From assembly GCF_900091415.1 (NCBI RefSeq), contig NZ_FMHU01000002.1:496001-560000 (forward strand): a stretch of 64,000 nt of DNA. Direction: 5' to 3'. Below are positions 1 through 64,000 of this stretch, in pieces. The notes under the pieces were generated by a model that was given only the letters and a program-made list of their open reading frames with translations, was not told the origin of the DNA and did not search any database. The position numbers were made by a program, and so were the translations under genes. The DNA comes from Micromonospora inyonensis. Lineage in GTDB: Bacteria > Actinomycetota > Actinomycetes > Mycobacteriales > Micromonosporaceae. Every line of letters starts with the position of its first letter. Positions within the stretch are counted from its first letter, which is position 1.

Positions 1-1354
1 GGGCGACGGTCAGCAGCGGGGTGGGCACCAGCGGCAGCAGCGCCACGGCGTACCCGACCGCCCAGGCCAGCCCGGTCGACCGGTGCCGGGGTGGATCGGT
101 GCGCAGCCGGTCGACGGTGTACGCCAGCAGCAGCCCGATCACCGGGGCGACCACCAGCGCCAACCGGGCGGGCAGCGCGGCGTTGATCACCGGTAGTCGG
201 CCCAGCCACTCGAAGGGCAGCGTGACGCCCGTCCGCTCGCCGTCGACGACGGCCTGCGGCCCCCAGGAGAGCACGGTGAACACCACGGCGGTCACCCCGA
301 GCGCGAGGAGGGTGGCCCGGCGGGCGGCGACGGCGTGTCGCCAGAGGAAGACGAAGCAGGCCAGGGCGAGCAGCAGCAACGGGATGCCGAAGAACGAGTT
401 CTCCTCGGTCGGGTTCGGGGCCAGCGAGGTGCCGAGACCGGCCTCGCCCGCCACCGACCGGCGCGGGTACGCCAGGTACGCCGCCATGTCCTCGGAGTGG
501 ACCACCGGGTCGAACCCGGTGCCGTGGAACCGCTGCGGCCCGGCGAAGTGCAGCCAGAGCGGGTACGCCAGCAGCACCCCGGCGACCACGGCGGTGACCG
601 CGGTGCCGCGCAGGAAGTCCGGCAGCGCGGCCCGGACCGTGGCCCGGTTCGCCGGGTGCGCCGCCCAGACGGCCAGGAAGACGGCGAGAGCGAGCGCGGT
701 GAAGAACAGCCCCTCGGCGGCGATCGAGAACGCGACCGCTACCAGCACCCCGAAGATCACCCCGTTGCGCAGCCAGCGGCCCGGCTGACGGAGCGCGAAC
801 AGCCGCCAGACCAGCAGCGGCACCAGCCAGCCGGCGGTCCAGTTCAGGTGCGCGTTGGCGTGCGAGATCATGCCGGGGGAGAAGGCGATCACCAGTGCCC
901 CGGCACCGGCGGCGAGCCGGGTGCGCACCAGGTGGCGGGAGAGCAGCCAGTACCAGGCCAGCGCGGTCGCGGCCAGGTTGAGGGTGAGGATCACCAGGAA
1001 CGTCGCGGGCGGGCCGATCAGGTACGTCAGCGGCGCGAACACCGCCGCGTACACGGTGATCGAGGTGTTGACCGCGAGGTTGACCCCGTCCGGGACGTTG
1101 AGCAGGTACGTGAAGAGCGGGTTGTCGCCGTGGGTGAGCGCGTGCGCGCCGAAGGCCAGCAGCCACTCGAAGAGCGCCTGGTCGCTGGAGTTGACGGTGA
1201 TCGCCCGTCCGTTCGGGTCCCACCAGAGTCCGCTGGTCACCCAGACCGCCAGGACGAGCGCGACCAGCGTCATCACCAGGTCCGCCCGCCGGCTCCGGGT
1301 CGGTGCGGACGACGGTGCGGGTGGCCCGGTGACCAGGGACGGGGAAGTCGGCAC
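1..1354 (-). CDS. Polytopic membrane protein, GT-C glycosyltransferase-like (3' end outside window)
   Basis: The minus-strand frame is open from a GTG start to the window edge (about 451 residues), so the C-terminus is missing. The product has a short basic N-terminus and then many hydrophobic segments, for example VMTLVALVLAVWVTSGLWW near residue 27 and further helices throughout. The loop after the first helix carries the acidic/polar stretch NSSDQALFEW. Overall this resembles GT-C-fold membrane glycosyltransferases or related actinobacterial integral membrane proteins; I see no motif that fixes the donor or acceptor. The start is uncertain: an in-frame ATG lies 27 codons downstream and neither has a clear Shine-Dalgarno. 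It is divergent from the esterase gene, with about 214 bases between them. Confidence 0.65.
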   Translation of the reverse strand, partial: MPTSPSLVTGPPAPSSAPTRSRRADLVMTLVALVLAVWVTSGLWWDPNGRAITVNSSDQALFEWLLAFGAHALTHGDNPLFTYLLNVPDGVNLAVNTSITVYAAVFAPLTYLIGPPATFLVILTLNLAATALAWYWLLSRHLVRTRLAAGAGALVIAFSPGMISHANAHLNWTAGWLVPLLVWRLFALRQPGRWLRNGVIFGVLVAVAFSIAAEGLFFTALALAVFLAVWAAHPANRATVRAALPDFLRGTAVTAVVAGVLLAYPLWLHFAGPQRFHGTGFDPVVHSEDMAAYLAYPRRSVAGEAGLGTSLAPNPTEENSFFGIPLLLLALACFVFLWRHAVAARRATLLALGVTAVVFTVLSWGPQAVVDGERTGVTLPFEWLGRLPVINAALPARLALVVAPVIGLLLAYTVDRLRTDPPRHRSTGLAWAVGYAVALLPLVPTPLLTVA

Positions 1355-1568
1355 GGAGCGGACGTTACCAACCGTCCGGGGACAGACCGGCCGGACACGG
1401 AACCTCCGGGAGCGCGGCGGTGGGCGGGGCGAGGGCGACCGGGGCGTCGTCACCTGTCCACACGTCGAGGATGGTGAATGTGTGAACGGCGGCCATGTCA
1501 CGTCTTCGTCATCGGGGCGTAACGTCGCGGCAATTCTTGGTGACCCAGTTCACAATGTGGAGGCCGCC

Positions 1569-2768
1569 GTGCGTCGACCCCCGTCCGTCCTCACCCGGTT
1601 GGCCGCCGCGCTGGCCGGAGCCGTCCTCGCCGTCACGGCGGCCGCCATGGTCGCCGCACCCGCGCAGGCCGCCAGCCTGACCCCGGTCACCGGGTTCGGT
1701 TCCAACCCCGGCAACCTCGCCATGTACGCCTACCGGCCGGACGGCCTGCCGGCCGGGGCCCCCGCCGTGGTGCTGCTGCACGGCTGTGCGCAGAACGCCG
1801 CCGGCTACTTCACCAACTCCGGCTGGCGCAAGTACGCCGACCAGTGGCAGTTCGCGCTGATCCTGGCCGAGCAGAGGTCCGGCAACAACTCCAGTTCGTG
1901 TTTCAACTGGTTCGAGACCGGCGACACCACCCGGGGTCAGGGTGAAGCGCTGTCCATCAAGCAGATGATCGACCACGCGAGGGCCGACTACGGCATCGCC
2001 GCGAACCGGGTGTACGTCAGCGGCCTCTCCGCCGGGGGTGCGATGACCGCCACCATGCTCGCCACGTACCCGGACGTCTTCGCCGGCGGCTCGATCGTCG
2101 CGGGTGTGCCGTACCGCTGCGCCACCAGCATGATCAACGCGTTCTCCTGCATGAACCCGGGTGTGAACAAGACCCCCGCCCAGTGGGGCGATCTGGTCCG
2201 TGCCGCCCACCCCGGCTACACCGGTGCCCGGCCGAAGGTGGCGATCTGGCACGGCACCGCCGACTACACCGTGGCCACGGCGAACGCCACCGAGTCCCGC
2301 GACCAGTGGACCAACGTGGCCGGTGTCTCGCAGACCCCCACCGGCACCACCACGCTGCCCGCCGGCACCACACTGGAGACCTACGGCAACGACCTGGTAC
2401 GCGTCTACCGGGTCTCCGGCATGGGGCACGGGACCGCGGTCGACCCGGGCAGCGGCACCGACCAGTGCGGCACCGCGGCAGCGTACTTCCTGGACACCAT
2501 CTGTTCGGCGTACCGGGACGCGCTCTGGTTCGGCCTCGACGGAGGTTCCAGCGGCCCGGTCCCGACCGCCAGCCCCACGTTGTCTCCGACGGCCGCCCCC
2601 ACCTGCGTCACCGCCAGCAACTACGCGCACGTCACCGCCGGCCGCGCCTACCAGTCCGGCGGGTACGCCTACGCGGTCGGCTCGCAGCAGCGGATGGGGC
2701 TGTACAACACCTTCACCAGCACCACCCTCAAGCAGACCGCCCCGAGCTACTGGGTGATCGGCTGCTGA
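1569..2768 (+). CDS. Secreted PHB-depolymerase-family esterase
   Basis: A 399-residue extracellular alpha/beta-hydrolase of the poly(3-hydroxybutyrate) depolymerase/LpqC type. GTG start chosen because GTGGAGG lies six bases upstream and the product then begins with a signal peptide (basic residues, hydrophobic core, APAQAA cleavage region near residue 35). The oxyanion motif LLHGCAQNAAGY follows at about 69-80. The nucleophile Ser154 sits in VSGLSAGGAM, the acid is probably Asp232 in WHGTADYTV, and the His is in SGMGHGTAVD. A Pro/Thr/Ser linker near residue 335 leads to a ~55-residue C-terminal domain with a Cys at each end, as in several secreted actinomycete depolymerases, probably for substrate binding. 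The true polymer substrate cannot be told from sequence. Confidence 0.85.
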   Translation: MRRPPSVLTRLAAALAGAVLAVTAAAMVAAPAQAASLTPVTGFGSNPGNLAMYAYRPDGLPAGAPAVVLLHGCAQNAAGYFTNSGWRKYADQWQFALILAEQRSGNNSSSCFNWFETGDTTRGQGEALSIKQMIDHARADYGIAANRVYVSGLSAGGAMTATMLATYPDVFAGGSIVAGVPYRCATSMINAFSCMNPGVNKTPAQWGDLVRAAHPGYTGARPKVAIWHGTADYTVATANATESRDQWTNVAGVSQTPTGTTTLPAGTTLETYGNDLVRVYRVSGMGHGTAVDPGSGTDQCGTAAAYFLDTICSAYRDALWFGLDGGSSGPVPTASPTLSPTAAPTCVTASNYAHVTAGRAYQSGGYAYAVGSQQRMGLYNTFTSTTLKQTAPSYWVIGC

Positions 2769-2776
2769 GGTGGCTG

Positions 2777-2837
2777 AGGTGTTTGCAGGGGTCCCTTCCT
2801 ACCGCTTTCTGTCGAGGAGGGGGCCCCTGCATCCACC
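2777..2837. repeat. ~60-bp intergenic palindrome, copy A
   Basis: Imperfect inverted repeat with inner arms GCAGGGGTCCC and GGGCCCCTGC and outer arms of the GAGGTG.TT / ATCCACCCTC type. It lies between the convergent 3' ends of the esterase and epimerase genes. Three related copies occur elsewhere in the window (22704, 43086, 48521). It is long and stable enough to act as a bidirectional terminator, which is an inference from position and symmetry. Confidence 0.75.
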
Positions 2838-2912
2838 CTCGGAGGGCGCGGCCCGACCGGGGCGGGGAACAGGGCGGGGAACGGGGCGGGGGGACGGGGC
2901 GGAGGCGGACGG

Positions 2913-3830
2913 CTATTCGTGCAGGGCGGCGTGCAGGGCGCTCGGCAGGTCCGGGTGGCGGAAGGGGAAACCGGAGCGGTAGGGGCGGCCGGCCCGGGTC
3001 AGCACCCCGGGCAGAACCCGGGCACTGGTCAACGCCTCCTGGGCGAAGCCGCCCAGTGCGATTCTCAACGCCACCGCCGGGATCGGCATGACCGCCGGCC
3101 GGTGCAGTTGCCGCGCCAGTTCCCGGGTGAACTCCGCGTTCCGGACCGGGTTCGGGCCGACGACGTTCACCGGGCCGGCCACGTCGACCCGGTCGAGCAG
3201 GTGGACCACCGCGTCGAGCCAGTCGACCATCGAGATCCACGGTATCCACTGCCGGCCGTTGCCCAGCTTTCCGCCGACGCCGAGCCGGAACGGGAGGAGC
3301 TGCGGCTTGAGCAGGCCGCCGTCGCGGTGCAGCGGCAGCCCGGTACGCAGCCGCACCACCCGTACCCCGGCATCCTCGGCCGGGCGGGTCGCCGCCTCCC
3401 ACACCCGGACGACGTCCGCGAGGAAGCCCTCACCCGCCGGGGCGTCCTCGTCCACGGCCCGGTCGCCCGTGTCGCCGTACCAGCCGACGGCCGAGCCGTT
3501 CAGCAGCACCGTCGGACGGTCCTCGGCGGGCAGCCCGGCCATGGTGATGGCGAGGGTGCTCGTGCTCTCCACCCGGCTCGACCGGATCAGCGCCCGGTAC
3601 GCGTCGTTCCAGCGCTTGTCGCCGACCCCCGCGCCGGCCAGGTTGACCACCGCGTCGACCCCCGCCACCACGGCCGGGTCGAGCTGCGCGGTTCGGGGGT
3701 CCCACCGCACCTCGCCGGAGCCGCGTGGGGTACGGCGTACCAGTCGGGTGATCTCGTGCCCGTCGTCGGCGAGCCGGGCGGCCAGTCGGGTGCCCAGGAA
3801 GCCGGACGCACCGGCCATGAGGATCCGCAT
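2913..3830 (-). CDS. TIGR01777-family NAD(P)-dependent epimerase-like protein
   Basis: A 305-residue protein of the extended-SDR TIGR01777 group (YfcH/SulA-like, C-terminal DUF1731). The N-terminal Rossmann motif is MRILMAGASGFLGTRLA. VVNLAGAGVGDKRW is typical of this family, as is NGSAVGWYGDTGDR in the middle. The C-terminal part with PAVALRIALGGFAQEAL matches the DUF1731 region. I start at the ATG that opens the Rossmann strand; upstream sequence in the same frame is low-complexity and has no better start. No substrate is known for most of the family. The gene is convergent with the esterase across palindrome copy A. Confidence 0.85.
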   Translation of the reverse strand: MRILMAGASGFLGTRLAARLADDGHEITRLVRRTPRGSGEVRWDPRTAQLDPAVVAGVDAVVNLAGAGVGDKRWNDAYRALIRSSRVESTSTLAITMAGLPAEDRPTVLLNGSAVGWYGDTGDRAVDEDAPAGEGFLADVVRVWEAATRPAEDAGVRVVRLRTGLPLHRDGGLLKPQLLPFRLGVGGKLGNGRQWIPWISMVDWLDAVVHLLDRVDVAGPVNVVGPNPVRNAEFTRELARQLHRPAVMPIPAVALRIALGGFAQEALTSARVLPGVLTRAGRPYRSGFPFRHPDLPSALHAALHE

Positions 3831-3906
3831 GCCCCATCTTCGCCCAGATCCGGTGTCGCCGGACGAGGGTGGTGGCGAACGACCCACCCGGGCGGGTCGT
3901 CCCCGC

Positions 3907-4251
3907 TCAGGGCGCGCGGTGATGGGTGCTGCGGACCTCGTACAGCTTCGGGTCGCTCTGCTCGACGAGCGCGCCGATCTCGGCCAGGTGCGGACGGGCC
4001 TCGGGCATCCGGAGCATCGCCTGGAAGTGCGCCGCGCTGGCCCACTGCGCGTAGTTGACCACGCGGGTGCCGTCCTGGCTGGCGTGCACGGTGGCCGACC
4101 GGAATCCCGGCACCGTGGCGAAGAAGGCCCGGGTGGTCCGGTCGAGGGCCTGGACCAGTTCAGCCTGCCGTTCGGGCGCCACGGTGAACACGTTGATCAA
4201 CGTGACCAGGTCGGCGTCGGTGCTGATGACGGTCTGTGCGGTGGTCGACAT
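3907..4251 (-). CDS. Antibiotic biosynthesis monooxygenase (ABM) domain protein
   Basis: A 114-residue single-domain protein. TLINVFTVAPERQAELVQAL and PGFRSATVHASQDGTRVVNY followed by AQWASAAHFQAM are the characteristic beta-alpha-beta elements of the dimeric ABM/ferredoxin-like fold. GAGGACGAACG before the ATG gives a plausible ribosome site. Members include small monooxygenases, heme-degrading enzymes and many proteins of unknown role; the sequence alone does not place it. It sits downstream of the hemerythrin remnant in the same orientation. Confidence 0.8.
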   Translation of the reverse strand: MSTTAQTVISTDADLVTLINVFTVAPERQAELVQALDRTTRAFFATVPGFRSATVHASQDGTRVVNYAQWASAAHFQAMLRMPEARPHLAEIGALVEQSDPKLYEVRSTHHRAP

Positions 4252-4263
4252 CGTTCGTCCTCG

Positions 4264-4540
4264 TCAGCCGGAGGGGTCGGTCGGAAGGGGGAGACCCAGC
4301 AGGTCCGCCGTGCTGGCGCTGGTCGGGTCGAGGGCGTTGAGGGCCGCGACGAGCTTCTTCTCCTCGTACGTGAAGTGCGACTCCAGGACGGCGGCCAGGC
4401 CGTCCAGTTCGGCCCGTACGGCGGCCGGGTCCGGTCGCGGAACGGCACCGGCCAGCTCCGTCACCCGGCGCCGGATGCCTCGACCTGCTGGTGGTCCCAG
4501 GCCAGTTCCGTCAGGACGGGCGCGAGCTGCGGCACCTGCT
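4264..4540 (-). pseudogene. Hemerythrin-domain protein, disrupted C-terminal remnant
   Basis: The readable C-terminal part contains LAAVLESHFTYEEKKLVAAL, the typical last helix (HxxxE) of hemerythrin HHE cation-binding proteins. Upstream, the natural continuation LAPVLTELAWDHQQVE lies in a different frame; restoring one G at about position 4480 would join DHQQVE to GIRRRVTELAGAV. Beyond 4540 the gene is cut by an inverted-repeat element that supplies a spurious MAAGDTFVTGTP start. The N-terminal half is not found elsewhere in the window. The gene therefore has both an insertion and a one-base frameshift and is almost certainly dead. Confidence 0.7.
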
Positions 4541-4869
4541 GGGGTGCCAGTAACGAACGTGTCGCCAGCCGCCAAAAAGTTGATCTTGTTTCTGGGTAGT
4601 GCGCAGCTGCTCGGAGGGTGACCAGGATGATCACTCGTGAGCCGTCACCGAGCGACTGTAGCGTTTACCCCCCGCTCACCGGGCACCTTACCGGGCGGGT
4701 CTTACATGACGGCCTGACCTGCGACGCGACGCCCTCAGAAACCTGGCGCGAGGCGCCCGGTGAAGGACCCTCTAACGGGACACCAGCACGAACACCTCTC
4801 GACTGCGGCCACGCCGTCAACCAAGATCAACAATTTGGCGGCTGGTGACACCTTCGTTACCGGCACCCC
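4541..4869. mobile_element. MITE-like element with 48-bp inverted repeats
   Basis: The first and last 48 bases are imperfect inverted repeats (about 40 of 48 match when one arm is reverse-complemented). Both outer ends begin GGGGTGCC.GTAACGAA and both inner ends finish TTGATCTTG. The ~230-bp interior has no convincing ORF and contains smaller hairpins. It interrupts the hemerythrin gene. I see no clear target duplication, because the right end abuts another repeat only four bases away. It looks like a non-autonomous DNA transposon; no matching transposase is present here. Confidence 0.65.
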
Positions 4870-4873
4870 CAGT

Positions 4874-5013
4874 AGGCCCGCCGGTAGTTTCCGGACCAAA
4901 AACAACTCCAACGCTGGTCAAGGACGTGATGGGGACCCAAGTTCCCGGGGCGTTCGTACCGTGCCGCGACCAGGGTTGGCGTTGTTTTTTCGCTGGAAAC
5001 TACGGCGAGGCCC
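4874..5013. repeat. 140-bp palindromic element, left copy
   Basis: Nearly identical (one base difference noticed) to 8426-8565 and in the same orientation. Each copy is itself an imperfect palindrome: the left arm AGGCCCGCCGGTAGTTTCC pairs with the right arm GGAAACTACGGCGAGGCCC, and the symmetry continues inward over about 45 bases to CTGGTC/GACCAG. It has MITE-like architecture. The outer flank of this copy ends in AGT and the outer flank of the right copy begins AGT, a possible 3-bp target duplication of the whole bracketed unit. Confidence 0.75.
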
Positions 5014-5023
5014 GGACGTGGGG

Positions 5024-5060
5024 CTCGCCGACCACGAGCAATGTGCTCGTGAGCGGCGAG
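5024..5060. repeat. Hairpin beside the IS110 remnant
   Basis: CTCGCCG.CCACGAGCA and TGCTCGTG.GCGGCGAG form an imperfect stem-loop around a three-base loop in the 82 bases between the 140-bp element and the transposase stop codon. It may be part of the IS110 end or a terminator. No other feature is visible in this gap. Confidence 0.4.
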
Positions 5061-5095
5061 TGTTCCCCGGGTCAGACATCCCTGGACGTTGAATG

Positions 5096-6329
5096 TCAAG
5101 CGGCGAGGTCGTGGTGGCGGTGTGACCATGCGGTTGCCTGGTCGTAGTGGCTGGTGGTCTTGAGGCAGCCATGGAGGATGCCGACGAGCCGGTTGCCGAC
5201 CTGGCGGAGGGCGGCGTTGTGGCTGACGTCGCGTGCTCTGAGTTGGTCGTAGTAGGCGCGTACGGCCGGGTCGTGGAGGATCGCGCAGCTTGCTTGGAGG
5301 TGGAGGGCGTCGACGAGTCGGTCGTTGTGGACGAACCGGGCGTGGACCGTCCGCATCTTGCCGGATTGTCGGGTGATCGGTGAGGTTCCGGCGTAGTTCT
5401 TACGGGCCTTCGCGCTGATGTAGCGGCCGTGGGGCGTCCCCGAACTCGGCGAGCACCCGGGCGCCGAGAACGGCGCCGATGCCGGGCTGGCTGAGGATGA
5501 TCTCAGCGTCCGGGTGCCGGCCAAAATGGGCCTCGACCTCGCCTTCGAGAGTTCTGATCTCGGTGTTGAGCGTGGTGATGACCGCGGCCAGCGCTCGGAC
5601 GGTCGAGGCGTAGGCGGCGGTGACGAGGCCTGCCTGGCCAAGTTGCTCGCTGCGCAGCGCCTGCTGGATGGTCGCGGCCTTGCCGGGGATGTCACGACGG
5701 CCCTTGAGCGCCGCGCTGATCTGACTGATCGTCAGTTTCGTAGCCGCCGTCGGGGTCGGGGCCTTGACCAGCAACGCCAACACTGCGTCCGAGGTCAGGC
5801 CGAGGGGTTTGAACGCCTCCAGCGCGGCGGGGAAGTAGTCGCGCAGCGCGACCCGCAGCCGGAGCATGTGCCGGGTCCGTTCCCACAGCAGCGTCTGATG
5901 CGCGCGTGTGACGACCTTGACGGCCTCGGCGACCTCAGAATCACCAGCGACCTCTCGCAGCTGGTGGCGGCGGGTGCGGATCATGTCCGCCAGCGCGTGC
6001 GCGTCGCCCTTGTCGCTCTTGGCTCCCGAACTGCCGAGGATCTCGCGGTGCCGGGCGGCCTGCTTGGGATCCACCCCGAACACCCGATATCCCGCCGCCC
6101 GCAGTGCCCGTACCCACGGGCCCCGGTCGGTCTCGATGCACACCAGCACATCCGCCGGTTCTGGGTCCTCGGGCACGAACCGTCCCACCAGCTCGTGGAA
6201 CCGGGACATCCCGACCATCCCCTCGGGCAGCCGCACCCGTTTGAGGACCTTGCCGTCCTGGTCCTGCACCTCCATATCGTGGTGATCCTCAGCCCAGTCA
6301 TCCCCGACGAACAACACGCCAACCTCCAT
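5096..6329 (-). pseudogene. IS110-family transposase, frameshifted
   Basis: The first 300 codons encode the RuvC-like DEDD domain: FVGDDWAEDHHD at the N-terminus, an acidic ETDRG, and SDKGDAHALADMIR. The frame then runs into SQPGIGAVLGARVLAEFGDA and ends prematurely near 5400. The rest of the Tnp20 domain, KARKNYAGTSPITRQSGK with the serine motif and HARFVHNDRLVDALHLQA, continues in another frame to the natural stop. A single indel around 5425 separates the two halves, so the enzyme is probably inactive. IS110 elements lack terminal inverted repeats, so the ends cannot be fixed. The 230 noncoding bases upstream (6330-6561) are where an IS110 guide (bridge) RNA would lie. Confidence 0.8.
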
Positions 6330-6561
6330 GATCGACGACGGTTCCAGCAGAGCCCGCAGGAGCCAGTCAGCGACCTAATGGACAAGACAAGTGCTCACGC
6401 CACCACTGGGCGTGCACGACATCCCATCAGCGATCAAGACCCCTGACCACCGGTGAGGGCACGATCTGACCCTAGGACTCAAGATCCAGGCGGAGAGAGT
6501 GCTCACCCACCAGCGGCTACCAGGCACCGAGTCTGCCAGCGGCTGACCCGATAGCTCCCTC

Positions 6562-7482
6562 TTAGGCGGTGTGCTGGATGATCCAGTCGAGCATGGGCCG
6601 CGGGTTGCGCTGGAACTGGAGGTAGCCGTCCCAGCGGCGCTTGCTGCCTTCGATCCAGTGCAGGTGCTTGTCTTTCGTGGGCATCGCGTCGTACATCGAC
6701 TGCACGTCGTGCGGGGTGACGAGGTTGTCGTCGCGGATCTGGTAGATGAACGTCGGCACGCTGACCGCGCCGGCCCACGGCACCGGGTCCTGCGCGTCGA
6801 ATCCGAGGCCGGTCACCAGCTGGATGCGGCGGTCGAGTTCGTCCACACGCACTGCGGGGATGCCCATGAGGCCGAGCTGGTGGGTCATGATGACCTTGGT
6901 GGTCACCGGCTGGGCGGCCACGAGAGAGTCGATGCCCTCGAACGCGGCCGGGTCCTGGTAGGCGGCCGCGAACGTCGCGTTTGCGCCGAGGCAGCGGCTG
7001 AACAGGCTGATCCGCATCGAGCTGGTGTCGGGGCGGGTGCGTGCGTAGGTGAGGGAGCCGATGACGTCGCGGGCCTCGTAGATGCCGCTGGAGGTGATAC
7101 CGCCGTTCGCGGACCCGCTGAAGCCGTGGTTACGCAGGTCATAGGTGAGGACGTTGTAGCCCGCGTCGTGCAGGATCTGGTAGTCCGGCATGAAGGGGAT
7201 CTCGATGTTGTTGCCGCTGGGCGCCCAGATCGAGCACCACGGATCGAGGTGGCTGGGCAGGCCGGTGCGGGTGAAGCCCATCGGGTGGTTCGCGATGACG
7301 AGCTTGTCGCTGGCGGCGGGGAGGAACCAGCCTTCCAGCGGCACTCCGTCGCTGGCGGGGAAGGTCACGTCCTCGTACGCCAGCCCAAGGTCGCCGGGGG
7401 TACCGATGACCGGAGCGCGCTGGCTGCCGCGGAAATTGGCGGCGATCGTGTCGAGGACCTTGGATATTTGTTCTTCGTCCAT
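6562..7482 (-). CDS. Alpha/beta hydrolase with probable Cys nucleophile
   Basis: A 306-residue hydrolase. The start is the ATG preceded by GAGGCTGGACGC; longer in-frame extensions are low-complexity. NHPMGFTRTGLPSH near residue 65 forms the oxyanion region. YDLRNHGFSG is typical of the fold at about 114-123. The nucleophile elbow reads SLFSRCLGANAT, with Cys164 at the usual Ser position, as in dienelactone-hydrolase-like enzymes. The likely acid is Asp251/252 in IRDDNLVTP and the histidine is in KHLHWIEGS. The gene is divergently transcribed from an MmyB-type regulator with a 110-base shared region, suggesting that it is the regulator's target. Substrate unknown. Confidence 0.8.
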   Translation of the reverse strand: MDEEQISKVLDTIAANFRGSQRAPVIGTPGDLGLAYEDVTFPASDGVPLEGWFLPAASDKLVIANHPMGFTRTGLPSHLDPWCSIWAPSGNNIEIPFMPDYQILHDAGYNVLTYDLRNHGFSGSANGGITSSGIYEARDVIGSLTYARTRPDTSSMRISLFSRCLGANATFAAAYQDPAAFEGIDSLVAAQPVTTKVIMTHQLGLMGIPAVRVDELDRRIQLVTGLGFDAQDPVPWAGAVSVPTFIYQIRDDNLVTPHDVQSMYDAMPTKDKHLHWIEGSKRRWDGYLQFQRNPRPMLDWIIQHTA

Positions 7483-7554
7483 GCGTCCAGCCTCATCTGC
7501 GTGACCAGGCCCGAACCAGGGGACGCTAACCCCTCCCTTGGGGCAGCCGATGCG

Positions 7555-7592
7555 TTGGAAACGCCGGTGCTGGTCCCGCATACTGGGCTGCG
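7555..7592 (+). promoter_or_regulatory. Candidate promoter of the MmyB-type regulator
   Basis: TTGGAA and CATACT are separated by 18 bases, and CATACT ends eight bases before the ATG. No Shine-Dalgarno is visible in that interval, so the transcript would be nearly leaderless. Just upstream, GGGGACGCTAACCCC and CCTTGGGG form short inverted repeats that could be an operator. This is a prediction by eye. Confidence 0.4.
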
Positions 7593-8408
7593 ATGAATCT
7601 TCCGGAGCTCGGCGCGTTCTTGCGCTCACGTCGCGACAGGGTGCGCCCCGCCGACGTGGGGCTGCCGACGGGTTCCCGCAGGCGGGTGACAGGCCTGCGC
7701 CGGGATGAAGTAGCCGAACTTGCGCACGTCTCCACCGACTACTACATCGAGATCGAGCGCGGAACGGCTCAACCTTCATCGGCAGTTCTCGATGCCTTCG
7801 CTGAGGTGCTCAGAATGAGTGATGATGAGCGCGCTCACGCGTTCACCCTTGCTGGGCGGCGCCAGCCGCGCCGCTCGTCCAGGGCGGCCCTGCACCCCGC
7901 TATGCGGGATCTTCTGGGCCGTTTCGGGGACGACATTCCCGCCTACGTCACCACGGATCTGCAAATCGTTCTCGCGCAGAATGACGCGGCAGCCGAACTG
8001 CACGGCCCAGTTCCCGAGTCTTCGGAGCTGACGGACAGCTACGTGTATCGGTGGTTCCTTGATCCGGCCGTGCGGGCACAGTTCGATGAAAGCTACCACG
8101 AAGTGGAAGCCGAAGCGCTCATCGCAGATCTGCGGATAGGTGTCGCTCGCCGCGGACCGGGTGATCCTGACGCGAGAGCGCTGATCGAGGTGCTCACCGC
8201 GCACAGCTCCTGGTTCGCACGGCTGTGGGCTCAGCAGGACGTCGCCATCCGCCGGAGCGAGACGAAGAGACTGCGCCATCCCGAGCGCGGTCTGATCGAC
8301 TACGACTGCTACGCGTTGCTCAGCGAAGACGGACAGGAACGACTCATCTGGTACGTACCTGCAAAGATTTCCATGGCGGGTGCGGCGGACGACAGACGCG
8401 TGGGGTAG
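7593..8408 (+). CDS. XRE-family regulator with MmyB-like ligand-binding domain
   Basis: A 271-residue regulator. The N-terminal helix-turn-helix (residues ~1-75) contains VTGLRRDEVAELAHVSTDYY and IEIERGTAQPSSAVLDAFAE, the hallmark of the MmyB/XRE group. The C-terminal PAS-like domain runs from AYVTTDLQIVLAQNDAAAEL to ERLIWYVPAK. These proteins usually control a divergent oxidoreductase or hydrolase gene in response to a small lipophilic molecule, and here the divergent partner is the alpha/beta hydrolase. The gene ends 17 bases before the right 140-bp element and appears complete. Confidence 0.85.
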   Translation: MNLPELGAFLRSRRDRVRPADVGLPTGSRRRVTGLRRDEVAELAHVSTDYYIEIERGTAQPSSAVLDAFAEVLRMSDDERAHAFTLAGRRQPRRSSRAALHPAMRDLLGRFGDDIPAYVTTDLQIVLAQNDAAAELHGPVPESSELTDSYVYRWFLDPAVRAQFDESYHEVEAEALIADLRIGVARRGPGDPDARALIEVLTAHSSWFARLWAQQDVAIRRSETKRLRHPERGLIDYDCYALLSEDGQERLIWYVPAKISMAGAADDRRVG

Positions 8409-8425
8409 TTGGCCACCCACACCAG

Positions 8426-8565
8426 AGGCCCGCCGGTAGTTTCCGGACCAAAAACAACTCCAACGCTGGTCAAGGACGTGATGGGGACCCAAGTTCCCGG
8501 GGCGTTCGTACCGTGCCGCGACCAGGGTTGGCGTTGCTTTTTCGCTGGAAACTACGGCGAGGCCC
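8426..8565. repeat. 140-bp palindromic element, right copy
   Basis: Matches the left copy over its full length with one difference noticed (GTTGC against GTTGT before the T-run). Its right arm overlaps the 3' end of the neighbouring minus-strand gene, so the element inserted into or next to that gene. The sequence just outside begins AGTAGG. Confidence 0.75.
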
Positions 8566-8782
8566 AGTAGGCCAACGTCCGGGCTTCCTCGCGGGCGTGA
8601 CGGGCCTCGAAGCTCCAGTCGTCCCCGGCGTACCCAGCGGCAGGGTCGACTTCCAGGGCGGCGATCGCTTCCGGGGGGATCGGCGGCCTCGGCTGCTGGC
8701 GCACCTGGCGCAGCGCTCGCGCGTAGGGGATTCCGTCGCGGGCCGCGAGTTCTCGGGCGGCGCGTTTGTCCTTGTCCACCAT
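8552..8782 (-). CDS. Small cassette protein truncated by the 140-bp element
   Basis: About 76 residues. VDKDKRAARELAARDGIPY and ALRQVRQQ resemble short helical proteins found in actinomycete phage- or ICE-type gene clusters; no function is known to me. I start at the ATG preceded by AGGACACGTC rather than the in-frame ATG 16 codons upstream. The last native residues are about EEARTLAYW; the final codons and the TAG stop come from the arm of the 140-bp element. The original C-terminus is therefore lost. Confidence 0.55.
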   Translation of the reverse strand: MVDKDKRAARELAARDGIPYARALRQVRQQPRPPIPPEAIAALEVDPAAGYAGDDWSFEARHAREEARTLAYWASP

Positions 8783-8993
8783 GACGTGTCCTGTCCGGCC
8801 GAAACCCACCCTCTCGGCCGCGGCGTCCATGGGTGTGCGGGAAGAGAGCTGCTGCCTCGCACGTGGCTGTGCCGCTTGTCGTCGTTGCCCTGGACGCGGC
8901 GTGGGCGCATCAACTGGGCTCGGAGTCGGGCCGGTGCATCGACCTGCCCGGCATCGTAGCCGTGGGCACCGACAATCTCGCAGTCCGCGCTGG

Positions 8994-9503
8994 TCAGCCG
9001 ACCCGAACCACCCGGGCGAAGCCCTCGGCGGTCAGAGTGGCCAGGCTGTCCAGGGTGCGCTGGTGCTGGTTGCGCACGACGGAGTCGGGCACGGCGCGGC
9101 CCCACCGCCGGCCGGGCAGGGCTGCGGGGCGGTGGCGCTGCCGGTCAAGGCACGTCTCCAGCGGGGTGCCGAACACCACGGCGGCGGCGGGCACCTGGTG
9201 GCGGGCTGCGGCCGAGAGCAGCTCGGCGCGCTCGGTCAGCACGCCGTTGGTCGCGTCGACCACGGTGGTCAGCCGGCGCGACAGACGCGCGTTCACGATC
9301 GTCACGAGCAGGGCCACCGCGTCGGCGGTGGCGTCCTGGTCGCACTCGTCGTCGGCCACCACGGCGCGCAGCCCGTCCAGGCTGACCACCTGCGACGGCC
9401 GGTAGCGGGCTGCGGCCCAGGTGGACTTGCCAGCGCCGGCCGCGCCGATCAGCACCACCAGCTCCGGACCGCTGTCAGTGAGTTCCATGTCGTCCCTGGC
9501 CAT
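8994..9503 (-). CDS. P-loop kinase / AAA-type ATPase, polynucleotide-kinase-like
   Basis: A 169-residue P-loop protein. The Walker A motif GAAGAGKST lies at residues 20-28. A second conserved region, TTVVDATNGVLTERAELLSA, is typical of small kinases of the zeta-toxin/T4 polynucleotide-kinase group. LETCLDRQRHRPAALPGR with VPDSVVRNQH matches their lid region. AGGAGGAA lies six bases before the ATG. It is the fifth gene of a compact minus-strand cassette. The substrate may be a nucleic-acid end or a nucleotide sugar; the sequence does not decide. Confidence 0.75.
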   Translation of the reverse strand: MARDDMELTDSGPELVVLIGAAGAGKSTWAAARYRPSQVVSLDGLRAVVADDECDQDATADAVALLVTIVNARLSRRLTTVVDATNGVLTERAELLSAAARHQVPAAAVVFGTPLETCLDRQRHRPAALPGRRWGRAVPDSVVRNQHQRTLDSLATLTAEGFARVVRVG

Positions 9504-9532
9504 GGTCGGTTCCTCCTGGTGACGGTAGGGGG

Positions 9533-9958
9533 TCAGCTGGCGATGCGGTGCTGGGCGGGACGGCCGGTGTCCCAGTCGACGGGGCCACCTCGATAGATCC
9601 GGTAGGGGCGGCCCTCACGGGCGGCCCGCACGCGGGCTCGGTGGTCCATGTCGGCCAGGCGGGCGGCGACCCGCTGCTCACGGGTGGCGCGGGGCTCGTC
9701 GAACTCGGCCCACGTGCCGTGCAGGTCGTTGACGTCGGCGTCGTACCGGCCGCGGAGGTACGCCTCGGTGGCGATGGCGAGTACCTGCTCGGCGGTGTAG
9801 AGCTGCGGTGCCATCGGGTCCACCCTGCGGTAGGTCGTCGTCCTGGGCTCCGCCATGCCGGGGCTGCTGGTCGCGGGCAAGGGCTGCCCCAGGTCGACGT
9901 CCTGCGACAGGGACCGCTGGCGGTAGAGCACGGCGGGCACGTCTCGCACCTGTCGCAC
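9533..9958 (-). CDS. Hypothetical cassette protein
   Basis: I do not recognise the family. The well-supported part is PQLYTAEQVLAIATEAYLRG and onward, followed by a charged helix rich in Arg and Glu (ATREQRVAARLADMDHRA) and a basic tail. The GTG start given keeps strong codon bias and leaves a 50-base gap to the upstream gene. An ATG at 9814, preceded by AGGGTGG, would give 93 residues and is equally possible. The gene lies between a Zn-finger peptide gene and the P-loop kinase in one orientation. Confidence 0.5.
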   Translation of the reverse strand: MRQVRDVPAVLYRQRSLSQDVDLGQPLPATSSPGMAEPRTTTYRRVDPMAPQLYTAEQVLAIATEAYLRGRYDADVNDLHGTWAEFDEPRATREQRVAARLADMDHRARVRAAREGRPYRIYRGGPVDWDTGRPAQHRIAS

Positions 9959-10008
9959 ACGCGGGGCGGGCCGGGGCTGGTGGGCCCCGGCCCTGCCGCT
10001 GGTGACGG

Positions 10009-10176
10009 TTACTTCTGGTGCTCCGTGTTCCACGCCTCCGCGCACGTCTTGTGGCACGGCACGCCCTTGGGACTGCGGCTGATGGCGGGCTTCCCGCAGA
10101 TCACGCACGGTTCCGGGTCGCCGACGGTGCAGTGCCGCCAGTCGAGCACCGTCGGCTGGGCGTCACGTCGCGCCAT
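10009..10176 (-). CDS. Small zinc-finger-like protein
   Basis: About 55 residues. CVICGKPAISRSPKGVPCHK with a following CAEAW supplies a CxxC plus C/H/C set suited to one zinc ion. Its start overlaps the end of the DUF4326 gene by 14 bases, so translation is probably coupled. Such peptides are frequent in actinomycete phage and ICE clusters and may bind DNA or a partner protein; this is inference. Confidence 0.6.
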   Translation of the reverse strand: MARRDAQPTVLDWRHCTVGDPEPCVICGKPAISRSPKGVPCHKTCAEAWNTEHQK

Positions 10177-10507
10177 GGCCGGCCGCCTGCGCGGGCGGGT
10201 CGGTGAGAGCGCGCAGCACGTCCTGCGGGCTGGCGCCGGCGGCCACCGCGGCGAGCACATCGCCGTGGCAGGGTTGCCCGACCGGGCACCAGCACACGAG
10301 GGTCTTCCCGGCCAGCGCCGCGCGGGCGGCGGCCACCAGGTCCGGGCGGACGTCGAGCAGCTGCGCGTACGCCTGCACCGCGGCGGCCCGGTCGCCGTCG
10401 ACCACCACGACCGGGTTCCCCCACCGGGTCGGCCGGCCGACGTAGACGGCGCCGGCGGGCATCCGCCACCCGGCGGTACGCCGGCGTTGGATCCGGGCCG
10501 GCTTCAC
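10163..10507 (-). CDS. DUF4326-domain protein
   Basis: A 114-residue protein with YVGRPTRWGNPVVV near the N-terminus and KTLVCWCPVGQPCHGDVLA in the second half, both diagnostic of DUF4326. This family is common in phages and mobile elements; its activity is unknown. The GTG start overlaps the stop of the upstream Gp37/Gp68-like gene (GTGA), and the 3' end overlaps the Zn-finger gene, so the three genes form one translationally coupled unit. Confidence 0.8.
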   Translation of the reverse strand: MKPARIQRRRTAGWRMPAGAVYVGRPTRWGNPVVVVDGDRAAAVQAYAQLLDVRPDLVAAARAALAGKTLVCWCPVGQPCHGDVLAAVAAGASPQDVLRALTDPPAQAAGHGAT

Positions 10508-11283
10508 CGCGCCACCGCCCCGACCGGGGCCGGGTAGGTGCGGACCCGAAGGTCGGCCGGCCAGTGCGTCCAGTCGCCGCCCTTGCTGTCGGCGCCGTGC
10601 TGCCGGGCCCACGCCGCGCCGAGCTGCTTGACGAACGGGGCGGTGTCGCACCTGTCGCACATGGCGAGCAGGTCCCGCACCCACGCCAGGGACATCGGGC
10701 GGGCGCCGGGCCCGGACTCGCCGCCGGCGATGAGCCAGTCGATCCCGGCCAGGTCCAACCCGTCGAGCGGGCCGAGCAGGGGCTCGGCGGAGATGAACCG
10801 GACGGCGGCCGGCACGGCGCGCAGCTCGTCGACGCGGCCGAGGTAGTCGGCGTTCTCGACGCTGACCCCCACCCACAGGTTCGACGGCCACGACAGCCGC
10901 GGGGCGACCCGGGGGAACCGGCCGGCCCGCTTGGTCAGCACCATGTACGTGTGCTGCGGGGTCGCGGCCATCACCTCGAACACCTGCTGCACGAACGCCA
11001 GCGGCACCCGCGCGTGGAACAGGTCGCTCATCGAGTTGACGAAGATCCGCTCCGGGCGGCGCCACCCGAGCGGGTCGGTAAGGGTGTCCGGGTGCAGGGT
11101 CAGCCCGAACCCGGAGCCGGACGTGGCCGGGTGGCCGTCCACCTGGTACTTCGCCGACCCCATCGCCTTGAGACGGCGGGCCATCGTCAGCGCGTAGCAC
11201 TTGTCGCACCCCGGCGAGACCCGGTCGCATCCGGTCGTCGGGTTCCACACGGCGGTGGCCCATTCGATGCTGGTGTCAGCCAT
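10504..11283 (-). CDS. Phage Gp37/Gp68-family protein (DUF5131)
   Basis: A 259-residue protein. The N-terminal WNPTTGCDRVSPGCDKCYA places Cys19, Cys26 and Cys29 in the family's cysteine cluster. RIFVNSMSDLFHARVP, TYMVLTKRAGRFP, LWVGVSVENADY and WLIAGGESGPGARPM are the remaining family blocks, consistent with a radical-SAM-like fold. AAGGAGC precedes the ATG. The upstream flank is interrupted 14 bases above the start codon by the left inverted repeat of the Tn3 element, so the native promoter has probably been lost or replaced. Role in phage or ICE biology unknown. Confidence 0.85.
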   Translation of the reverse strand: MADTSIEWATAVWNPTTGCDRVSPGCDKCYALTMARRLKAMGSAKYQVDGHPATSGSGFGLTLHPDTLTDPLGWRRPERIFVNSMSDLFHARVPLAFVQQVFEVMAATPQHTYMVLTKRAGRFPRVAPRLSWPSNLWVGVSVENADYLGRVDELRAVPAAVRFISAEPLLGPLDGLDLAGIDWLIAGGESGPGARPMSLAWVRDLLAMCDRCDTAPFVKQLGAAWARQHGADSKGGDWTHWPADLRVRTYPAPVGAVAR

Positions 11284-11296
11284 TCGGCTGCTCCTT

Positions 11297-11334
11297 GGCC
11301 CATGACTAACGATCTTGCGGAAACTGGCGCTAAG
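11297..11334 (+). repeat. Left terminal inverted repeat of the Tn3-family element
   Basis: 38 bases that match the reverse complement of 16960-16997. The internal end reads AACTGGCGCTAAG. Confidence 0.9.
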
Positions 11335-11444
11335 GGCGGTCGTTCTGTGGATGGCTCGCCCTGCCTCGCCGGGAGGCCATCTTCTGCGCTTGGGCTATCC
11401 CAGGCCGCCAGGTTCCTGATCCTGGCAACTGGTGGGGGCTCTGC

Positions 11445-11472
11445 TGTCCGTTAGGGGAACCCTCAACGGACA
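11445..11472. promoter_or_regulatory. Candidate res recombination site
   Basis: A 28-bp imperfect palindrome with outer arms TGTCCGTT and AACGGACA, located 107 bases before the resolvase start. Further partial copies (GTGTCCGGTGATCTGTCCGG) follow at about 11531. A palindromic core with nearby half-sites upstream of tnpR is the usual arrangement of res sites; it could also autoregulate the resolvase gene. Confidence 0.5.
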
Positions 11473-11579
11473 CGCCGGCGGCCGTGGCACGAGACGCGCC
11501 TACCAGCGACAGGTGCTGTCACAGATAGGGTGTCCGGTGATCTGTCCGGTGATGGGGGGCTATCCGTTACGCTGCGGCC

Positions 11580-12209
11580 GTGACCGCCGTGCTGATCGGA
11601 TACGCCCGCTGCTCCACTGACAAGCAGGACCTGGAAGCGAACAGACAGATCTTGCTCGACCTCGGGGTGCCGGCCGAACGGATCTACCTCGACCGGGCGT
11701 ATTCCGGCACCACCCGCGCCCGGCCCGGCTTGGACCAAGCCCTCGCCGCCGTGCGGACCGGCGATACCCTGGTGGTGCCCAAGCTCGACCGGCTCGCCCG
11801 TTCCGTGCCGGACGCCCGGCAGATCGGTGACTCCCTCGCCGCGCGCAGCATCCGGCTGCAGCTGGGCACGATGGTCTACGACCCGACCGACCCGATGGGC
11901 AAGATGTTCTTCAACATCTTGGCCACGTTCGCCGAGTTCGAGGTCGACCTGCTGCGGATGCGGACCCGGGAGGGCATGGCCATCGCCCGGGCCAAGGGCA
12001 AACTCAAGGGCCGGGCGCCGAAGCTGTCGGCCACCCGGCAGGCGCATCTGCTCAAGCTGCACGCCGCCGGGGAGCACGCCATCGTCGAGCTGGCCGAGTT
12101 GTTCGAGGTGTCGCGGCAGACGGTGTACCGGGTGCTGGAGCGTGCTCAGGCCACCGCGACGATAGCTTCTCACCCCGTGGACGCGGTAAGGCGAGAGCAT
12201 GAGCAGTAG
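11580..12209 (+). CDS. tnpR: Tn3-type serine resolvase
   Basis: A 209-residue serine recombinase from a GTG start. The catalytic Ser12 is in GYARCSTDKQD. LVVPKLDRLARSVPDA carries the conserved active-site arginines. MGKMFFNILATFAEFEVDL is the dimer/E-helix region. The C-terminal helix-turn-helix IVELAELFEVSRQTVYRVL binds res. It would resolve transposition cointegrates. All catalytic residues appear intact, unlike the transposase of the same element. No Shine-Dalgarno is visible at the GTG. Confidence 0.9.
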   Translation: MTAVLIGYARCSTDKQDLEANRQILLDLGVPAERIYLDRAYSGTTRARPGLDQALAAVRTGDTLVVPKLDRLARSVPDARQIGDSLAARSIRLQLGTMVYDPTDPMGKMFFNILATFAEFEVDLLRMRTREGMAIARAKGKLKGRAPKLSATRQAHLLKLHAAGEHAIVELAELFEVSRQTVYRVLERAQATATIASHPVDAVRREHEQ

Positions 12210-12242
12210 AGCCGTTGGGGTATCGCGCTGGTGGCGGTGGGC

Positions 12243-12356
12243 ATGCTGATCGCCGTACTGAATGTCGACAGGGTCGGACGCGACCATGTCGCCATGCTGC
12301 TCTCCCTGGAGCTGGTGATCGTCGGCTCGGCGTTCGTGGCGTCCCGGCAGCAGTGA
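12243..12356 (+). CDS. Possible small membrane peptide in the transposon
   Basis: About 37 residues from the in-frame ATG. LLSLELVIVGSAFVAS is a plausible transmembrane segment. The same frame continues upstream without a start (ALVAVGMLIAV), which may mean that a longer protein has lost its 5' end by frameshift. No family recognised and no clear ribosome site. Confidence 0.3.
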   Translation: MLIAVLNVDRVGRDHVAMLLSLELVIVGSAFVASRQQ

Positions 12357-12542
12357 GCCGGCTCGCAGAGAGTCGAATGCAGGTCTGACGGCGAATCTCC
12401 CGGAACGCGTCAGATGACTCGCCCACCGACGGTTGGCCCTTTGAGTAGATGGTGCCAGACGTAATGGCAGTTAGAAACTCCCATGCCTCTATGCCTTGTG
12501 GCAGCATCGGCCGGGCCTACATCACATTAGGGAGGGTGATCA

Positions 12543-13044
12543 ATGCGAAGAGTGATGCACCGGGTGGGACGTCGCGCAAGCGTGGTCCTACTCGTTGTCG
12601 CTTCCGTCCTGGCCGTAACCGTTGCGCCCGCTGCTGCGTAGGACCGACAGGGCGAGGCCGATCCTGCTGCATCCTCCGACCTCTTCCGCGCCGACGAGCG
12701 AGGTGCCTTGGCGAGGTTGGCCCTGGCGAAGTCGAATCCGCCGCAGACCACGGCCGCCATCGTCTATGCCGACATCAACTGCTACAACGTTCCCACCATG
12801 TACGTGAAGGACAAGGGGTGGGGAGTCGACGCCCAGGCCAACCAGCAACTGGAGGTCTTCCGGGACCTCTTCATCGACGGCCAGTGGTGGAAGACCACGA
12901 CGGACTGGCCGTACACCTCGTCAACCGGGTCGTGGAGCACGCCGACCGGGCCTGATCCGCAAGCGGCACATGCTGTGGGTGACGGCGTACTACAAGGCGA
13001 CCAACGGGTACATCGGCCGGGCCACCGACTACTGCGACATGTAG
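12543..13044 (+). pseudogene. Small secreted protein, broken by nonsense and frameshift
   Basis: The ATG follows AGGGAGGGTGATCA, a strong ribosome site. It opens a clean signal peptide (MRRVMHRVGRRASVVLLVV to PAAA). A TAG stands directly after the expected cleavage site, and the reading frame then continues as ADERGALARLALAKSNPP and AIVYADINCYNVPTMYVKD. Near 12955 an indel shifts the frame; the probable native end is LWVTAYYKATNGYIGRATDY followed by CDM. I recognise no family. As cargo of a Tn3 element it may once have encoded an exported enzyme or inhibitor. Confidence 0.55.
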
Positions 13045-13088
13045 TCAGCGGCCAGTGCGGCGCCCCGACCGGTGCGGCGATGGGAGCG

Positions 13089-13433
13089 ATGATGATCGAC
13101 GAGAACCCCGCCAACGATCCGACCCGCCAGTGGGTGGTCGGCGGTCCGGATGTGGCGTTCGACGCTCGGGCACTGCTGCGCAAGCTCAGCAGCACCGGCC
13201 GCGACATCGTCGGCCACCTCGCCGCGCGCCCCGGGCGGCCAGCCACCGCGAGCGACGTCGCGGCCGCCATCGGCGTGCCAACGCGGGATGTCGAGGACGG
13301 CGTCGCCTGGATCAACAAACTCGCCGAGGCGTTGGGCTACCTGCCTCTGGTGGTCCGCTCCGACTCCGCGCTGCTCATGTCCGCCGACGCCAGTGATGTC
13401 GCGCGGCAGGCGCTGATCGACGCGCAACGCTGA
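13089..13433 (+). CDS. Hypothetical winged-helix-like protein in the transposon
   Basis: About 114 residues. FDARALLRKLSSTGRDIVGH and ATASDVAAAIGVPTRDVEDG resemble the helical core of a winged helix, and LGYLPLVVRSDSALLMSA the wing. GGGAG precedes two adjacent ATG codons (13089 and 13092); either may be used. It may be a small DNA-binding cargo regulator, but no close family is recognised. Confidence 0.5.
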   Translation: MMIDENPANDPTRQWVVGGPDVAFDARALLRKLSSTGRDIVGHLAARPGRPATASDVAAAIGVPTRDVEDGVAWINKLAEALGYLPLVVRSDSALLMSADASDVARQALIDAQR

Positions 13434-13474
13434 CCCATCGTCCGGCCGGCGAGCAGCAAGCCATCTGACGAGGC

Positions 13475-13630
13475 TTACTGCTCGCCGGCGGATTCGCTCC
13501 TTTGGCGCCGGGCGTGAAGCCGTCGACGGATCCGGCCCGGCCACCAGAACAGCGCCAGCAGCACCACAGCCACCACCACGGCGGGCAGGAGCAGGCGCAG
13601 CGCGGAGATCAGCAGCGTCGGAAAGTCCAT
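13475..13630 (-). CDS. Small single-pass membrane protein
   Basis: 51 residues: a short N-terminus, one transmembrane helix (LLLPAVVVAVVLLALFWW) and a very basic C-terminal tail (RIRRRLHARRQR). An AGG-containing ribosome site lies before the ATG. It lies between the cargo genes and the transposase, facing the same way as the transposase. Function unknown. Confidence 0.45.
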   Translation of the reverse strand: MDFPTLLISALRLLLPAVVVAVVLLALFWWPGRIRRRLHARRQRSESAGEQ

Positions 13631-13792
13631 GATCGCCTGCTTCCGGGTCTTTGTGTCTAAGGTCTCCAGCGTACCGGCCGATGGCGCCAACAGTTCCTCT
13701 CCGTTTCGCGTCCCCAGCACAGGGGAATCCGTCGGTGTCGAGCCATAGGCCCAGCTCGGGACGGCTGGTCGTCCGGTCGGCCAACCGGCGCG

Positions 13793-15028
13793 TCAGCCGT
13801 CGTCCGGGTCGGGCTGGTCGGGGTCGCGCAGGGCGCGGCGGCCGTCGGCGTCGAGGTCGGGCGGGGTGAAACTGTAGTGGCCGTGGACGTTGACGTGCTT
13901 GAGCCAGTAGGGGTGAAGCCGGGAGACGTCGGCATCGCGCACCGGGTAGCCGTCGGCGCGCAGTATGGTCAGGATCCGGTCGAGGTAGACGGTGTTCCAC
14001 AGCGTGATCGCGTTGACGACCAGGCCGAGCGCGCCGAGCTGGTCTTCCATCCCGGCGTGGTATGCCTCCCGCAGCTCGCCCTTGCGGCCGTGGAAGACGT
14101 GCTTGGCCAGGCCGTGGCGTTCCTCCTGGAGGTTACGGATCCGCTTGATGTCGCGCCGGTAGCCCTCCCTGTCGGCGTAGGACAGCACGTGCAGCGTTTT
14201 GAAGATCCGGCCGAAGTGCGCGAGGGCGTCGCCGAGTTGGGTGGGGTTGCCGCCGTGCTGCAGCATCCGCATCACGTCGGAGGCGCTGATCGCGCCGGAG
14301 TGCACCGAGGCGGCGATGCGGCAGATGTCCGGCCAGTGCCGGCGGACCTTCGCCAGGTCGATCTTCCCGCGCGCCGCGGTGTTCAGGGGCCCGTAGTCGG
14401 CGGTCGGGTTCACCCGCCACAGCTTCTGCTCGGGCAGGCCGGCAAGCTCCGGACGGTAGTCCACACCGAGAAGCTTGAGCAGGCCGAACACCATGTCGGA
14501 GTAGGAACCGGTGTCGGAGACGAACACCTCCGGCCGTGGCCCGCCGTCGCGGCGGTACATCAGGTCCACCGCGTACAGGGAGTCCTTCGGGGTACCGGAC
14601 AGCACCATGCCCGCGATTCCCACCCCCTGATCGTTGATCATGTTGAGGTAGGTGGCGCCGCGTTTGCGGCCGAAGTACTTCGGATTCGGCCGGGCGTGGA
14701 TCGAGCGCACCGGCACCACGAACCGGGTGCCGTCGACGGCGGCGACCAGCCCGCCGCCCCACACCTCGGCCGTGCCGATCCCGGCCTGCCCGCTGATCAG
14801 CACCGCGTTGGCCACGGCGTGGGTGTCGGCGCGGACGTAGTTCTGGTACACGTGGCTGATCCGCGAGCGGGTCAGCGCCGGGTTACCTGGCGTGATGACC
14901 GGCTTCCAGCCGACGTTGAGGGCTTGGGCGGTGAGCACCGCGGCGAGGGTCAGGTCCATGCCGGCGTCCAGGCGGGCGCCACCGGAGACGTGGGTGTAGG
15001 CGCCGGCGAAGCCCGGGTGCCAGCCCAT
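13793..15028 (-). CDS. tnpA: Tn3-family transposase, C-terminal (catalytic) half
   Basis: A 411-residue segment with the DDE_Tnp_Tn3 catalytic domain. Asp99 is in AAVDGTRFVVP, Asp172 in VFVSDTGSYSD and Glu328 in YHAGMEDQLGALGLVVNAI, followed by TLWNT. Its ATG overlaps the TGA of the N-terminal half (TGATG), so re-initiation could produce a separate polypeptide. Removing two bases (a TG duplication) would restore one continuous ~1030-codon gene, the normal Tn3 transposase length. I therefore favour inactivation by frameshift over a genuine split enzyme. Confidence 0.75.
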   Translation of the reverse strand: MGWHPGFAGAYTHVSGGARLDAGMDLTLAAVLTAQALNVGWKPVITPGNPALTRSRISHVYQNYVRADTHAVANAVLISGQAGIGTAEVWGGGLVAAVDGTRFVVPVRSIHARPNPKYFGRKRGATYLNMINDQGVGIAGMVLSGTPKDSLYAVDLMYRRDGGPRPEVFVSDTGSYSDMVFGLLKLLGVDYRPELAGLPEQKLWRVNPTADYGPLNTAARGKIDLAKVRRHWPDICRIAASVHSGAISASDVMRMLQHGGNPTQLGDALAHFGRIFKTLHVLSYADREGYRRDIKRIRNLQEERHGLAKHVFHGRKGELREAYHAGMEDQLGALGLVVNAITLWNTVYLDRILTILRADGYPVRDADVSRLHPYWLKHVNVHGHYSFTPPDLDADGRRALRDPDQPDPDDG

Positions 15029-16887
15029 CACACCTCCAGCAGCAACTCCCCGATGTCGACCTCCGGCATCATCGCCTCGCACCGCTCCCGCAGCTCGCCC
15101 AGCGAGTCCGGTTCGGGTACGGCTTTCACCGCGGCGACGCGCACCCGGCCCTCGCCGTCGACCGTCACGTCCCCCGCCTCGACCCGCCGCGCCATGTGCT
15201 TCCACATGCCGTCCAGCTCAGCCGCGTACGCGTTCAGCAGGTCGGCCGGGTCGTCGGGCAGCTGCAGGGAGTCCATCAGGTCCGCGCGCCGGGCCTGCCA
15301 CGCAGCGCCCGACAGCAGCAGCGCCCGCGGGTCGGCCCAGCGTGAGGAGGCGGCGGCGAAGATGTCACGGCGGCGTAGCCGCTGGTGGAACTGGTCGAGT
15401 ACACAGAACACGTAGGCGATCTTGTCCACCGTCTCCGCCGGGCGGTCCTTGCGCAGCACCAGGTCCCGCCAGCCAGGGGTGATCACCTCGATGGCGACCT
15501 TGCGGGCGTCCAGATAACCGGCCGGCACCCGCTTGGTCGCGTCGGCGTCGAGCAGGTCCGGCAGGCTGGTCAGCGCATACAGCACCGGCGCGGCGTCCGT
15601 GGTGGCCCCGAACTCGATAGTGGTGGCCAGCAGCCGAATGAACCTCCGGACCAGGGGATAGCGGGTCAACAACGCCGCCCGCCACTCACCATCCGGGTCG
15701 ACGCCCGGCGGCACCACCTGGTGCACCCGCTCCACCGCGCCGCGCAACTCCGCCCGAGAGGCCACGTCCTCGATCGCGTCCCACAACCGCCCAACTGTCA
15801 GGTCCTCGCCCCAGTCCTCGGACTCCAGCAGCACCGCCACTGCCGCCGCCAGCTTGGAGGCGTCACGGGCCACCCGCGGGTACCGCCTCGCCTTATCGGC
15901 GTTGGACTGACGCTCGGCGCGCGCCAGCAACTCACTTGTCATGATCACATCGAAGAGCTCCAGGGCGTCATCGGTGGCCTTGCCCTCCAGGTACACCATC
16001 GTCGACAACAACGTCGCCAGCCGCTTCGGATACGGGCTCGTCCGGCGCAGGTCCGTGGCGTTCGCCGACATGCCACGGCGGGCCAGGTCCACCACCCGCC
16101 GTCGCGGCACCACACCCAGGTCCACCTCCCCAAGGCCGATCTCCGCGACCTCAGCCACCCGCCGCAACGCGCCCGCCATCGCCTTGCCGGTGCGGTCGAC
16201 CGGCCCCTGACGCAACCTCTCCAGCGGTGACACCCGCCGACCCGCCGGCACCTCGACCAAATCCAGGAGCAGACCGGCCTGCCGCGCAGACACCATCGCC
16301 GCCAGAGTCGTCCACAGCCGCACGTGCGACAAGCGGACCACCCGGGCCACCAGCCGCTCCAGCTCCCGCACGGCAGGCAGCAGCACCTGACGGGCCAGCA
16401 ACCACGCCAGCACCCCCTGAAAGATCACCTTCGGGCCCGCACCCGTCGTCCACGCCCGATGATCAATCCAAGCCGTCAAGTCCTCGCGGACATCGGCGAA
16501 CTCCCGCCACCCGTCGGCCACAACGATCTCCCGACGGTGCTCCCACTTCGTGTTCGCCCGCTCCACGTACGTCTTCACACACGAGGCGTCCGCGATCCCG
16601 AGCTGGGTGGCCAGCACGTCCACCACAACCGACGGCACATCGATCGGGTCATCCAGGAACGTGCCCAGGTACCGCACCGTCGTCAACTGCAGCGCAAACC
16701 CCAGCCGGTTGCCGTCGCCCCGACGCTTGGCCAGCAACAACCGGTCAGCGTCATCAAGGAAGAAGAACCGCTCCAGATCCTCCACCGACGGCGGGCCGTC
16801 GAAACACCCGTACGCCGCGACCTGCCGCGCCGACAGAAACGACCTCTCGTCCCCATCCCCGACCTGCTGCTCGTCCACCTCAGACAC
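15028..16887 (-). CDS. tnpA: Tn3-family transposase, N-terminal half
   Basis: 619 residues containing the DUF4158 region (YGCFDGPPSVEDLERFFFLD and NRLGFALQLTTVRYLGTF) and the central helical region of Tn3 transposases. It stops at DIGELLLEV, exactly where family members continue with VMGWHPGFAG; that continuation lies in the neighbouring frame. The start codon is 73 bases inside the right inverted repeat, the usual place for tnpA in this family. Confidence 0.8.
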   Translation of the reverse strand: MSEVDEQQVGDGDERSFLSARQVAAYGCFDGPPSVEDLERFFFLDDADRLLLAKRRGDGNRLGFALQLTTVRYLGTFLDDPIDVPSVVVDVLATQLGIADASCVKTYVERANTKWEHRREIVVADGWREFADVREDLTAWIDHRAWTTGAGPKVIFQGVLAWLLARQVLLPAVRELERLVARVVRLSHVRLWTTLAAMVSARQAGLLLDLVEVPAGRRVSPLERLRQGPVDRTGKAMAGALRRVAEVAEIGLGEVDLGVVPRRRVVDLARRGMSANATDLRRTSPYPKRLATLLSTMVYLEGKATDDALELFDVIMTSELLARAERQSNADKARRYPRVARDASKLAAAVAVLLESEDWGEDLTVGRLWDAIEDVASRAELRGAVERVHQVVPPGVDPDGEWRAALLTRYPLVRRFIRLLATTIEFGATTDAAPVLYALTSLPDLLDADATKRVPAGYLDARKVAIEVITPGWRDLVLRKDRPAETVDKIAYVFCVLDQFHQRLRRRDIFAAASSRWADPRALLLSGAAWQARRADLMDSLQLPDDPADLLNAYAAELDGMWKHMARRVEAGDVTVDGEGRVRVAAVKAVPEPDSLGELRERCEAMMPEVDIGELLLEV

Positions 16888-16947
16888 GAACGATCAAACT
16901 ACGCGACATCCCGCCGGAGCTAATACCCGTCGCCTGGCCCTGACCCC

Positions 16948-18615
16948 TCAGCCCAGACCCTTAGCGCCAGTTTCCGCAAGATCGTTAGTCATGGGCCTAC
17001 CCGCACAGCGGTGCCACCTCAATCGCATGGCCGCCTCGTGCAGCGTGGCGATCTGCAGCTGCGAACCGGTGCCGACGTGGTCGACGACCACGGTCGGCAT
17101 CCGGCGCAGGTCGGCGGCCATCACGCCGGCCACCATGAGCAGTGCCCCGAGCGCCCGGGTTCGCGGCGCGAAGTCGTCCCACCGGAGCCGTTCCGACAGC
17201 AGGGCGTCCTCCGCGCCCGCGCCGACGGCACGGGCCAACACCCGTAGCACGGATGTGACCTCGTTCTCGGTGACCGTGGTGGCACCGGGAAGGCAGGTGA
17301 GCACCGTGGCCAGTCGCCGGGCGGACTGGTGTAGGGCAGGGGCGTCCCAGGTCGCCGTACGCCCGTTGAGCCAGCCGTGCACCAGCCAGAGCGCGAGCGC
17401 ATCCCGGGCGTCGTTCTTGCCCCGCCGGGCGAGCCCTTCGGCTCGGCGGCAGACATGCTCGTGTATGGCATGGGTGATCTCCAGGTCGTGGCGGGGCCCG
17501 TCCTGGTAGGTGCGTTCGAAGAGGGTCGGCCCGATCCCGGCTGCCTCTCGGAGCCCGGCGGAGAGAGCGATCTCCCGCAGGAACGGCGCGGCTATCAACA
17601 TGCCCAGTTCAAGGGGACCCAGTGTCGCGTGCTCGGTGAGGCAACCTTCCATCTCGGTCAGAACCCGGATCGGGTAGTTGTGCGCCGACCAGGGGTCCCG
17701 TGCGCTCGCCTTCTCCGGAAGCAGGTCCTGGACGTCCTGCCACTGACGTGCGCCCTGGGCCACCAGCTTCAACAGCGCTGCCCGTACCGTTTCGTGGTGT
17801 TCCGGAGAGGTGCCGTGCTGCCACAGGGCGGTGTTCTCCACGGCTCGGCGCCACGCTTCGCTGACCTGGTCACCGTCACAGATGACGACGTCGTCCGGGG
17901 AACCCGGTCCACTCCGTCCGGTGGCCAGTGCCAGGTGGGGGCGTTGGCGGAGCCCGTCGGTACGGGCCGTCTTGCGGGCCATCTGGATCTCGACTGCGGT
18001 GAACACATCGCGCAGGGTCCGGGCGGGGTTACGCCGGTCCACCACTTCGGCCAGCGCAGTGGTGAAGAAGCTGCCGGTGTCGGAGTAGCCGCTCTGCTCT
18101 CCCGGACGACAACTGTTGATGAGCGCGAGGTCACCATGTTCGAGCCAGGACAGGTTCCCGCCGCCAATCGGCGTCACCGCGTCCGCGGCTGGATCCTGGC
18201 GGCACGCGTCGATGAGAAAGACGACGAGCCGAGCCTGGCACTGACGGAGACCGTTGGGGATGACCGGTACGAGGCTGTCGCGGGCTGGTAGGTCCCCGGA
18301 CATCGTCTCGTAGGCGTCGCAGGGGACGAGGAAGCTCTCCCCGCCGAGGGTGACCCCGTGGCCGGAGAAGTAGACCAGGAGGACTCCGTCCGGTGGTACC
18401 GCCGCACACGCCCGGAGGATGGCCGCCTTGATCCGCCCGCCGGTGGGCTCCGCCGTGGCACTGCTGCCGGCACCACAGAACTCGATGTGGTAGCCGGAGC
18501 GGCCAAGGGCGTCAGCCATCCGGGCGACGTCCGCGTTGACGACGTCGCGCATCGACGGAAAGAGATCCGCATCGTAGGTCGGAACACCGATGAGAAGGGC
18601 GTGACGATCGGCCAA
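16948..18615 (-). CDS. Caspase-like (peptidase C14) protein, C-terminus cut by transposon
   Basis: About 555 residues. LADRHALLIGVPTYD opens the caspase fold. The catalytic His86 lies in VYFSGHGVTLGG and Cys138 in FLIDACRQDP. The helical C-terminal part resembles the effector-associated regions attached to caspases in actinobacterial conflict systems, which often continue into wHTH/Hsp90-type domains. The last ~15 residues (MTNDLAETGAKGLG) are encoded by the Tn3 right inverted repeat, so the native C-terminus is missing. I place the start at a TTG preceded by GGGCAGG because family members begin with this segment; a TTG at 18738 gives a longer, low-complexity N-terminus. Confidence 0.7.
   Translation of the reverse strand: MADRHALLIGVPTYDADLFPSMRDVVNADVARMADALGRSGYHIEFCGAGSSATAEPTGGRIKAAILRACAAVPPDGVLLVYFSGHGVTLGGESFLVPCDAYETMSGDLPARDSLVPVIPNGLRQCQARLVVFLIDACRQDPAADAVTPIGGGNLSWLEHGDLALINSCRPGEQSGYSDTGSFFTTALAEVVDRRNPARTLRDVFTAVEIQMARKTARTDGLRQRPHLALATGRSGPGSPDDVVICDGDQVSEAWRRAVENTALWQHGTSPEHHETVRAALLKLVAQGARQWQDVQDLLPEKASARDPWSAHNYPIRVLTEMEGCLTEHATLGPLELGMLIAAPFLREIALSAGLREAAGIGPTLFERTYQDGPRHDLEITHAIHEHVCRRAEGLARRGKNDARDALALWLVHGWLNGRTATWDAPALHQSARRLATVLTCLPGATTVTENEVTSVLRVLARAVGAGAEDALLSERLRWDDFAPRTRALGALLMVAGVMAADLRRMPTVVVDHVGTGSQLQIATLHEAAMRLRWHRCAGRPMTNDLAETGAKGLG
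16960..16997 (-). repeat. Right terminal inverted repeat of the Tn3-family element
   Basis: 38 bases matching the reverse complement of the left repeat. It is read through by the caspase-like gene, which it truncates. Confidence 0.9.
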
Positions 18616-18835
18616 AGCTACCTGCCCGGGGGTGGCGTGATCATCACATCTAACCCGATCCGATCGACCCTGCCCTGGTGCCGGGGAGCGATTGTCGACC
18701 TTCCGATAGACATGCCGCAAGGTGTTGACAATCCACAAAGGAATGACCGCAGAGCAGCTTGAGGCAGGTGTGCTACGAGGTGCGACGGCATCGCCGTGGG
18801 TTGCTCCGGTTACGGGGAGCGGACACCGTGGGATA

Positions 18836-18877
18836 CGCCGCAGGGGCGCCCCCGTGGTCGGGGACGCCCCTGCGGCG
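18836..18877 (-). terminator. Terminator downstream of sucB
   Basis: CGCCGCAGGGGCG and its exact reverse complement CGCCCCTGCGGCG enclose a 16-base loop that itself pairs partly. It lies 15 bases after the sucB stop codon and 220 bases above the caspase start given here. Confidence 0.75.
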
Positions 18878-18891
18878 GTGTGCTCAGCGGG

Positions 18892-20670
18892 TCAGGACAG
18901 GCCCAGCTCCGCCTCGAAGTTGCCGGCCTCCAGGCGCTCCTTGACGGCGACCAGGAAGCGGGCCGCGTCGGCACCGTCGATCAGCCGGTGGTCGTAGGAG
19001 AGGGCCAGGTAGACCATCGACCGGACGGCGATCACCTCGCCCAGCTCCGGGTCGTTCACCACGATCGGGCGCTTGACGACCGCACCGGTGCCGAGCATCG
19101 CCGACTGCGGCGATGGCACGATCGGGGTGTCGAACAGGGCCCCCCGGCTGCCGGTGTTGGTGAGGGTGAAGGTCGCCCCGGCGATCTCGTCCGGGCTGAT
19201 CTTGTTGGTCCGGGTGCGGTCGGCCAGGTCGGCGATCCGCTTGGCCAGCCCACCCAGGTTGAGGTCACCGGCGTCGTGCACGACCGGCACCATCAGGCCC
19301 CGCTCGGTGTCCACCGCGATGCCGAGGTTCTCCGACTTCGGGTAGGTGATCGTACCGGCGTCGAGGTCCATGCTGGCGTTGACCACCGGGTACGTCTGGA
19401 GCGCCTCGACCGCCGCCAGCGCGAAGAACGGCAGGAAGGAGAGCTTCACGCCGTGCCGCGCCAGGAAGGCGTCCTTGGCCCGGGCCCGCAGCTTGGCGAC
19501 CTTGGTGACGTCCACCTCGACCACCGTGGTGAGCTGCGCCATCTCGTGCAGCGACTCCTGCATCCGCTTGGCGATGACCGCGCGGACCCGGGGCATCTTC
19601 TCGGTGGTGCCCCGCTTGGCGCTCGGCTGCGCCTTCGGCTTGGCCGGGGCCGCCGCGGCCGGAGCCGGAGCGGCGGCGGGGGCCGGTGCGGCCTTGGCCG
19701 CCTTGGCCTTCTCCACCGCGTCCAGCACGTCCTGCTTGCGGATCCGGCCACCGACACCGGTGCCGCTGATCGAGGAGAGGTCGACGCCGTGCTCGCTGGC
19801 CAGCTTGCGGACCAGCGGGGTCACGTAACCGGCGGCCTCCTCGCCACCACCCTGGGCCGGTGCGGCCGGCCGCTGCGGGGCGGCCGTCGGGGCGGCCGGC
19901 GTGGCCTGCTGCTCGGCCTTGGCGGGCTGCGCCGCCGCCTCGGCCTCGGCGGACGGCTCGTTGTAGGACAGGCCCGGGGTCGGCTCCTGGGCGGCCGGCT
20001 CGGGCTTCGGTTCCGGCTTGGCCTCGGCCGGGGCGGCACCGGCCGTGCCGACCACCGCCAGGGTGGCGCCCACCTCGGCGGTCTCGTCCTCGGGGACGGT
20101 GATCTCCAGCAGGGTGCCGGCCACCGGCGACGGGATCTCGGTGTCGACCTTGTCGGTCGAGACCTCGAGCAGCGGCTCGTCGACCTCGACCGTGTCGCCG
20201 ACCTGCTTGAGCCAGCGGGTGACCGTACCCTCGGTGACGCTCTCGCCGAGCGCCGGCATCTTCACCGGGGTGCCCTCGCCCGACGGCGCCGGGGCGGCCT
20301 CGGACTTCGGCTGCTCCTGCTCCTTCGGCTGCTCCGGCTCGGGACCGGTGCCCTCGGCGGCGGCGGTCGGCTCGGCCTTCTCCGCCGGAGCCTCCTGCTC
20401 CTCCTGGGGAGCGCCGCCGCCGGTCTCCTCGCCCTCACCGGCGATGACGGCGAGCTCGCTGCCGACCTCGGCGGTCTCGTCCTCGCCCACCACGATCCGG
20501 CTCAGCACCCCCGCCGCGGGGGACGGGATCTCGGTGTCGACCTTGTCGGTCGAGACCTCGAGCAGCGGCTCGTCGACCTCGACCGTGTCGCCCTCCTGCT
20601 TGAGCCAGCGCGTGACGGTGCCCTCGGTGACGCTTTCGCCGAGCCGGGGCATGGTGACCGATACCGGCAT
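18892..20670 (-). CDS. sucB: 2-oxo acid dehydrogenase E2, dihydrolipoamide succinyltransferase
   Basis: 592 residues. Two N-terminal lipoyl domains share the motif [16 protein letters not shown] (lipoyl Lys43 in the first), each followed by an Ala/Pro/Glu-rich linker. The peripheral-subunit-binding domain contains [20 protein letters not shown]. The catalytic acyltransferase core ends with [17 protein letters not shown], including the active-site His and Asp. It transfers succinyl or acetyl groups to CoA in the 2-oxoglutarate and, in many actinobacteria, pyruvate dehydrogenase complexes. The E3 gene lies directly upstream in the same orientation (74-base gap), giving an lpdA-sucB operon. Confidence 0.93.
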
Positions 20671-20744
20671 CTTTCAAGACTCCTTCGTGGCCTGGGTACG
20701 GATCCTCGCCCGCTTGCCGCCGGACGTCGCGGATGTGGGTGTGG

Positions 20745-22136
20745 TCAGGCGTGCGCGTGCAGCGGCTTGCCCGCCAGGGCGAGGTGCGCCTCGCCGAGGG
20801 CCTCGTTCTGCGTCGGGTGGGCGTGCACGAGCTGCGCCACCTCGGCCGGGTAGGCCTCCCAGTTGTAGATGAGCTGTGCCTCGCCGATCAGCTCACCGAC
20901 CCGGGCGCCGACCATGTGCACGCCGACCACCGGACCGTCGGAGACCCGGACCAGCTTGACGAAGCCCGTGGTCTTGAGGATCTGGCTCTTGCCGTTGCCA
21001 CCCAGGTTGTAGTTGTAGGTCTTGATCTTGTCCGCCCCGTACTGCTCCTTGGCCTTGGCCTCGGTGAGGCCGACCGACGCCAGCTCCGGGTCGCAGTAGG
21101 TGACCCGGGGGATGCCCGCCTCGTCGATCACGGTGGGGTTCCGGCCGGCGATCTCCTCGGCGACGAAGATGCCCTGCTGGAAGCCGCGGTGCGCCAGCTG
21201 GAGACCGGGGACGATGTCGCCGACCGCGTAGACGTTCGGCACACCGGTGCGCAGCCGCTCGTCGGTCAGCACGTACCCGCGGTCGATCTTGACGCCCTGC
21301 TCCTCGTACCCGAGGTCGGCGGTGACCGGGCCACGGCCGACGGCGACGAGCAGCAGCTCGGCCTCGACGGTCTCGCCACCGGCGATGGTGACCTTGACGC
21401 CCTTCTCGGTCTTCTCGACCTTCTCGAAGGGCTTGCCGACCTTGAAGTTGATCTTCCGCTTGCGGAACGCCCGCTCCAGCGCCTTCGACGACTCCTCGTC
21501 CTCGGCGGCGACCAGTCGGGGCAGCGCCTCGATGATCGTCACGTCCACCCCGAAGGACTTCCAGACGCTGGCGAACTCGACGCCGATCACGCCGCCGCCG
21601 AGCACGATCGCCGACGCGGGAACCCGGTCCAGGGTCAGCGCGTGGTCACTGGTGATCACCCGCTCGCCGTCGACCTCCAGGCCGGGCAGGCTGCGGGCGT
21701 ACGAGCCGGTGGCCAGCACCACGTTACGGCCGGTGTAGCGCTTGCCGTCGACCTCGACGACGTTCGGCCCCACCAGTCGGCCGGCCCCCGACACGAAGGT
21801 GATGTTCTTCGAGCTGCCGACCAGGCCCTGGAGGCCCTTGTACAGGCGGGCGACGACGCCGTCCTTGTACGAGTTGACCCCGGCCATGTCGATGCCGACC
21901 AGCTCGGCCTTGACGCCGAACTGCTCCGACTCGCGGGTGTTGTCGGCGATCTCGGCCGCGTGCAGCAGGGCCTTGGTCGGGATGCAGCCGTTGTGCAGGC
22001 AGGTCCCGCCGAGCTTGCCCTTCTCGATCAGCGCGACCTTGAGGTCCAGCTGGGCGGCGCGCAGCGCCGCCGCATAGCCGCCACTGCCTCCTCCGAGGAT
22101 GACAACGTCGAAGGTCGCGTCGTTCGGCTCGCTCAC
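20745..22136 (-). CDS. lpdA: Dihydrolipoyl dehydrogenase (E3)
   Basis: 463 residues from a GTG start with GGGAG six bases upstream; the longer in-frame ATG extension lacks homologous character. The FAD-binding motif is VVILGGGSGGYAAALRA. The redox disulfide is GGTCLHNGCIPTK (Cys46 and Cys51). The NAD-binding motif is IVLGGGVIGVEFASVW. The C-terminal HPTQNEALGEA provides the active-site His-Glu pair. It reoxidises dihydrolipoamide of the E2 encoded immediately downstream. Confidence 0.95.
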   Translation of the reverse strand: MSEPNDATFDVVILGGGSGGYAAALRAAQLDLKVALIEKGKLGGTCLHNGCIPTKALLHAAEIADNTRESEQFGVKAELVGIDMAGVNSYKDGVVARLYKGLQGLVGSSKNITFVSGAGRLVGPNVVEVDGKRYTGRNVVLATGSYARSLPGLEVDGERVITSDHALTLDRVPASAIVLGGGVIGVEFASVWKSFGVDVTIIEALPRLVAAEDEESSKALERAFRKRKINFKVGKPFEKVEKTEKGVKVTIAGGETVEAELLLVAVGRGPVTADLGYEEQGVKIDRGYVLTDERLRTGVPNVYAVGDIVPGLQLAHRGFQQGIFVAEEIAGRNPTVIDEAGIPRVTYCDPELASVGLTEAKAKEQYGADKIKTYNYNLGGNGKSQILKTTGFVKLVRVSDGPVVGVHMVGARVGELIGEAQLIYNWEAYPAEVAQLVHAHPTQNEALGEAHLALAGKPLHAHA

Positions 22137-22312
22137 ACTCAACTCCCAGGTCGCGTCGCTGCTACGAGGGTCATGCCAGGAAAAGGGCATACTCGCCTCG
22201 GTCATCTTGTCACCTGCCCTCGCAGCGCGCGTAGTCAGGTGCTCAACGACACGTCGAGGACACGTACGCTTGGCGGAAGGTGTCTCGAGACGGCGGGTGG
22301 AGGGGATGGCCG

Positions 22313-22645
22313 GTGGCGCTGTTCCGGCGACGACGCAAGCCCAGCGGTGACACGGGTCCGGGACGCGCGGCCAGCCGTGCCGATCTTGAGCACCTGGAGA
22401 ACTTCGTCCGGACCAGGCGTGGGGTCGAGGCGTTCATCGAACCCCGGACCACCGTCACCGAGACCACGGTGATGCTGATCGCCGACGACGGGGAGTGGAC
22501 CCGCCGCCGTATCGACTCGCCGGAGAACGCCCGCCGCTTCGCCCACCGGCTCGCCGTCCCCATCTACGACGTGCGCCTGGTCGGCTACCCGCAACGGATG
22601 CGCGACTTCAACGAGCGACGCAAGCGCCGCCCCGAGCGGTACTGA
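22313..22645 (+). CDS. Conserved actinobacterial hypothetical protein
   Basis: About 110 residues from a GTG with GGAGGGG seven bases upstream. The N-terminus is basic (ALFRRRRKPSGD). The body contains ETTVMLIADDGEWTRRRIDS and AVPIYDVRLVGYPQRMRDFN. I recognise it only as a small soluble protein that often neighbours lpdA in actinomycetes; no function can be assigned. Divergent from lpdA. Confidence 0.7.
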   Translation: MALFRRRRKPSGDTGPGRAASRADLEHLENFVRTRRGVEAFIEPRTTVTETTVMLIADDGEWTRRRIDSPENARRFAHRLAVPIYDVRLVGYPQRMRDFNERRKRRPERY

Positions 22646-22703
22646 GGTAACGCCCCCGCACCCTCGGCTCCGGTCCGTGGGCGTCTGCACGGCGCCCGGG
22701 TGT

Positions 22704-22757
22704 GTGCAGGGGACCCCTGCTAACCGAAAAGCGGTAACAGGGGTCCCCTCCTACCAC
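22704..22757. repeat. ~60-bp intergenic palindrome, copy B
   Basis: GCAGGGGACCCCTGCTAACCG and its near-complement (CGGTAACAGGGGTCCCC) flank an AAAA loop, ending in CTACCACC. It lies between the convergent 3' ends of the hypothetical gene and pepA. Confidence 0.75.
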
Positions 22758-22758
22758 C

Positions 22759-24330
22759 TCAGCCCTCGGCGGCGATGTCCTCGACGAGTTGCACCAGGGT
22801 CCGGACCGGCACGCCGGTACCGCCCTTGGTCCAGTATCCAGTCGGCTCGCCCGAGTGGTAGCTCGGACCGGCGATGTCGATGTGCGCCCAGGCCACGTCG
22901 TCGGAGACGAACTCGCGCAGGAACGTGCCGCCCTGGAGCATGTGCCCGGCCCGGTCCATCCCGGCGTTGACCTGGGAGATGTCGGCGACGTCGGAGTCCA
23001 TGCCCTTGCGCACGTCGTCCGGCAGCGGCATCGGCCAGGCCGGCTCGCCGACCGCGTCGCCGACCGCCTTCACCCGCTCGCAGAGCTCCGGCGTCCCCAT
23101 CACCCCGGCGACCCGCTTGCCGAGGGAGATCACCTGCCCGCCGGTCAGGGTGGAGGTCTCGACGAGGTAGTCGCAGCCGTCCGCGCAGGCCCGCGCCATC
23201 GCGTCGGCCAGGACCATCCGTCCCTCGGCGTCGGTGTTGAGCACCTCGACCCGCTTGCCGTTGAACATGGTGATGACGTCGCCCGGCCGGTACGCCGTAC
23301 CCGACGGCATGTTCTCCGCCATCGGGACGTAGGCGCTCACCGCCACCGACGGCTTCAGCGCCGCGACGGCCAGCATGGTCGCCGCGACCGCCGCCGCGCC
23401 GGCCATGTCGGACTTCATCTCCCACATGCCCTGCGACGGCTTGATGGAGATGCCGCCGGTGTCGAAGGTGATGCCCTTGCCGACCAGCGCCACCCGCTTG
23501 CCGGTCGCCCCGCCCTCCGGGGTGTACGTGATCTTGACCAGTCGCGGCGGGGCCTCCGAACCCTGCCCGACGGCGATGATGCCGCCGTAGCCCCCCTCAA
23601 CCAGGGCCGCCTCGTCGAGCACCTCGACGGTCAGGCCGGCGGCCCGGGCGGCCTCGGCCACCGTGTCGGCGAAGGCCGGCGGGCGCTTGTCGTTGGGGGC
23701 GGTGTTCACCCAGTCCCGGCTGAGCCGCACCGCGCCGGCCACCGTGGCCGCCCGGGCGATCTCCGCCTGCGCGGTGGCGTCCCCGGCGTCCGGCACCGCC
23801 ACCAGCACCTCCGCCACCGGCTCCCGCCGGGCCGGCTGCGGCTTGGTCTTGTAGCCGGCGAACCGGTATCCGCCCAGCAGCGCGCCCTCGGCGACCGCGC
23901 GCAGCGCCGCCGGGGCGTCCGCGTCGTCCGGCAGCGGCAGGCTCAGCGCCACCCGGCCGGCGCCGACCAGCGCCCGCACCGCCGACCCGGCGGCCCGGCG
24001 CAGCGTCTCCGGCGCCGGGGCGGCGCCGGTCGGCTCCGCGCCCAGCCCGACCGCGGCGACGATCGGTGCGGTGATCGTGCCCAGCGTGGCGAGCTTGATC
24101 ACCTCGCCGGGAGCGCCGGTCGCGCCGAGCAGCGCCAGCGTCTCGGTCAGCTTGCCGTCGAAGGCGGCGGCGATGCTCTCCGCGCCGCTGCCGAGGAGCA
24201 GGGAACCGACAGGGCCGCTGGCGGCGTCCTGCTCACCGGTCTGACTGTGCACGCCGATCACGATGGCGTCGACGGCAAGCTCGGCGGGGTCGGTGTCGAC
24301 CAGGCTCAGGGTGGTGCTGGGCGATGTCAC
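22759..24330 (-). CDS. pepA: Leucyl aminopeptidase (M17)
   Basis: 523 residues. The C-terminal M17 catalytic domain shows ALVGKGITFDTGGISIKP, the metal/bicarbonate motif NTDAEGRMVLADA and VETSTLTGGQVISLG. The N-terminal domain is the usual divergent one. The GTG start has GGAG eight bases upstream; longer in-frame extensions are not homologous. It is a two-metal cytosolic exopeptidase releasing N-terminal residues and, in some bacteria, a DNA-binding accessory factor. Divergent from gcvT. Confidence 0.93.
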   Translation of the reverse strand: MTSPSTTLSLVDTDPAELAVDAIVIGVHSQTGEQDAASGPVGSLLLGSGAESIAAAFDGKLTETLALLGATGAPGEVIKLATLGTITAPIVAAVGLGAEPTGAAPAPETLRRAAGSAVRALVGAGRVALSLPLPDDADAPAALRAVAEGALLGGYRFAGYKTKPQPARREPVAEVLVAVPDAGDATAQAEIARAATVAGAVRLSRDWVNTAPNDKRPPAFADTVAEAARAAGLTVEVLDEAALVEGGYGGIIAVGQGSEAPPRLVKITYTPEGGATGKRVALVGKGITFDTGGISIKPSQGMWEMKSDMAGAAAVAATMLAVAALKPSVAVSAYVPMAENMPSGTAYRPGDVITMFNGKRVEVLNTDAEGRMVLADAMARACADGCDYLVETSTLTGGQVISLGKRVAGVMGTPELCERVKAVGDAVGEPAWPMPLPDDVRKGMDSDVADISQVNAGMDRAGHMLQGGTFLREFVSDDVAWAHIDIAGPSYHSGEPTGYWTKGGTGVPVRTLVQLVEDIAAEG

Positions 24331-24489
24331 TGAAGCTACTCCGGGCGGGCCGGGCCGGTCGCGGGTTGCGTCCGGCGGTGATGGTCTTCGGGGGCAACCT
24401 ACCCGCCGGGGGACAGGGTTGTCCCGCCCGTGGATACGGCGGGTCCCGCCGATGCCAACCAGCGGTGCGGTCCCCGGTAAGTTGCCACC

Positions 24490-25620
24490 ATGACCGACGT
24501 GACCTCCGACGCGACCGCGACCCGGTCGCGTCGTTCCCCGCTGCACGAGCGGCACACCGCCGCAGGCGCGAAGTTCGCTCCCTTCGGGGGCTGGGAGATG
24601 CCCCTGGAGTACGCCGGCGGCGGTGTGCTCAAGGAGCACACCGCCGTCCGGGAGGCCGTCGGTGTCTTCGACGTGTCCCACCTCGGCAAGGTACGGGTGA
24701 CGGGAACCGGCGCCGCCGGGTTCGTCAACTCCTGCCTCAGCAACGACCTGGGCCGGATCGGCCCGGGACGGGCGCAGTACACCCTCTGCTGCGACGACGC
24801 GACCGGCGGGGTGGTCGACGACATCATCGCCTACCTGCACGACGACGGGCACGTCTTCCTCATCCCGAACGCCGCCAACACCGCCGAGGTGACGCGCCGG
24901 CTGCGCGCCGCCGCGCCGTCGTCGGTCACCGTCACCGACGAGCACGAGGCGTACGCCGTGCTGGCCGTGCAGGGGCCGCGCTCGGCCGCGCTGCTGGACG
25001 CCCTCGGCCTGCCCACCGGGCACGACTACATGAGCTTCTCCACCGCCACCCTGGACGGGGTGGAGCTGACCGTCTGCCGCACCGGCTACACCGGCGAACT
25101 CGGCTACGAGCTGGTGGTGCCCGCCGCGCACGCGGTCGCCGTCTGGGACGCCCTGCACGCCGCCGGGACCGACTTCGGGCTGCGGGCCTGCGGCCTGGCC
25201 GCCCGGGACACGCTGCGCACCGAGATGGGGTACCCGCTGCACGGGCAGGACCTGTCGCTGGAGATCACCCCGGTGCAGGCGCGCTGCGGCTGGGCGGTCG
25301 GCTGGGACAAGCCGGCCTTCTGGGGGCGGGACGCGCTGCGCGCCGAGAAGGCCGCCGGCCCCCGGCGTACCCTGCGTGGCCTGGTGGCGGTCGACCGGGC
25401 GATCCCCCGTCCCGGCATGGTCGTGCGGGTCGGTGACGCCGAGGTCGGCACGGTCACCAGCGGCACCTTCTCGCCCACCCGCAAGGAGGGCGTCGCCCTG
25501 GCCCTGCTCGACACGGCGGTCGGCCTGGCCGACGGCGACGAGGTGGAGGTCGACGTCCGGGGGCGCCGCGCCCGCATGCGCGTCACCCGGCCCCCCTTCG
25601 TCGACCCCTCCGTCAGGTGA
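24490..25620 (+). CDS. gcvT: Glycine cleavage system T protein (aminomethyltransferase)
   Basis: 376 residues. [20 protein letters not shown] and [19 protein letters not shown] are the canonical N-terminal signatures. The folate-binding Asp lies within [29 protein letters not shown] and [19 protein letters not shown] complete the family pattern. It transfers the methylene group from the H protein-bound intermediate to tetrahydrofolate. The 159-base upstream region holds a GGGCAACC/GGTTGTCCC hairpin but nothing I can call a glycine riboswitch. Confidence 0.95.
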
Positions 25621-25647
25621 ACCGGCCCGGCGGCCACCCTCCTCGGG

Positions 25648-26946
25648 TCAGCGGGGGTGGTCGCCGGAGTCGAGGACGGCCTGGGTCCAGCCGCCCTCGA
25701 TGACCCCGGTGGGGCCGAGCAGGGCCCAGTCGACGACGTCCGTCGCCTCCACCACGACCGGGGTGCCGATGCGGACCTCCGGGTCGTTCGTGGCGTCGCT
25801 GGCGCTGGTGCCGCTGATCCGCTCCGGGGTCTCCCACGACGTCACCGCCGCCCAGACGAACTCCGGGCCCTCGTCGCCGGGCAGGCCGTACTTGACCACG
25901 AGCTGCGCCTCGGCCGGCAGTGCCCCGGCCCGGTAGCGGGCCCGGACGTCCGGCAGCGAGGCGCGGGCGGTGGCCACCGCCTTCGACATGGCGTCGCCCC
26001 GGCGGGCGTACCGCACGTCCGGTTGGATGCCGGAGAAGAGCGTGGCGCACGCCGAGGCGAAGTACCGCCCGGGGGCCCCGGGCTGCCCGGCCGGCGGGTG
26101 CAGGCTGAGAAACGAGTCCGCCTCCGGGTCCGTCGCCGGGTCCAGCTCCAGCCGGAGCAGCACCGGCGCGGTCGCCCCGTGCTGCTCCGGGTTGCCGTAC
26201 GCCACCGCGATGTCGTGCCCGGTGACCGTGGTGAGCACCGGCAGTTGGACGAATGCCGGCACCTCCTCGCCGGCCAGTCCGTCGGTCCAGGTCCGCAGCA
26301 GCCGACTGGCCACCCCGGTCAGCACCGCCCCCCAGGCCCGGGTCAGGTGGTCCGGGACGCCCTGGGTCTGCAACTCCAGCAGCCCGAACCGGCGCAGCCC
26401 CTTGGTGGTGAACCAGAGCCCGTCGGCGTCCGAGGAGTACGGCACCAGCACCCAGTCGACCAGGCGTACCCGGCCGTGGGCGTCGGGGAGCGAACGCAGC
26501 GCGGTCGCCGGGTCGAGGAACTGCAACCCGAACACGTCCACGACGTCCCCGTCGACGGTCTCGGCGACGGCGGCGGCCACCGCCCGGGCCGCCCACTCGT
26601 GTGCCGGCGGCCATCCCGGCCGGTACTCGGCCCGGACCACCACCACGTGCGTCGCCTCGGCCAGCCGCCCCAACTGCTCGCGGGTCGCACCGAACGCGGT
26701 CAGCAAATCCGGCGGGAGCGCGGGGAACTCGTCGATCGGTCGGGTGTCCACGCTCATCAGCGGACTCGCCAGCATCTGCCGGGCCAGCCCGTACGCCGGC
26801 TCGGCCAGCCGTCCGGCCAGGGCTGTCACCGCCGTCCGTGGGCTCACCCTCGGCAGCCCGCGCATCGGCACCAGATAGGTCGCGGTCAGTGTCTCCGGGA
26901 CCGGAACGGGCAGGAAGTCGTCCGTGATGAGCAATTCGTCCCCCAT
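25648..26946 (-). CDS. DUF2314-domain protein
   Basis: 432 residues. The C-terminal GPEFVWAAVTSWETPERISG with VRIGTPVVVEATDVVDWALL matches DUF2314. The N-terminal 300 residues, containing THVVVVRAEYRPGWPPAHEW and VDVFGLQFLDPATALRSL, look like the DUF4026-type partner seen with it. The start is the ATG opening GDELLITDDFLPVPV, since the upstream frame is low-complexity. Function unknown. It is convergent with gcvT and lies 52 bases downstream of cobS in the opposite-strand transcription order. Confidence 0.75.
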   Translation of the reverse strand: MGDELLITDDFLPVPVPETLTATYLVPMRGLPRVSPRTAVTALAGRLAEPAYGLARQMLASPLMSVDTRPIDEFPALPPDLLTAFGATREQLGRLAEATHVVVVRAEYRPGWPPAHEWAARAVAAAVAETVDGDVVDVFGLQFLDPATALRSLPDAHGRVRLVDWVLVPYSSDADGLWFTTKGLRRFGLLELQTQGVPDHLTRAWGAVLTGVASRLLRTWTDGLAGEEVPAFVQLPVLTTVTGHDIAVAYGNPEQHGATAPVLLRLELDPATDPEADSFLSLHPPAGQPGAPGRYFASACATLFSGIQPDVRYARRGDAMSKAVATARASLPDVRARYRAGALPAEAQLVVKYGLPGDEGPEFVWAAVTSWETPERISGTSASDATNDPEVRIGTPVVVEATDVVDWALLGPTGVIEGGWTQAVLDSGDHPR

Positions 26947-26998
26947 CGCCGCGCCGGTGCTGTCGGGGGAGAACGCTACCCGGCATGGTGAGCCGTTC

Positions 26999-27772
26999 TC
27001 AGCCGGACAGCACGACTCCCAGGTAGACCAGGGTCGTGGCGACCTCGACGCTCGCGCCGAGCACGTCGCCGGTGATTCCGCCGAGGCGGCGTACCAGATG
27101 GCGCAGGAGCGCGAGGACGGCGGTGAGTGCCACGGCGACGGCGAGCGGCCCCTGCCACGGGCGGCCCGGAACCGCCGCGAGCGCCGGCAGCGCGACGGCG
27201 ACCGCCCCGGCGGCGACCGTGACCGGCCCGACCGTGCCGGCCACCAGCGCACCGAGCCCTTCCGGACGGGCCGCCGGGACCCCGTGCCGACAGGCGACGG
27301 TCACCCCGAGCCGGCCGGCGGCTGTCGCGGTGACCACCGCCGCGAGCGCCGCCGGCCACGACCGGGCGGCCAGGTCCGCGAGCACCGCGCTCTGCACCAG
27401 GAGGACGAGCACCAGCGCGGCCACCCCGAACGGCCCCACGTCCGGCTTCTTCATGATCTCCAACGCGGCGGGCCCCTGCTGGTACGACCCGAGCGCGTCG
27501 ACCGTGTCGGCCAGCCCGTCCAGGTGCAGGCCCCGGGTGAGCAGCGCGCCGCAGCCGACCGTCACCACGGCGGCGACCAGCGGCGGGGCCACGACGGACA
27601 GGCCGAGCAGCACCCCGCCCAGGACCACCCCGAGTACGGCCCCGACCAGCGGCGCGACGGCCATCGCCGTGCCGGCGGTGGCCCGGTCCACCCGGCCGGG
27701 ACGCACCGGCGCGGTGGTGAACGTGGTGACCGCCAGCCGCAGGCCGGCACCGAGCCGGGACTCAGTCGGCAT
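26999..27772 (-). CDS. cobS: Adenosylcobinamide-GDP ribazoletransferase
   Basis: 257-residue polytopic enzyme. TRGLHLDGLADTVDALGS contains the conserved acidic motif, and IMKKPDVGPFGVAALVLVLL is the next family block. Seven or so hydrophobic helices follow. The C-terminus GGITGDVLGASVEVATTLVY supplies the second Asp-containing motif. It joins adenosylcobinamide-GDP to alpha-ribazole in late cobalamin assembly, directly after the cobU-cobT fusion gene in the same orientation. Confidence 0.93.
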   Translation of the reverse strand: MPTESRLGAGLRLAVTTFTTAPVRPGRVDRATAGTAMAVAPLVGAVLGVVLGGVLLGLSVVAPPLVAAVVTVGCGALLTRGLHLDGLADTVDALGSYQQGPAALEIMKKPDVGPFGVAALVLVLLVQSAVLADLAARSWPAALAAVVTATAAGRLGVTVACRHGVPAARPEGLGALVAGTVGPVTVAAGAVAVALPALAAVPGRPWQGPLAVAVALTAVLALLRHLVRRLGGITGDVLGASVEVATTLVYLGVVLSG

Positions 27773-27840
27773 GGCGGACCGCGGCGGCGACCCGCACCGG
27801 ACTGCCCGGGCGTGATGAGCAGCAGGGCGTGGTCGGTGGC

Positions 27841-29739
27841 TCAGCCGGCATGCCGGCCGGGAACGTACGCCCGCTCCTCGTCGTCCGAGCCGGTGGTGGC
27901 CGGTCCGGGGCCGGTCGGCTCCGGTTCGGCGAACTCGGATGCCTCCTCGTCGTCGGCCGGCTCGCCGGTGGGGTCGGCGTCGTCGCCGCGGGCGGGGAGC
28001 GCGGCGGCCAGCGCCAGCACCGAGCGCAGCAGCGGCAGCGCGGCCAGGGCGTTCGCCCCCTCACCGAGGTCGAGCCGCAGGTCGAGCAGGGGAACCAGAC
28101 CGAGCACGTCGGCGGCGAGCCGGACGGCCGGCTGCCCGCCGTGGTCGGGCAGCAGGCACCAGTGCCGCGCCTGCCCGGCCAGGTCCCGGCTGACCATGCC
28201 GGCCGCCAGGCCCACCGGGCCGTCCAGCAGCACCGGCAGGCGCCGGGCGGTCGCGCCGAGCAGGATGCCGGTGGCCACCGCGATGTCACCGCCGCCCAGC
28301 TCGGCCAGGACCGCCTTCGCCTCGCGGGACGAGCGGCGGGTCCGGTGCAGGGCGTCGCGGACCGTCGCGCAGCGGGTCATCCACGCGGTGTCGTCGACCG
28401 TGCCGTCGCGCACCACCCGGCCGAGCACGGCCGGCGGTTCCGCGCCGGCCGTCGCGGCCAGCACCGCCGCCGCCGCGGCTTCCGTGCCGGCGCCGCACGC
28501 CGCCAGCACCAGCAGGTGCATCCCCGCGTCGGCGGCCTCCTCGGCGAGCCGCCACCCGTGCCGCAGTGCCGACTCGACCGCCTCGGCGGTCAGCGCCGGA
28601 CCGTTCTCGATCGGCGCGGCGGTGGGCGCGTCCACCACCTGGAGGGTCGCGCCGTTCTCGGCGGCGAGGCGGGCCAGCACCCCGACGCCGGTGCGGGCCT
28701 GCGCGGCCCGTCGGGCCGACTCGCCAGCGGGCGTTCCGGCGGAGACCCCGCCCTGGTGGTCGCCGTGCAGCAGCAACACCCGGACCGACCCCCACGGCTG
28801 CGGGTTCGGCGTGCCCTGGGTGGCGGCGGCGAAGCCGACCACCCGCTCCAGCACCCCCAGCCCCGCCCCCGGCAGGTCCCGGGCGGCGAGACGGTCCACG
28901 GCCTGCGGGCCGGCGTACTCGTCCGGCAGCGGCAGCTCCATGCCGTTCTGAATGACCAGGCCGGTGGCGATCATCGGCAGTGCCATGGTCGGCGCGGCCC
29001 AGGCCGTCCCGTCCGCCGGCTCCGCGGCCGGCGGAACGAGCGGGGTGAGCACGTCGGGCAGGTCGGGTTCCACCGCCGGGGCGCCGGTGTCCGGGCCGGC
29101 GGCGGCGTCCGACCGGCCGGCCTGCGCCGGGACGCTCGCCCGGGTCGCGTTCCGCGAGATCGTGCCGGCCGTGGACGAGATGGTCGGCGGGGTGCCGGCC
29201 TTCAACCAGCAGGGCTGGCCGGCGACCACCAGCGCCACCGCGTCACAGGCGTCGGCGACGGCCCGGTTGGCTGACCCGAGCGCGTCGGTGAAGGCCCGCC
29301 CGAGCGGGGTGGTCGGCACCAGCGAGAGCCCCACCTCGGGGCTCACCAGCACCAGCCGCGCCGGGCAGGACCGGACCGCGTCGGCCAGTTCGGCGATGGT
29401 GGCCGTGTCGTCGGCCGGCTGGTGGACGGGGTCGAGCAGCACGGTCACCCAGCCACCGAGGTCGTCCACGAGCAGCGTCTCGTGCGGCTGCGCGGAGGCG
29501 ATCACGTCGGCCAGCCGGCGCGGGTCGTCGCCGGTCTCCTCGGTGGTCCAGGTCTCCGGGCGTCGGCTGCGGTGCGCCTCCAGGCGGGCCGCCCACTCCG
29601 CGTCGTCGGGATCAGCCCCGGCCGCGGTCGCCACATAGCGGACCGTGGCCGCGTCGGCCACCAGCGATTCGGCGAACTCGGACTTCCCGGATCGGGTACC
29701 GCCGAGCACCAGGACCGTGTTGCACCCGTCTACGGACAT
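27841..29739 (-). CDS. cobUT: CobU-CobT fusion: adenosylcobinamide kinase/GTP transferase + DMB phosphoribosyltransferase
   Basis: 632 residues. The N-terminal ~170 are CobU: P-loop LVLGGTRSGKSEFAE, the guanylylation-region histidine in LEAHRSRRPETW, and PTTPLGRAFTDALGSANRAV. After a Pro/Ala linker, residues ~280-600 are CobT: GDHQGGVSAGTPA, ELGGGDIAVATGILLGA and DLGEGANALAAL, the last carrying the catalytic-region Glu. One polypeptide therefore activates the corrinoid and supplies alpha-ribazole phosphate, feeding CobS encoded next door. A ~35-residue acidic tail is extra. No cobalamin riboswitch is visible in the short upstream gap. Confidence 0.92.
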   Translation of the reverse strand: MSVDGCNTVLVLGGTRSGKSEFAESLVADAATVRYVATAAGADPDDAEWAARLEAHRSRRPETWTTEETGDDPRRLADVIASAQPHETLLVDDLGGWVTVLLDPVHQPADDTATIAELADAVRSCPARLVLVSPEVGLSLVPTTPLGRAFTDALGSANRAVADACDAVALVVAGQPCWLKAGTPPTISSTAGTISRNATRASVPAQAGRSDAAAGPDTGAPAVEPDLPDVLTPLVPPAAEPADGTAWAAPTMALPMIATGLVIQNGMELPLPDEYAGPQAVDRLAARDLPGAGLGVLERVVGFAAATQGTPNPQPWGSVRVLLLHGDHQGGVSAGTPAGESARRAAQARTGVGVLARLAAENGATLQVVDAPTAAPIENGPALTAEAVESALRHGWRLAEEAADAGMHLLVLAACGAGTEAAAAAVLAATAGAEPPAVLGRVVRDGTVDDTAWMTRCATVRDALHRTRRSSREAKAVLAELGGGDIAVATGILLGATARRLPVLLDGPVGLAAGMVSRDLAGQARHWCLLPDHGGQPAVRLAADVLGLVPLLDLRLDLGEGANALAALPLLRSVLALAAALPARGDDADPTGEPADDEEASEFAEPEPTGPGPATTGSDDEERAYVPGRHAG

Positions 29740-29791
29740 GCCCGTACCTTAGGCCACCGTTCGCGTTCCGACCCCGCAGGTGCGACGTACC

Positions 29792-31636
29792 TCAGCGGTC
29801 GGGGTAGAGGGCGGCCACGTCGGCGGCGTACCGCTCGCGCACCACGTCCCGCCGGATCTTGGAGGTGGGGGTGAGCTCCCCGGCGGCCTCGGTGAGATCA
29901 CGGGGCAGGATCCGGAAGGTCTTCACCGCCTCCGCGTGGGAGACGGACCGGTTGGCCCGGTCGACCGCGGTCTGGATCTCCCTGCGCAGGGCGGGGTCCT
30001 CGCGCAGCTCGGCCACCGTGGCACCCGACCGCCGGCGCGCGTCCCGCCACCGGGAGAACTCCTGCGGGTCGACGGTGATCAGCGCGGCCACGTACGGTCG
30101 CCCGTCGCCGACCAGCATGCACTGGCTGACCAGGGGGTGCGCGCGGACGCGGGCCTCGATCGGCGCGGGTGCCACGTTCTTGCCGGACGCGGTGACCATG
30201 ATCTCCTTCTTCCGCCCGGTGATCCGCAGGTAGCCGTCGGCGTCGAGGCTGCCGAGGTCACCGGTGCGCAGCCACCCGTCGGCGGTGAACGTCTGCCGGG
30301 TCGCCTCCGGGTTGTTCCAGTACCCCCGGAACACCACGTCGCCCTGGACGAGGATTTCCCCGTCACCGGCGATCGCCAGCCGGACGCCGGGCAGGGGCCG
30401 GCCGACCGTGCCGATCCGCAGCGCCGAGGGGCGGTTCACCGTCAGCGCGGGGGAGGTCTCGGTCAGCCCGTACCCCTCCAGCAGGAGGATCCCGGCTCCC
30501 CGGAAGAAGTGCGCCATCCCCTCGCTCAGCGGCGCGCCGCCGACGAACGCCAGCCGGCACCGGCCCCCCAGCACCCGTCGCACCCGCCGGTACGCGACCA
30601 GGTCGCAGAGCCGGTGCGCCAGGCGCAGCGCCGTCCCCGGGCCGGCGGCGGTGTCCAGGCGGCGGCTGTACGCCACCGCGACCCGGTACGCGACCTCGGT
30701 CGCCCACCCCCGGACCGTGGCCCGCCGCCCGTCGCCAGCCCGCTGCCGGACCCGGTCGTGCAGCTTCTCGAACACCCTCGGCACCGCCAGCACGAACGTC
30801 GGACGGAACCGCTGGAGCTGGTCGACCACCCCGGTCGGGTCGGCGACGTGCACCAGCGTCGTGCGGGCCCGTACCGCACCGAGCTGGACCAGCCGGGCGA
30901 ACGCGTGCGCCAGGGGCAGGAACAGCACCGTGGACGCCTCCGCGCGGAACAGCTCCGGCAGGACGGCGGTCGCGTTGCCGACGTCGAGCAGGATGTTGCG
31001 GTGCGTCAGCACGCAGCCCTTCGGTCGACCGGTGGTGCCGCTGGTGTAGATGATCGTCGCGACGTCGTCGCCACCCACCGCGCACCGCCGGGCGGCCACG
31101 GCCTCCGGGTCGACGGCGTGCCCCCGCTCGACCAGGTCCACCAAGGCGCCGGCGTCGATCTGCCAGACCCGCCGCAGCGCCGGCAGGTCAGATCGCAACC
31201 CGGCCAGCGTCCGGGCGTGGCCGGGGGTCTCCACCACGCATGCCACGGCTCCCGAGTCGGCGAGGATCCAGGCCACCTGGTCCGCGCTCGACGTCTCGTA
31301 CACCGGCACCGGCACCGCGCCGATCGACCAGAGGGCGTAGTCGACCAGGGTCCACTCGTACCGGGTCCGGCTCATCAGTCCCACCCGGTCCCCGGCCGCC
31401 ACCCCGACCGCCACGAATCCCCGCGCCAGGGCGGTCACCTCGTCGCGGAACTGCCGGCAGGTCACCGGCGCGGCGTCGACCGTCCGCTGCGGCGACGGCC
31501 AGGCCCGGTGGTCCGGGTCCGGGCGGAGAAACTGCACCGCCTCCGGGTCCCGGCGGGCGTTCTCCCACACCATGCCGGCCAGTCCGCCGGCCCCGACGCC
31601 GCTGACCACCGGCGTCACCGCCACGTCCCGCACCAC
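29792..31636 (-). CDS. Long-chain acyl-CoA synthetase (AMP-forming)
   Basis: 614 residues of the FadD15/FACS type. The P-loop-like motif IIYTSGTTGRPKGCVLTHRN is followed by LFLPLAHAFARL, the A5 motif EGYGLTETSPALT, GWLRTGDLGSLDADGYLRIT, and the A10 region LTPTSKIRR with its catalytic Lys. It activates a fatty acid as acyl-AMP and then acyl-CoA. The IS630 element begins 105 bases upstream of its start codon and may have separated it from part of its promoter region. Confidence 0.92.
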   Translation of the reverse strand: MVRDVAVTPVVSGVGAGGLAGMVWENARRDPEAVQFLRPDPDHRAWPSPQRTVDAAPVTCRQFRDEVTALARGFVAVGVAAGDRVGLMSRTRYEWTLVDYALWSIGAVPVPVYETSSADQVAWILADSGAVACVVETPGHARTLAGLRSDLPALRRVWQIDAGALVDLVERGHAVDPEAVAARRCAVGGDDVATIIYTSGTTGRPKGCVLTHRNILLDVGNATAVLPELFRAEASTVLFLPLAHAFARLVQLGAVRARTTLVHVADPTGVVDQLQRFRPTFVLAVPRVFEKLHDRVRQRAGDGRRATVRGWATEVAYRVAVAYSRRLDTAAGPGTALRLAHRLCDLVAYRRVRRVLGGRCRLAFVGGAPLSEGMAHFFRGAGILLLEGYGLTETSPALTVNRPSALRIGTVGRPLPGVRLAIAGDGEILVQGDVVFRGYWNNPEATRQTFTADGWLRTGDLGSLDADGYLRITGRKKEIMVTASGKNVAPAPIEARVRAHPLVSQCMLVGDGRPYVAALITVDPQEFSRWRDARRRSGATVAELREDPALRREIQTAVDRANRSVSHAEAVKTFRILPRDLTEAAGELTPTSKIRRDVVRERYAADVAALYPDR

Positions 31637-31789
31637 CGCACCCCCAGTCCCGCACCGACGGCCCCGGGGCGAGCATGACGCGGCCGGTGGCGGTGGCGGC
31701 GGGGAACCCGCAAACCACCGCGCCGGGCGGCGCGGGATGCTAGTGCAGCAGGTCGCAAGTCCTGTTCGGGATGAGTGTCCTGTGTTTGC

Positions 31790-32182
31790 TTACGCTTCGT
31801 AGTCGGCGAGGTGGACGAGGGCGGCCGTGTCGAAGGCGTCGTCGGGGCTGCCCTCCCACTGGCCGGTGTGCAGGTGTTGGGGGGTGTAGGAGTTGGAGGC
31901 GGGGTCGTAGAGGGCGAAGGCCCACCGGTTGCCGCCGAGGTACTCGATGCGGCACAGCGGGATGCGCTCCTGCTTTTCCTCTGGGCCGATCAGAGCCGCG
32001 AAGTAGCCGAAGGAGCCGCGCCAGCGGGTGTCGACTTCGGTGAGGGCGGGCCAGCGGCCGCTGGTGATGGCGCGGTGGTCGACGTGGTCGTCGACCTCTT
32101 CCTTGAGCGGGCGTGGCGGAACGGGCACGGGGAGAGTGTCGCGCACTGCCGGTCCGGCCGGGTCCGGGGACGCGCGCGGCAT
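31790..32182 (-). CDS. IS630 passenger protein of unknown function
   Basis: 130 residues. PPRPLKEEVDDHVDHRAITS, LCRIEYLGGNRWAFALYDPA and SYTPQHLHTGQWEGSPDDAF form a compact soluble domain with an acidic surface. I do not recognise the family. It is divergent from the transposase, with only 43 bases between start codons, and both genes lie inside the inverted repeats, so it moves with the element. IS630 elements normally carry only the transposase. Confidence 0.65.
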   Translation of the reverse strand: MPRASPDPAGPAVRDTLPVPVPPRPLKEEVDDHVDHRAITSGRWPALTEVDTRWRGSFGYFAALIGPEEKQERIPLCRIEYLGGNRWAFALYDPASNSYTPQHLHTGQWEGSPDDAFDTAALVHLADYEA

Positions 32183-32225
32183 GATGGCTGCTACCCCTGT
32201 CCTCTCTCGTCCCGGAGTGTCCCCG

Positions 32226-33350
32226 ATGGCCCATCCGCCCGCCGCCGCGCTGCATCTGAGCGCCCGTCGGCGGCGCAAGCTGCTGGCCATGGTCGGCGCC
32301 GCGAGTTGCCCGCAGGCAGTCGCGCTGCGCGCAAGGATCGTGCTGCTGGCCGCCGACGGTCTGGCCAACAGCGCGATTGCCGTCGAAGTGGGCTGCAGCG
32401 AGCCGGCCGTGCGCCGGTGGCGGCTGCGCTTCGTACGCCGCGGCGTGCCGGGCCTGTTCGACCGCCCGCGCAGCGGGCGGCCCGAACGGTACGGGCCCAG
32501 CGAGCGCTTGGCCGTCATCGCCGTGGCCACCTCCCTGCCTCCCGAGGGGGCCGCCCGCTGGACTCAGACGCTGATCGCCGAGCATCTGGCCGAACGAGGC
32601 ATGGCGCTCTCGCGCGCGACCGTGCGCCGCACCCTGACCGAGGCCAGGGTGCGCCCACACAAGGTCCGCGGCTGGCTCAACCGTGCCGACGATGACGCGT
32701 TCTGGGCCAAGGCCGGCGCTGTGTGCCGCCTCTACCTCGACATCCCCGCTGACACTCTCCTCGTCAGCGTTGACGAGAAGACCGGCATCCAGGCCCGCTC
32801 TCGCATCCGCCCCACCCAGAGCCCGCTGCCCGGCCGTGACCGGCGCGTGGAGTTCGAGTACAAGCGCCACGGGACCGTCTCCATCGTCGCCGCCATGGAC
32901 GTGGCCACCGGCCAGGTGGTCGCCGAGCGCATCGAGCGCAACGACTCCGCGCACTTCATCCGCTTCCTGGCCATGCTCGACCGCAACACCGACCCCGCCC
33001 TGCGCATCCACCTGGTCATGGACAACGGCTCCTCCCACACGTCCAAGGCCACCCGCGCCTGGCTCGCCGCCCACCCCCGTTTCAGCGTGACCCACACTCC
33101 CAAGCACGCCAGCTGGCTGAACATGATCGAGCAGTGGTTCTCCGCCCTGACCCGCCGCGTCCTGCGCGGCGGCGACTTCACATCCCGCGACGACCTCGAA
33201 GCCAAGATCACCGCGTTCACCATCCGCTACAACCGCACCGCCCGCCCCTACCGTTGGCGCTACGACGCCGACGCCGAGCACGCCCGCTACCTCGCACGCC
33301 ACCCCCAGCACCAAAAGCCCACCCGGGACGACCTAGCCAAGGCCGCATGA
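32226..33350 (+). CDS. IS630-family transposase
   Basis: 374 residues. The N-terminal helix-turn-helix domain contains LAADGLANSAIAVEVGCSEP and RRWRLRFVRRGVPGLFDRPR. The DDE catalytic residues lie in LLVSVDEKTGIQ, HLVMDNGSSHTS and WLNMIEQWFSALTRR. The start is the ATG before AHPPAAALHLSARRR, because the longer in-frame extension overlaps the divergent passenger promoter and has no family character. No frameshift or internal stop is present. Confidence 0.93.
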   Translation: MAHPPAAALHLSARRRRKLLAMVGAASCPQAVALRARIVLLAADGLANSAIAVEVGCSEPAVRRWRLRFVRRGVPGLFDRPRSGRPERYGPSERLAVIAVATSLPPEGAARWTQTLIAEHLAERGMALSRATVRRTLTEARVRPHKVRGWLNRADDDAFWAKAGAVCRLYLDIPADTLLVSVDEKTGIQARSRIRPTQSPLPGRDRRVEFEYKRHGTVSIVAAMDVATGQVVAERIERNDSAHFIRFLAMLDRNTDPALRIHLVMDNGSSHTSKATRAWLAAHPRFSVTHTPKHASWLNMIEQWFSALTRRVLRGGDFTSRDDLEAKITAFTIRYNRTARPYRWRYDADAEHARYLARHPQHQKPTRDDLAKAA

Positions 33351-33503
33351 CCGTCACACAGCGTCACCAGCAACCGGAACAGGACTTGCGATCTGCTGCA
33401 CTAGGCACCGGGCGGGACGGCCGTCCATGTCCCGGAGCCGGTACGCCGACTAGGCTGGCAACGGCCGTCCCGGGCGGGACGCATCAGCGAGGGGAGACAC
33501 GGC

Positions 33504-33704
33504 ATGCCGTGGAGCTGGCGGTACGAGGGCGCGAACGGCGAGTCGGTGGACGGGCCCACCGAGACGTTCAGCAGCCAGGCGGACGCCGAGTCCTGGATCG
33601 GGCAGACCTGGCGGCAGCTCGCCTCGTCCGGTGTCACCGCGGTCGACCTGGTCGAGGACGACCGGGTCGAGTACCGGATGAGCCTCGCGCCCGCGGCCGA
33701 GTGA
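33504..33704 (+). CDS. Small conserved actinobacterial protein
   Basis: 66 residues: PWSWRYEGANGESVDGP, then TFSSQADAESWIGQTWRQLA and VTAVDLVEDDRVEYRMSL. GAGGGGAGA lies before the ATG. Its stop codon overlaps the GTG start of the downstream membrane protease, so the two are co-translated. Function unknown; the coupling suggests a shared role. Confidence 0.7.
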   Translation: MPWSWRYEGANGESVDGPTETFSSQADAESWIGQTWRQLASSGVTAVDLVEDDRVEYRMSLAPAAE

Positions 33705-34495
33705 CCGGGTACGACCGCCCGGAGGGCGAGGCGCTGGTGCTCGGCGTGCCCCGGGCGGCGTTCCGGCCCAGTCCGGTCTTCCTCGCCCTGGTCGCGCTCT
33801 TCGTCACCAGTGCCGTGCTCACCTGGCACCGGGTGGGCAACGTCCGGCTGGACGTGTTCCTGTTCGTCGTCTCCGGCTGGCTGGTCTCGCTCTGCCTGCA
33901 CGAGTACGCCCACGCGGTCGTGGCCTTCCGGGCCGGTGACCGGAGCGGGGCGCACCGGGGCTACCTGACCCTCAACCCGTTGAAGTACAGCCACCCGCTG
34001 CTGTCGATCGTGCTGCCGGTGGTGGTGGTGCTGCTCGGCGGCATCGGGTTGCCCGGCGGCGCGGTCTGGGTGGACCGGCACCGGATCCCCGGCCGGCTGC
34101 GGCACACCCTGGTCAGCCTCGCCGGTCCCGCCACCAACGTGCTGTTCGCCCTGGTGCTGATCCTGGCACTGCGGCTGACCGGCCCCGCCCCGCTGGAGTT
34201 CCTGGCGGCCCTGGCGCTGCTGGCGTTCCTCCAGGTCACCGCGAGCGCGCTCAACCTGCTCCCGGTGCCGGGGCTGGACGGCGGCAACATGCTCCAGCCG
34301 TGGCTCAACCCCCAGTGGCGACGGATGTACGACCTGTTCGCGCCGTACGGGTTCATCCTGCTCTTCGCCCTGCTGTGGAACCCGCGGATCGCCGGGTGGT
34401 TCTTCGGCGCGGTCTTCGCCGTCGGCGACGTCCTCGGCCTGCCCGCGCCGCTCTACGCGCACGGGCTCGACCTGATCCGGTTCTGGGAGTCCTGA
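33701..34495 (+). CDS. Site-2-type M50 membrane metalloprotease
   Basis: 264 residues with about six transmembrane segments. The zinc motif is CLHEYAHAVVAF (His67, Glu68, His71) in a helix, and LNLLPVPGLDGGNML gives the second metal ligand Asp near residue 199. This is the S2P/SpoIVFB-like organisation without a PDZ domain. The GTG start overlaps the previous gene (GTGA). Substrates of this actinobacterial subfamily are not known; regulated intramembrane proteolysis is the general expectation. Confidence 0.88.
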   Translation: MTGYDRPEGEALVLGVPRAAFRPSPVFLALVALFVTSAVLTWHRVGNVRLDVFLFVVSGWLVSLCLHEYAHAVVAFRAGDRSGAHRGYLTLNPLKYSHPLLSIVLPVVVVLLGGIGLPGGAVWVDRHRIPGRLRHTLVSLAGPATNVLFALVLILALRLTGPAPLEFLAALALLAFLQVTASALNLLPVPGLDGGNMLQPWLNPQWRRMYDLFAPYGFILLFALLWNPRIAGWFFGAVFAVGDVLGLPAPLYAHGLDLIRFWES

Positions 34496-34558
34496 CCCGG
34501 CCGGTTCCGCCCTTTCGCGGCCGTCACCGGCCGCCGGTCCGCGAGCTGCGCCCCAGGG

Positions 34559-34604
34559 CCGGTCCGGGGCCGTGTCGGTACCACGCCGACGGGCCCCGGA
34601 CCGG
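34559..34604. terminator. Bidirectional terminator between protease and aldo/keto reductase
   Basis: CCGGTCCGGGGCC and its exact reverse complement GGCCCCGGACCGG flank a 20-base loop containing a smaller hairpin. It lies between two convergent stop codons. Confidence 0.75.
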
Positions 34605-34613
34605 TACGGCGGT

Positions 34614-35612
34614 TCAGGGCCGCCGGGCCGGGCTCTCCGTCTTGCCCGGGTCCCGCTCGGTGATCGGGCCGACGATCTCGTCGATGGCCTTGAGCAGGTC
34701 CGCGTCGAGCTTCACGCCACTGGCCTTGACGTTGTCGTGCACCTGCTCCGGGCGGGAGGCGCCGACGATCGCGGACGAGACGTTGGGGTTCTGGAGCACC
34801 CAGGCGATCGCGAGCTGGGCCATGCTCAGCCCGGCCTGCTCGGCGAGCGGCCTGAGCCGCTGCACGGCGGTCAGCACCTCGTCGGTGAGGAACCTCGCGA
34901 CGAACGCCGCGCCGGACTTCTCGTCGGTGGCCCGGGAACCGGCCGGCGGTGGCTGCCCCGGCAGGTACTTGCCGGAGAGGACGCCCTGCGCCATCGGCGA
35001 CCAGACGATCTGACCGACACCCAACTCCTCGCTGGTGGGGATCACCTCGGCCTCGATGACCCGCCACAGCATGGAGTACTGCGGCTGGTTGGAGACCAGG
35101 GGGATGCGCAGCTCACGGGCGAGCTGGTGGGCCTCGCGGATCTGCGACGCCTTCCACTCCGAGACCCCGATGTAGTGCGCCTTGCCGGAGTGGACGATGT
35201 CGGCGAACGCCTCCATCGTCTCCTCCAGCGGGGTGCTGTAGTCGTACCGGTGGGCCTGGTAGAGGTCCACGTAGTCGGTGCCCAGCCGGCGCAGCGAGCC
35301 GTTGATCGACTCCATGATGTGCTTGCGGGACAACCCCCGGTCGTTGCGCCCCGGACCGGTCGGCCAGAAGACCTTGGTGAAGATCTCCAGCCCCTCGCGG
35401 CGCTCGCCACGCAGCGCCCGCCCGAGGACCTCCTCGGCACGCGTGGCGGCGTAGACGTCGGCGGTGTCGAAGGTGGTGATGCCGACGTCGAGCGCGGCCC
35501 GGACGCAGGCCAGCGCGGCCTCCTCCTCGACCTGCGACCCGTGGGTGATCCAGTTGCCGTACGAGATTTCGCTGACCATCAGGCCCGAACGGCCCAGGTG
35601 ACGGAATTTCAT
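34614..35612 (-). CDS. Aldo/keto reductase, Kv-beta-like
   Basis: 332 residues. The N-terminus KFRHLGRSGLMVSEISYGNW and the catalytic tetrad (Asp in TTFDTADVYAATRAEEVLG, Lys in EIFTKVFWP, Tyr of DVYA, His in LYQAHRYD) match the AKR superfamily. The close relatives resemble potassium-channel beta subunits and YghZ. The C-terminal NADPH-binding region is NPNVSSAIVGASRPEQVHDN. Probably an NADPH-dependent carbonyl reductase with broad substrate range. Confidence 0.9.
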   Translation of the reverse strand: MKFRHLGRSGLMVSEISYGNWITHGSQVEEEAALACVRAALDVGITTFDTADVYAATRAEEVLGRALRGERREGLEIFTKVFWPTGPGRNDRGLSRKHIMESINGSLRRLGTDYVDLYQAHRYDYSTPLEETMEAFADIVHSGKAHYIGVSEWKASQIREAHQLARELRIPLVSNQPQYSMLWRVIEAEVIPTSEELGVGQIVWSPMAQGVLSGKYLPGQPPPAGSRATDEKSGAAFVARFLTDEVLTAVQRLRPLAEQAGLSMAQLAIAWVLQNPNVSSAIVGASRPEQVHDNVKASGVKLDADLLKAIDEIVGPITERDPGKTESPARRP

Positions 35613-35673
35613 GCCCCGACCCTAGCCCGGATCCGGTCCCGCCAGGCGGGCCGACCCGGCGCACCGGGTCCGG

Positions 35674-38600
35674 TCAGAGCAGCGGTTCGGTGTCCGCCAG
35701 CAGGTGTTCGATCTCCGCCGTCAGGCGGTCCCGGCTGCCGTGTGCCGGCTCGATCAGCGGCTCGCCCCGCCGGTCCAGCGCGCCCCACCGGCCGGCCGCG
35801 TCCCGCACCAGGAAGGCGACCGGGTGGACGACCACCGCGGTGTGCTCCGGTGCGACGACCGTCCGGCCGGACCGGTCCAGCACCCCGCGCCGGCCGCCCA
35901 GATCCACCACGGCCAGCCCCTCGTCGGTGAAGCCGTCGACGTACCGCCCGTCGGCGAGCGGGGTGGTGAAGCCGTCGTACCTCGGCGGCACGACCATCCG
36001 CCCGGACCGGTCGACCGCGCCCCAGGCGCCGTCGACCCGGACCGCCGCGACCCCGCGCCGGAACGGCCGCACGTCGTCGAAGCGCGACGGGACGGCCACC
36101 CGGTCGGCGGTGTCGACCGCCTGCCAGCCGCCGGAGCCGTCCCGGGACACCCAGGCCAGGCCGTCGGAGAACGAGCGGACGGCGAGGTAGGACGGATCGA
36201 TCAGGGTCGTCCCGGTGTCGTCGATCAGCTCCCAGCCGTCGACGTCCGGACGGCGTACCCAGGCGACCCCCTCGCGGAACGGCTGCACCTCGGCGTACCC
36301 GGCGGCGACGACCAGCTCGCCCTCGACGTCGGCGTACCCCCAGAGCTGCCGCTCCTCGTCCAGGGTCGGCACCGGCGGCCGGTGCGTGCGGAGGATCTCC
36401 TCGCGGGCCCGGGGCAGCGGCCCGAAACCCTCCGCGGCGGCCTTCGCGAGGACCGCGTCCAGCGCCACCCCGGTGCGCGCGATCAGCTCACGGTCCTCGC
36501 CCCGACGCAGGTCCAGCGCCCGCTCGAAGTGCTGGCAGGCCTCGACGTGCCGACCCTGCTCGTAGCAGGAGCGGGCGAGGTGCTCGTGCAGGGTGGCCCG
36601 GAGGCGGTCGGGCAGCTCCGGGGAGTTCGCCTCGGTGAGAAGGCAGTCGGCCTCGGCATACTCGCCCCGCCACTGGAGCACCCGGGCCAGCCGGGCCCGC
36701 ACCAGCGCGGTGCGTCGCAGTTCGCCGGTGGCTTCCGCGTGGGTCAGCGCGTGCCGGCCGTCGTCGAGCGCGTCGTCGAGGTCACCCAACAGCCGGTTGG
36801 CCACCGCCCGGAGGCTGAGCAGCCGGGCGCGTGACCGGTCGTCGGCGACGTGGCCCAGCATCTCGGTCAGGCCGTGCCGGGCCTCCCGGAGGGCGTCCGG
36901 CGCGTCCACCACCTCCCGCAGCGTCTCCGGGTGGAGCCGCCAGCGGCGTCCGGCCAGCCACTTCTCCGGATCGGACCGGGACGGGCTCGTCCACCCCGGT
37001 GCCGGGCCGCCCCACACCCGTCCCGGGGACGGCGTGAACAGGGACTGGCCGGACGGCGCGGAGACCGGTCGGTGCGGAGGCCCGGAGACGGGACGCCCCG
37101 GCGGGGTCGGGGCGGATCCTCCGGGCGCGACGGCCGGGCGGAAGGCCGGGGGTGCCGAAACCGGGGACGCCGGGGTGGGGGCGGGAGGCTGGGCGGTGGC
37201 GGGAGGGAGATCCGGCTGGGGACCGGGCACCGGACCCCGCCCATCCGGCTCGGGCGTCGACGGGGACGTGGGGCGTACCGGCTGCTTCGGGCGGAACCAG
37301 GCGTCGGCACCCTGCAACTCGGCCGCGACCGGAGGTGCCGACGGCGACGTGTCCGGTCGCGGCGTGTCCGGTCGCGACGAGTCCGGTCGCGACGTGTCCG
37401 ACGGCGACGTGTCCGGCCGCGACGGGTCCGACGGGGCTGGGGCAGCCGACGTCGGCCCCGGACCGCCGGGCGGTGGAACCGGGTGGGACGGCGTGACCGC
37501 CGGAGCACTCCACCCGGTGGGTGCCGGCGCCATTCCGACCGGCCGGTCCTCGACGGCCTGGTCCGTAGCCCGGTCTCCGGACACCGGCATCACGGGGGAC
37601 GAGACCGGGACCGCCGTCGTGGCCGCCGGAGGCGGAGAATCCTCTGTGGACGCCTCGGGTTCCGGTTCGTCCGGTGTCGACCCGTCGGCAGCGGCCTCTG
37701 GCTGCGGCTCCGCGGTCGCCTCCTCGGTGGGCGGGACCGACGACGCTGCCCCGGACGCGTCGGAGACCGGGGGAGCGGACACCGGTACGGCGCAGACCGG
37801 GGGAGCCGACCCGGGTGTGTCGCCCGTCGGTGGGGCGGACACCGGCCCGACCGGTGACACGGGCCCGACGCCGTCAGCCGCGTAGGCGACCGGTGCGGTC
37901 GCGCCGGCCGGCTCCGGCGCAGCAGGGGCGACCGCGTCATCGTCCGGCGTGCCGGTCGGGTCGACGTGGCCGTGGCCGGCGGCCTGACGCGGTCCGTCCG
38001 ACGGCTCACGGTCAGCGACCTGGCGGGGCTGGGCTGAAACGCCGTCCGGCCCTCGTTCGTGGCCGAGGCTCCGGGTGAACTCGTGTCCGGTGTCGGCGCC
38101 GTCGTCCGGCCCGGCGTCGGGAGCGTCCCGGATGGCTCCGTGGGTGTCACCGTTCGGCGTCGCCGGCCCGGTGGTCCCGACGGGCTCGGGTCGATCCGGC
38201 TCCGGTCGGGTGTCGACAGTGTCGGTCGTCGGCTCCACCACCGCCGTTTCCGGCATCGGCTCGTCGGTGGCGGTGGCGGTGGCGGTGGCGGTGGCGGTGG
38301 CCGGGCCCGGCGTGCCGGGGCGGTCGTCCGTCGCCTCCGCGGTGTCGTCCTCCGGGCGGGCGTCGTCCGACGGCACGCCGGAGCCGGTGCGCTCGGAAAC
38401 GTCCACGTCGACCCCGCCGTCCGGTCCGTCGGCGTCGACTCCGACGTCCGGTGCGTCGGTGGTCCGGTCGGTCGGCGTCCCGGGGACGACGTCCCCGGTG
38501 TCCGGCGCGGGGCGGTCATGGCCGGGCACCGCCTCGGCGTGGCTGGTATCCGCCGCCACCGACGTCGGGCGGGCCGGCTCCGGCTGATGGTGGTCGTCCT

Positions 38601-40248
38601 CCGGCTCGGGGCCGGTGGCGCGTCCGGCTCCGGGGGAGGGCAGGAACCCCAGGCGGAGTCCACCGAGGGGCGGAGCGGCGGCCGACGGGATCGCGGGTCC
38701 ACCGTGGACCGGTACGGCGGCGGCGGACCCCGCCACCGGTGGCGGGGCCTCGTCGGAGACCGGGGAGGGCGCCGGCGGCACGGTCGGCGTGGTGGCGGGT
38801 GGTGCCACCGGTGGCGAGGTGACCGGGCGCAGATCCTCCGCCGTCAGGCGGTCCTCGTCGGGCACGCGCTTCTCGTCCTGAGCCGCCGACCGGGCCGAGA
38901 CGATGCGTGCGGTGTCCTCGACCTCCGGGGACCACTCCCGGTGGGTCGCGGTCGGCTCCGCCGGCCGGGTGCCCCACCCTCGGGACCCGGTGTCGTCCGG
39001 GGCGATCCACGGCAGTGACGCGTCCTCCGGGGCAGTCCGGGACGGCGGGTGGGCGGCCTCCGGCGCGCTCCACGATCGGGCGTCCTCCGGCACGTCTCCC
39101 GGTCGGGTGTGCCCGGGGGCGTCCTGCGGCTGCGACCGGGCGGCTTCGGGCACACCCGGCCGTCCCGGGTACGACCACGCCTGGGTGGTCTCGTCGTCCC
39201 CCCGGGGCCAGTCCGGGGTACGGGGTGCGGGTTCGTGTCGACCGGCCGACCACGGTGGACGCGGCGACAGCTCGTCCCGGCCGGCGGGCCGTCGCGGGTA
39301 GGCCCGGGGGTCGTCCCGGAACCACTGCGGACGGGCGTGACCGTCCTCCGGGGAGCGTTGCTGGTGGGCGCGGCCCTCGTTCCGCTCACCTGACCATCGC
39401 CGGTCCGGCCCGCTGGCCGGACGGTCGGGCCATGCGGAGGTGGTGCCCGCCGGCGGTTCGGGCGGGGCGGCCGGCGGTCGGAACGACTCCCGCTCCGGGG
39501 CGACCGATGGTCGGAACGACTCCCGCTCCGGGGCGCGGCGTGCGTTCCCGCCGTCCCGGTGGCCGTCCGCCCCGCCGGCCGGACGGTCGTACCCGGGCAC
39601 GATGTGGTCGGGCGCGTCGTGCCGGCGCGCGCCGTACGGGGGGAGTTCTCCGGGCTCCGGCAGCCAACCCGGCTCGTGGCGGGGCGCGGGGGAGACCGGC
39701 GGGTGTGGCCGGACGTCGCGGGCCGTCGTCGCCCACCCGTCGGGACCGTGGTGCGGGCGGTCGCCGTGCCAGCCGACGGTGCGGTCCGGTTCCCGGGGCC
39801 GCTCGCGGTCGACGGTCCAGCCGGGTGCCTGGTGCCGGATGTCGGCACGGGGCGGGTCGGCCGGCGGGTCGGTCCGCCACCCCGTGGTCGCGGGTGGCTC
39901 CGCCGGGTGGCGCTCCGGCGGCGCCGGCCATCCGGCGGGCGGCCGGGCGTACGGGTCCTCGACCCGGTGCTCGTCCCGCCGGCCGTGCCAGCCCTGCCCG
40001 TCGGGGTCGCCATGGTCGTCCCAGAGCGGCGGTCGCCGGTACCGGCCGTCCTGGTCGAGCGGCACCAGCGGGACGACCTCGGCCCGGCCGGTGGCGGTGC
40101 CCCGGTGCCGGTCGCCGCGGAACGGGACCTGCTGGATGCCGATGTCGCCGGGGTAGCGCTGCCCCGGGAACTGGGGGTGCCACTCCCTGGTCGGCTCGAC
40201 CATCCAGGAAGGTTCGCCCAGGTCACGCCAGCGGTCGTACCCGCTCAT
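35674..40248 (-). CDS. Large disordered / TPR / WG-repeat protein
   Basis: 1524 residues. The first ~1090 are Pro/Asp/Arg/Thr-rich and almost certainly disordered, with short tandem motifs such as PDTSPSDTSRPDSSRPD and an (AT)n run. WLAGRRWRLHPETLREVVDA begins an ordered part with TPR-like helices (LLSLRAVANRLLGDLDDALD, HLARSCYEQGRHVEACQHFE). The last ~250 residues are WG repeats (EGVAWVRRPDVDGWELID, GLAWVSRDGSGGWQAVD, GVAAVRVDGAWGAVDRSG). No signal peptide or membrane helix is visible. Function unknown; the architecture suggests a scaffold. Divergent from an ABC transporter operon across 162 bases. Confidence 0.85.
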   Translation of the reverse strand: MSGYDRWRDLGEPSWMVEPTREWHPQFPGQRYPGDIGIQQVPFRGDRHRGTATGRAEVVPLVPLDQDGRYRRPPLWDDHGDPDGQGWHGRRDEHRVEDPYARPPAGWPAPPERHPAEPPATTGWRTDPPADPPRADIRHQAPGWTVDRERPREPDRTVGWHGDRPHHGPDGWATTARDVRPHPPVSPAPRHEPGWLPEPGELPPYGARRHDAPDHIVPGYDRPAGGADGHRDGGNARRAPERESFRPSVAPERESFRPPAAPPEPPAGTTSAWPDRPASGPDRRWSGERNEGRAHQQRSPEDGHARPQWFRDDPRAYPRRPAGRDELSPRPPWSAGRHEPAPRTPDWPRGDDETTQAWSYPGRPGVPEAARSQPQDAPGHTRPGDVPEDARSWSAPEAAHPPSRTAPEDASLPWIAPDDTGSRGWGTRPAEPTATHREWSPEVEDTARIVSARSAAQDEKRVPDEDRLTAEDLRPVTSPPVAPPATTPTVPPAPSPVSDEAPPPVAGSAAAVPVHGGPAIPSAAAPPLGGLRLGFLPSPGAGRATGPEPEDDHHQPEPARPTSVAADTSHAEAVPGHDRPAPDTGDVVPGTPTDRTTDAPDVGVDADGPDGGVDVDVSERTGSGVPSDDARPEDDTAEATDDRPGTPGPATATATATATATDEPMPETAVVEPTTDTVDTRPEPDRPEPVGTTGPATPNGDTHGAIRDAPDAGPDDGADTGHEFTRSLGHERGPDGVSAQPRQVADREPSDGPRQAAGHGHVDPTGTPDDDAVAPAAPEPAGATAPVAYAADGVGPVSPVGPVSAPPTGDTPGSAPPVCAVPVSAPPVSDASGAASSVPPTEEATAEPQPEAAADGSTPDEPEPEASTEDSPPPAATTAVPVSSPVMPVSGDRATDQAVEDRPVGMAPAPTGWSAPAVTPSHPVPPPGGPGPTSAAPAPSDPSRPDTSPSDTSRPDSSRPDTPRPDTSPSAPPVAAELQGADAWFRPKQPVRPTSPSTPEPDGRGPVPGPQPDLPPATAQPPAPTPASPVSAPPAFRPAVAPGGSAPTPPGRPVSGPPHRPVSAPSGQSLFTPSPGRVWGGPAPGWTSPSRSDPEKWLAGRRWRLHPETLREVVDAPDALREARHGLTEMLGHVADDRSRARLLSLRAVANRLLGDLDDALDDGRHALTHAEATGELRRTALVRARLARVLQWRGEYAEADCLLTEANSPELPDRLRATLHEHLARSCYEQGRHVEACQHFERALDLRRGEDRELIARTGVALDAVLAKAAAEGFGPLPRAREEILRTHRPPVPTLDEERQLWGYADVEGELVVAAGYAEVQPFREGVAWVRRPDVDGWELIDDTGTTLIDPSYLAVRSFSDGLAWVSRDGSGGWQAVDTADRVAVPSRFDDVRPFRRGVAAVRVDGAWGAVDRSGRMVVPPRYDGFTTPLADGRYVDGFTDEGLAVVDLGGRRGVLDRSGRTVVAPEHTAVVVHPVAFLVRDAAGRWGALDRRGEPLIEPAHGSRDRLTAEIEHLLADTEPLL
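38266..38301. repeat. Hexanucleotide tandem repeat inside the disordered region
   Basis: Six perfect tandem copies of GGTGGC (plus strand), read on the minus strand as alternating Ala-Thr codons. Because the unit is six bases, copy-number change would keep the frame and only vary protein length. Confidence 0.85.
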
Positions 40249-40410
40249 CCGGTGACCTTCCGCCCGCCCGCGCGCCGCGCCCGGGGAGCCGGATCGCGTC
40301 GGTCGCTCACGGCGGTGTCACCTCGTCGGAAATTGTCGCGCTGGCAGTCCGGGCGTGTCGGTAGAGTCGCCCGGTCCGGCACTGCGTGGCTGCGGAAGGA
40401 GGGTAACGGC

Positions 40411-41262
40411 GTGGGCTCCGTCACCGCCACTGTGGGACCGGCCCGGCACTCACACGTTATCCTATGGTTTCGGACATTTGCCGCGATAGTCGGATCGGGA
40501 TTCCGGCGTTACTCAACGTATCGGCAGGCTGCGGTGGCCGGGGTCGTCACCAACACCGTCTTCGGCTTCCTCCGTTGCTACCTCCTGCTCGCCGTGGCCC
40601 GGCAGGCCGGCTCGGTCGCCGGTTACGACCCGGCCCGGCTGGCGACCTTCGTCTGGATGGGGCAGGGACTGCTCACCGTGGTCCTGCTCTGGGGCTGGAC
40701 CGAACTGGCCGACCGGATCCGCACCGGGGACGTGGTCAGCGACCTGCTCCGCCCGGTCGATCCGGTGACCAGCCACCTCGCCACCGACCTGGGCCGCGCC
40801 GGCTACGCGGTGCTGGCCCGCATGGTGCCGCCGGTGCTGGTCGGCCCGCTCTTCTTCGAGGTCTACCTGCCGACCCGCTGGTCCACCGCGCTGCTGTTCC
40901 TGCTGTCGGTGCTGCTGGCGGTGGTGGCCAGCTTCGGCTGCCGGTACCTGGTCAACGCCACCGCCTACTGGTTGCACGACGTCCGGGGCCCGATGATCCT
41001 CTGGACGCTCAGTTCCGGTCTGCTGGCCGGGCTCTACTTCCCGCTGCGCTTCCTGCCGGAGGGGCTCCACCAGACGCTGTGGATCGTCACCCCGTTCCCG
41101 AGTCTCTTCCAGACCCCGCTCGACGTGCTGGTCGAGGTCGACCCGCCGCCGGTCTCGCTCGCCCTGGTCGGGATCCAGGTGGTCTGGACGGTGCTGATCC
41201 TGGCGTCCTGCCGGGTGGTGCAGCGCCGGGCCGAGCGTCGGCTGGTGGTGCAGGGTGGCTGA
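40411..41262 (+). CDS. ABC-2-type transporter permease 1
   Basis: 283 residues with about six transmembrane helices. The GTG start follows AAGGAGGG at good spacing. The N-terminal region has RYSTYRQAAVAGVVTNTVFG, and WMGQGLLTVVLLWGWTELAD and the late YLVNATAYWLHDVRGPMILW are typical of the actinobacterial ABC-2 permease pair found with NodI/CcmA-like ATPases. It overlaps the second permease gene by eight bases. Substrate unknown, probably export. Confidence 0.85.
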   Translation: MGSVTATVGPARHSHVILWFRTFAAIVGSGFRRYSTYRQAAVAGVVTNTVFGFLRCYLLLAVARQAGSVAGYDPARLATFVWMGQGLLTVVLLWGWTELADRIRTGDVVSDLLRPVDPVTSHLATDLGRAGYAVLARMVPPVLVGPLFFEVYLPTRWSTALLFLLSVLLAVVASFGCRYLVNATAYWLHDVRGPMILWTLSSGLLAGLYFPLRFLPEGLHQTLWIVTPFPSLFQTPLDVLVEVDPPPVSLALVGIQVVWTVLILASCRVVQRRAERRLVVQGG

Positions 41263-42070
41263 CCCGGCCGGCACGACGCTCGCCGCGTACCGGGCGCTGC
41301 TCGGCGCGCAGGCACGGTCGCAGACCGCGTACCGGGTGTCGTTCACCGTCGACCTGCTGGGCAACGTCGGGGCGACCGTCTTCGACGTGCTCACCGTCTT
41401 CGTCCTCTTCGGGGTGACCCGCGAACTCGGCGGCTTCACCCTGCGCGAGACGTTCGTGATGGTCGCCCTCTCCGCCTGCGCCTTCGCCACCGCCGACCTG
41501 CTGGTCGGCAACATCGAGCGGTTACCCCGGTACGTGCGCACCGGCCTGTTCGACACGGTGCTGCTGCGCCCACTCGGCGCGCTGCCGCAACTGCTGCTGA
41601 TGGACCTGCCGCTGCGCAAGGTCTCCCGGGTGGTCTTCGGGCTGGCAGTCCTGGTGGTGGCGGTCGGCACGGCCGGGATCGAGTGGACCCCGGCGCGGGC
41701 GGCGCTGGTGATCCTCGCCCCGCTGGCCGGGGTGGTCTTCTTCGGCTCGGTCTTCGTGGCCACCGCGACCGTCTCGTTCTACTGGGTCGAGTCGGGGGAA
41801 CTGGCCAACTCGGTCACCTACGGCGGGCGGGACTTCACCTCGTACCCGATCACGGTCTTCGGGGGCTGGTTCCGCGCCGTCTTCGCGTACGGTCTCGGCT
41901 TCGCCTTCGTCAGCTACCACCCGGCGCTGGCGCTGCTCGGCCGGGACGACCCGCTCGGCCTGCCGGCCTGGGTGGGCTGGGCCTCGCCGGGCGTCGCGGT
42001 GGTCGCCGCCGCGATCGCCGCCACGGCGTGGCGGACCGGTGTCCGACACTACCGGAGTACGGGGTCATGA
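41255..42070 (+). CDS. ABC-2-type transporter permease 2
   Basis: 271 residues with six predicted membrane helices. TAYRVSFTVDLLGNVGATVF and ERLPRYVRTGLFDTVLLRPL are conserved in the second permease of this transporter type, and YGGRDFTSYPITVFGGWFRA is the diagnostic late block. Starts at GTG inside the end of the first permease gene and ends overlapping the ATPase start (ATGA). It forms a heterodimeric channel with permease 1. Confidence 0.87.
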   Translation: MADPAGTTLAAYRALLGAQARSQTAYRVSFTVDLLGNVGATVFDVLTVFVLFGVTRELGGFTLRETFVMVALSACAFATADLLVGNIERLPRYVRTGLFDTVLLRPLGALPQLLLMDLPLRKVSRVVFGLAVLVVAVGTAGIEWTPARAALVILAPLAGVVFFGSVFVATATVSFYWVESGELANSVTYGGRDFTSYPITVFGGWFRAVFAYGLGFAFVSYHPALALLGRDDPLGLPAWVGWASPGVAVVAAAIAATAWRTGVRHYRSTGS

Positions 42071-43065
42071 GCGGAACCGTCATCGAGGCGCACGAGCTGC
42101 GCAAGGAGTTCACCGTACGGGTCCGGGCCGGCCGGCTGCGCCGGCACAAGCGGGTCGTCACCGCCGTCGACGGCGTGGACCTGCGGGTGGAACGGGGCGA
42201 GATGCTCGGCTACATCGGCCCGAACGGGGCCGGGAAGTCCACCACGCTGAAGATGCTCACCGGCGTGCTCACCCCCACCGGCGGTACGGTGCGGGTCTGC
42301 GGTCTGGAGCCGGTCGCCCGGCGGACCCGGCTGGCTCTGGGCATCGGCGTGGTGTTCGGGCAGCGGTCCCAGCTCTGGTGGGACCTGCCCCTGCGGGACT
42401 CGTTCGACCTGCTGCGGCACGTCTACCGGGTGCCGGCCGCCGCACACGCCGCCCGGCTGCGCCGCTGCCGGGACCTGCTCGACCTGGACGCCTTCCTCGA
42501 CACCCCGGTCCGTCAGCTCTCGCTCGGCCAGCGGATGCGCGGGGAGCTGACCGCCGCCCTGCTGCACGGCCCGCAGGTGATCTTCCTCGACGAGCCGACC
42601 ATCGGGCTGGACGTGGTCAGCCGGCAGGCGGTGCGGGGTTTCCTCGCCGAACTGGGCCGAGCCGGGGACACCACACTGGTGCTGACCACGCACGACCTGG
42701 CCGACATCGAGCGGCTCTGCCAGCGTCTCGTGGTGATCGACCACGGCCGGGTGGTCCACGACGGCTCGATCGCCGCCCTGCACCGCCGGTACGGCTCCCG
42801 CCGACTGGTGGTCGCCGAGCTGGACGTCCCCCTGTCCGATCCGCCGACGCTGCCCGGCGCGCCGTTGCAGCGGGTGGAGGCCGACGGGCACCGGCTGGTC
42901 TTCGCGCTGGAGTCGGCGGGCGCGGCCGAGGTGGTCGCCGGGCTGGCCGGGCTCGCCACGCTCCGCGACCTCTCGATCGTCGAGCCGGACATCGAGGACG
43001 TCGTGGCCCGCCTCTACCGGACCGGACAGCCGGCCAGGGCGACCGCGGTCTCCACCGGCACCTGA
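42067..43065 (+). CDS. ABC transporter ATP-binding protein
   Basis: 332 residues. Walker A is GYIGPNGAGKSTTLKMLTG. The Q-loop region is GVVFGQRSQLWWDLPLRDS, the signature LSLGQRMRGELTAALLHGP, Walker B VIFLDEPTIGLD, and the H-loop LTTHDLADIERLC. The ATPase resembles exporters that pair with two ABC-2 permeases. About 85 C-terminal residues after the nucleotide-binding domain form an extra domain. The operon ends before palindrome copy C. Confidence 0.93.
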   Translation: MSGTVIEAHELRKEFTVRVRAGRLRRHKRVVTAVDGVDLRVERGEMLGYIGPNGAGKSTTLKMLTGVLTPTGGTVRVCGLEPVARRTRLALGIGVVFGQRSQLWWDLPLRDSFDLLRHVYRVPAAAHAARLRRCRDLLDLDAFLDTPVRQLSLGQRMRGELTAALLHGPQVIFLDEPTIGLDVVSRQAVRGFLAELGRAGDTTLVLTTHDLADIERLCQRLVVIDHGRVVHDGSIAALHRRYGSRRLVVAELDVPLSDPPTLPGAPLQRVEADGHRLVFALESAGAAEVVAGLAGLATLRDLSIVEPDIEDVVARLYRTGQPARATAVSTGT

Positions 43066-43085
43066 GCGGGGTGCGCGGGCGTGTG

Positions 43086-43145
43086 TGGTGGTTGCAGGGG
43101 TCCCCTGTTACCGCATTCTGGCGAGGAGGGGACCCCTGCAACCAC
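43086..43145. repeat. ~60-bp intergenic palindrome, copy C (most perfect)
   Basis: GGTGGTTGCAGGGGTCCCC and its exact reverse complement are 60 bases end to end, with a short central region CGCATTCTGGCG. It lies between the convergent ABC operon and DUF3043 gene. Copy C defines the family best. Confidence 0.85.
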
Positions 43146-43157
43146 CTGGGAAGGACG

Positions 43158-43757
43158 TCAGACCGGATCGCCGAGGTTCACCTGGGGAGCCGGGGCCCGC
43201 ATCCTGCGGAACGTGATCGAGCGCATGATCGCGTAGAGGTAGAGCGAGCCCATCCGCTCGCCGCTGTTCGGGAAGCGCTCGCGGACCAGCTTCTTGATCT
43301 TGCGGCTGATCAGGATCGAGTCGATCACCACGCCGATCGCCAGCGCCGCCCAGAGCAGGTTCGAGACCAGGCGCACGGTCGGCGGCATCGCGGCCGACGA
43401 ACCGATCAGCACGACCAGCGCGCCGCCGAAGAACCAGGTGCCGACGGTACGCCGGGCGTCGACCACGTTACGGGCCAGCAGCCGCTCCGGTCCCCGGTCC
43501 CGGGGGCCGCCCTCGCGGCGGAACTCCTCCGCCGCCTCGGCCCGCAGCCGGCGGCGTCGCTCCTTGGCCTCCTCCTTGCTCAACGGCTTGGTGGCGGCGG
43601 CGACCCGGCGGTTGGCCGTGGGGCGCTTCGGCGTCTCGCGCCCCTTGGCCGGGGTGTAGCCCCGGGAGCGGGCAGACGCGGACGTCTCCTCCACCGTCAC
43701 CTCGGTGACGGACTCGTCGGCGACGGCGGTGGACTTGCGGCGAAACAGCGAGGGCAC
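43158..43757 (-). CDS. DUF3043 membrane protein
   Basis: 199 residues from a GTG. The N-terminal cytoplasmic part is charged (TPAKGRETPKRPTANRR, then LSKEEAKERRRRLRAEAAEE). Two transmembrane helices follow (GTWFFGGALVVLIGSSAAM and LVSNLLWAALAIGVVIDSIL). ISRKIKKLVRERFP with SLYLYAIMRSITFRRMR at the C-terminus completes the DUF3043 pattern. Actinobacteria-specific, function unknown. Confidence 0.85.
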   Translation of the reverse strand: MPSLFRRKSTAVADESVTEVTVEETSASARSRGYTPAKGRETPKRPTANRRVAAATKPLSKEEAKERRRRLRAEAAEEFRREGGPRDRGPERLLARNVVDARRTVGTWFFGGALVVLIGSSAAMPPTVRLVSNLLWAALAIGVVIDSILISRKIKKLVRERFPNSGERMGSLYLYAIMRSITFRRMRAPAPQVNLGDPV

Positions 43758-43942
43758 GTGGTGAAGGGTAGCCAACCATCGGCGGCCGGTGCACATCACG
43801 GTGCACTGGCCGCCGGTCGGGTTGGACGGGTCACGCCCGCACGGGGCGGTTCGGCGCCGTGCCGGGCGGGTGGCTCACGACCCCACCCGCACGCCGGCGC
43901 GACGTCCCGCCCGACGGGTCCAGCCCCTCGTCGCGTACGCCG

Positions 43943-45298
43943 TCAGGGGCGTTCGACGTGCGCGCCGAGGTCGGCGAGCTTCGCCTCGAAGTCCTCGTAG
44001 CCCCGGTTGATCAGGTCGACGCCGTACACCCGGGAGGTCCCCTCGGCGGCGAGCGCGGCGATCAGGTGGCTGAACCCGGCCCGCAGGTCCGGGATGACCA
44101 GGTCGGCGGCGTGCAGCTTGCTCGGTCCGGCGATCACCGCCGAGTGCTTGAAGTTGCGCCGGCCGAAGCGGCACGGGGTGCCGCCCAGGCAGTCCCGGTA
44201 CACCTGGATGTTGGCACCCATCGCGTTGAGCGCCTCGGTGTAGCCGAGCCGCTGCTCGTAGACCGTCTCGTGGACGATCGACAGGCCCCGGGCCTGGGTC
44301 AGCGCGACGACCAGCGGCTGCTGCCAGTCGGTCATGAAACCGGGGTGCACGTCGGTCTCCAGCGCGGTGGCGTGCAGCTCGCCGCCCGGGTGCCAGAACC
44401 GGATGCCGCCCTCCTGGCCGAGGTCACCCAACCGGGGCGGACGGGTGTCGGTCACCTCGTACTCGCCGCCGACCGAGCGGAACACGTTCAGGAAGGTCAT
44501 CATGTCGGCCTGCTGCGCGCCGAGCACCTCGACGTGACCCCGGGTCGCCAGCGCCGCTGCCGCCCAGCTCGCCGCCTCGATCCGGTCCGGAATCGGCCGG
44601 TGGGTGTAGCCGTGCAGCTTCGGCACGCCCTGGATCTCGATCACCCGGTCGGTGTGCACCTTGATGATCGCGCCCATCTTCTGGAGGACGCAGATCAGGT
44701 CGATGATCTCCGGCTCCACCGCCGCGTTGCGCAGCTCGGTGACGCCCTCGGCCATCACCGCGGTCAGCAGCACCTGCTCGGTCGCGCCGACGCTCGGGTA
44801 CGGCAGCGCGAACTTGGTGCCGTGCAGCCCGTTCGGCGCGGACAGGTGCAGCCCCTCCGGGGTCTTGTCGACCGTCGCGCCGAACTCGCGCAGTGCCTGG
44901 AGGTGGAAGTCGATCGGCCGGGGGCCGATGTGGCAGCCACCCAGGTCGGGGATGAACGCGTGACCGAGGCGGTGCAGCAGCGGGCCGCAGAACAGGATCG
45001 GGATCCGGCTCGACCCGGCGTGCACGTTGATCTGGTCGGTGCTCGCGCTCTCCACGTTCGCCGGGTCGAAGACCAGCTCGCCATCCTCCTGGCCGTCGCT
45101 GACCTTCACGCCGTGCAGGCCGAGCAGGCCCCGGACCACCTCGACGTCCCGGATCCTCGGTACGTCGAAGAGTCGGCTCGGGCTGTCGCCGAGCAGGGCG
45201 GCGACCATCGCCTTGGAGACCAGGTTCTTCGCGCCGCGCACGCGGATCCGCCCTTCCAGCGGAGTTCCTCCGTGTACGACCAGGACGTCGTTGGTCAA
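43943..45298 (-). CDS. murA: UDP-N-acetylglucosamine 1-carboxyvinyltransferase
   Basis: 451 residues from a TTG with GGAGG five bases upstream. RIRVRGAKNLVSKAMVAALL is the N-terminal EPSP-synthase-like motif. The active-site loop is DLGGCHIGPRPIDFHLQAL with the catalytic Cys, which is the fosfomycin target; it is Cys here, unlike the Asp of mycobacteria. DTRPPRLGDLGQEGGIRFW and LRAGFSHLIAALAAEGTSRV are later family blocks. It catalyses the first committed step of peptidoglycan synthesis. Confidence 0.93.
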   Translation of the reverse strand: MTNDVLVVHGGTPLEGRIRVRGAKNLVSKAMVAALLGDSPSRLFDVPRIRDVEVVRGLLGLHGVKVSDGQEDGELVFDPANVESASTDQINVHAGSSRIPILFCGPLLHRLGHAFIPDLGGCHIGPRPIDFHLQALREFGATVDKTPEGLHLSAPNGLHGTKFALPYPSVGATEQVLLTAVMAEGVTELRNAAVEPEIIDLICVLQKMGAIIKVHTDRVIEIQGVPKLHGYTHRPIPDRIEAASWAAAALATRGHVEVLGAQQADMMTFLNVFRSVGGEYEVTDTRPPRLGDLGQEGGIRFWHPGGELHATALETDVHPGFMTDWQQPLVVALTQARGLSIVHETVYEQRLGYTEALNAMGANIQVYRDCLGGTPCRFGRRNFKHSAVIAGPSKLHAADLVIPDLRAGFSHLIAALAAEGTSRVYGVDLINRGYEDFEAKLADLGAHVERP

Positions 45299-45511
45299 CG
45301 CAACCTCCAGCGCGTCGGTGCTGCCGTGTGGGGTGATTGAGGGGCCGGCGACTCGTCGCTACCCGGACTGCGGCCGGTGGTAAACGGCTCGATCAGTCGT
45401 CGCTCGGGCAGCATAGCCCTCGGTGACGAGAATGACTCGGGCAGACCGCATCGCATGCTGTGAAAGGGTGACGGGGGGTACGTTTCCGCACCCACACGTC
45501 ACCGACGGTCG

Positions 45512-46687
45512 TCAGGCCCCGGGGAGGGCCAGCATCTGGTCCAGTGCCACCCGGGCGTGGTGGGCGGTGTCCGCATCGACGGTGATCTGGTTGACCACCC
45601 GGCCGGCGACCAGCTCCTCCAGCGCCCACACCAGGTGCGGCAGGTCGATGCGGTTCATCGTCGAGCAGTAGCAGACCGCCTTGTCGAGGAACATGATCTG
45701 CTTGTCCGGGTGGGCCAGCGCGAGCCGGCGGACCAGGTTCAGTTCGGTGCCCACCGCCCAGGCCGAGCCGGCCGGGGCCGCCTCGATGGTCCGGATGATG
45801 TACTCGGTCGAGCCGACCAGGTCGGCGGCGTTGACCACCTCGTGCCGGCACTCCGGGTGGACCAGCACGTTGACCCCGGGCACCCGCTGCCGGACGTCGT
45901 CGACGCTGTCCAGGGTGAACCGGCCGTGCACCGAGCAGTGCCCCCGCCACAGGATCATCCGCGCGTCCCGCAGCTGCCCGGGGGTCAGCCCGCCGTTCGG
46001 CTTGTGCGGGTCGTAGAGCACGCAGTCGTCCAGCGAGAAGCCCATCTCCAGCACGGCGGTGTTGCGGCCGAGGTGCTGGTCGGGCAGGAAGAGCACCTTC
46101 GACCCCTGCTCGTACGCCCAGTCCAGGGCCCGCTTGGCGTTCGACGAGGTGCAGACCACGCCGCCGTTGCGGCCGACGAACCCCTTGATGTCGGCCGAGG
46201 AGTTCATGTACGTCACCGGGACGGTGTCGGCGGCGATGCCCAGCTCGGTCAGCACGTCCCAGGCGGTCTCCACCTGCGAGAGCACCGCCATGTCGGCCAT
46301 CGAGCAGCCGGCGGCCAGGTCGGGCAGGATCACCTTCTGCGCGTCCGAGGTGAGGATGTCGGCGCTCTCGGCCATGAAGTGCACACCGCAGAAGACGATG
46401 TACTCGGCGTCCGGGCGGGCCGCCGCCTCCCGGGCCAGCTTGAACGAGTCGCCGGTCACGTCGGCGAACTGGATCACCTCGTCGCGCTGGTAGTGGTGGC
46501 CCAGCACGAAGACCCGGTCGCCCAGCGCCGCCTTGGCCGCCGCCGCGCGGGCCACCAGATCCGGGTCGCTCGGCGCCGGCAGGTCACCCGGACACTCCAC
46601 GCCACGCTCGGTGGCGGGATCGCTGCCCCGGCCGAGAAGGAGCAGCGCCGTCGCGGTGTTGGAGGGTTCCACCCAGGTCGAAGTCAC
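45512..46687 (-). CDS. nadA: Quinolinate synthase A
   Basis: 391 residues. VFVLGHHYQRDEVIQFADV, FCGVHFMAESADIL, LPDLAAGCSMADM, VTYMNSSADIKGF and VLVHPECRHEVV are the NadA signature blocks; the [4Fe-4S] cysteines are those in AGCSMAD, HPECRHEV and the late VCYCSTMNR region. It condenses iminoaspartate with dihydroxyacetone phosphate. No nadB or nadC follows in the window. The GTG start is the best available, with a weak ribosome site. Divergent from glxK. Confidence 0.93.
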   Translation of the reverse strand: MTSTWVEPSNTATALLLLGRGSDPATERGVECPGDLPAPSDPDLVARAAAAKAALGDRVFVLGHHYQRDEVIQFADVTGDSFKLAREAAARPDAEYIVFCGVHFMAESADILTSDAQKVILPDLAAGCSMADMAVLSQVETAWDVLTELGIAADTVPVTYMNSSADIKGFVGRNGGVVCTSSNAKRALDWAYEQGSKVLFLPDQHLGRNTAVLEMGFSLDDCVLYDPHKPNGGLTPGQLRDARMILWRGHCSVHGRFTLDSVDDVRQRVPGVNVLVHPECRHEVVNAADLVGSTEYIIRTIEAAPAGSAWAVGTELNLVRRLALAHPDKQIMFLDKAVCYCSTMNRIDLPHLVWALEELVAGRVVNQITVDADTAHHARVALDQMLALPGA

Positions 46688-46754
46688 GACCCCATGGTCC
46701 CACAGCACGGCCGTGGCGCAGCCTCCCCGGATGTGGGCTGCCACACTGCTGGGC

Positions 46755-47891
46755 ATGCGTGTGCTGCTCTGTCCGGACAAGTTCGCCGGCACCCTCCCGG
46801 CGCAGGAGGTGGCCCACGCGGTGGCCGCCGGCTGGCGCGAGGTCGCCGACGGTGACGAACTCCTCATCCGTCCCCTCGCCGACGGTGGGCCCGGTTTCGT
46901 CGCGGTCCTCGCCGACGCGCTCGGCGGCCGGCGGGTGCCCGTACCGACGGTCGACCCGCTGGGCCGTGCGACGACGGGGGAGATCCTGCTCACCGACGAC
47001 GGGACCGCGTACCTCGAGAGCGCCCAGGCGTGCGGGCTGCACCTGCTCGCCGCCGCCGAGCGCGATCCGAAGGCCACCACGTCGTACGGGCTGGGGCTGC
47101 TGGTCACCGCCGCCGTCGAGCACGGCGCGCGGACCGTGGTGGTCGGGCTGGGGGGCTCCGGCACCAACGACGCCGGCGCCGGGATGTTCGCCGCGCTGGG
47201 CGCGACCCCGCTCGACGACACCGGCCACGCCCTGCCGTACGGCGGGGCGGCGCTGGCCGCCGTGGCCGGCCTGGACGGGACGCCCCGACTGCGCGACGCC
47301 ACCCTGGTCGCCGCCACCGACGTGGACAACCCGCTCCTCGGGCTGCACGGGGCGAGCAACGTCTACGGCCCGCAGAAGGGAGCCACCCGCGAGGACGTGC
47401 TGCTGCTCGACGCGGCGTTGGAGCGGTTCGCGGGCGTACTGGAGAGGGACCTGCCGGGGTGCCCGGCGGGGCTCGGCGCGCTGCCCGGCGGCGGCGCGGC
47501 CGGCGGACTCGGCGCGGCGGTCCTCGCCCTCGGCGGCCGGTGCGAGTCCGGCATCGGGCTGGTCACCCGGGCGATCGGCCTGGACGCCGCGCTCGACGCG
47601 GTGGACCTGGTGATCACCGGTGAGGGCTCGTTCGACCACCAGTCGCTGCGCGGCAAGGTGGTCGCCGGGGTGGCCGGCGCGGCCCGGGACCGGGGCGTGC
47701 CCTGCGTGGTGGTGGCGGGCCGGGTCAGCACCGGCCGGCGCGAGGCCGCCTCGGCCGGGGTGACCGACACGTACAGCCTGGTCGAACACTTCGGTGGGGA
47801 GGAACATGGCGGGATCGAGGCGGCCATGGGTCGCCCGGCCGAGGGACTGCGGGCGCTGGGTGCCCGGCTGGCCCGGCAGTGGAGCCGCTGA
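46755..47891 (+). CDS. glxK: Glycerate kinase
   Basis: 378 residues. RVLLCPDKFAGTLPAQEVAH is the canonical start. GLGGSGTNDAGAGMFAALGA is the family core motif and VYGPQKGATREDVLLLD follows. GALPGGGAAGGLGAA and DLVITGEGSFDHQSLRGKVV close the pattern of the two-domain GlxK/GarK family. It phosphorylates D-glycerate. The in-frame ATG eight codons upstream is less likely because family proteins begin at RVL. It corresponds in position to Rv2205c of M. tuberculosis. Confidence 0.9.
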   Translation: MRVLLCPDKFAGTLPAQEVAHAVAAGWREVADGDELLIRPLADGGPGFVAVLADALGGRRVPVPTVDPLGRATTGEILLTDDGTAYLESAQACGLHLLAAAERDPKATTSYGLGLLVTAAVEHGARTVVVGLGGSGTNDAGAGMFAALGATPLDDTGHALPYGGAALAAVAGLDGTPRLRDATLVAATDVDNPLLGLHGASNVYGPQKGATREDVLLLDAALERFAGVLERDLPGCPAGLGALPGGGAAGGLGAAVLALGGRCESGIGLVTRAIGLDAALDAVDLVITGEGSFDHQSLRGKVVAGVAGAARDRGVPCVVVAGRVSTGRREAASAGVTDTYSLVEHFGGEEHGGIEAAMGRPAEGLRALGARLARQWSR

Positions 47892-48049
47892 CGGCCGTCG
47901 GTGCCTGTGGCATTCGGGCGGCTGACCCGCCGACCGGGCCGTCCCGCCCCGGGGCGGCCTACAATCAGACCTGGACCACAGTGGGAATCACTGGACCGGC
48001 GAGGACGTTGGCCAGGAGAGACCACACCGACGCGCAGGGAGAATTCCAC

Positions 48050-48418
48050 GTGACCACGCCAGCGCAGACCGACTCGACCGAGGCCAAGGCCCCCACGACC
48101 GTCGTCCTCACCGACGTCGCGGCGCAGAAGGTCAAGGCCCTGATCGAGCAGGAGGACCGCGACGACCTGCGGCTCCGGGTCGCGGTGCAGCCGGGCGGCT
48201 GCTCCGGCCTGCGGTACCAGCTCTTCTTCGACGAGCGTTCCCTCGACGGGGACATCGTCAGTGACTTCGATGGTGTCGAGGTCGTCGTCGACCGGATGAG
48301 CGCCCCCTACCTGACCGGCGCCACCATCGACTTCGCCGACCGGATCGACGCCCAGGGCTTCACCATCGACAACCCGAACGCGGGCAGCTCCTGCGCCTGC
48401 GGCGACTCGTTCAGCTGA
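48050..48418 (+). CDS. erpA: HesB/ErpA-type iron-sulfur insertion protein
   Basis: 122 residues from a GTG with AGGGAG nine bases upstream. VVLTDVAAQKVKALIEQEDR opens the A-type carrier fold; the cluster ligands are in QPGGCSGLRYQLFF and NAGSSCACGDSF. It delivers Fe-S clusters to apo-proteins; NadA, encoded nearby, is a plausible client. A strong terminator follows. Confidence 0.92.
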   Translation: MTTPAQTDSTEAKAPTTVVLTDVAAQKVKALIEQEDRDDLRLRVAVQPGGCSGLRYQLFFDERSLDGDIVSDFDGVEVVVDRMSAPYLTGATIDFADRIDAQGFTIDNPNAGSSCACGDSFS

Positions 48419-48439
48419 GTCCCACCACCCGGGCCCGAC

Positions 48440-48480
48440 GGCGGGGCCGCCCCTCACGGGGGCGGCCCCGCCGTTTCTCG
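48440..48480 (+). terminator. Intrinsic terminator after erpA
   Basis: GGCGGGGCCGCCCC and GGGGCGGCCCCGCC form a 14-bp perfect stem with a five-base loop, followed by GTTTCTCG. It starts 22 bases after the stop codon. Confidence 0.85.
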
Positions 48481-48520
48481 TACCGCCCGTCATCCGCGCC
48501 CCGCCCCGCCCCTTTTTGCT

Positions 48521-48574
48521 GGTAGCAGGGGCCCCTTGCAGGTGATTTCCGTACTGCAGGGGACCCCTCCTACC
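48521..48574. repeat. ~60-bp intergenic palindrome, copy D
   Basis: GGTAGCAGGGGCCCC and GGGGACCCCTCCTACC are the outer arms; the centre differs from the other copies. It lies in the 302-base gap between the erpA terminator and adoK, the only copy not between convergent genes. The rest of that gap holds nothing else recognisable. Confidence 0.7.
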
Positions 48575-48720
48575 ACCCGCGCCGACACCCGCCACCTCCG
48601 TGTGGCCGCCCATGCTCTCGAGCACCGCTCGAAGGGCCATGTCCCGACCGGCCGGCCGGTGCGAAGATGGCCGGGCCGGTAGGCTGACCGGCGCTCTGCT
48701 CCCCGACCGCGAGGGTTGAC

Positions 48721-49698
48721 ATGAAGATCGCCGTGACCGGCTCGATCGCGACCGACCACCTGATGAGCTTCCCCGGGCGGTTCGCCGACCAGCTCATCGC
48801 CGACCAGTTGGACAAGGTCTCGCTGTCCTTCCTCATCGACGACCTCATCGTCCGGCGCGGTGGCGTGGCCGCGAACATCGCCTTCGGGATGGCCCAGCTC
48901 GGATTGACCCCGGTGCTGGTCGGCGCGGTCGGCGCCGACTTCGCCGACTACCGCTCCTGGCTGGAGCGGCACGGGGTCGACTGCGACTCGGTGCACGTCA
49001 GCGAGGTCGCGCACACCGCCCGGTTCGTCTGCACCACCGACACCGACATGTGCCAGATCGCGTCCTTCTACGCCGGGGCGATGAGCGAGGCCCGCAACAT
49101 CGAGCTGGCCCCGGTCGCGAAGCGGATCGGCCGTCTCGACCTGGTGCTGGTCGGAGCCAACGACCCCGAGGCGATGCTGCGCCACTCGGCCGAGTGCCGG
49201 GAACGGGGCTACCACTTCGCCGCCGACCCGTCCCAGCAGCTCGCCCGGATGGAGGGCAGCGACGTCGCCGGCCTGATCGACGGCGCTACCTACCTGCTCA
49301 CCAACGAGTACGAGAAGTCGCTGCTGCAGAGCAAGGCCGGCCTGACCGACGCCCAGCTCCTCGACCGGGTGACCATCCGGGTCACCACGCTCGGCAAGGA
49401 CGGCGTGGAGATCGAGGGACGGGACGTCCCGCGCATCCACGTGCCGGCCGTTCGGGACGTTCCTGAGATCGACCCGACCGGGGTCGGCGACGGCTTCCGG
49501 GGTGGATTCTTCGCCGGACTCTCCTGGGGGCTGACCCTGGAGCGGGCCGCCCAGGTCGGCTGCCTCTCGGCGGCGCTGGTGCTGGAGAACCAGGGGGCGC
49601 AGGAGTACGAGATCCGCCGGGACGCCTTCGTCAAGCGCCTCGCCGAGGAGTACGGCGACGCCGTCGCCGACGAGGTCCGCCCCCACCTGCTCGGCTGA
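48721..49698 (+). CDS. adoK: PfkB-family carbohydrate/adenosine kinase
   Basis: 325 residues. KIAVTGSIATDHLMSFPGRF and RRGGVAANIAFGMAQLGLTP are the PfkB signature 1 region. The C-terminal DPTGVGDGFRGGFFAGLSWG has the catalytic Asp and anion hole. The family resembles mycobacterial Rv2202c, an adenosine kinase, and gene order supports that assignment. The ATG directly follows CGAGGGTTGAC. Confidence 0.85.
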   Translation: MKIAVTGSIATDHLMSFPGRFADQLIADQLDKVSLSFLIDDLIVRRGGVAANIAFGMAQLGLTPVLVGAVGADFADYRSWLERHGVDCDSVHVSEVAHTARFVCTTDTDMCQIASFYAGAMSEARNIELAPVAKRIGRLDLVLVGANDPEAMLRHSAECRERGYHFAADPSQQLARMEGSDVAGLIDGATYLLTNEYEKSLLQSKAGLTDAQLLDRVTIRVTTLGKDGVEIEGRDVPRIHVPAVRDVPEIDPTGVGDGFRGGFFAGLSWGLTLERAAQVGCLSAALVLENQGAQEYEIRRDAFVKRLAEEYGDAVADEVRPHLLG

Positions 49699-49783
49699 CC
49701 GCCTGCGCACCCCTCCGGGCAGCCGTCGCATCTCGGTGGCCGTCCGGAGGGGTGCGGTGTCGACCGCCGGTGCCAGCGGTTGG

Positions 49784-49860
49784 CTCAGGGCCGGCGGTCG
49801 ACTTTCAGGGCCGGCGGTCGACTCAGGGCCGGCGGTTGAGTCAGGGCCGGCGGGGCGGGG
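49784..49860. repeat. Four tandem ~18-bp repeats
   Basis: Copies of TCAGGGCCGGCGGTCGACT or close variants begin at about 49784, 49805, 49823 and 49841. The last overlaps the 3' end of the DUF397 gene and provides its stop codon. Copy number may vary. Confidence 0.7.
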
Positions 49861-50035
49861 CGGCCACGAAGGTGGCCCACTGGGCCGCGCTGAAGGTGAG
49901 CACCGGACCGGACGGGTCCTTGCTGTCACGGACCGCGACCGCGTCGGGCAACAGCGCGCACTCCACGCAGTCGCCGTTGTTGGCACTCCGGCTGCTGGTG
50001 AACCAACGGACCCGGGACAGGTCGGGGGTGGGCAT
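49841..50035 (-). CDS. DUF397-domain protein
   Basis: 64 residues: LSRVRWFTSSRSANNGDCVE, VAVRDSKDPSGPVLTFSAAQ and WATFVA match DUF397 closely. GGAGG lies six bases before the ATG. It is encoded 14 bases after the XRE/DUF5753 regulator, the standard pairing in actinomycetes, where the small protein is thought to antagonise or partner the regulator (BldB/WhiJ-type systems). Confidence 0.88.
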   Translation of the reverse strand: MPTPDLSRVRWFTSSRSANNGDCVECALLPDAVAVRDSKDPSGPVLTFSAAQWATFVAAPPRRP

Positions 50036-50049
50036 GTCGGCCTCCGTGG

Positions 50050-50898
50050 CTATCGGGCGCCAGCCAACTCCGTGATCAACGCGCGCGACTCGGCGGGGGA
50101 GAGGGCGACCTGGCGCAGGTTGTCGGCCACCATGCTATAGGTTCGCACCCCGTCCGGGTCCTGCACGTACATCGCCCCGTCGAGCACCTCGGTGTAGGCG
50201 ATCGGCCGGACGTGCGCGAAGTCCAGCACGACGAACTTGCCCAGTGGCGTTGCCGCGTGCGGCCCGTCCTCGGGGCGGAGCACCTGGACCGTGACGTTGG
50301 GCAGCTCGGACATCGCGGCGAGGTGGCGGAGCTGGGCCCGGCGGGTCTCCTCGCCGTTCACCCGCAGCCGCAGCGCCGCCTCGCCGATCACCGCGTGCAG
50401 GGTCAACGGATCCTCGTCGGTGAGCCGCCGGGCGCGGGTCTGCCGGAACGAGACGAACCGTTCGGCGTGGTCCGGCCGGACGAAGCCGGTTCCGAGGGTG
50501 AGCGCCTGTGCGTACTCCTCGGTCTGCAGAAGCCCCGGCACCACCATGGACTCGAAGACGAACGCGGTGTCGGCCAGCCCTTCGAGGCCGACGTAGGTGC
50601 GGAACCAGTCCGGTACGACGTTCGCCCACGGCGCCCACCACGTCTTCGCGTCGGCCCGACCCGTCAGCGAGATGAGCCGGTCGGTTGCCGGCTGGTCGGC
50701 CCCGCAGGCGCGCAGGATCGTCGCCACGTCCTCCGGGAACTGCTGGTAGCGCCCGCTCTCCATGTGGCCGAGCTTCGGCTTGCCGATGCCGGTGACGGCG
50801 GCCAACTCGCTGAGCGACATCGGCACCTCCCGTCGGTAGCGGGCCAGCTCGGCGCCGATCAACCAGCGCAACGCGGACGGGTCGTTCCGTGGCCCCAC
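50050..50898 (-). CDS. XRE-family regulator with DUF5753 domain
   Basis: 282 residues. The N-terminal helix-turn-helix includes SLSELAAVTGIGKPKLGHME. The DUF5753 domain runs from WFRTYVGLEGLADTAFVFES and PGLLQTEEYAQAL to VDLRQ-like ending VADNLRQVALSPAESRALI. I start at the GTG with AGGAGGT seven bases upstream, 11 codons inside the longest frame. Together with the DUF397 gene it forms a WhiJ-like regulatory pair; a third small gene is divergent. Confidence 0.88.
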   Translation of the reverse strand: MGPRNDPSALRWLIGAELARYRREVPMSLSELAAVTGIGKPKLGHMESGRYQQFPEDVATILRACGADQPATDRLISLTGRADAKTWWAPWANVVPDWFRTYVGLEGLADTAFVFESMVVPGLLQTEEYAQALTLGTGFVRPDHAERFVSFRQTRARRLTDEDPLTLHAVIGEAALRLRVNGEETRRAQLRHLAAMSELPNVTVQVLRPEDGPHAATPLGKFVVLDFAHVRPIAYTEVLDGAMYVQDPDGVRTYSMVADNLRQVALSPAESRALITELAGAR

Positions 50899-51006
50899 CC
50901 TGGTACCTCCTCGTCGTGCACCTACCGACACATCCTCTCCGTGAGGCTTTCGTTACGCAAGTGAACGCGCTATATGTATAGCTATCTCAAGAGGTGGAGG
51001 GCATGC

Positions 51007-51312
51007 ATGTGGGACGGAGCCATGCGACCGTTGGGCACACCGGAGGAGTTCCACCAGATGTTGGTCGACCTGGTGACCGAGTTCGCACCTCGCCGGTTCG
51101 CTATCTGCGAGGAGTACGGCGACCGGATCGACGGGGCGGTGTTCGCCTGGGGCATCGCGTTCCCCGACGGGGTCCTGCTCTGTGGCGACCAGCGGGCGTA
51201 CGCCGGACGCTTCCCGAGTGCTGACAGCGCCGTACGGATCTTCAGCCGGGTCGGTCGCCGGCTACGCCTGGTCTGGATTGACGAGCCGGCCCCACCGAGC
51301 CTCCCCACATGA
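51007..51312 (+). CDS. Hypothetical protein divergent from the XRE regulator
   Basis: 101 residues. LGTPEEFHQMLVDLVTEFAP, RRFAICEEYGDRIDGAVFAW and VLLCGDQRAYAGRFPSADSA recur in small proteins found beside XRE/DUF397 pairs; function unknown. GGAGG is six bases before the ATG. The AT-rich stretch CTATATGTATAGCTAT, 35 bases upstream, is unusual for this genome and may be the promoter or an operator. A strong terminator follows. Confidence 0.65.
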   Translation: MWDGAMRPLGTPEEFHQMLVDLVTEFAPRRFAICEEYGDRIDGAVFAWGIAFPDGVLLCGDQRAYAGRFPSADSAVRIFSRVGRRLRLVWIDEPAPPSLPT

Positions 51313-51314
51313 AG

Positions 51315-51361
51315 CTGGCCGGTAGCTCCACAACGGCGGAGCTACCGGCCAGCCCTCTTTC
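51315..51361. terminator. Bidirectional terminator
   Basis: GCTGGCCGGTAGCTCC and its exact reverse complement form a 16-bp stem with an eight-base loop, followed by CCTCTTT. It lies between the convergent ends of the small XRE-linked gene and the M50 protease gene. Confidence 0.85.
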
Positions 51362-51373
51362 GCAGGGCGGGGA

Positions 51374-53848
51374 TCACGGGATCGGTGACTGCTCCGAGGC
51401 GGCTGACGGCGTCGGCTCGTTGGTCGGTTCCGGTGTCGTTCCCTCCGTGCTCGGGTCCGGTGGCGTTCCCTCCGTGCTCGGGTCCGGTGGCGTCGGAGTG
51501 CTCGTGAGTGTGGCCGGCGGCGTCGGATTCGGGGCCGGCGTCGTCGGACGCGTAGCCGGGGAAGGGTTGGCGGACGGAGTGGCCGTGGGGCTGCCGGTAG
51601 GGGTCGCCGTCGCCGACGGGCTCTGCGGAGCGGTCGTGGTGGGTGCCCCACTCGGGGCCGGTGCGGCCGGTGCGTCGGCTTCGATGATGGCCAGGATCTG
51701 CTCCTTGCAACTCGCCAGTTGGGCCTCGATCTCCTGCGGGGACAGCCCCTCGATGCGCTGACCGAACCGTTCGATCTCCTCCCACAGCGTGTTCAACCTG
51801 GCCTTGGCCTCGTCGCTCAACCCTTCGGGCAGGGTGACGACCAACTGCGAGGCCAGCGCGTAGGTGACGCAGTCCCGGCACGAGTAGTTGACGGCCGCCG
51901 AGATGTTCTGGGGCACGACCACGTCTGCGGGACCGACGACGAGCACCACCTGAAACGCGACCGCGACTGTCTGGCAGTTCTGGCAGTTGGCCAGGGCGTA
52001 GGCCTCGTTGTGGTTGTCGACGGTGTCGCCGGTGGCCCAGACGAGGGCGAACGCGACGTCGTAGACGGTGGATCCGTCCTGGGTGTTGACCGAGAGAGCC
52101 TGGTTGTCCCCGGCGCGGGGTGCCTCGGGCGGGTTGAACGGGAAGACCCAGGTGGGCGCTGGCGTGCCGTTGCCCGGCTGGTCCGGGTTCCGGGGCACCA
52201 TGACGAGCGCGAGGCGCTGTTCCTCGGTGGGTGGCGGGGCTGCCGTCGGCCAGACGGTCGTCACGGTGCGCCGCTGACCCACCTGCAGTGGGCGGTCCAC
52301 CGGCGGCACGGTGGGCTGCCGGTTCGCCATCGGCAGGGCGTCGGCGACGGTTCCGCGTTCGTGTTTCTGGATGGGCTGGTACTTCGCGCTGTCCGGCCAC
52401 CACGCCCAGACCAACGCCGCCACCACGGCAACGCCGGCGACGACCGCGGCGGCACGGCGTCTCGGCCTGCCGGCGGTGGCGTGCCACACGGCGGTGACCG
52501 TCTGCCGCACGAGGCGGACCAGCAGGTACGCGATGCCGAGCAGCGGCAGGCAGATCGCGAGCATCGCGAGCAGGCCGACGCCGATCCGGGGAACGTCACC
52601 GGCCGCCCAGTGGGTGGCGAGGAGTCCGGCGTGGTTCCCCAGGCTCTGCCACGCGGTGGCGGCTACCCGGGGGAGCGCGGTCACCACGAGGACCAGCGAC
52701 ACGAGGAGCAGCGGCACCACGGTCAGCACCCAGAGGGTGACCACCACCCGGGCCCAGGGCTTGAGCACCTTCGACTCGGCCCGGCCCCATCGGGTCGGCA
52801 GCAGCCCGAGCAACGTCGGCCTGATGCGGGAGTACAGGTCGGGTACGCCGGTCAGGTCGGCCAGGATGTGGTATCCGTCGAAGCGCACGAACGGCGCCAG
52901 TTGGCGGATCATCTGCAGCACCTGGGCCGCGATGATGAGCAGTAGCGCGTCCCACCGGGTGACCGCCCAGGTGACGAAGATCGCGACGGCGACGATCGCG
53001 TTGAAGTACAGCCCGCCGAGGTCGACCCGGATCCGGCCGGCCCGTCCGAGCCGGTAGCTGTCGTCGACGTTGGTGTAGAAGGCCGGCCAGACCAGGTAGA
53101 GGCCCACGCCCATCGTGCCGGGCATCGCGCCGCCGTACCGGCAGGCCGCGGCGTGACCGAACTCGTGGAAACCGGCCGAGACGACCGTGATCGCGAAGAC
53201 CAGCAGCAGCAGGCCGGGCTCGTCGAACGCCTGGTGGGTGGCGGAGGCCAGCCCCTTGTCGAAAAGGACCCATCCGGTTGACAGCAGGAACGCGGCGAGC
53301 ATGACGGCGACGACGAACGGCCGGAACAGCAGCGCGAAGGGAGCGGTGATCCGTTGCGTGACCTGCGGGTTCGACACCACGAACCGGAACCGGAGTGCCA
53401 GCAGGGGATTGGACCTTGGTGCCGCCGGAGCCGATCCGTCCGCCGACCGGAGGAGGCCGAGCGGCTCCAGCTTTCGCTCGGCCAGCATGCGGACGTTGTC
53501 CGCCGTCACCAACCGTTCCGTCGTGCGGGTCAGGATCTCCGCGATTTCCGGGTATGTCCGCTCTCCGTCGACCGCCTCGAGGAGCAGATAGAGCAGTCGG
53601 GTGAGTTGGCAGGTCTGCCCGTCGGCGCGTCGGACCAGCCCAGGTGGCTGACGGTAGCCGGAGCCGGGAAGCTCACCCAGCAGTTCCAGTCCCGGAGCGT
53701 GGGCCGGGACCACCTCTGGCCGGGAATCCTCCGACCCCTCCGGGAGGTGATCGCCGCTGTCCGGCCGCCGCCCGTCGGGGCGGGGCGCCGTGCTGGCAGC
53801 GCCCCGCCCCGAGGAGTCGTTCGTGTCGATCGGCGCGATGACACTCAT
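51374..53848 (-). CDS. PqqD/RRE-like domain fused to polytopic M50 metalloprotease
   Basis: 824 residues. After a disordered N-terminus, residues ~62-133 (LVRRADGQTCQLTRLLYLLL, DGERTYPEIAEILTRTTERL, MLAERKLEPLGLL) have the pattern of PqqD-like RiPP-recognition domains. Several membrane helices follow. The zinc site is GFHEFGHAAAC (His228, Glu229, His232), with RFDGYHILADL (Asp324) as second motif. After a last helix near residue 465-485 comes a ~230-residue, probably external, domain with two CxxC pairs (Cys622/625, Cys657/660), then a Pro/Thr/Ser-rich tail. It is encoded five bases after the duplicated-repeat protein, which is its likely substrate. This resembles 'putative peptide zinc metalloproteases' of peptide-maturation loci. 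Confidence 0.85.
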   Translation of the reverse strand: MSVIAPIDTNDSSGRGAASTAPRPDGRRPDSGDHLPEGSEDSRPEVVPAHAPGLELLGELPGSGYRQPPGLVRRADGQTCQLTRLLYLLLEAVDGERTYPEIAEILTRTTERLVTADNVRMLAERKLEPLGLLRSADGSAPAAPRSNPLLALRFRFVVSNPQVTQRITAPFALLFRPFVVAVMLAAFLLSTGWVLFDKGLASATHQAFDEPGLLLLVFAITVVSAGFHEFGHAAACRYGGAMPGTMGVGLYLVWPAFYTNVDDSYRLGRAGRIRVDLGGLYFNAIVAVAIFVTWAVTRWDALLLIIAAQVLQMIRQLAPFVRFDGYHILADLTGVPDLYSRIRPTLLGLLPTRWGRAESKVLKPWARVVVTLWVLTVVPLLLVSLVLVVTALPRVAATAWQSLGNHAGLLATHWAAGDVPRIGVGLLAMLAICLPLLGIAYLLVRLVRQTVTAVWHATAGRPRRRAAAVVAGVAVVAALVWAWWPDSAKYQPIQKHERGTVADALPMANRQPTVPPVDRPLQVGQRRTVTTVWPTAAPPPTEEQRLALVMVPRNPDQPGNGTPAPTWVFPFNPPEAPRAGDNQALSVNTQDGSTVYDVAFALVWATGDTVDNHNEAYALANCQNCQTVAVAFQVVLVVGPADVVVPQNISAAVNYSCRDCVTYALASQLVVTLPEGLSDEAKARLNTLWEEIERFGQRIEGLSPQEIEAQLASCKEQILAIIEADAPAAPAPSGAPTTTAPQSPSATATPTGSPTATPSANPSPATRPTTPAPNPTPPATLTSTPTPPDPSTEGTPPDPSTEGTTPEPTNEPTPSAASEQSPIP

Positions 53849-53853
53849 GTCTG

Positions 53854-54516
53854 TTACTGGGTGATCTCGGCCGTCTGGTCGGCCGTGGCTTCCGCGGTCA
53901 CGTCGTCGAGGTGCTGGTTGATGATGGCGTCCTGTTGGGAGATCGCGGTCGCGCTGGAGTCCACCGACGCGACGTTCGCGGCTACTGCGGCGTCGATCGG
54001 GGCCGCGACGTTGGCGTTGGCGGCGACGGCGCCCGCGACCGGGGCGGCCAGGTCGGCGTCAAGAGCGACGTTCACGTCGACGTTGAGCAGGTCACCGTCG
54101 AGCATCGAGGTCGGGTCGGTCGGCACGGTCACGTCACCGGGGTCACCGGGGTCGGTGGGAGTGGGTTCGCCGCTGCCCGGGTCCACGACGTCGTCGGACT
54201 GGTCGATCGTGCTGTCTTGGGGAGCGGTGGCGATCGCCTCGCCGGAGAGCGTCTGTTCGATGAGGACGCCCTGGTCGGACAGGGCGGCGGCTTCCGAGCC
54301 GGTGGAGAGGATGTTCGCGCCGACCGCGGCGTCGATGGGGGCCGCGATGTTGGCGTTGGCGGCGACCGCGAGGTCGATCGGGGCCGCGAGGTCCAGCGCG
54401 AGGTCGAGGTCCACGTTGAGGTCGAGGAGCGAGATCACCTCTTTGGTCGGCAGCGCGGTTGCCGACTCGGCAGCCAACTCGTCCATCGACAGGGGCGTCA
54501 GATCGGGTGCACTCAC
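53854..54516 (-). CDS. Ala/Asp-rich two-repeat protein, likely substrate of the M50 protease
   Basis: 220 residues from a GTG with GGAG five bases upstream. Residues 1-29 form a leader-like segment (LTPLSMDELAAESATALPTK). Residues ~30-106 and ~143-220 are homologous halves: LLDLNVDLDLALDLAAPIDL aligns with LLNVDVNVALDADLAAPVAG, AVAANANIAAPIDAAVGAN with AVAANANVAAPIDAAVAAN, and both end in Gln/Asp-rich DQ...Q motifs. An acidic Pro/Thr linker joins them. There is no signal peptide, cysteine or membrane helix. I recall similar proteins in other actinomycetes without a known function. It is encoded directly upstream of the RRE-M50 gene, so the two are probably co-transcribed. Confidence 0.8.
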   Translation of the reverse strand: MSAPDLTPLSMDELAAESATALPTKEVISLLDLNVDLDLALDLAAPIDLAVAANANIAAPIDAAVGANILSTGSEAAALSDQGVLIEQTLSGEAIATAPQDSTIDQSDDVVDPGSGEPTPTDPGDPGDVTVPTDPTSMLDGDLLNVDVNVALDADLAAPVAGAVAANANVAAPIDAAVAANVASVDSSATAISQQDAIINQHLDDVTAEATADQTAEITQ

Positions 54517-54685
54517 GTCAGCTCCATTCCGGGCACGCGGGCGTGCCATCGCTCGGTCACGGCGTGGGACCGAGCGGGCATCGGCTCACCCTGTTCCACT
54601 CGGTCGGGAGAACCTCTGCCCCGGACGAAGAATCTGAAACCAGGCGTCCGTGACCAGGCCCGCTCGACGGGCCAGGGTGCGGGGC

Positions 54686-54973
54686 TCAGTGGATGCGGCG
54701 GACGTCGTAGCCGGGGCCCTCGACGGCGGTCACGAACTCCTGCCCGCGCATCCGGCACCAGGCCGGGATGTCCACCGCCGCCGCCGGATCGTCGGCGAGC
54801 ACCCGCAGCACCGCGCCGACCGGCAGGTCCGGCAGGCGGCGGGCGAGGGCGATGACCGGCAGCGGGCAGCGCTGCCCGCGACAATCCAGCACCTCGCCCG
54901 GCTCGGCGGTCGCGCCCGGTTCAGTGGTCGGGGCTCGTCGCGGGTCGGCCCCGGCGGGCCGGGCGGGGGTCAC
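54686..54973 (-). CDS. TusA/SirA-family sulfurtransferase
   Basis: 95 residues. LDCRGQRCPLPVIALARRLP contains the family's CPxP motif, and VGAVLRVLADDPAAAVDIPA and WCRMRGQEF complete the small alpha/beta fold. The GTG start overlaps the stop of the cysteine desulfurase gene (GTGA), so the persulfide donor and carrier are co-translated. Target pathway (tRNA thiolation, molybdopterin or other) is not shown by the context. Confidence 0.87.
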   Translation of the reverse strand: MTPARPAGADPRRAPTTEPGATAEPGEVLDCRGQRCPLPVIALARRLPDLPVGAVLRVLADDPAAAVDIPAWCRMRGQEFVTAVEGPGYDVRRIH

Positions 54974-56121
54974 AGCCCCACCACGCCGGCCTCGGCGCGC
55001 AGGTCGGCGACGATCCCCGGCAGTTCGGCCAGGAACCGCTCGACGTCCGCCTCGGTGGTCTCCCGGTGCAGGCTGATCCGGACGTTGCCGTGGGAGAGCA
55101 CCCCCATCGCCTCCAGCACGTGCGACGGTCGCAACGTCGACGCGGTGCACGACGACCCGGAGGAAACCGCGAAGCCCCGCCGGTCCAGCGCGTGCAGCAG
55201 CGCCTCGCCGTCGACGTAGAGGCAGGAGAAGGTCACCAGGTGGGGGAGGCGGTCCACCGGATCGCCCACCACCTCGACGTCCGGCACCTCCACCGCGACC
55301 CGGGTCCGGATCCGTTCCACCAGCGGCGTCAGCCGGGCGGCCTCGGCCGCCGCGTCGGCCGCCGCCGCGCGCAGGCTCGCCGCCGCCGCCACCACCGCCG
55401 GCAGGTTCAGCGACCCGGGGGTACGCCCCGCCTCGGCCTCGTCGGCCGGCCAGGGCGACTCCCAGCGGGTGCCCTTGCGGACCACCAGCAGCCCCACGCC
55501 CGACGGGCCGCCCCACTTGTGCGCGCTGGCGGTCAGCACCGACCAGCCGGCGGGCACCGGTGCCCGGCCGACCACCTGGGCCGCGTCGACGTGCAGCGGC
55601 ACCCCCGCCCCGGCGCAGGCGGCGGCGGCTTCGGCGACCGGCTGCACGGTGCCCACCTCGTGGCTGGCCGCGATCAGGCTGGCCCAGGCCACACCGGGGG
55701 CGCGCACCGCTGCCGCCCAGCCGTCGAGGTCGAGTCGGCCCAGCCGGTCCACCGGCACCGGCACCGCCGCGCCGCCGCCCGCCACGTGCCGTTCGGCGGC
55801 GTGCAGCACGGCGGAGTGTTCGATCGCCGAGTGCACCAGCACCGGCCCGACCCGCCGGCGGGCGGCCAACCCGCCCAGCACCGCGCCGTGGGCGGCGGTG
55901 GTGCCGTTGGCGGTGAAGGAGAGCTCGTCGGGGCGTACGCCGAGGGTCTCGGCGGCGGCGGCCCGCGCCGCGTCGAGGAGTTGGCGGGCCCGGCGGGCCT
56001 GGGCGTAGAGCCGGCCGGGGTCGGCCCAACCGTCGGCCAGGGCGGCGCCCAGCGCCTGTCTGGCTACCGGGTGCAACGGGGCGGCGGTGGCCGCGTCCAG
56101 GTAGACCGAAGCAGCGCTCAC
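54970..56121 (-). CDS. Cysteine desulfurase (class V aminotransferase fold)
   Basis: 383 residues. VYLDAATAAPLHPVARQALG is the N-terminal motif. LIAASHEVGTVQPVAEAA and VDAAQVVGRAPV bind PLP. The Schiff-base lysine is in TASAHKWGGPSGVGLLV, and the catalytic Cys is in SSGSSCTASTLRPSHVL. It converts cysteine to alanine and a protein persulfide, here passed to the TusA-like partner encoded next. Adjacent to, and divergent from, ctaC; nearby erpA and nadA make a Fe-S role possible, but the TusA coupling points to sulfur trafficking. Confidence 0.9.
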   Translation of the reverse strand: MSAASVYLDAATAAPLHPVARQALGAALADGWADPGRLYAQARRARQLLDAARAAAAETLGVRPDELSFTANGTTAAHGAVLGGLAARRRVGPVLVHSAIEHSAVLHAAERHVAGGGAAVPVPVDRLGRLDLDGWAAAVRAPGVAWASLIAASHEVGTVQPVAEAAAACAGAGVPLHVDAAQVVGRAPVPAGWSVLTASAHKWGGPSGVGLLVVRKGTRWESPWPADEAEAGRTPGSLNLPAVVAAAASLRAAAADAAAEAARLTPLVERIRTRVAVEVPDVEVVGDPVDRLPHLVTFSCLYVDGEALLHALDRRGFAVSSGSSCTASTLRPSHVLEAMGVLSHGNVRISLHRETTEADVERFLAELPGIVADLRAEAGVVGL

Positions 56122-56317
56122 GGGTGCCAACGTAGCGCGTGGGAGCCGTTCGGGATCCCTCGACCGGGGCGGACACGCGACCCCAGGGCGGTCCGGTCCG
56201 CCCCGGTCGAGTAATCTGCGACCGTCGGTGACGCCTTTGCCGGCGGTGCTGTCACTCCGCCGGCCGGGCCGGCGGAACCGGGCCAGACACCGCGGCGCGC
56301 TAGGGAGGCAGGACCAG

Positions 56318-57292
56318 GTGGTCGCAAGGAGTTCGGAGGTACGGCCGACGGCCGTACGGCACAGCACTTCCCCGGGAGCCGGTGGGCGTCGGGGACGGGG
56401 TGCCGGGCGGCTCGCCGGTCTCGGTCTCGGCGCAGCGGCGACGCTGGTCCTGCTGACGGGGTGCGACGTCGGTGCGGCGTTCGACGGGTTCGGCTGGCCG
56501 CAGGGCGGCGTCTCGGCCGAGTCCCGGCGGATGTACGACCTCTGGATCGCGTCCTGCATCGCGGCGCTCGCGGTCGGCGTCTTCGTCTGGGGCCTGATCT
56601 TCTGGTGCATCATCCGTTACCGCAAGCGCGGTAACGAGCTGCCCGTGCAGACCCGGTTCAACATGCCGATGGAGTTCCTCTACACCATCGCGCCGATCCT
56701 CATCGTCTCGGTGCTCTTCTACTACACTGCGGTCGTCCAGACCGACGTGGAGAGGCGCACGGCGAACCCGGACGTCGTCGTCGAGATCGTCGCGTTCAAG
56801 TGGAACTGGCAGTTCAACTACCGCGACGGCCTGGGTAAGGACGCCAACACCGTCGCCTCGGTCCTCGGCACCAGTGAGGTCATCCCGGTCCTGGTGCTGC
56901 CGACCAACCGGTCCATCCGGTTCGAGGAGACCAGCAAGGACGTCATCCACTCCTTCTGGGTGCCGGAGCTGCTCTTCAAGCGGGACGTCTTCCCCGGCAA
57001 GATCCGCAACGAGTTCGAGATCTCCGAGCTGGTGACCGAGGGCGCGTACGTGGGCCGCTGCGCCGAGCTGTGCGGCAGCTACCACGCCTTCATGAACTTC
57101 GAGCTGCGGGTCGTGTCGCCGGAGGAGTACGACCGGTTCCTCGCCGCGAAGCGGGACGGCCGGTCGACGCAGGAGGCGCTCCAGTCCATCGGCGAGGACC
57201 CGTACGCGACGACCACCGAGCCGTTCGAGACCCGGCGTACCAACAGCAACTTCAACAACGCGGCCGGCACGCCGGCCGGCGCGGGACGCTGA
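56318..57292 (+). CDS. ctaC: Cytochrome c oxidase subunit II
   Basis: 324 residues from a GTG with GGGAGG nine bases upstream. The lipobox LVLLTGC (Cys49) indicates a lipoprotein; two membrane helices follow (DLWIASCIAALAVGVFVWGL and MEFLYTIAPILIVSVLFYYT). The CuA site is HSFWVPELLF plus GRCAELCGSYHAFM. It accepts electrons from the bcc complex in the actinobacterial supercomplex. Cotranscribed with ctaF. Confidence 0.94.
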   Translation: MVARSSEVRPTAVRHSTSPGAGGRRGRGAGRLAGLGLGAAATLVLLTGCDVGAAFDGFGWPQGGVSAESRRMYDLWIASCIAALAVGVFVWGLIFWCIIRYRKRGNELPVQTRFNMPMEFLYTIAPILIVSVLFYYTAVVQTDVERRTANPDVVVEIVAFKWNWQFNYRDGLGKDANTVASVLGTSEVIPVLVLPTNRSIRFEETSKDVIHSFWVPELLFKRDVFPGKIRNEFEISELVTEGAYVGRCAELCGSYHAFMNFELRVVSPEEYDRFLAAKRDGRSTQEALQSIGEDPYATTTEPFETRRTNSNFNNAAGTPAGAGR

Positions 57293-57302
57293 GGGGGCGG
57301 GC

Positions 57303-57728
57303 ATGAGGACCGAGTGGAAGATCTTCTCCGTCATCGCGGCGTTCCTGCTCTTCGTCACGATCCTCTACGGCACCTGGACGGCCGGTGACGCCGGTCGGGT
57401 CGAGTGGGTCGGCACCGTCGCCCTGCTGCTGTCGTTCATGCTCTGCGCGATGTGCGGCGGCTTCTTCTGGTTCGTCGCCCGCCGGATCGACCTGCGCCCG
57501 GAGGACCGCGCCGACGGTGAGATCGCCGACGGCGCCGGCGAGATCGGCTTCTTCAGCCCCGGCAGCTACTGGCCGTTCGGGCTGGCGCTCGCCGCCGCCA
57601 TCGCCGGCTTCGGCCTGGTGATCTGGCAGTACTGGCTGATCGGCCTGGGCCTGGTGGCGGTCGTGCTGGCCGCCTCGGGCCTGCTCTTCGAGTACTACAC
57701 CGGCACCCGGCGTACCGCCGAGCACTGA
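57303..57728 (+). CDS. ctaF: Cytochrome c oxidase subunit IV, actinobacterial type
   Basis: 141 residues with four membrane helices: KIFSVIAAFLLFVTILYGTW, TVALLLSFMLCAMCGGFFWF, PFGLALAAAIAGFGLVIWQY and LIGLGLVAVVLAASGLLFEY. RRIDLRPEDRADGEIADGAG in the central loop and GFFSPGSYWP are characteristic of actinobacterial subunit IV. Ten bases separate it from ctaC. A strong terminator follows. Confidence 0.93.
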   Translation: MRTEWKIFSVIAAFLLFVTILYGTWTAGDAGRVEWVGTVALLLSFMLCAMCGGFFWFVARRIDLRPEDRADGEIADGAGEIGFFSPGSYWPFGLALAAAIAGFGLVIWQYWLIGLGLVAVVLAASGLLFEYYTGTRRTAEH

Positions 57729-57745
57729 CCGGCGTCGTCCGACCA

Positions 57746-57785
57746 CGACGAAGGCCGCCTCCCGGAGGGGAGGCGGCCTTCGTCG
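57746..57785 (+). terminator. Intrinsic terminator after ctaF
   Basis: CGACGAAGGCCGCCTCC and its exact reverse complement form a 17-bp stem around a short loop, 17 bases after the ctaF stop codon. Confidence 0.88.
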
Positions 57786-57875
57786 TATGGACGTTCCGGC
57801 CGGCGGGATGATCCTGGCGGAACGAGGACCGGGCACCACCCGACCGCCCCGGGCACCGACGACCGGGGCGAGCAG

Positions 57876-57957
57876 GTCGTCATCACCGTCTACGGCGTTG
57901 ACCTGTCGATCCGCCGCCGCGACGACGGGCTGTTCGTCCACCTCGACAGCGTCAAGG
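57876..57957 (+). pseudogene. Possible fragment of a small protein
   Basis: A plus-strand frame with good codon bias reads GEQVVITVYGVDLSIRRRDD and GLFVHLDS, like a compact beta-rich protein, but I find no start codon upstream and the frame runs straight into the 3' end of the giant-gene repeat. It may be a remnant truncated when the giant gene's repeat arrived. No family assigned. Confidence 0.3.
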
Positions 57958-58640
57958 GCCCGGGCAGCCCTGACAGCCCAGGCAGACCCGTGCCCGCCGA
58001 CGAGGCAGGTACCGGCCGCCCGGACAAAGGCAACGTACCCCCGTGGTCCAGCCAGGACAGGTCCTCACCCTGCGGGCGGTCCGGTCCGAGGGCAGGGCCC
58101 GGCACCGATGCTTGCCGGGGCTAACCCGGATCGCTCACCCCGTACCGCGCCGCCACGCGGCCGTGACCTTCCTGGACCAGCCGCAGCAGAGCACTGCCGC
58201 GCAATACCCCGATCAGGTGATGCACCGTCCGCCGCGGTGTGAATGTCGCCTCGGCGAGGGCTGACTCGCTGACGGTGATGATCCCGTTGTCGTCCATATG
58301 GTCGATCAGGGCGTTCCACAACTGCCGCAGCTGTTCCCGCTGCCGTGTTGTGGTGGCGATGTGGTCGGCGTGCTGGTCGAACAGTGTCTGGGCCTCATTC
58401 GGGTCGCGCACCCACCGGCTGCCCGCAGTGGGTTGGGGTTGGGGTTGGTCGGGGTGGAGTGGGGCGGGGGCGGTGGGTGGCTCGTGGGCCGGGTGATGGG
58501 GAGTGTCGCCGGCATGGAGAGTGCCGGCGTCGGTGCGGGTCACCGCTGGAGAGGGTGCGAGGGAGGGTTGCCAGTCCATGTCCGGCCCCTGGTGGGTGGC
58601 CCAGTCGCCGAGGTTCCCGCTGCCGGCAACCCGCCCACCG
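57955..58640. repeat. Giant-gene module, copy 1 (degenerate, partly untranslated)
   Basis: Closely similar to 62595-63260 (by eye well over 90% in the first 180 bases). It encodes, on the minus strand, the winged-helix-like module plus the PGPALGPDRPQGED / SWLDHGGTLP linker. The part left of 58121 follows the stop codon and is no longer translated. Confidence 0.8.
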
Positions 58641-61600
58641 GGCACGGCGGGCAACCCCGCCGGCCCGGCAGCACCGTCGGGCAGGGACCACAACCGCACC
58701 GTCTGGTCGTCGCCGGCGGAGACCACCACCCGCCGGCCCGAATCGTCCTGCCACGACGTCACCGCTCCCACCGTGTCGGTGTGGCCCTCGAACGTCAGGA
58801 GTTCCTCACCGGTGACCGGGTCCCAGATCCGCACTGTCCGGTCCCTGCTGGCGGAGGCCACCCGCCAGTCCGACCCCGTCTGCCACGACGTCACCGCTCC
58901 CACCGTGTCGGTGTGGCCCTCGAACGTCAGGAGTTCCTCACCGGTGACCGGGTCCCAGATCCGCACTGTCCGGTCCCTGCTGGCGGAGGCCACCCGCCAG
59001 TCCGACCCCGTCTGCCACGACGTCACCGCCCCCACCGTGTCGGTGTGGCCCTCGAACGTCCGGAGTTCCTCACCGGTGACCGGGTCCCAGATCCGCACTG
59101 TCCGGTCCTCGCTGGCGGAGGCCACCCGCCAGTCCGACCCCGCCTGCCACGACGTCACCGCCCGCACCCAGTCGGTGTGGCCCTCCAACGTCCGGAGTTC
59201 CTCACCGGTGACCGCGTCCCAGATCCGCACCGTCCGGTCCTCGCTGGCGGAGGCCACCCGCCACTGGCCCGGCGTCTCCTGCCACGACGTCACCGCCCGC
59301 ACCGCGCTGGTGTGGCCCTCCAACGTCAGGAGTTCCTCACCGGTGACCGCGTCCCAGATCCGCACCGTCCGGTCCCTGCTGGCGGAGGCCACCCGTGGGC
59401 CCGACTCTCCCTGCCACGACGTCACCGCCCGCACCGCGCTGGTGTGGCCTCTCAACGTCAGGAGTTCCTCACCGGTGACCGCGTCCCAGATCCGCACCGT
59501 CCGGTCCCAGCCCCCGGCGGAGGCCACCCGTGGGCCCGACTCTCCCTGCCACGACGTCACCGCCTCCACCGCGCGGGTGTGGCCCTCCAAAGTCCGGAAC
59601 TCCACACCGTCGACCACGTCCACTGATGGTGTGGCGGCACCGGCTCCCACCTGTCCGAGGTGCTGGTCCAACTCCGCGGCCGCTGCCTCAACCCGGCCAA
59701 GCCGTCCACTCAACGCCGCGGTGTCGGACACCGATGGGACGTACTCGCTGATGTCCTGCGACTGCCGCGCGAGTCTGAGGTCCCGCATCCCGTTGAGGTA
59801 CCGGCGGGACAGCCCATCCAGGACGGACCGCTCCTGGCTGTCGTCCTGGCCGCGGTCGGTCGCGGGCGGTAGCGCCCTTTCAGCGGCTTGAAGCCTGTCA
59901 ATGCGATCCGCGTGGCTACGGCCAAGCGCTTCCCACCGTTGGATGAGGTGCCCGGTGAAGGTGGCCGCACCACCGAGAGCGGAGGCATGAACGTCATCGA
60001 CGAACAACGGATAGAACGTGCCCATTTCCTCGGCGGACGGGCCGAGCCGGCCACCGGAACCGGGTGACACGAACTCGACCAACAACAACGGGGTGTTCCC
60101 GTCCCGTCCCACCACCGGGTGTCCATACCACCCGCGGTCGTCTCCTTGTTCGACGACCTGGACCCGTACCTGGAAAAACTCCGCCAACTCGTTCAGGAAC
60201 CCACCCGAGTACACGTCGGCGCCGCGCCCGGACCGCAGATCCTGGATCACCACATGATCGGAACCCAGCCGCTGTTCCATCAGGTTCAGCAGCGCCGTCG
60301 CGCGGGTCTCCTCGTTGTCGAACCCGGGATACGCGCCCGGCCGCACGGCATTCAGGGTTTGCGCCAACGAGTCCAGCAGACACAGTAGTCCCTCACCCCG
60401 GCGGTCACCCCGGTGCATCCACTCCGGCAGACCCCCCGCCGACGGTTGCCCTCCGACCGGAGCCACGCCCTGCGGCCCGGCCACCCACTCGTGAACAACC
60501 CGGCCATTCCCGACCGGTGGTGTCGGTGCGGGTGGTGGTGTGGTCACGCCGGTCTGCCCCTGCGACACCGCCGCCGGAGCCGGCAACAACCGGATCTGAT
60601 CCTCCAACCACTGCCGCGCCAGCCCGAACGCGTTCACCGCGGAGAACAACTCGGCGCGCCGCTGCTCGGGCAGATCCGGCACCCGCCCCACCACGTTCAC
60701 CCGCTCGGGTAGTAGCGGCACGCCAAGGTTCTCCCGCAGCCGGCCAACCTGCTCTAGCGGACCGTCCGCCGACCACAACAACGCCACGTCCCCGCCATGA
60801 TCAGCCAGGAACCGGGTGAACTCCTCCCCGTTCTGAGACCGCACGCGGGACAGATCAACATACTGCCGCCCATCGAGTGCGTGAAGCACGACCGGCCGGT
60901 CCGGTGCCCGAGAGAAGGCCCAGGCGGCCAGATACACCGCCCGTAACACGTCCCGGACGGCGTCCGGGACCGTCGCGTCCCCTCGGGGCGAGCCGGTCAC
61001 CGGTGCCGCCGCCGCGGCCCACACCCGCTCGATCTGCTCCGCGATCAGGCCTTCGACCTCATCGGTCAACCGCGTCGGCGGCAACGCCGTCACCAACCGC
61101 TGATTGTCGGGGTGCCTGGCCCACGCCTCCAGCCGCAGATCGAGCCGATCCGTTCCCGCGGCCTCATCCACCCACCCGTGGGTATGTTGGACCAACCGCT
61201 CACCCAACGCCGCCAGCTGACCCACCCGCTCACCCATCCGGCGATGCGCCCGCACCCCGACCGTGCCGTCGGTGTCCGGGTCTGACAGGTCGACCGCCAC
61301 CGGATCCGTCACGGTCACATCGGGAAGCGCTACCGTCAGCTCCGCTTCCCGAGCCCGCCATGCCTCAGCCGCCCCGCCCGGTCGCACCGCCGCCGCGATC
61401 GTGGGCAACTCGGCCCGCACACGAGTCCACCCCTCCGCCTCGGCGAGATTCGACACCTCCCGTATGCCGACCGGCGGCTGGCCGGTGACCATCTCACCCA
61501 TCCGCACCGGCCACAGGTCGTCCTCCGCCACATGCGCCAACACCACCGGCGACGCCAGCCCACCGAACCCGTGCACCACCACATACACCGGCTCCCGCAA

Positions 61601-64000
61601 CCCCGACTCCACCGGCGGCAACGCACTGTTCAGGAACGTGTCGAACAACGTCGACACGACCGCCCCGGGATGCACCGGACGCGACTGCGGCACACCCACC
61701 ACGAACACCCGCGCACCATCCGGCACCCACCCCACCGGCCCCACGTCCGGCGTCGCCGAGGCCACACTCTCCCCGTGCAACTCCGCCTGCCGCAGCTCCA
61801 CCACCCGCCAACGACCAAGCCCTGACGACGGCACCGGAGGGAACACCCAATTCCGCATATACGAGGCCGCCCGCTGCCCGAACCGCGCCCAACGCCGATC
61901 CGTCGGCAGGAGGTACGGCGCATGCTCACCGGCCAATCCCGCCACCTCCCGCCAGAACACAGCCGCACGGGCCTCGCCCGGACGCATCGGACGGGCCTGG
62001 AACTCCCACAGCAACGCCCCACCCGCGAACGTGTCCCGACCCGAGAAATCGGTAGGCGTCAGGCCCTCAGGAACAGACCTCGCCACCGCGCCCGCCACAT
62101 ACCGGGCACGGATCGCCACCGCCCCCGACTGGTTACGCGCCGCCCGTAGCGCCGCGACCCGGACCAACGTCGAAGGCTCCACCCGCGGATCAGCACCGTA
62201 CGGCGACAACTCGATCACCGCCGCCGCGGGCACACTCACCCCCAACCCACCATCAAGCAACCGCGCCACCAGATCCAGCACACCCTCAGGCCCACGATCG
62301 GCGAACGCCAGCACCACCCGCCACACCCCACCACGGCCCTGCGCCTCGTCCAGCAGGACAGCCGCAGGCCGATCCGTCCTCTCACTCGCCCTCGCCGACC
62401 ACGCCTCGGCATCCGTCACCGCCTGCCGCTGCGCCACCACAGACAGACCCCGCGGATCAACCTCAGCGCCCACACCATCCGGATACACCACCACCGCCTC
62501 GGCGTCCCCGGCAGCACTGGCGACACCCCGAACCGTCAGGAACGCGGGAACCGGCCCCGTCGGCCAGGACGATGCCGTGGGGGCGTCCGGGTCGTCCAGC
62601 GGCCCGGGCAGCCCGGGCAGCCCTGGCAGACCCGTGCCCGCCGACGAGGCAGGTACCGGCCGCCCGGACATCGGCAACGTACCCCCGTGGTCCAGCCAGG
62701 ACGGGTCCTCACCCTGCGGGCGGTCCGGTCCGAGGGCAGGGCCCGGCACCGGTGCTTGCCGGGGCTGACCCGGATCGCTCACCCCGTACCGCGCCGCCAC
62801 GCGACCGCGACCTTCCTGGACCAGCTGCAGCAGACCAATGCCGCGCAATGCCCCGATCCGGTCATGCACCGTCCGCCGCGGTGTGGATGTCGCCTCGGCG
62901 AGGTCTGACTCGCTGGCGGTGATGATCCCGTTGTCGTCCATATGGTCGATCAGGGCGTGCCACCAATACCGCAGATCATCCCGCTGCCTCGTTGTGGTGG
63001 CGAGGTGGCCGGCGTGCTGGTCGAACAGCGCCCGGGCCTCGCCCGGGTCGCTCACCCGCCGGCTGCCCGCAGTGGGTTGGGGTTGGGGTTGGTCGGGGTG
63101 GAGTGGGGCGGGGGTGGTGGGTGGCTCGTGGGCCGGGTGATGGAGGGTGTCGCCGGTGTGGAGAGTGCCGGCGTCGGTGCGGGCCACCGCCGGCCAGGAC
63201 GACGCGGTGGGGGCGTCCGGGTCGTCCAGCGGGCCTGACAGCCCGGGCAGACCCGTGCCCGCCGGCGGGGCAGGTGCAGGCCCGGACATCGGCGACTGAG
63301 GTGCCGGATCCTGCATGCCCGGTCCGGGCGGGAACGACTGAGTCCCTGGGGACTGGCTGGGCTGGTCGCCGTTGGGCGGCGACCATGATGTCGGGCCGGG
63401 CGGGGCCTGCGGCCGGGGCGGATCCATCGGTTGCGGCGCGGGGTCGGGTTCCGTGCCCACGGCCTCAAGCAGATAGAGCAGATCGGCCGGGTCCACATCG
63501 AGCGAACCGGCTGGGTCCACCTCGTAGGTGGCCCAGTCGCCGAGGTTCCCGCCGTCGCTGGCCTGATCGTCGATGCCCGGCTGGTCGAAGTCGGTGGACA
63601 TCGCCGCACCGTGCCCGTCGGTCACGCCCATGCCGGGTACCGGCCACCCCGGTTCCGCCCACCCCGCCGGCCAGGACGACGCGGTGGGGGCGTCCGGGTC
63701 GTCCAACGGCCCGGGCAGCCCTGGCAGACCCGTGCCCGCCGGCGAGGCAGGTGCAGGCCCGGACATCGGCAACGTACCCCCGTGGTCCAGCCAGGACGGG
63801 TCCTCACCCTGCGGGCGGTCCGGTCCGAGGGCAGGGCCCGGCACCGGTGCTTGCCGGGGCTGACCCGGATCGCTCACCCCGTACCGCGCCGCCACGCGAC
63901 CGCGACCTTCCTGGACCAGCTGCAGCAGACCAATGCCGCGCAATGCCCCGATCCGGTCATGCACCGCCCGCCGCGGTGTGGATGTCGCCTCGGCGAGGGC
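58121..64000 (-). CDS. Giant modular protein: winged-helix-like, papain-like and WD40 domains (5' end outside window)
   Basis: At least 1959 residues; the frame is open to the window edge. Order (counted from about the edge): a winged-helix-like module (STPRRAVHDRIGALRGIGLL); acidic Pro-rich linkers with DWATYEVDPAGSLDVDPADL; a second module near 320-395 (LIDHMDDNGIITASESDLAE); ~650 residues of unrecognised alpha/beta domains (VYVVVHGFGGLASPVVLAHV, RPVVLHALDGRQYVDLSRVR); a papain-like segment near 1190-1320 with LLCLLDSLAQTLNAV; seven WD40 blades near 1450-1760; and a last winged-helix-like module. It resembles the very large proteins of actinomycetes sometimes labelled 'lonely Cys' or toxin-like. 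The stop TAG replaces the CAG found in the other repeat copies. Confidence 0.75.
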   Translation of the reverse strand, partial: ALAEATSTPRRAVHDRIGALRGIGLLQLVQEGRGRVAARYGVSDPGQPRQAPVPGPALGPDRPQGEDPSWLDHGGTLPMSGPAPASPAGTGLPGLPGPLDDPDAPTASSWPAGWAEPGWPVPGMGVTDGHGAAMSTDFDQPGIDDQASDGGNLGDWATYEVDPAGSLDVDPADLLYLLEAVGTEPDPAPQPMDPPRPQAPPGPTSWSPPNGDQPSQSPGTQSFPPGPGMQDPAPQSPMSGPAPAPPAGTGLPGLSGPLDDPDAPTASSWPAVARTDAGTLHTGDTLHHPAHEPPTTPAPLHPDQPQPQPTAGSRRVSDPGEARALFDQHAGHLATTTRQRDDLRYWWHALIDHMDDNGIITASESDLAEATSTPRRTVHDRIGALRGIGLLQLVQEGRGRVAARYGVSDPGQPRQAPVPGPALGPDRPQGEDPSWLDHGGTLPMSGRPVPASSAGTGLPGLPGLPGPLDDPDAPTASSWPTGPVPAFLTVRGVASAAGDAEAVVVYPDGVGAEVDPRGLSVVAQRQAVTDAEAWSARASERTDRPAAVLLDEAQGRGGVWRVVLAFADRGPEGVLDLVARLLDGGLGVSVPAAAVIELSPYGADPRVEPSTLVRVAALRAARNQSGAVAIRARYVAGAVARSVPEGLTPTDFSGRDTFAGGALLWEFQARPMRPGEARAAVFWREVAGLAGEHAPYLLPTDRRWARFGQRAASYMRNWVFPPVPSSGLGRWRVVELRQAELHGESVASATPDVGPVGWVPDGARVFVVGVPQSRPVHPGAVVSTLFDTFLNSALPPVESGLREPVYVVVHGFGGLASPVVLAHVAEDDLWPVRMGEMVTGQPPVGIREVSNLAEAEGWTRVRAELPTIAAAVRPGGAAEAWRAREAELTVALPDVTVTDPVAVDLSDPDTDGTVGVRAHRRMGERVGQLAALGERLVQHTHGWVDEAAGTDRLDLRLEAWARHPDNQRLVTALPPTRLTDEVEGLIAEQIERVWAAAAAPVTGSPRGDATVPDAVRDVLRAVYLAAWAFSRAPDRPVVLHALDGRQYVDLSRVRSQNGEEFTRFLADHGGDVALLWSADGPLEQVGRLRENLGVPLLPERVNVVGRVPDLPEQRRAELFSAVNAFGLARQWLEDQIRLLPAPAAVSQGQTGVTTPPPAPTPPVGNGRVVHEWVAGPQGVAPVGGQPSAGGLPEWMHRGDRRGEGLLCLLDSLAQTLNAVRPGAYPGFDNEETRATALLNLMEQRLGSDHVVIQDLRSGRGADVYSGGFLNELAEFFQVRVQVVEQGDDRGWYGHPVVGRDGNTPLLLVEFVSPGSGGRLGPSAEEMGTFYPLFVDDVHASALGGAATFTGHLIQRWEALGRSHADRIDRLQAAERALPPATDRGQDDSQERSVLDGLSRRYLNGMRDLRLARQSQDISEYVPSVSDTAALSGRLGRVEAAAAELDQHLGQVGAGAATPSVDVVDGVEFRTLEGHTRAVEAVTSWQGESGPRVASAGGWDRTVRIWDAVTGEELLTLRGHTSAVRAVTSWQGESGPRVASASRDRTVRIWDAVTGEELLTLEGHTSAVRAVTSWQETPGQWRVASASEDRTVRIWDAVTGEELRTLEGHTDWVRAVTSWQAGSDWRVASASEDRTVRIWDPVTGEELRTFEGHTDTVGAVTSWQTGSDWRVASASRDRTVRIWDPVTGEELLTFEGHTDTVGAVTSWQTGSDWRVASASRDRTVRIWDPVTGEELLTFEGHTDTVGAVTSWQDDSGRRVVVSAGDDQTVRLWSLPDGAAGPAGLPAVPGGRVAGSGNLGDWATHQGPDMDWQPSLAPSPAVTRTDAGTLHAGDTPHHPAHEPPTAPAPLHPDQPQPQPTAGSRWVRDPNEAQTLFDQHADHIATTTRQREQLRQLWNALIDHMDDNGIITVSESALAEATFTPRRTVHHLIGVLRGSALLRLVQEGHGRVAARYGVSDPG
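58690..59615 (-). repeat. Seven WD40-coding tandem repeats, ~132-bp period
   Basis: TGCCACGACGTCACC recurs at 58749, 58881, 59013, 59145, 59280, 59412 and 59547, that is every 132 or 135 bases. Each unit encodes one blade (EGHTDTVGAVTSWQ, RVASASRDRTVRIWD, VTGEELLT). Seven blades are a complete beta-propeller. Adjacent units near 58.8-59.0 kb are almost identical, indicating recent duplication or gene conversion. Confidence 0.93.
62595..63260. repeat. Giant-gene module, copy 2
   Basis: Internal copy of the winged-helix-like module with its linkers, the reference for the other two. It is fully in frame in the giant gene. Confidence 0.85.
63690..64000. repeat. Giant-gene module, copy 3 (runs off the window)
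   Basis: Repeats the sequence of copy 2 from the PLDDPDAP/GTLPMSG linker into the winged-helix-like segment, nearly base for base, up to the window edge. Confidence 0.85.

Follow-up and report, generated by a model that had tools for sequence, protein, structure and literature searches.

RREs serve as leader readers for peptide-modifying enzymes, and curli subunits (CsgA/CsgB) and chaplins are secreted repeat or short hydrophobic proteins which coat cells. According to PMC10036551, daptide proteases join an RRE to a site-2 protease and remove leaders, with MpaP as the precedent for RRE-dependent intramembrane leader removal. EpeP, as portrayed in PMC10885120 and PMC7614699, is an M50 membrane protease encoded beside its peptide substrate, which it is thought or predicted to cut and export.

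The pair of genes described here lies in a 64,000-nucleotide window of Micromonospora inyonensis (contig NZ_FMHU01000002.1, positions 496,001 to 560,000), this being the whole stretch of DNA analysed. A first-pass annotation, made from the letters and their open reading frames, had proposed that an RRE-bearing M50 protease recognises, and cleaves or exports, the duplicated protein encoded just ahead of it. ORF coordinates and inspection of the junction sequence confirm the layout it gave, including both positions, both lengths and the five-base gap which separates the partner gene from the protease gene downstream (Table 1). The GTG start of the partner has a GGAG five bases upstream and coincides with the starts of most homologues in alignment A1. 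At E ≤ 0.001, homologues amounted to 3936 of 7999 scored candidates for the partner and 4581 of 7997 for the protease, and sequences of the pair therefore number in the thousands. Where source names were given, these were mostly 'hypothetical', 'peptidoglycan-binding' or 'peptide zinc metalloprotease'.

Table 1. Features of the partner-protease locus in window coordinates.
Feature	Residues	Position	Strand	Remarks
Partner (substrate candidate) CDS		53854..54516	-	220 aa, GTG start
Leader	1-34	54415..54516	-	contains DELAAESATALPTKEVISLLDLN
Half/core 1	29-107	54196..54432	-	overlaps leader end
Linker	108-136	54109..54195	-	variable, D/G/P/T-rich
Half/core 2	137-220	53857..54108	-	ends in Gln
RRE-M50 membrane protease CDS		51374..53848	-	824 aa, ATG start
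RRE (predicted PqqD-like winged helix)	45-137	53438..53716	-
Site-2-protease-like membrane core and further transmembrane helices	150-484	52397..53401	-
HEFGH zinc-binding motif	228-232	53153..53167	-
FDGYH motif	323-327	52868..52882	-	D324 is third zinc-ligand candidate
'Cys4' domain	545-725	51674..52216	-	two invariant CxxC pairs (C622/C625, C657/C660)
Ser/Thr/Pro-rich low-complexity tail	726-824	51377..51673	-
Perfect hairpin, 18 bp, 4-base loop (fold)		51314..51353	.	3' of M50 gene, between convergent genes

The hairpin beyond the protease gene lacks a T-run and is a possible terminator; a terminator scan called none, this hairpin included, and found no sigma-70 promoter. Adjoining the pair are a DUF5753/HTH_31 regulator (50050-50931, minus strand; nearest NCBIfam model Sco1979, below cut-off) and, divergent from it, a 112-aa ORF without a family (50974-51312, plus strand). 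A class-V aminotransferase ORF (54970-56613), not a recurrent flank family, lies upstream. Near the window edge, a 1947-aa ORF (58121-63964, minus strand) carries, besides seven WD40 repeats, a winged-helix-like segment (Pfam HTH_43, E 2.5e-6) which, by eye, recurs within the same protein.

The partner begins with a leader in which L22, P23, K25, E26, V27, S29 and D32 are invariant across 64 homologues. Mean entropy is 0.43 bits over residues 21-34, while the linker region (108-138), at 2.39 bits, is the most variable of ten partner stretches. The homology of the two halves, claimed at the outset, is borne out by their BLOSUM62 alignment score of 178 (maximum of 500 shuffles, 69) and by profile comparison (Prob 99.7). 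The protein is strongly acidic (38 D/E vs 1 K/R) and contains no Cys, and no recognisable Sec signal was seen by eye. Each of 102 full-length partners has one leader. Two core hits were obtained for 92 of them and three for the other 10, in which a core hit has probably been split.

Within the protease, the proposed N-terminal PqqD/RRE domain is supported by structure prediction. Residues 41-140 were modelled by AlphaFold2 with block-mean pLDDT of 79-96, in the order strand-strand-strand-helix-helix-helix, and the predicted model matches RRE structures; failure of the region to model as an RRE had been named in advance as grounds for rejection. While the domain stands, its proposed extent of 55-135 gives way to about 45-137. 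By sequence the RRE is nearly invisible: Pfam PqqD detects one of 50 protease relatives (E 0.0064) and has no match at E ≤ 0.001 in the window's own genome. HE[FVILC]GH and DGYH both occur in 80 of 80 loci, H228, E229, H232 and D324 do not vary among 50 aligned proteases, and an HExxH motif with a downstream Asp ligand, both within membrane helices, is the arrangement of M50/site-2 proteases; the motifs first read from the letters thus hold, at residues 228-232 and, for DGYH, 324-327. Foldseek alone returned no significant PDB match for the protease; a PDB sequence search gave none at E ≤ 1 for the protein and a best E of 0.17 for the profile. With topology read by eye, the Cys4 domain is presumably extracellular, and from residue 731 the tail has block-mean pLDDT of 30-40.

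Linkage of the two genes is tight. In the best-scoring 80 of 289 confirmed M50 relatives from a genome-collection scan, the partner lies directly upstream on the same strand in every case, with gaps of -4 to 47 bases (starts called by script). In the reverse direction, the protease adjoins all 22 full-length partner loci (L082, L083, L123-L142); in four of them the protease match is incomplete, being truncated by a contig end (L123, L130) or by the limit of the fetched stretch (L082, L083), and at least three loci (L125, L128, L131) duplicate contigs among the 80. The expected co-occurrence is thus found from both sides, and pairwise distances of partner and protease correlate (r 0.83; maximum of 2000 permutations 0.17). 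With the window's own genome counted each time, the partner occurs in five of 151 genomes of the genus, four of 61 of the family (one marginal, E 8.6e-4) and 24 of 296 of the class (17 full-length). The pair looks to have been gained and lost as a unit.

No third gene appears to belong to it. When neighbours up to 8 kb away were compared in 36 loci chosen from the 80, no flank family was common to more than four genus labels; the largest families, considered as a conserved third gene and rejected, reach four, and one of them resembles other-frame readings of the M50 gene. The initial statement that neither modifying enzyme nor exporter is adjacent extends to these 36 loci, in the sense that no such family recurs. 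A search for a phage link in IMG/VR produced pattern matches without tblastn-confirmed relatives of A4 or A5.

Strong support for a leader comes from a second, unfused form of the system. Seven genomes of the class search contained only short tandem matches, in eight loci (L113-L120), each with three small genes bearing a leader match and a core match (68-96 aa where starts were called). These precursors place ELPDRE(A/Q)MSL, or a close variant, before a single core of ~37 residues. The RRE-M50 gene adjoins seven of the eight loci (six of seven genomes), the genes of L119 reaching the contig end. CxxC motifs are missing from all seven of these proteases, whereas all 80 fused ones have two in the C-terminal part; in the same seven loci Cys4 is a separate gene, present twice in L117. 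The standalone Cys4 set, with one Streptomyces protein added, matches the fused domain (Prob 99.7, E 6e-27), the leader profiles of partner and short precursors match each other (Prob 97.7, E 1.4e-12), and the two halves of the window protein, both matched by the short core (Prob 98.6 and 98.3), are also the only matches of the short-precursor model in the window's own genome. As judged from these sequence comparisons, the leader reading of the first-pass annotation is strongly supported, and its interpretation as a whole in part. Short precursors are plentiful: candidates at E ≤ 10 made up 7997 of 7998 scored, the best 120 having E ≤ 4.5e-22.

Several further observations concern these loci. 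L113, L114, L115 and L119 have a RecQ-like helicase among their common neighbours, a case of local synteny; the source genome of L115 is listed with 8% contamination. In L117, L118 and L120 the standalone Cys4 genes can sit divergently upstream of the precursors. An upstream frame in L120 (9804-10067) has a core match ending in 'VQQTAITQ', resembling a leaderless core, and N-terminal extensions of P0243, P0255 and P0261, from upstream frames, read like 'RRSGNGLNVVADVNAVVSTN'; either may possibly represent another small gene of the system. Two of the 80 fused loci, L008 (8230-9087, plus strand) and L044 (8331-9128, plus strand), have an extra, free-standing Cys4-type ORF immediately upstream of the partner gene, covering protease-profile positions of about 431-720 and 533-729, and so combine a fused protease with a free Cys4 protein at one locus.

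In a protease tree of 28 fused, seven unfused and two Streptomyces sequences, the fused (support 0.82) and unfused (support 0.995) forms separate as clades, and fusion looks derived if the Streptomyces pair is assumed to be the outgroup. The two forms constitute a natural experiment on how a system of leader-core peptides turns into one for displaying a protein. The Streptomyces plasmid loci carry a related RRE-M50 and short genes with a similar leader (short genes at L121, 4193-4405; L122, 2389-2685 and 4308-4616), L121 combining its short leader-bearing gene with a separate Cys4-type gene. In both, the leader end is kept as ELLPGREAL or ELLPERAVL and the core is unrelated, as would be expected of a leader-guided system. 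One of these cores is Gly-rich with Cys, and the short genes may encode additional classes of product of this kind.

From these computed results, we consider it probable that the two genes form a self-contained unit for leader-guided maturation and export. The partner would be synthesised in the cytoplasm, its leader (residues 1 to about 34) standing ahead of two homologous beta-rich cores. The RRE of the protease, presumably cytosolic, would bind the leader, probably via LPxKEVxSLLDLN, and this contact would place the Ala/Val/Asn-rich start of the core at the zinc site within the membrane, which would remove the leader. As no exporter is conserved nearby, the released repeat protein may leave the cell by way of the protease, as proposed for EpeP. 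Outside, the Cys4 domain, putatively disulfide-stapled, could retain the repeat protein at the cell surface or aid its folding. This sequence of events employs every conserved part of the system.

A more ambitious version of this scheme, which we regard as unlikely but worth stating, would make it a Sec-independent surface-polymer route, with the RRE-protease reading a RiPP-type leader on an unmodified protein, exporting the beta-rich cores via the membrane domain of the protease and seeding curli-like fibres on tethered, disulfide-stapled Cys4. As for the product in general, A-xxxxx-Q-xxx-(I/V/L/F)-x-Q occurs in three or four copies in 58 of 64 partners, and A-x-A-x-A-x-Q-xxx-(I/V/F)-x-Q in all 37 short precursors; the spacing of A, Q and I suggests a stacking beta structure, perhaps amyloid-like. 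The AlphaFold2 model of the partner is beta-rich and weak (pLDDT 63.4, pTM 0.31). Beta amphipathicity is strong in segments 30-43, 46-58 and 143-157 and absent from three of four Gln segments. The likeness to curli and chaplins, seen by eye only, lies in cores which repeat this pattern and end in xxIxQ; no curlin or chaplin family was among the Pfam matches at E ≤ 10 of the 64 partners and 37 short precursors. That Cys4 is itself a copy of the product, as a CsgB-like nucleator, was considered and found unsupported: the fused Cys4 profile beat 200 of 200 column shuffles vs the short core and vs core 2, and 197 of 200 vs core 1, but an independent standalone profile of nine proteins failed, its observed scores being reached by 7, 25 and 20 of 150 shuffles (short core and two cores). 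Were the polymer route true, RiPP leader logic would serve bulk surface-protein secretion, not small-molecule biosynthesis.

Alternatively, the system may be a RiPP pathway proper, in which enzymes encoded elsewhere in the genome modify the cores and the M50 protease removes the leader only. We think this improbable. An RRE, precursors of leader and core (in the partner and in the unfused loci alike) and an M50 protease akin to those of daptides and epipeptides are all as such a pathway would have them, and the three tandem precursors per unfused locus may be set beside the average of 2.3 per daptide cluster given in PMC10036551. Yet the 36 loci have no recurring enzyme family next to the pair, nor was a modifying enzyme found by shared-family clustering of the unfused loci, where the families common to all three taxonomic families resemble, in our reading, other-frame readings of the system's own genes. 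Thr, the residue modified by daptide enzymes, ends 18 of 37 aligned short precursors without being invariant (Asn 12, other 7), but none of 64 partners, 54 of which end in Gln, and Cys is absent from all 64 partners and all 37 short precursors.

Regulated intramembrane proteolysis, with a signalling or anti-sigma-like partner which the protease degrades or activates on an outside signal received via Cys4, is very unlikely. The S2P-fold matches of the predicted protease model do include RseP and SpoIVFB, which are signalling proteases, and Cys4, if outside, could act as a sensor; the partner, however, has neither a transmembrane segment by hydropathy (maximum 19-residue mean 1.43) nor a family match above cut-off, its sequence is repetitive, and unfused loci hold three tandem copies. 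A secreted antimicrobial peptide or bacteriocin system is equally hard to credit, as tandem short peptides, the differing cores of the Streptomyces plasmid loci and M50 kin which mature epipeptides and daptides are offset by a fused form that is a 220-aa acidic protein with cores near-invariant across genera, and by the lack of a recurring flank family in the 36 loci, hence of an immunity gene or exporter.

The leader-guided maturation and export unit favoured here was first put forward as undescribed, which applies to some of its parts. The kind of protease is already known, an RRE-site-2 protease for leaders having been described for daptides (PMC10036551); the pair differs in its substrate, in its CxxC domain and in having no modifying enzyme conserved beside it. 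No paper recognised as describing this pair was found among the open-licence PMC literature, an absence which carries little weight. The pair recurs across many actinobacteria, no third partner being recognisable, and looks like an undescribed means of surface-protein maturation and display, in which an RRE is joined to a membrane protease, no modifying enzyme is conserved nearby, and the apparent substrate is a 220-residue protein.

Of described systems, the daptides are closest. With MpaP (NF041824, daptide_HExxH), as presented in PMC10036551, the pair shares an N-terminal RRE with an intramembrane site-2 protease and several adjoining short leader-core ORFs, and the protease matches this model over residues 71-389 (E 4.3e-29). 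Its score of 101.8 bits, and those of four relatives (77-102.8 bits), nevertheless lie below the equivalog cut-off of 300 bits. Unlike daptide systems, the pair lacks the ELExMEAP leader motif, the invariant C-terminal Thr and recurrent modifying enzymes or ABC transporters; the oxidative decarboxylase, aminotransferase and methyltransferase of daptides do not recur in the 36 loci (at most four genus labels per flank family). Relative to MpaP, the protease adds the Cys4 domain and the S/T/P tail, and its partner has 220 aa and two cores. The match to NF058609 (EpeP/YydH/LiaK) is weaker (E 1.3e-12; 47.9 of 225 bits), and an epimerase does not recur beside the pair. To our knowledge, EpeP has no RRE. 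Lasso B1 proteins and PqqD share the predicted fold of the RRE over 82-84 residues, but are stand-alone helpers in their own pathways, whereas the RRE here is fused to a membrane protease. The pair probably works like the daptide and epipeptide proteases yet falls outside the daptide definition in score, enzymes and invariant C-terminal Thr, and the 36 loci show no recurrent modifying enzyme of the sort by which a RiPP is defined. It is best described as a system in which an RRE-site-2 protease serves precursors that are apparently unmodified and are either protein-sized or short and in tandem.
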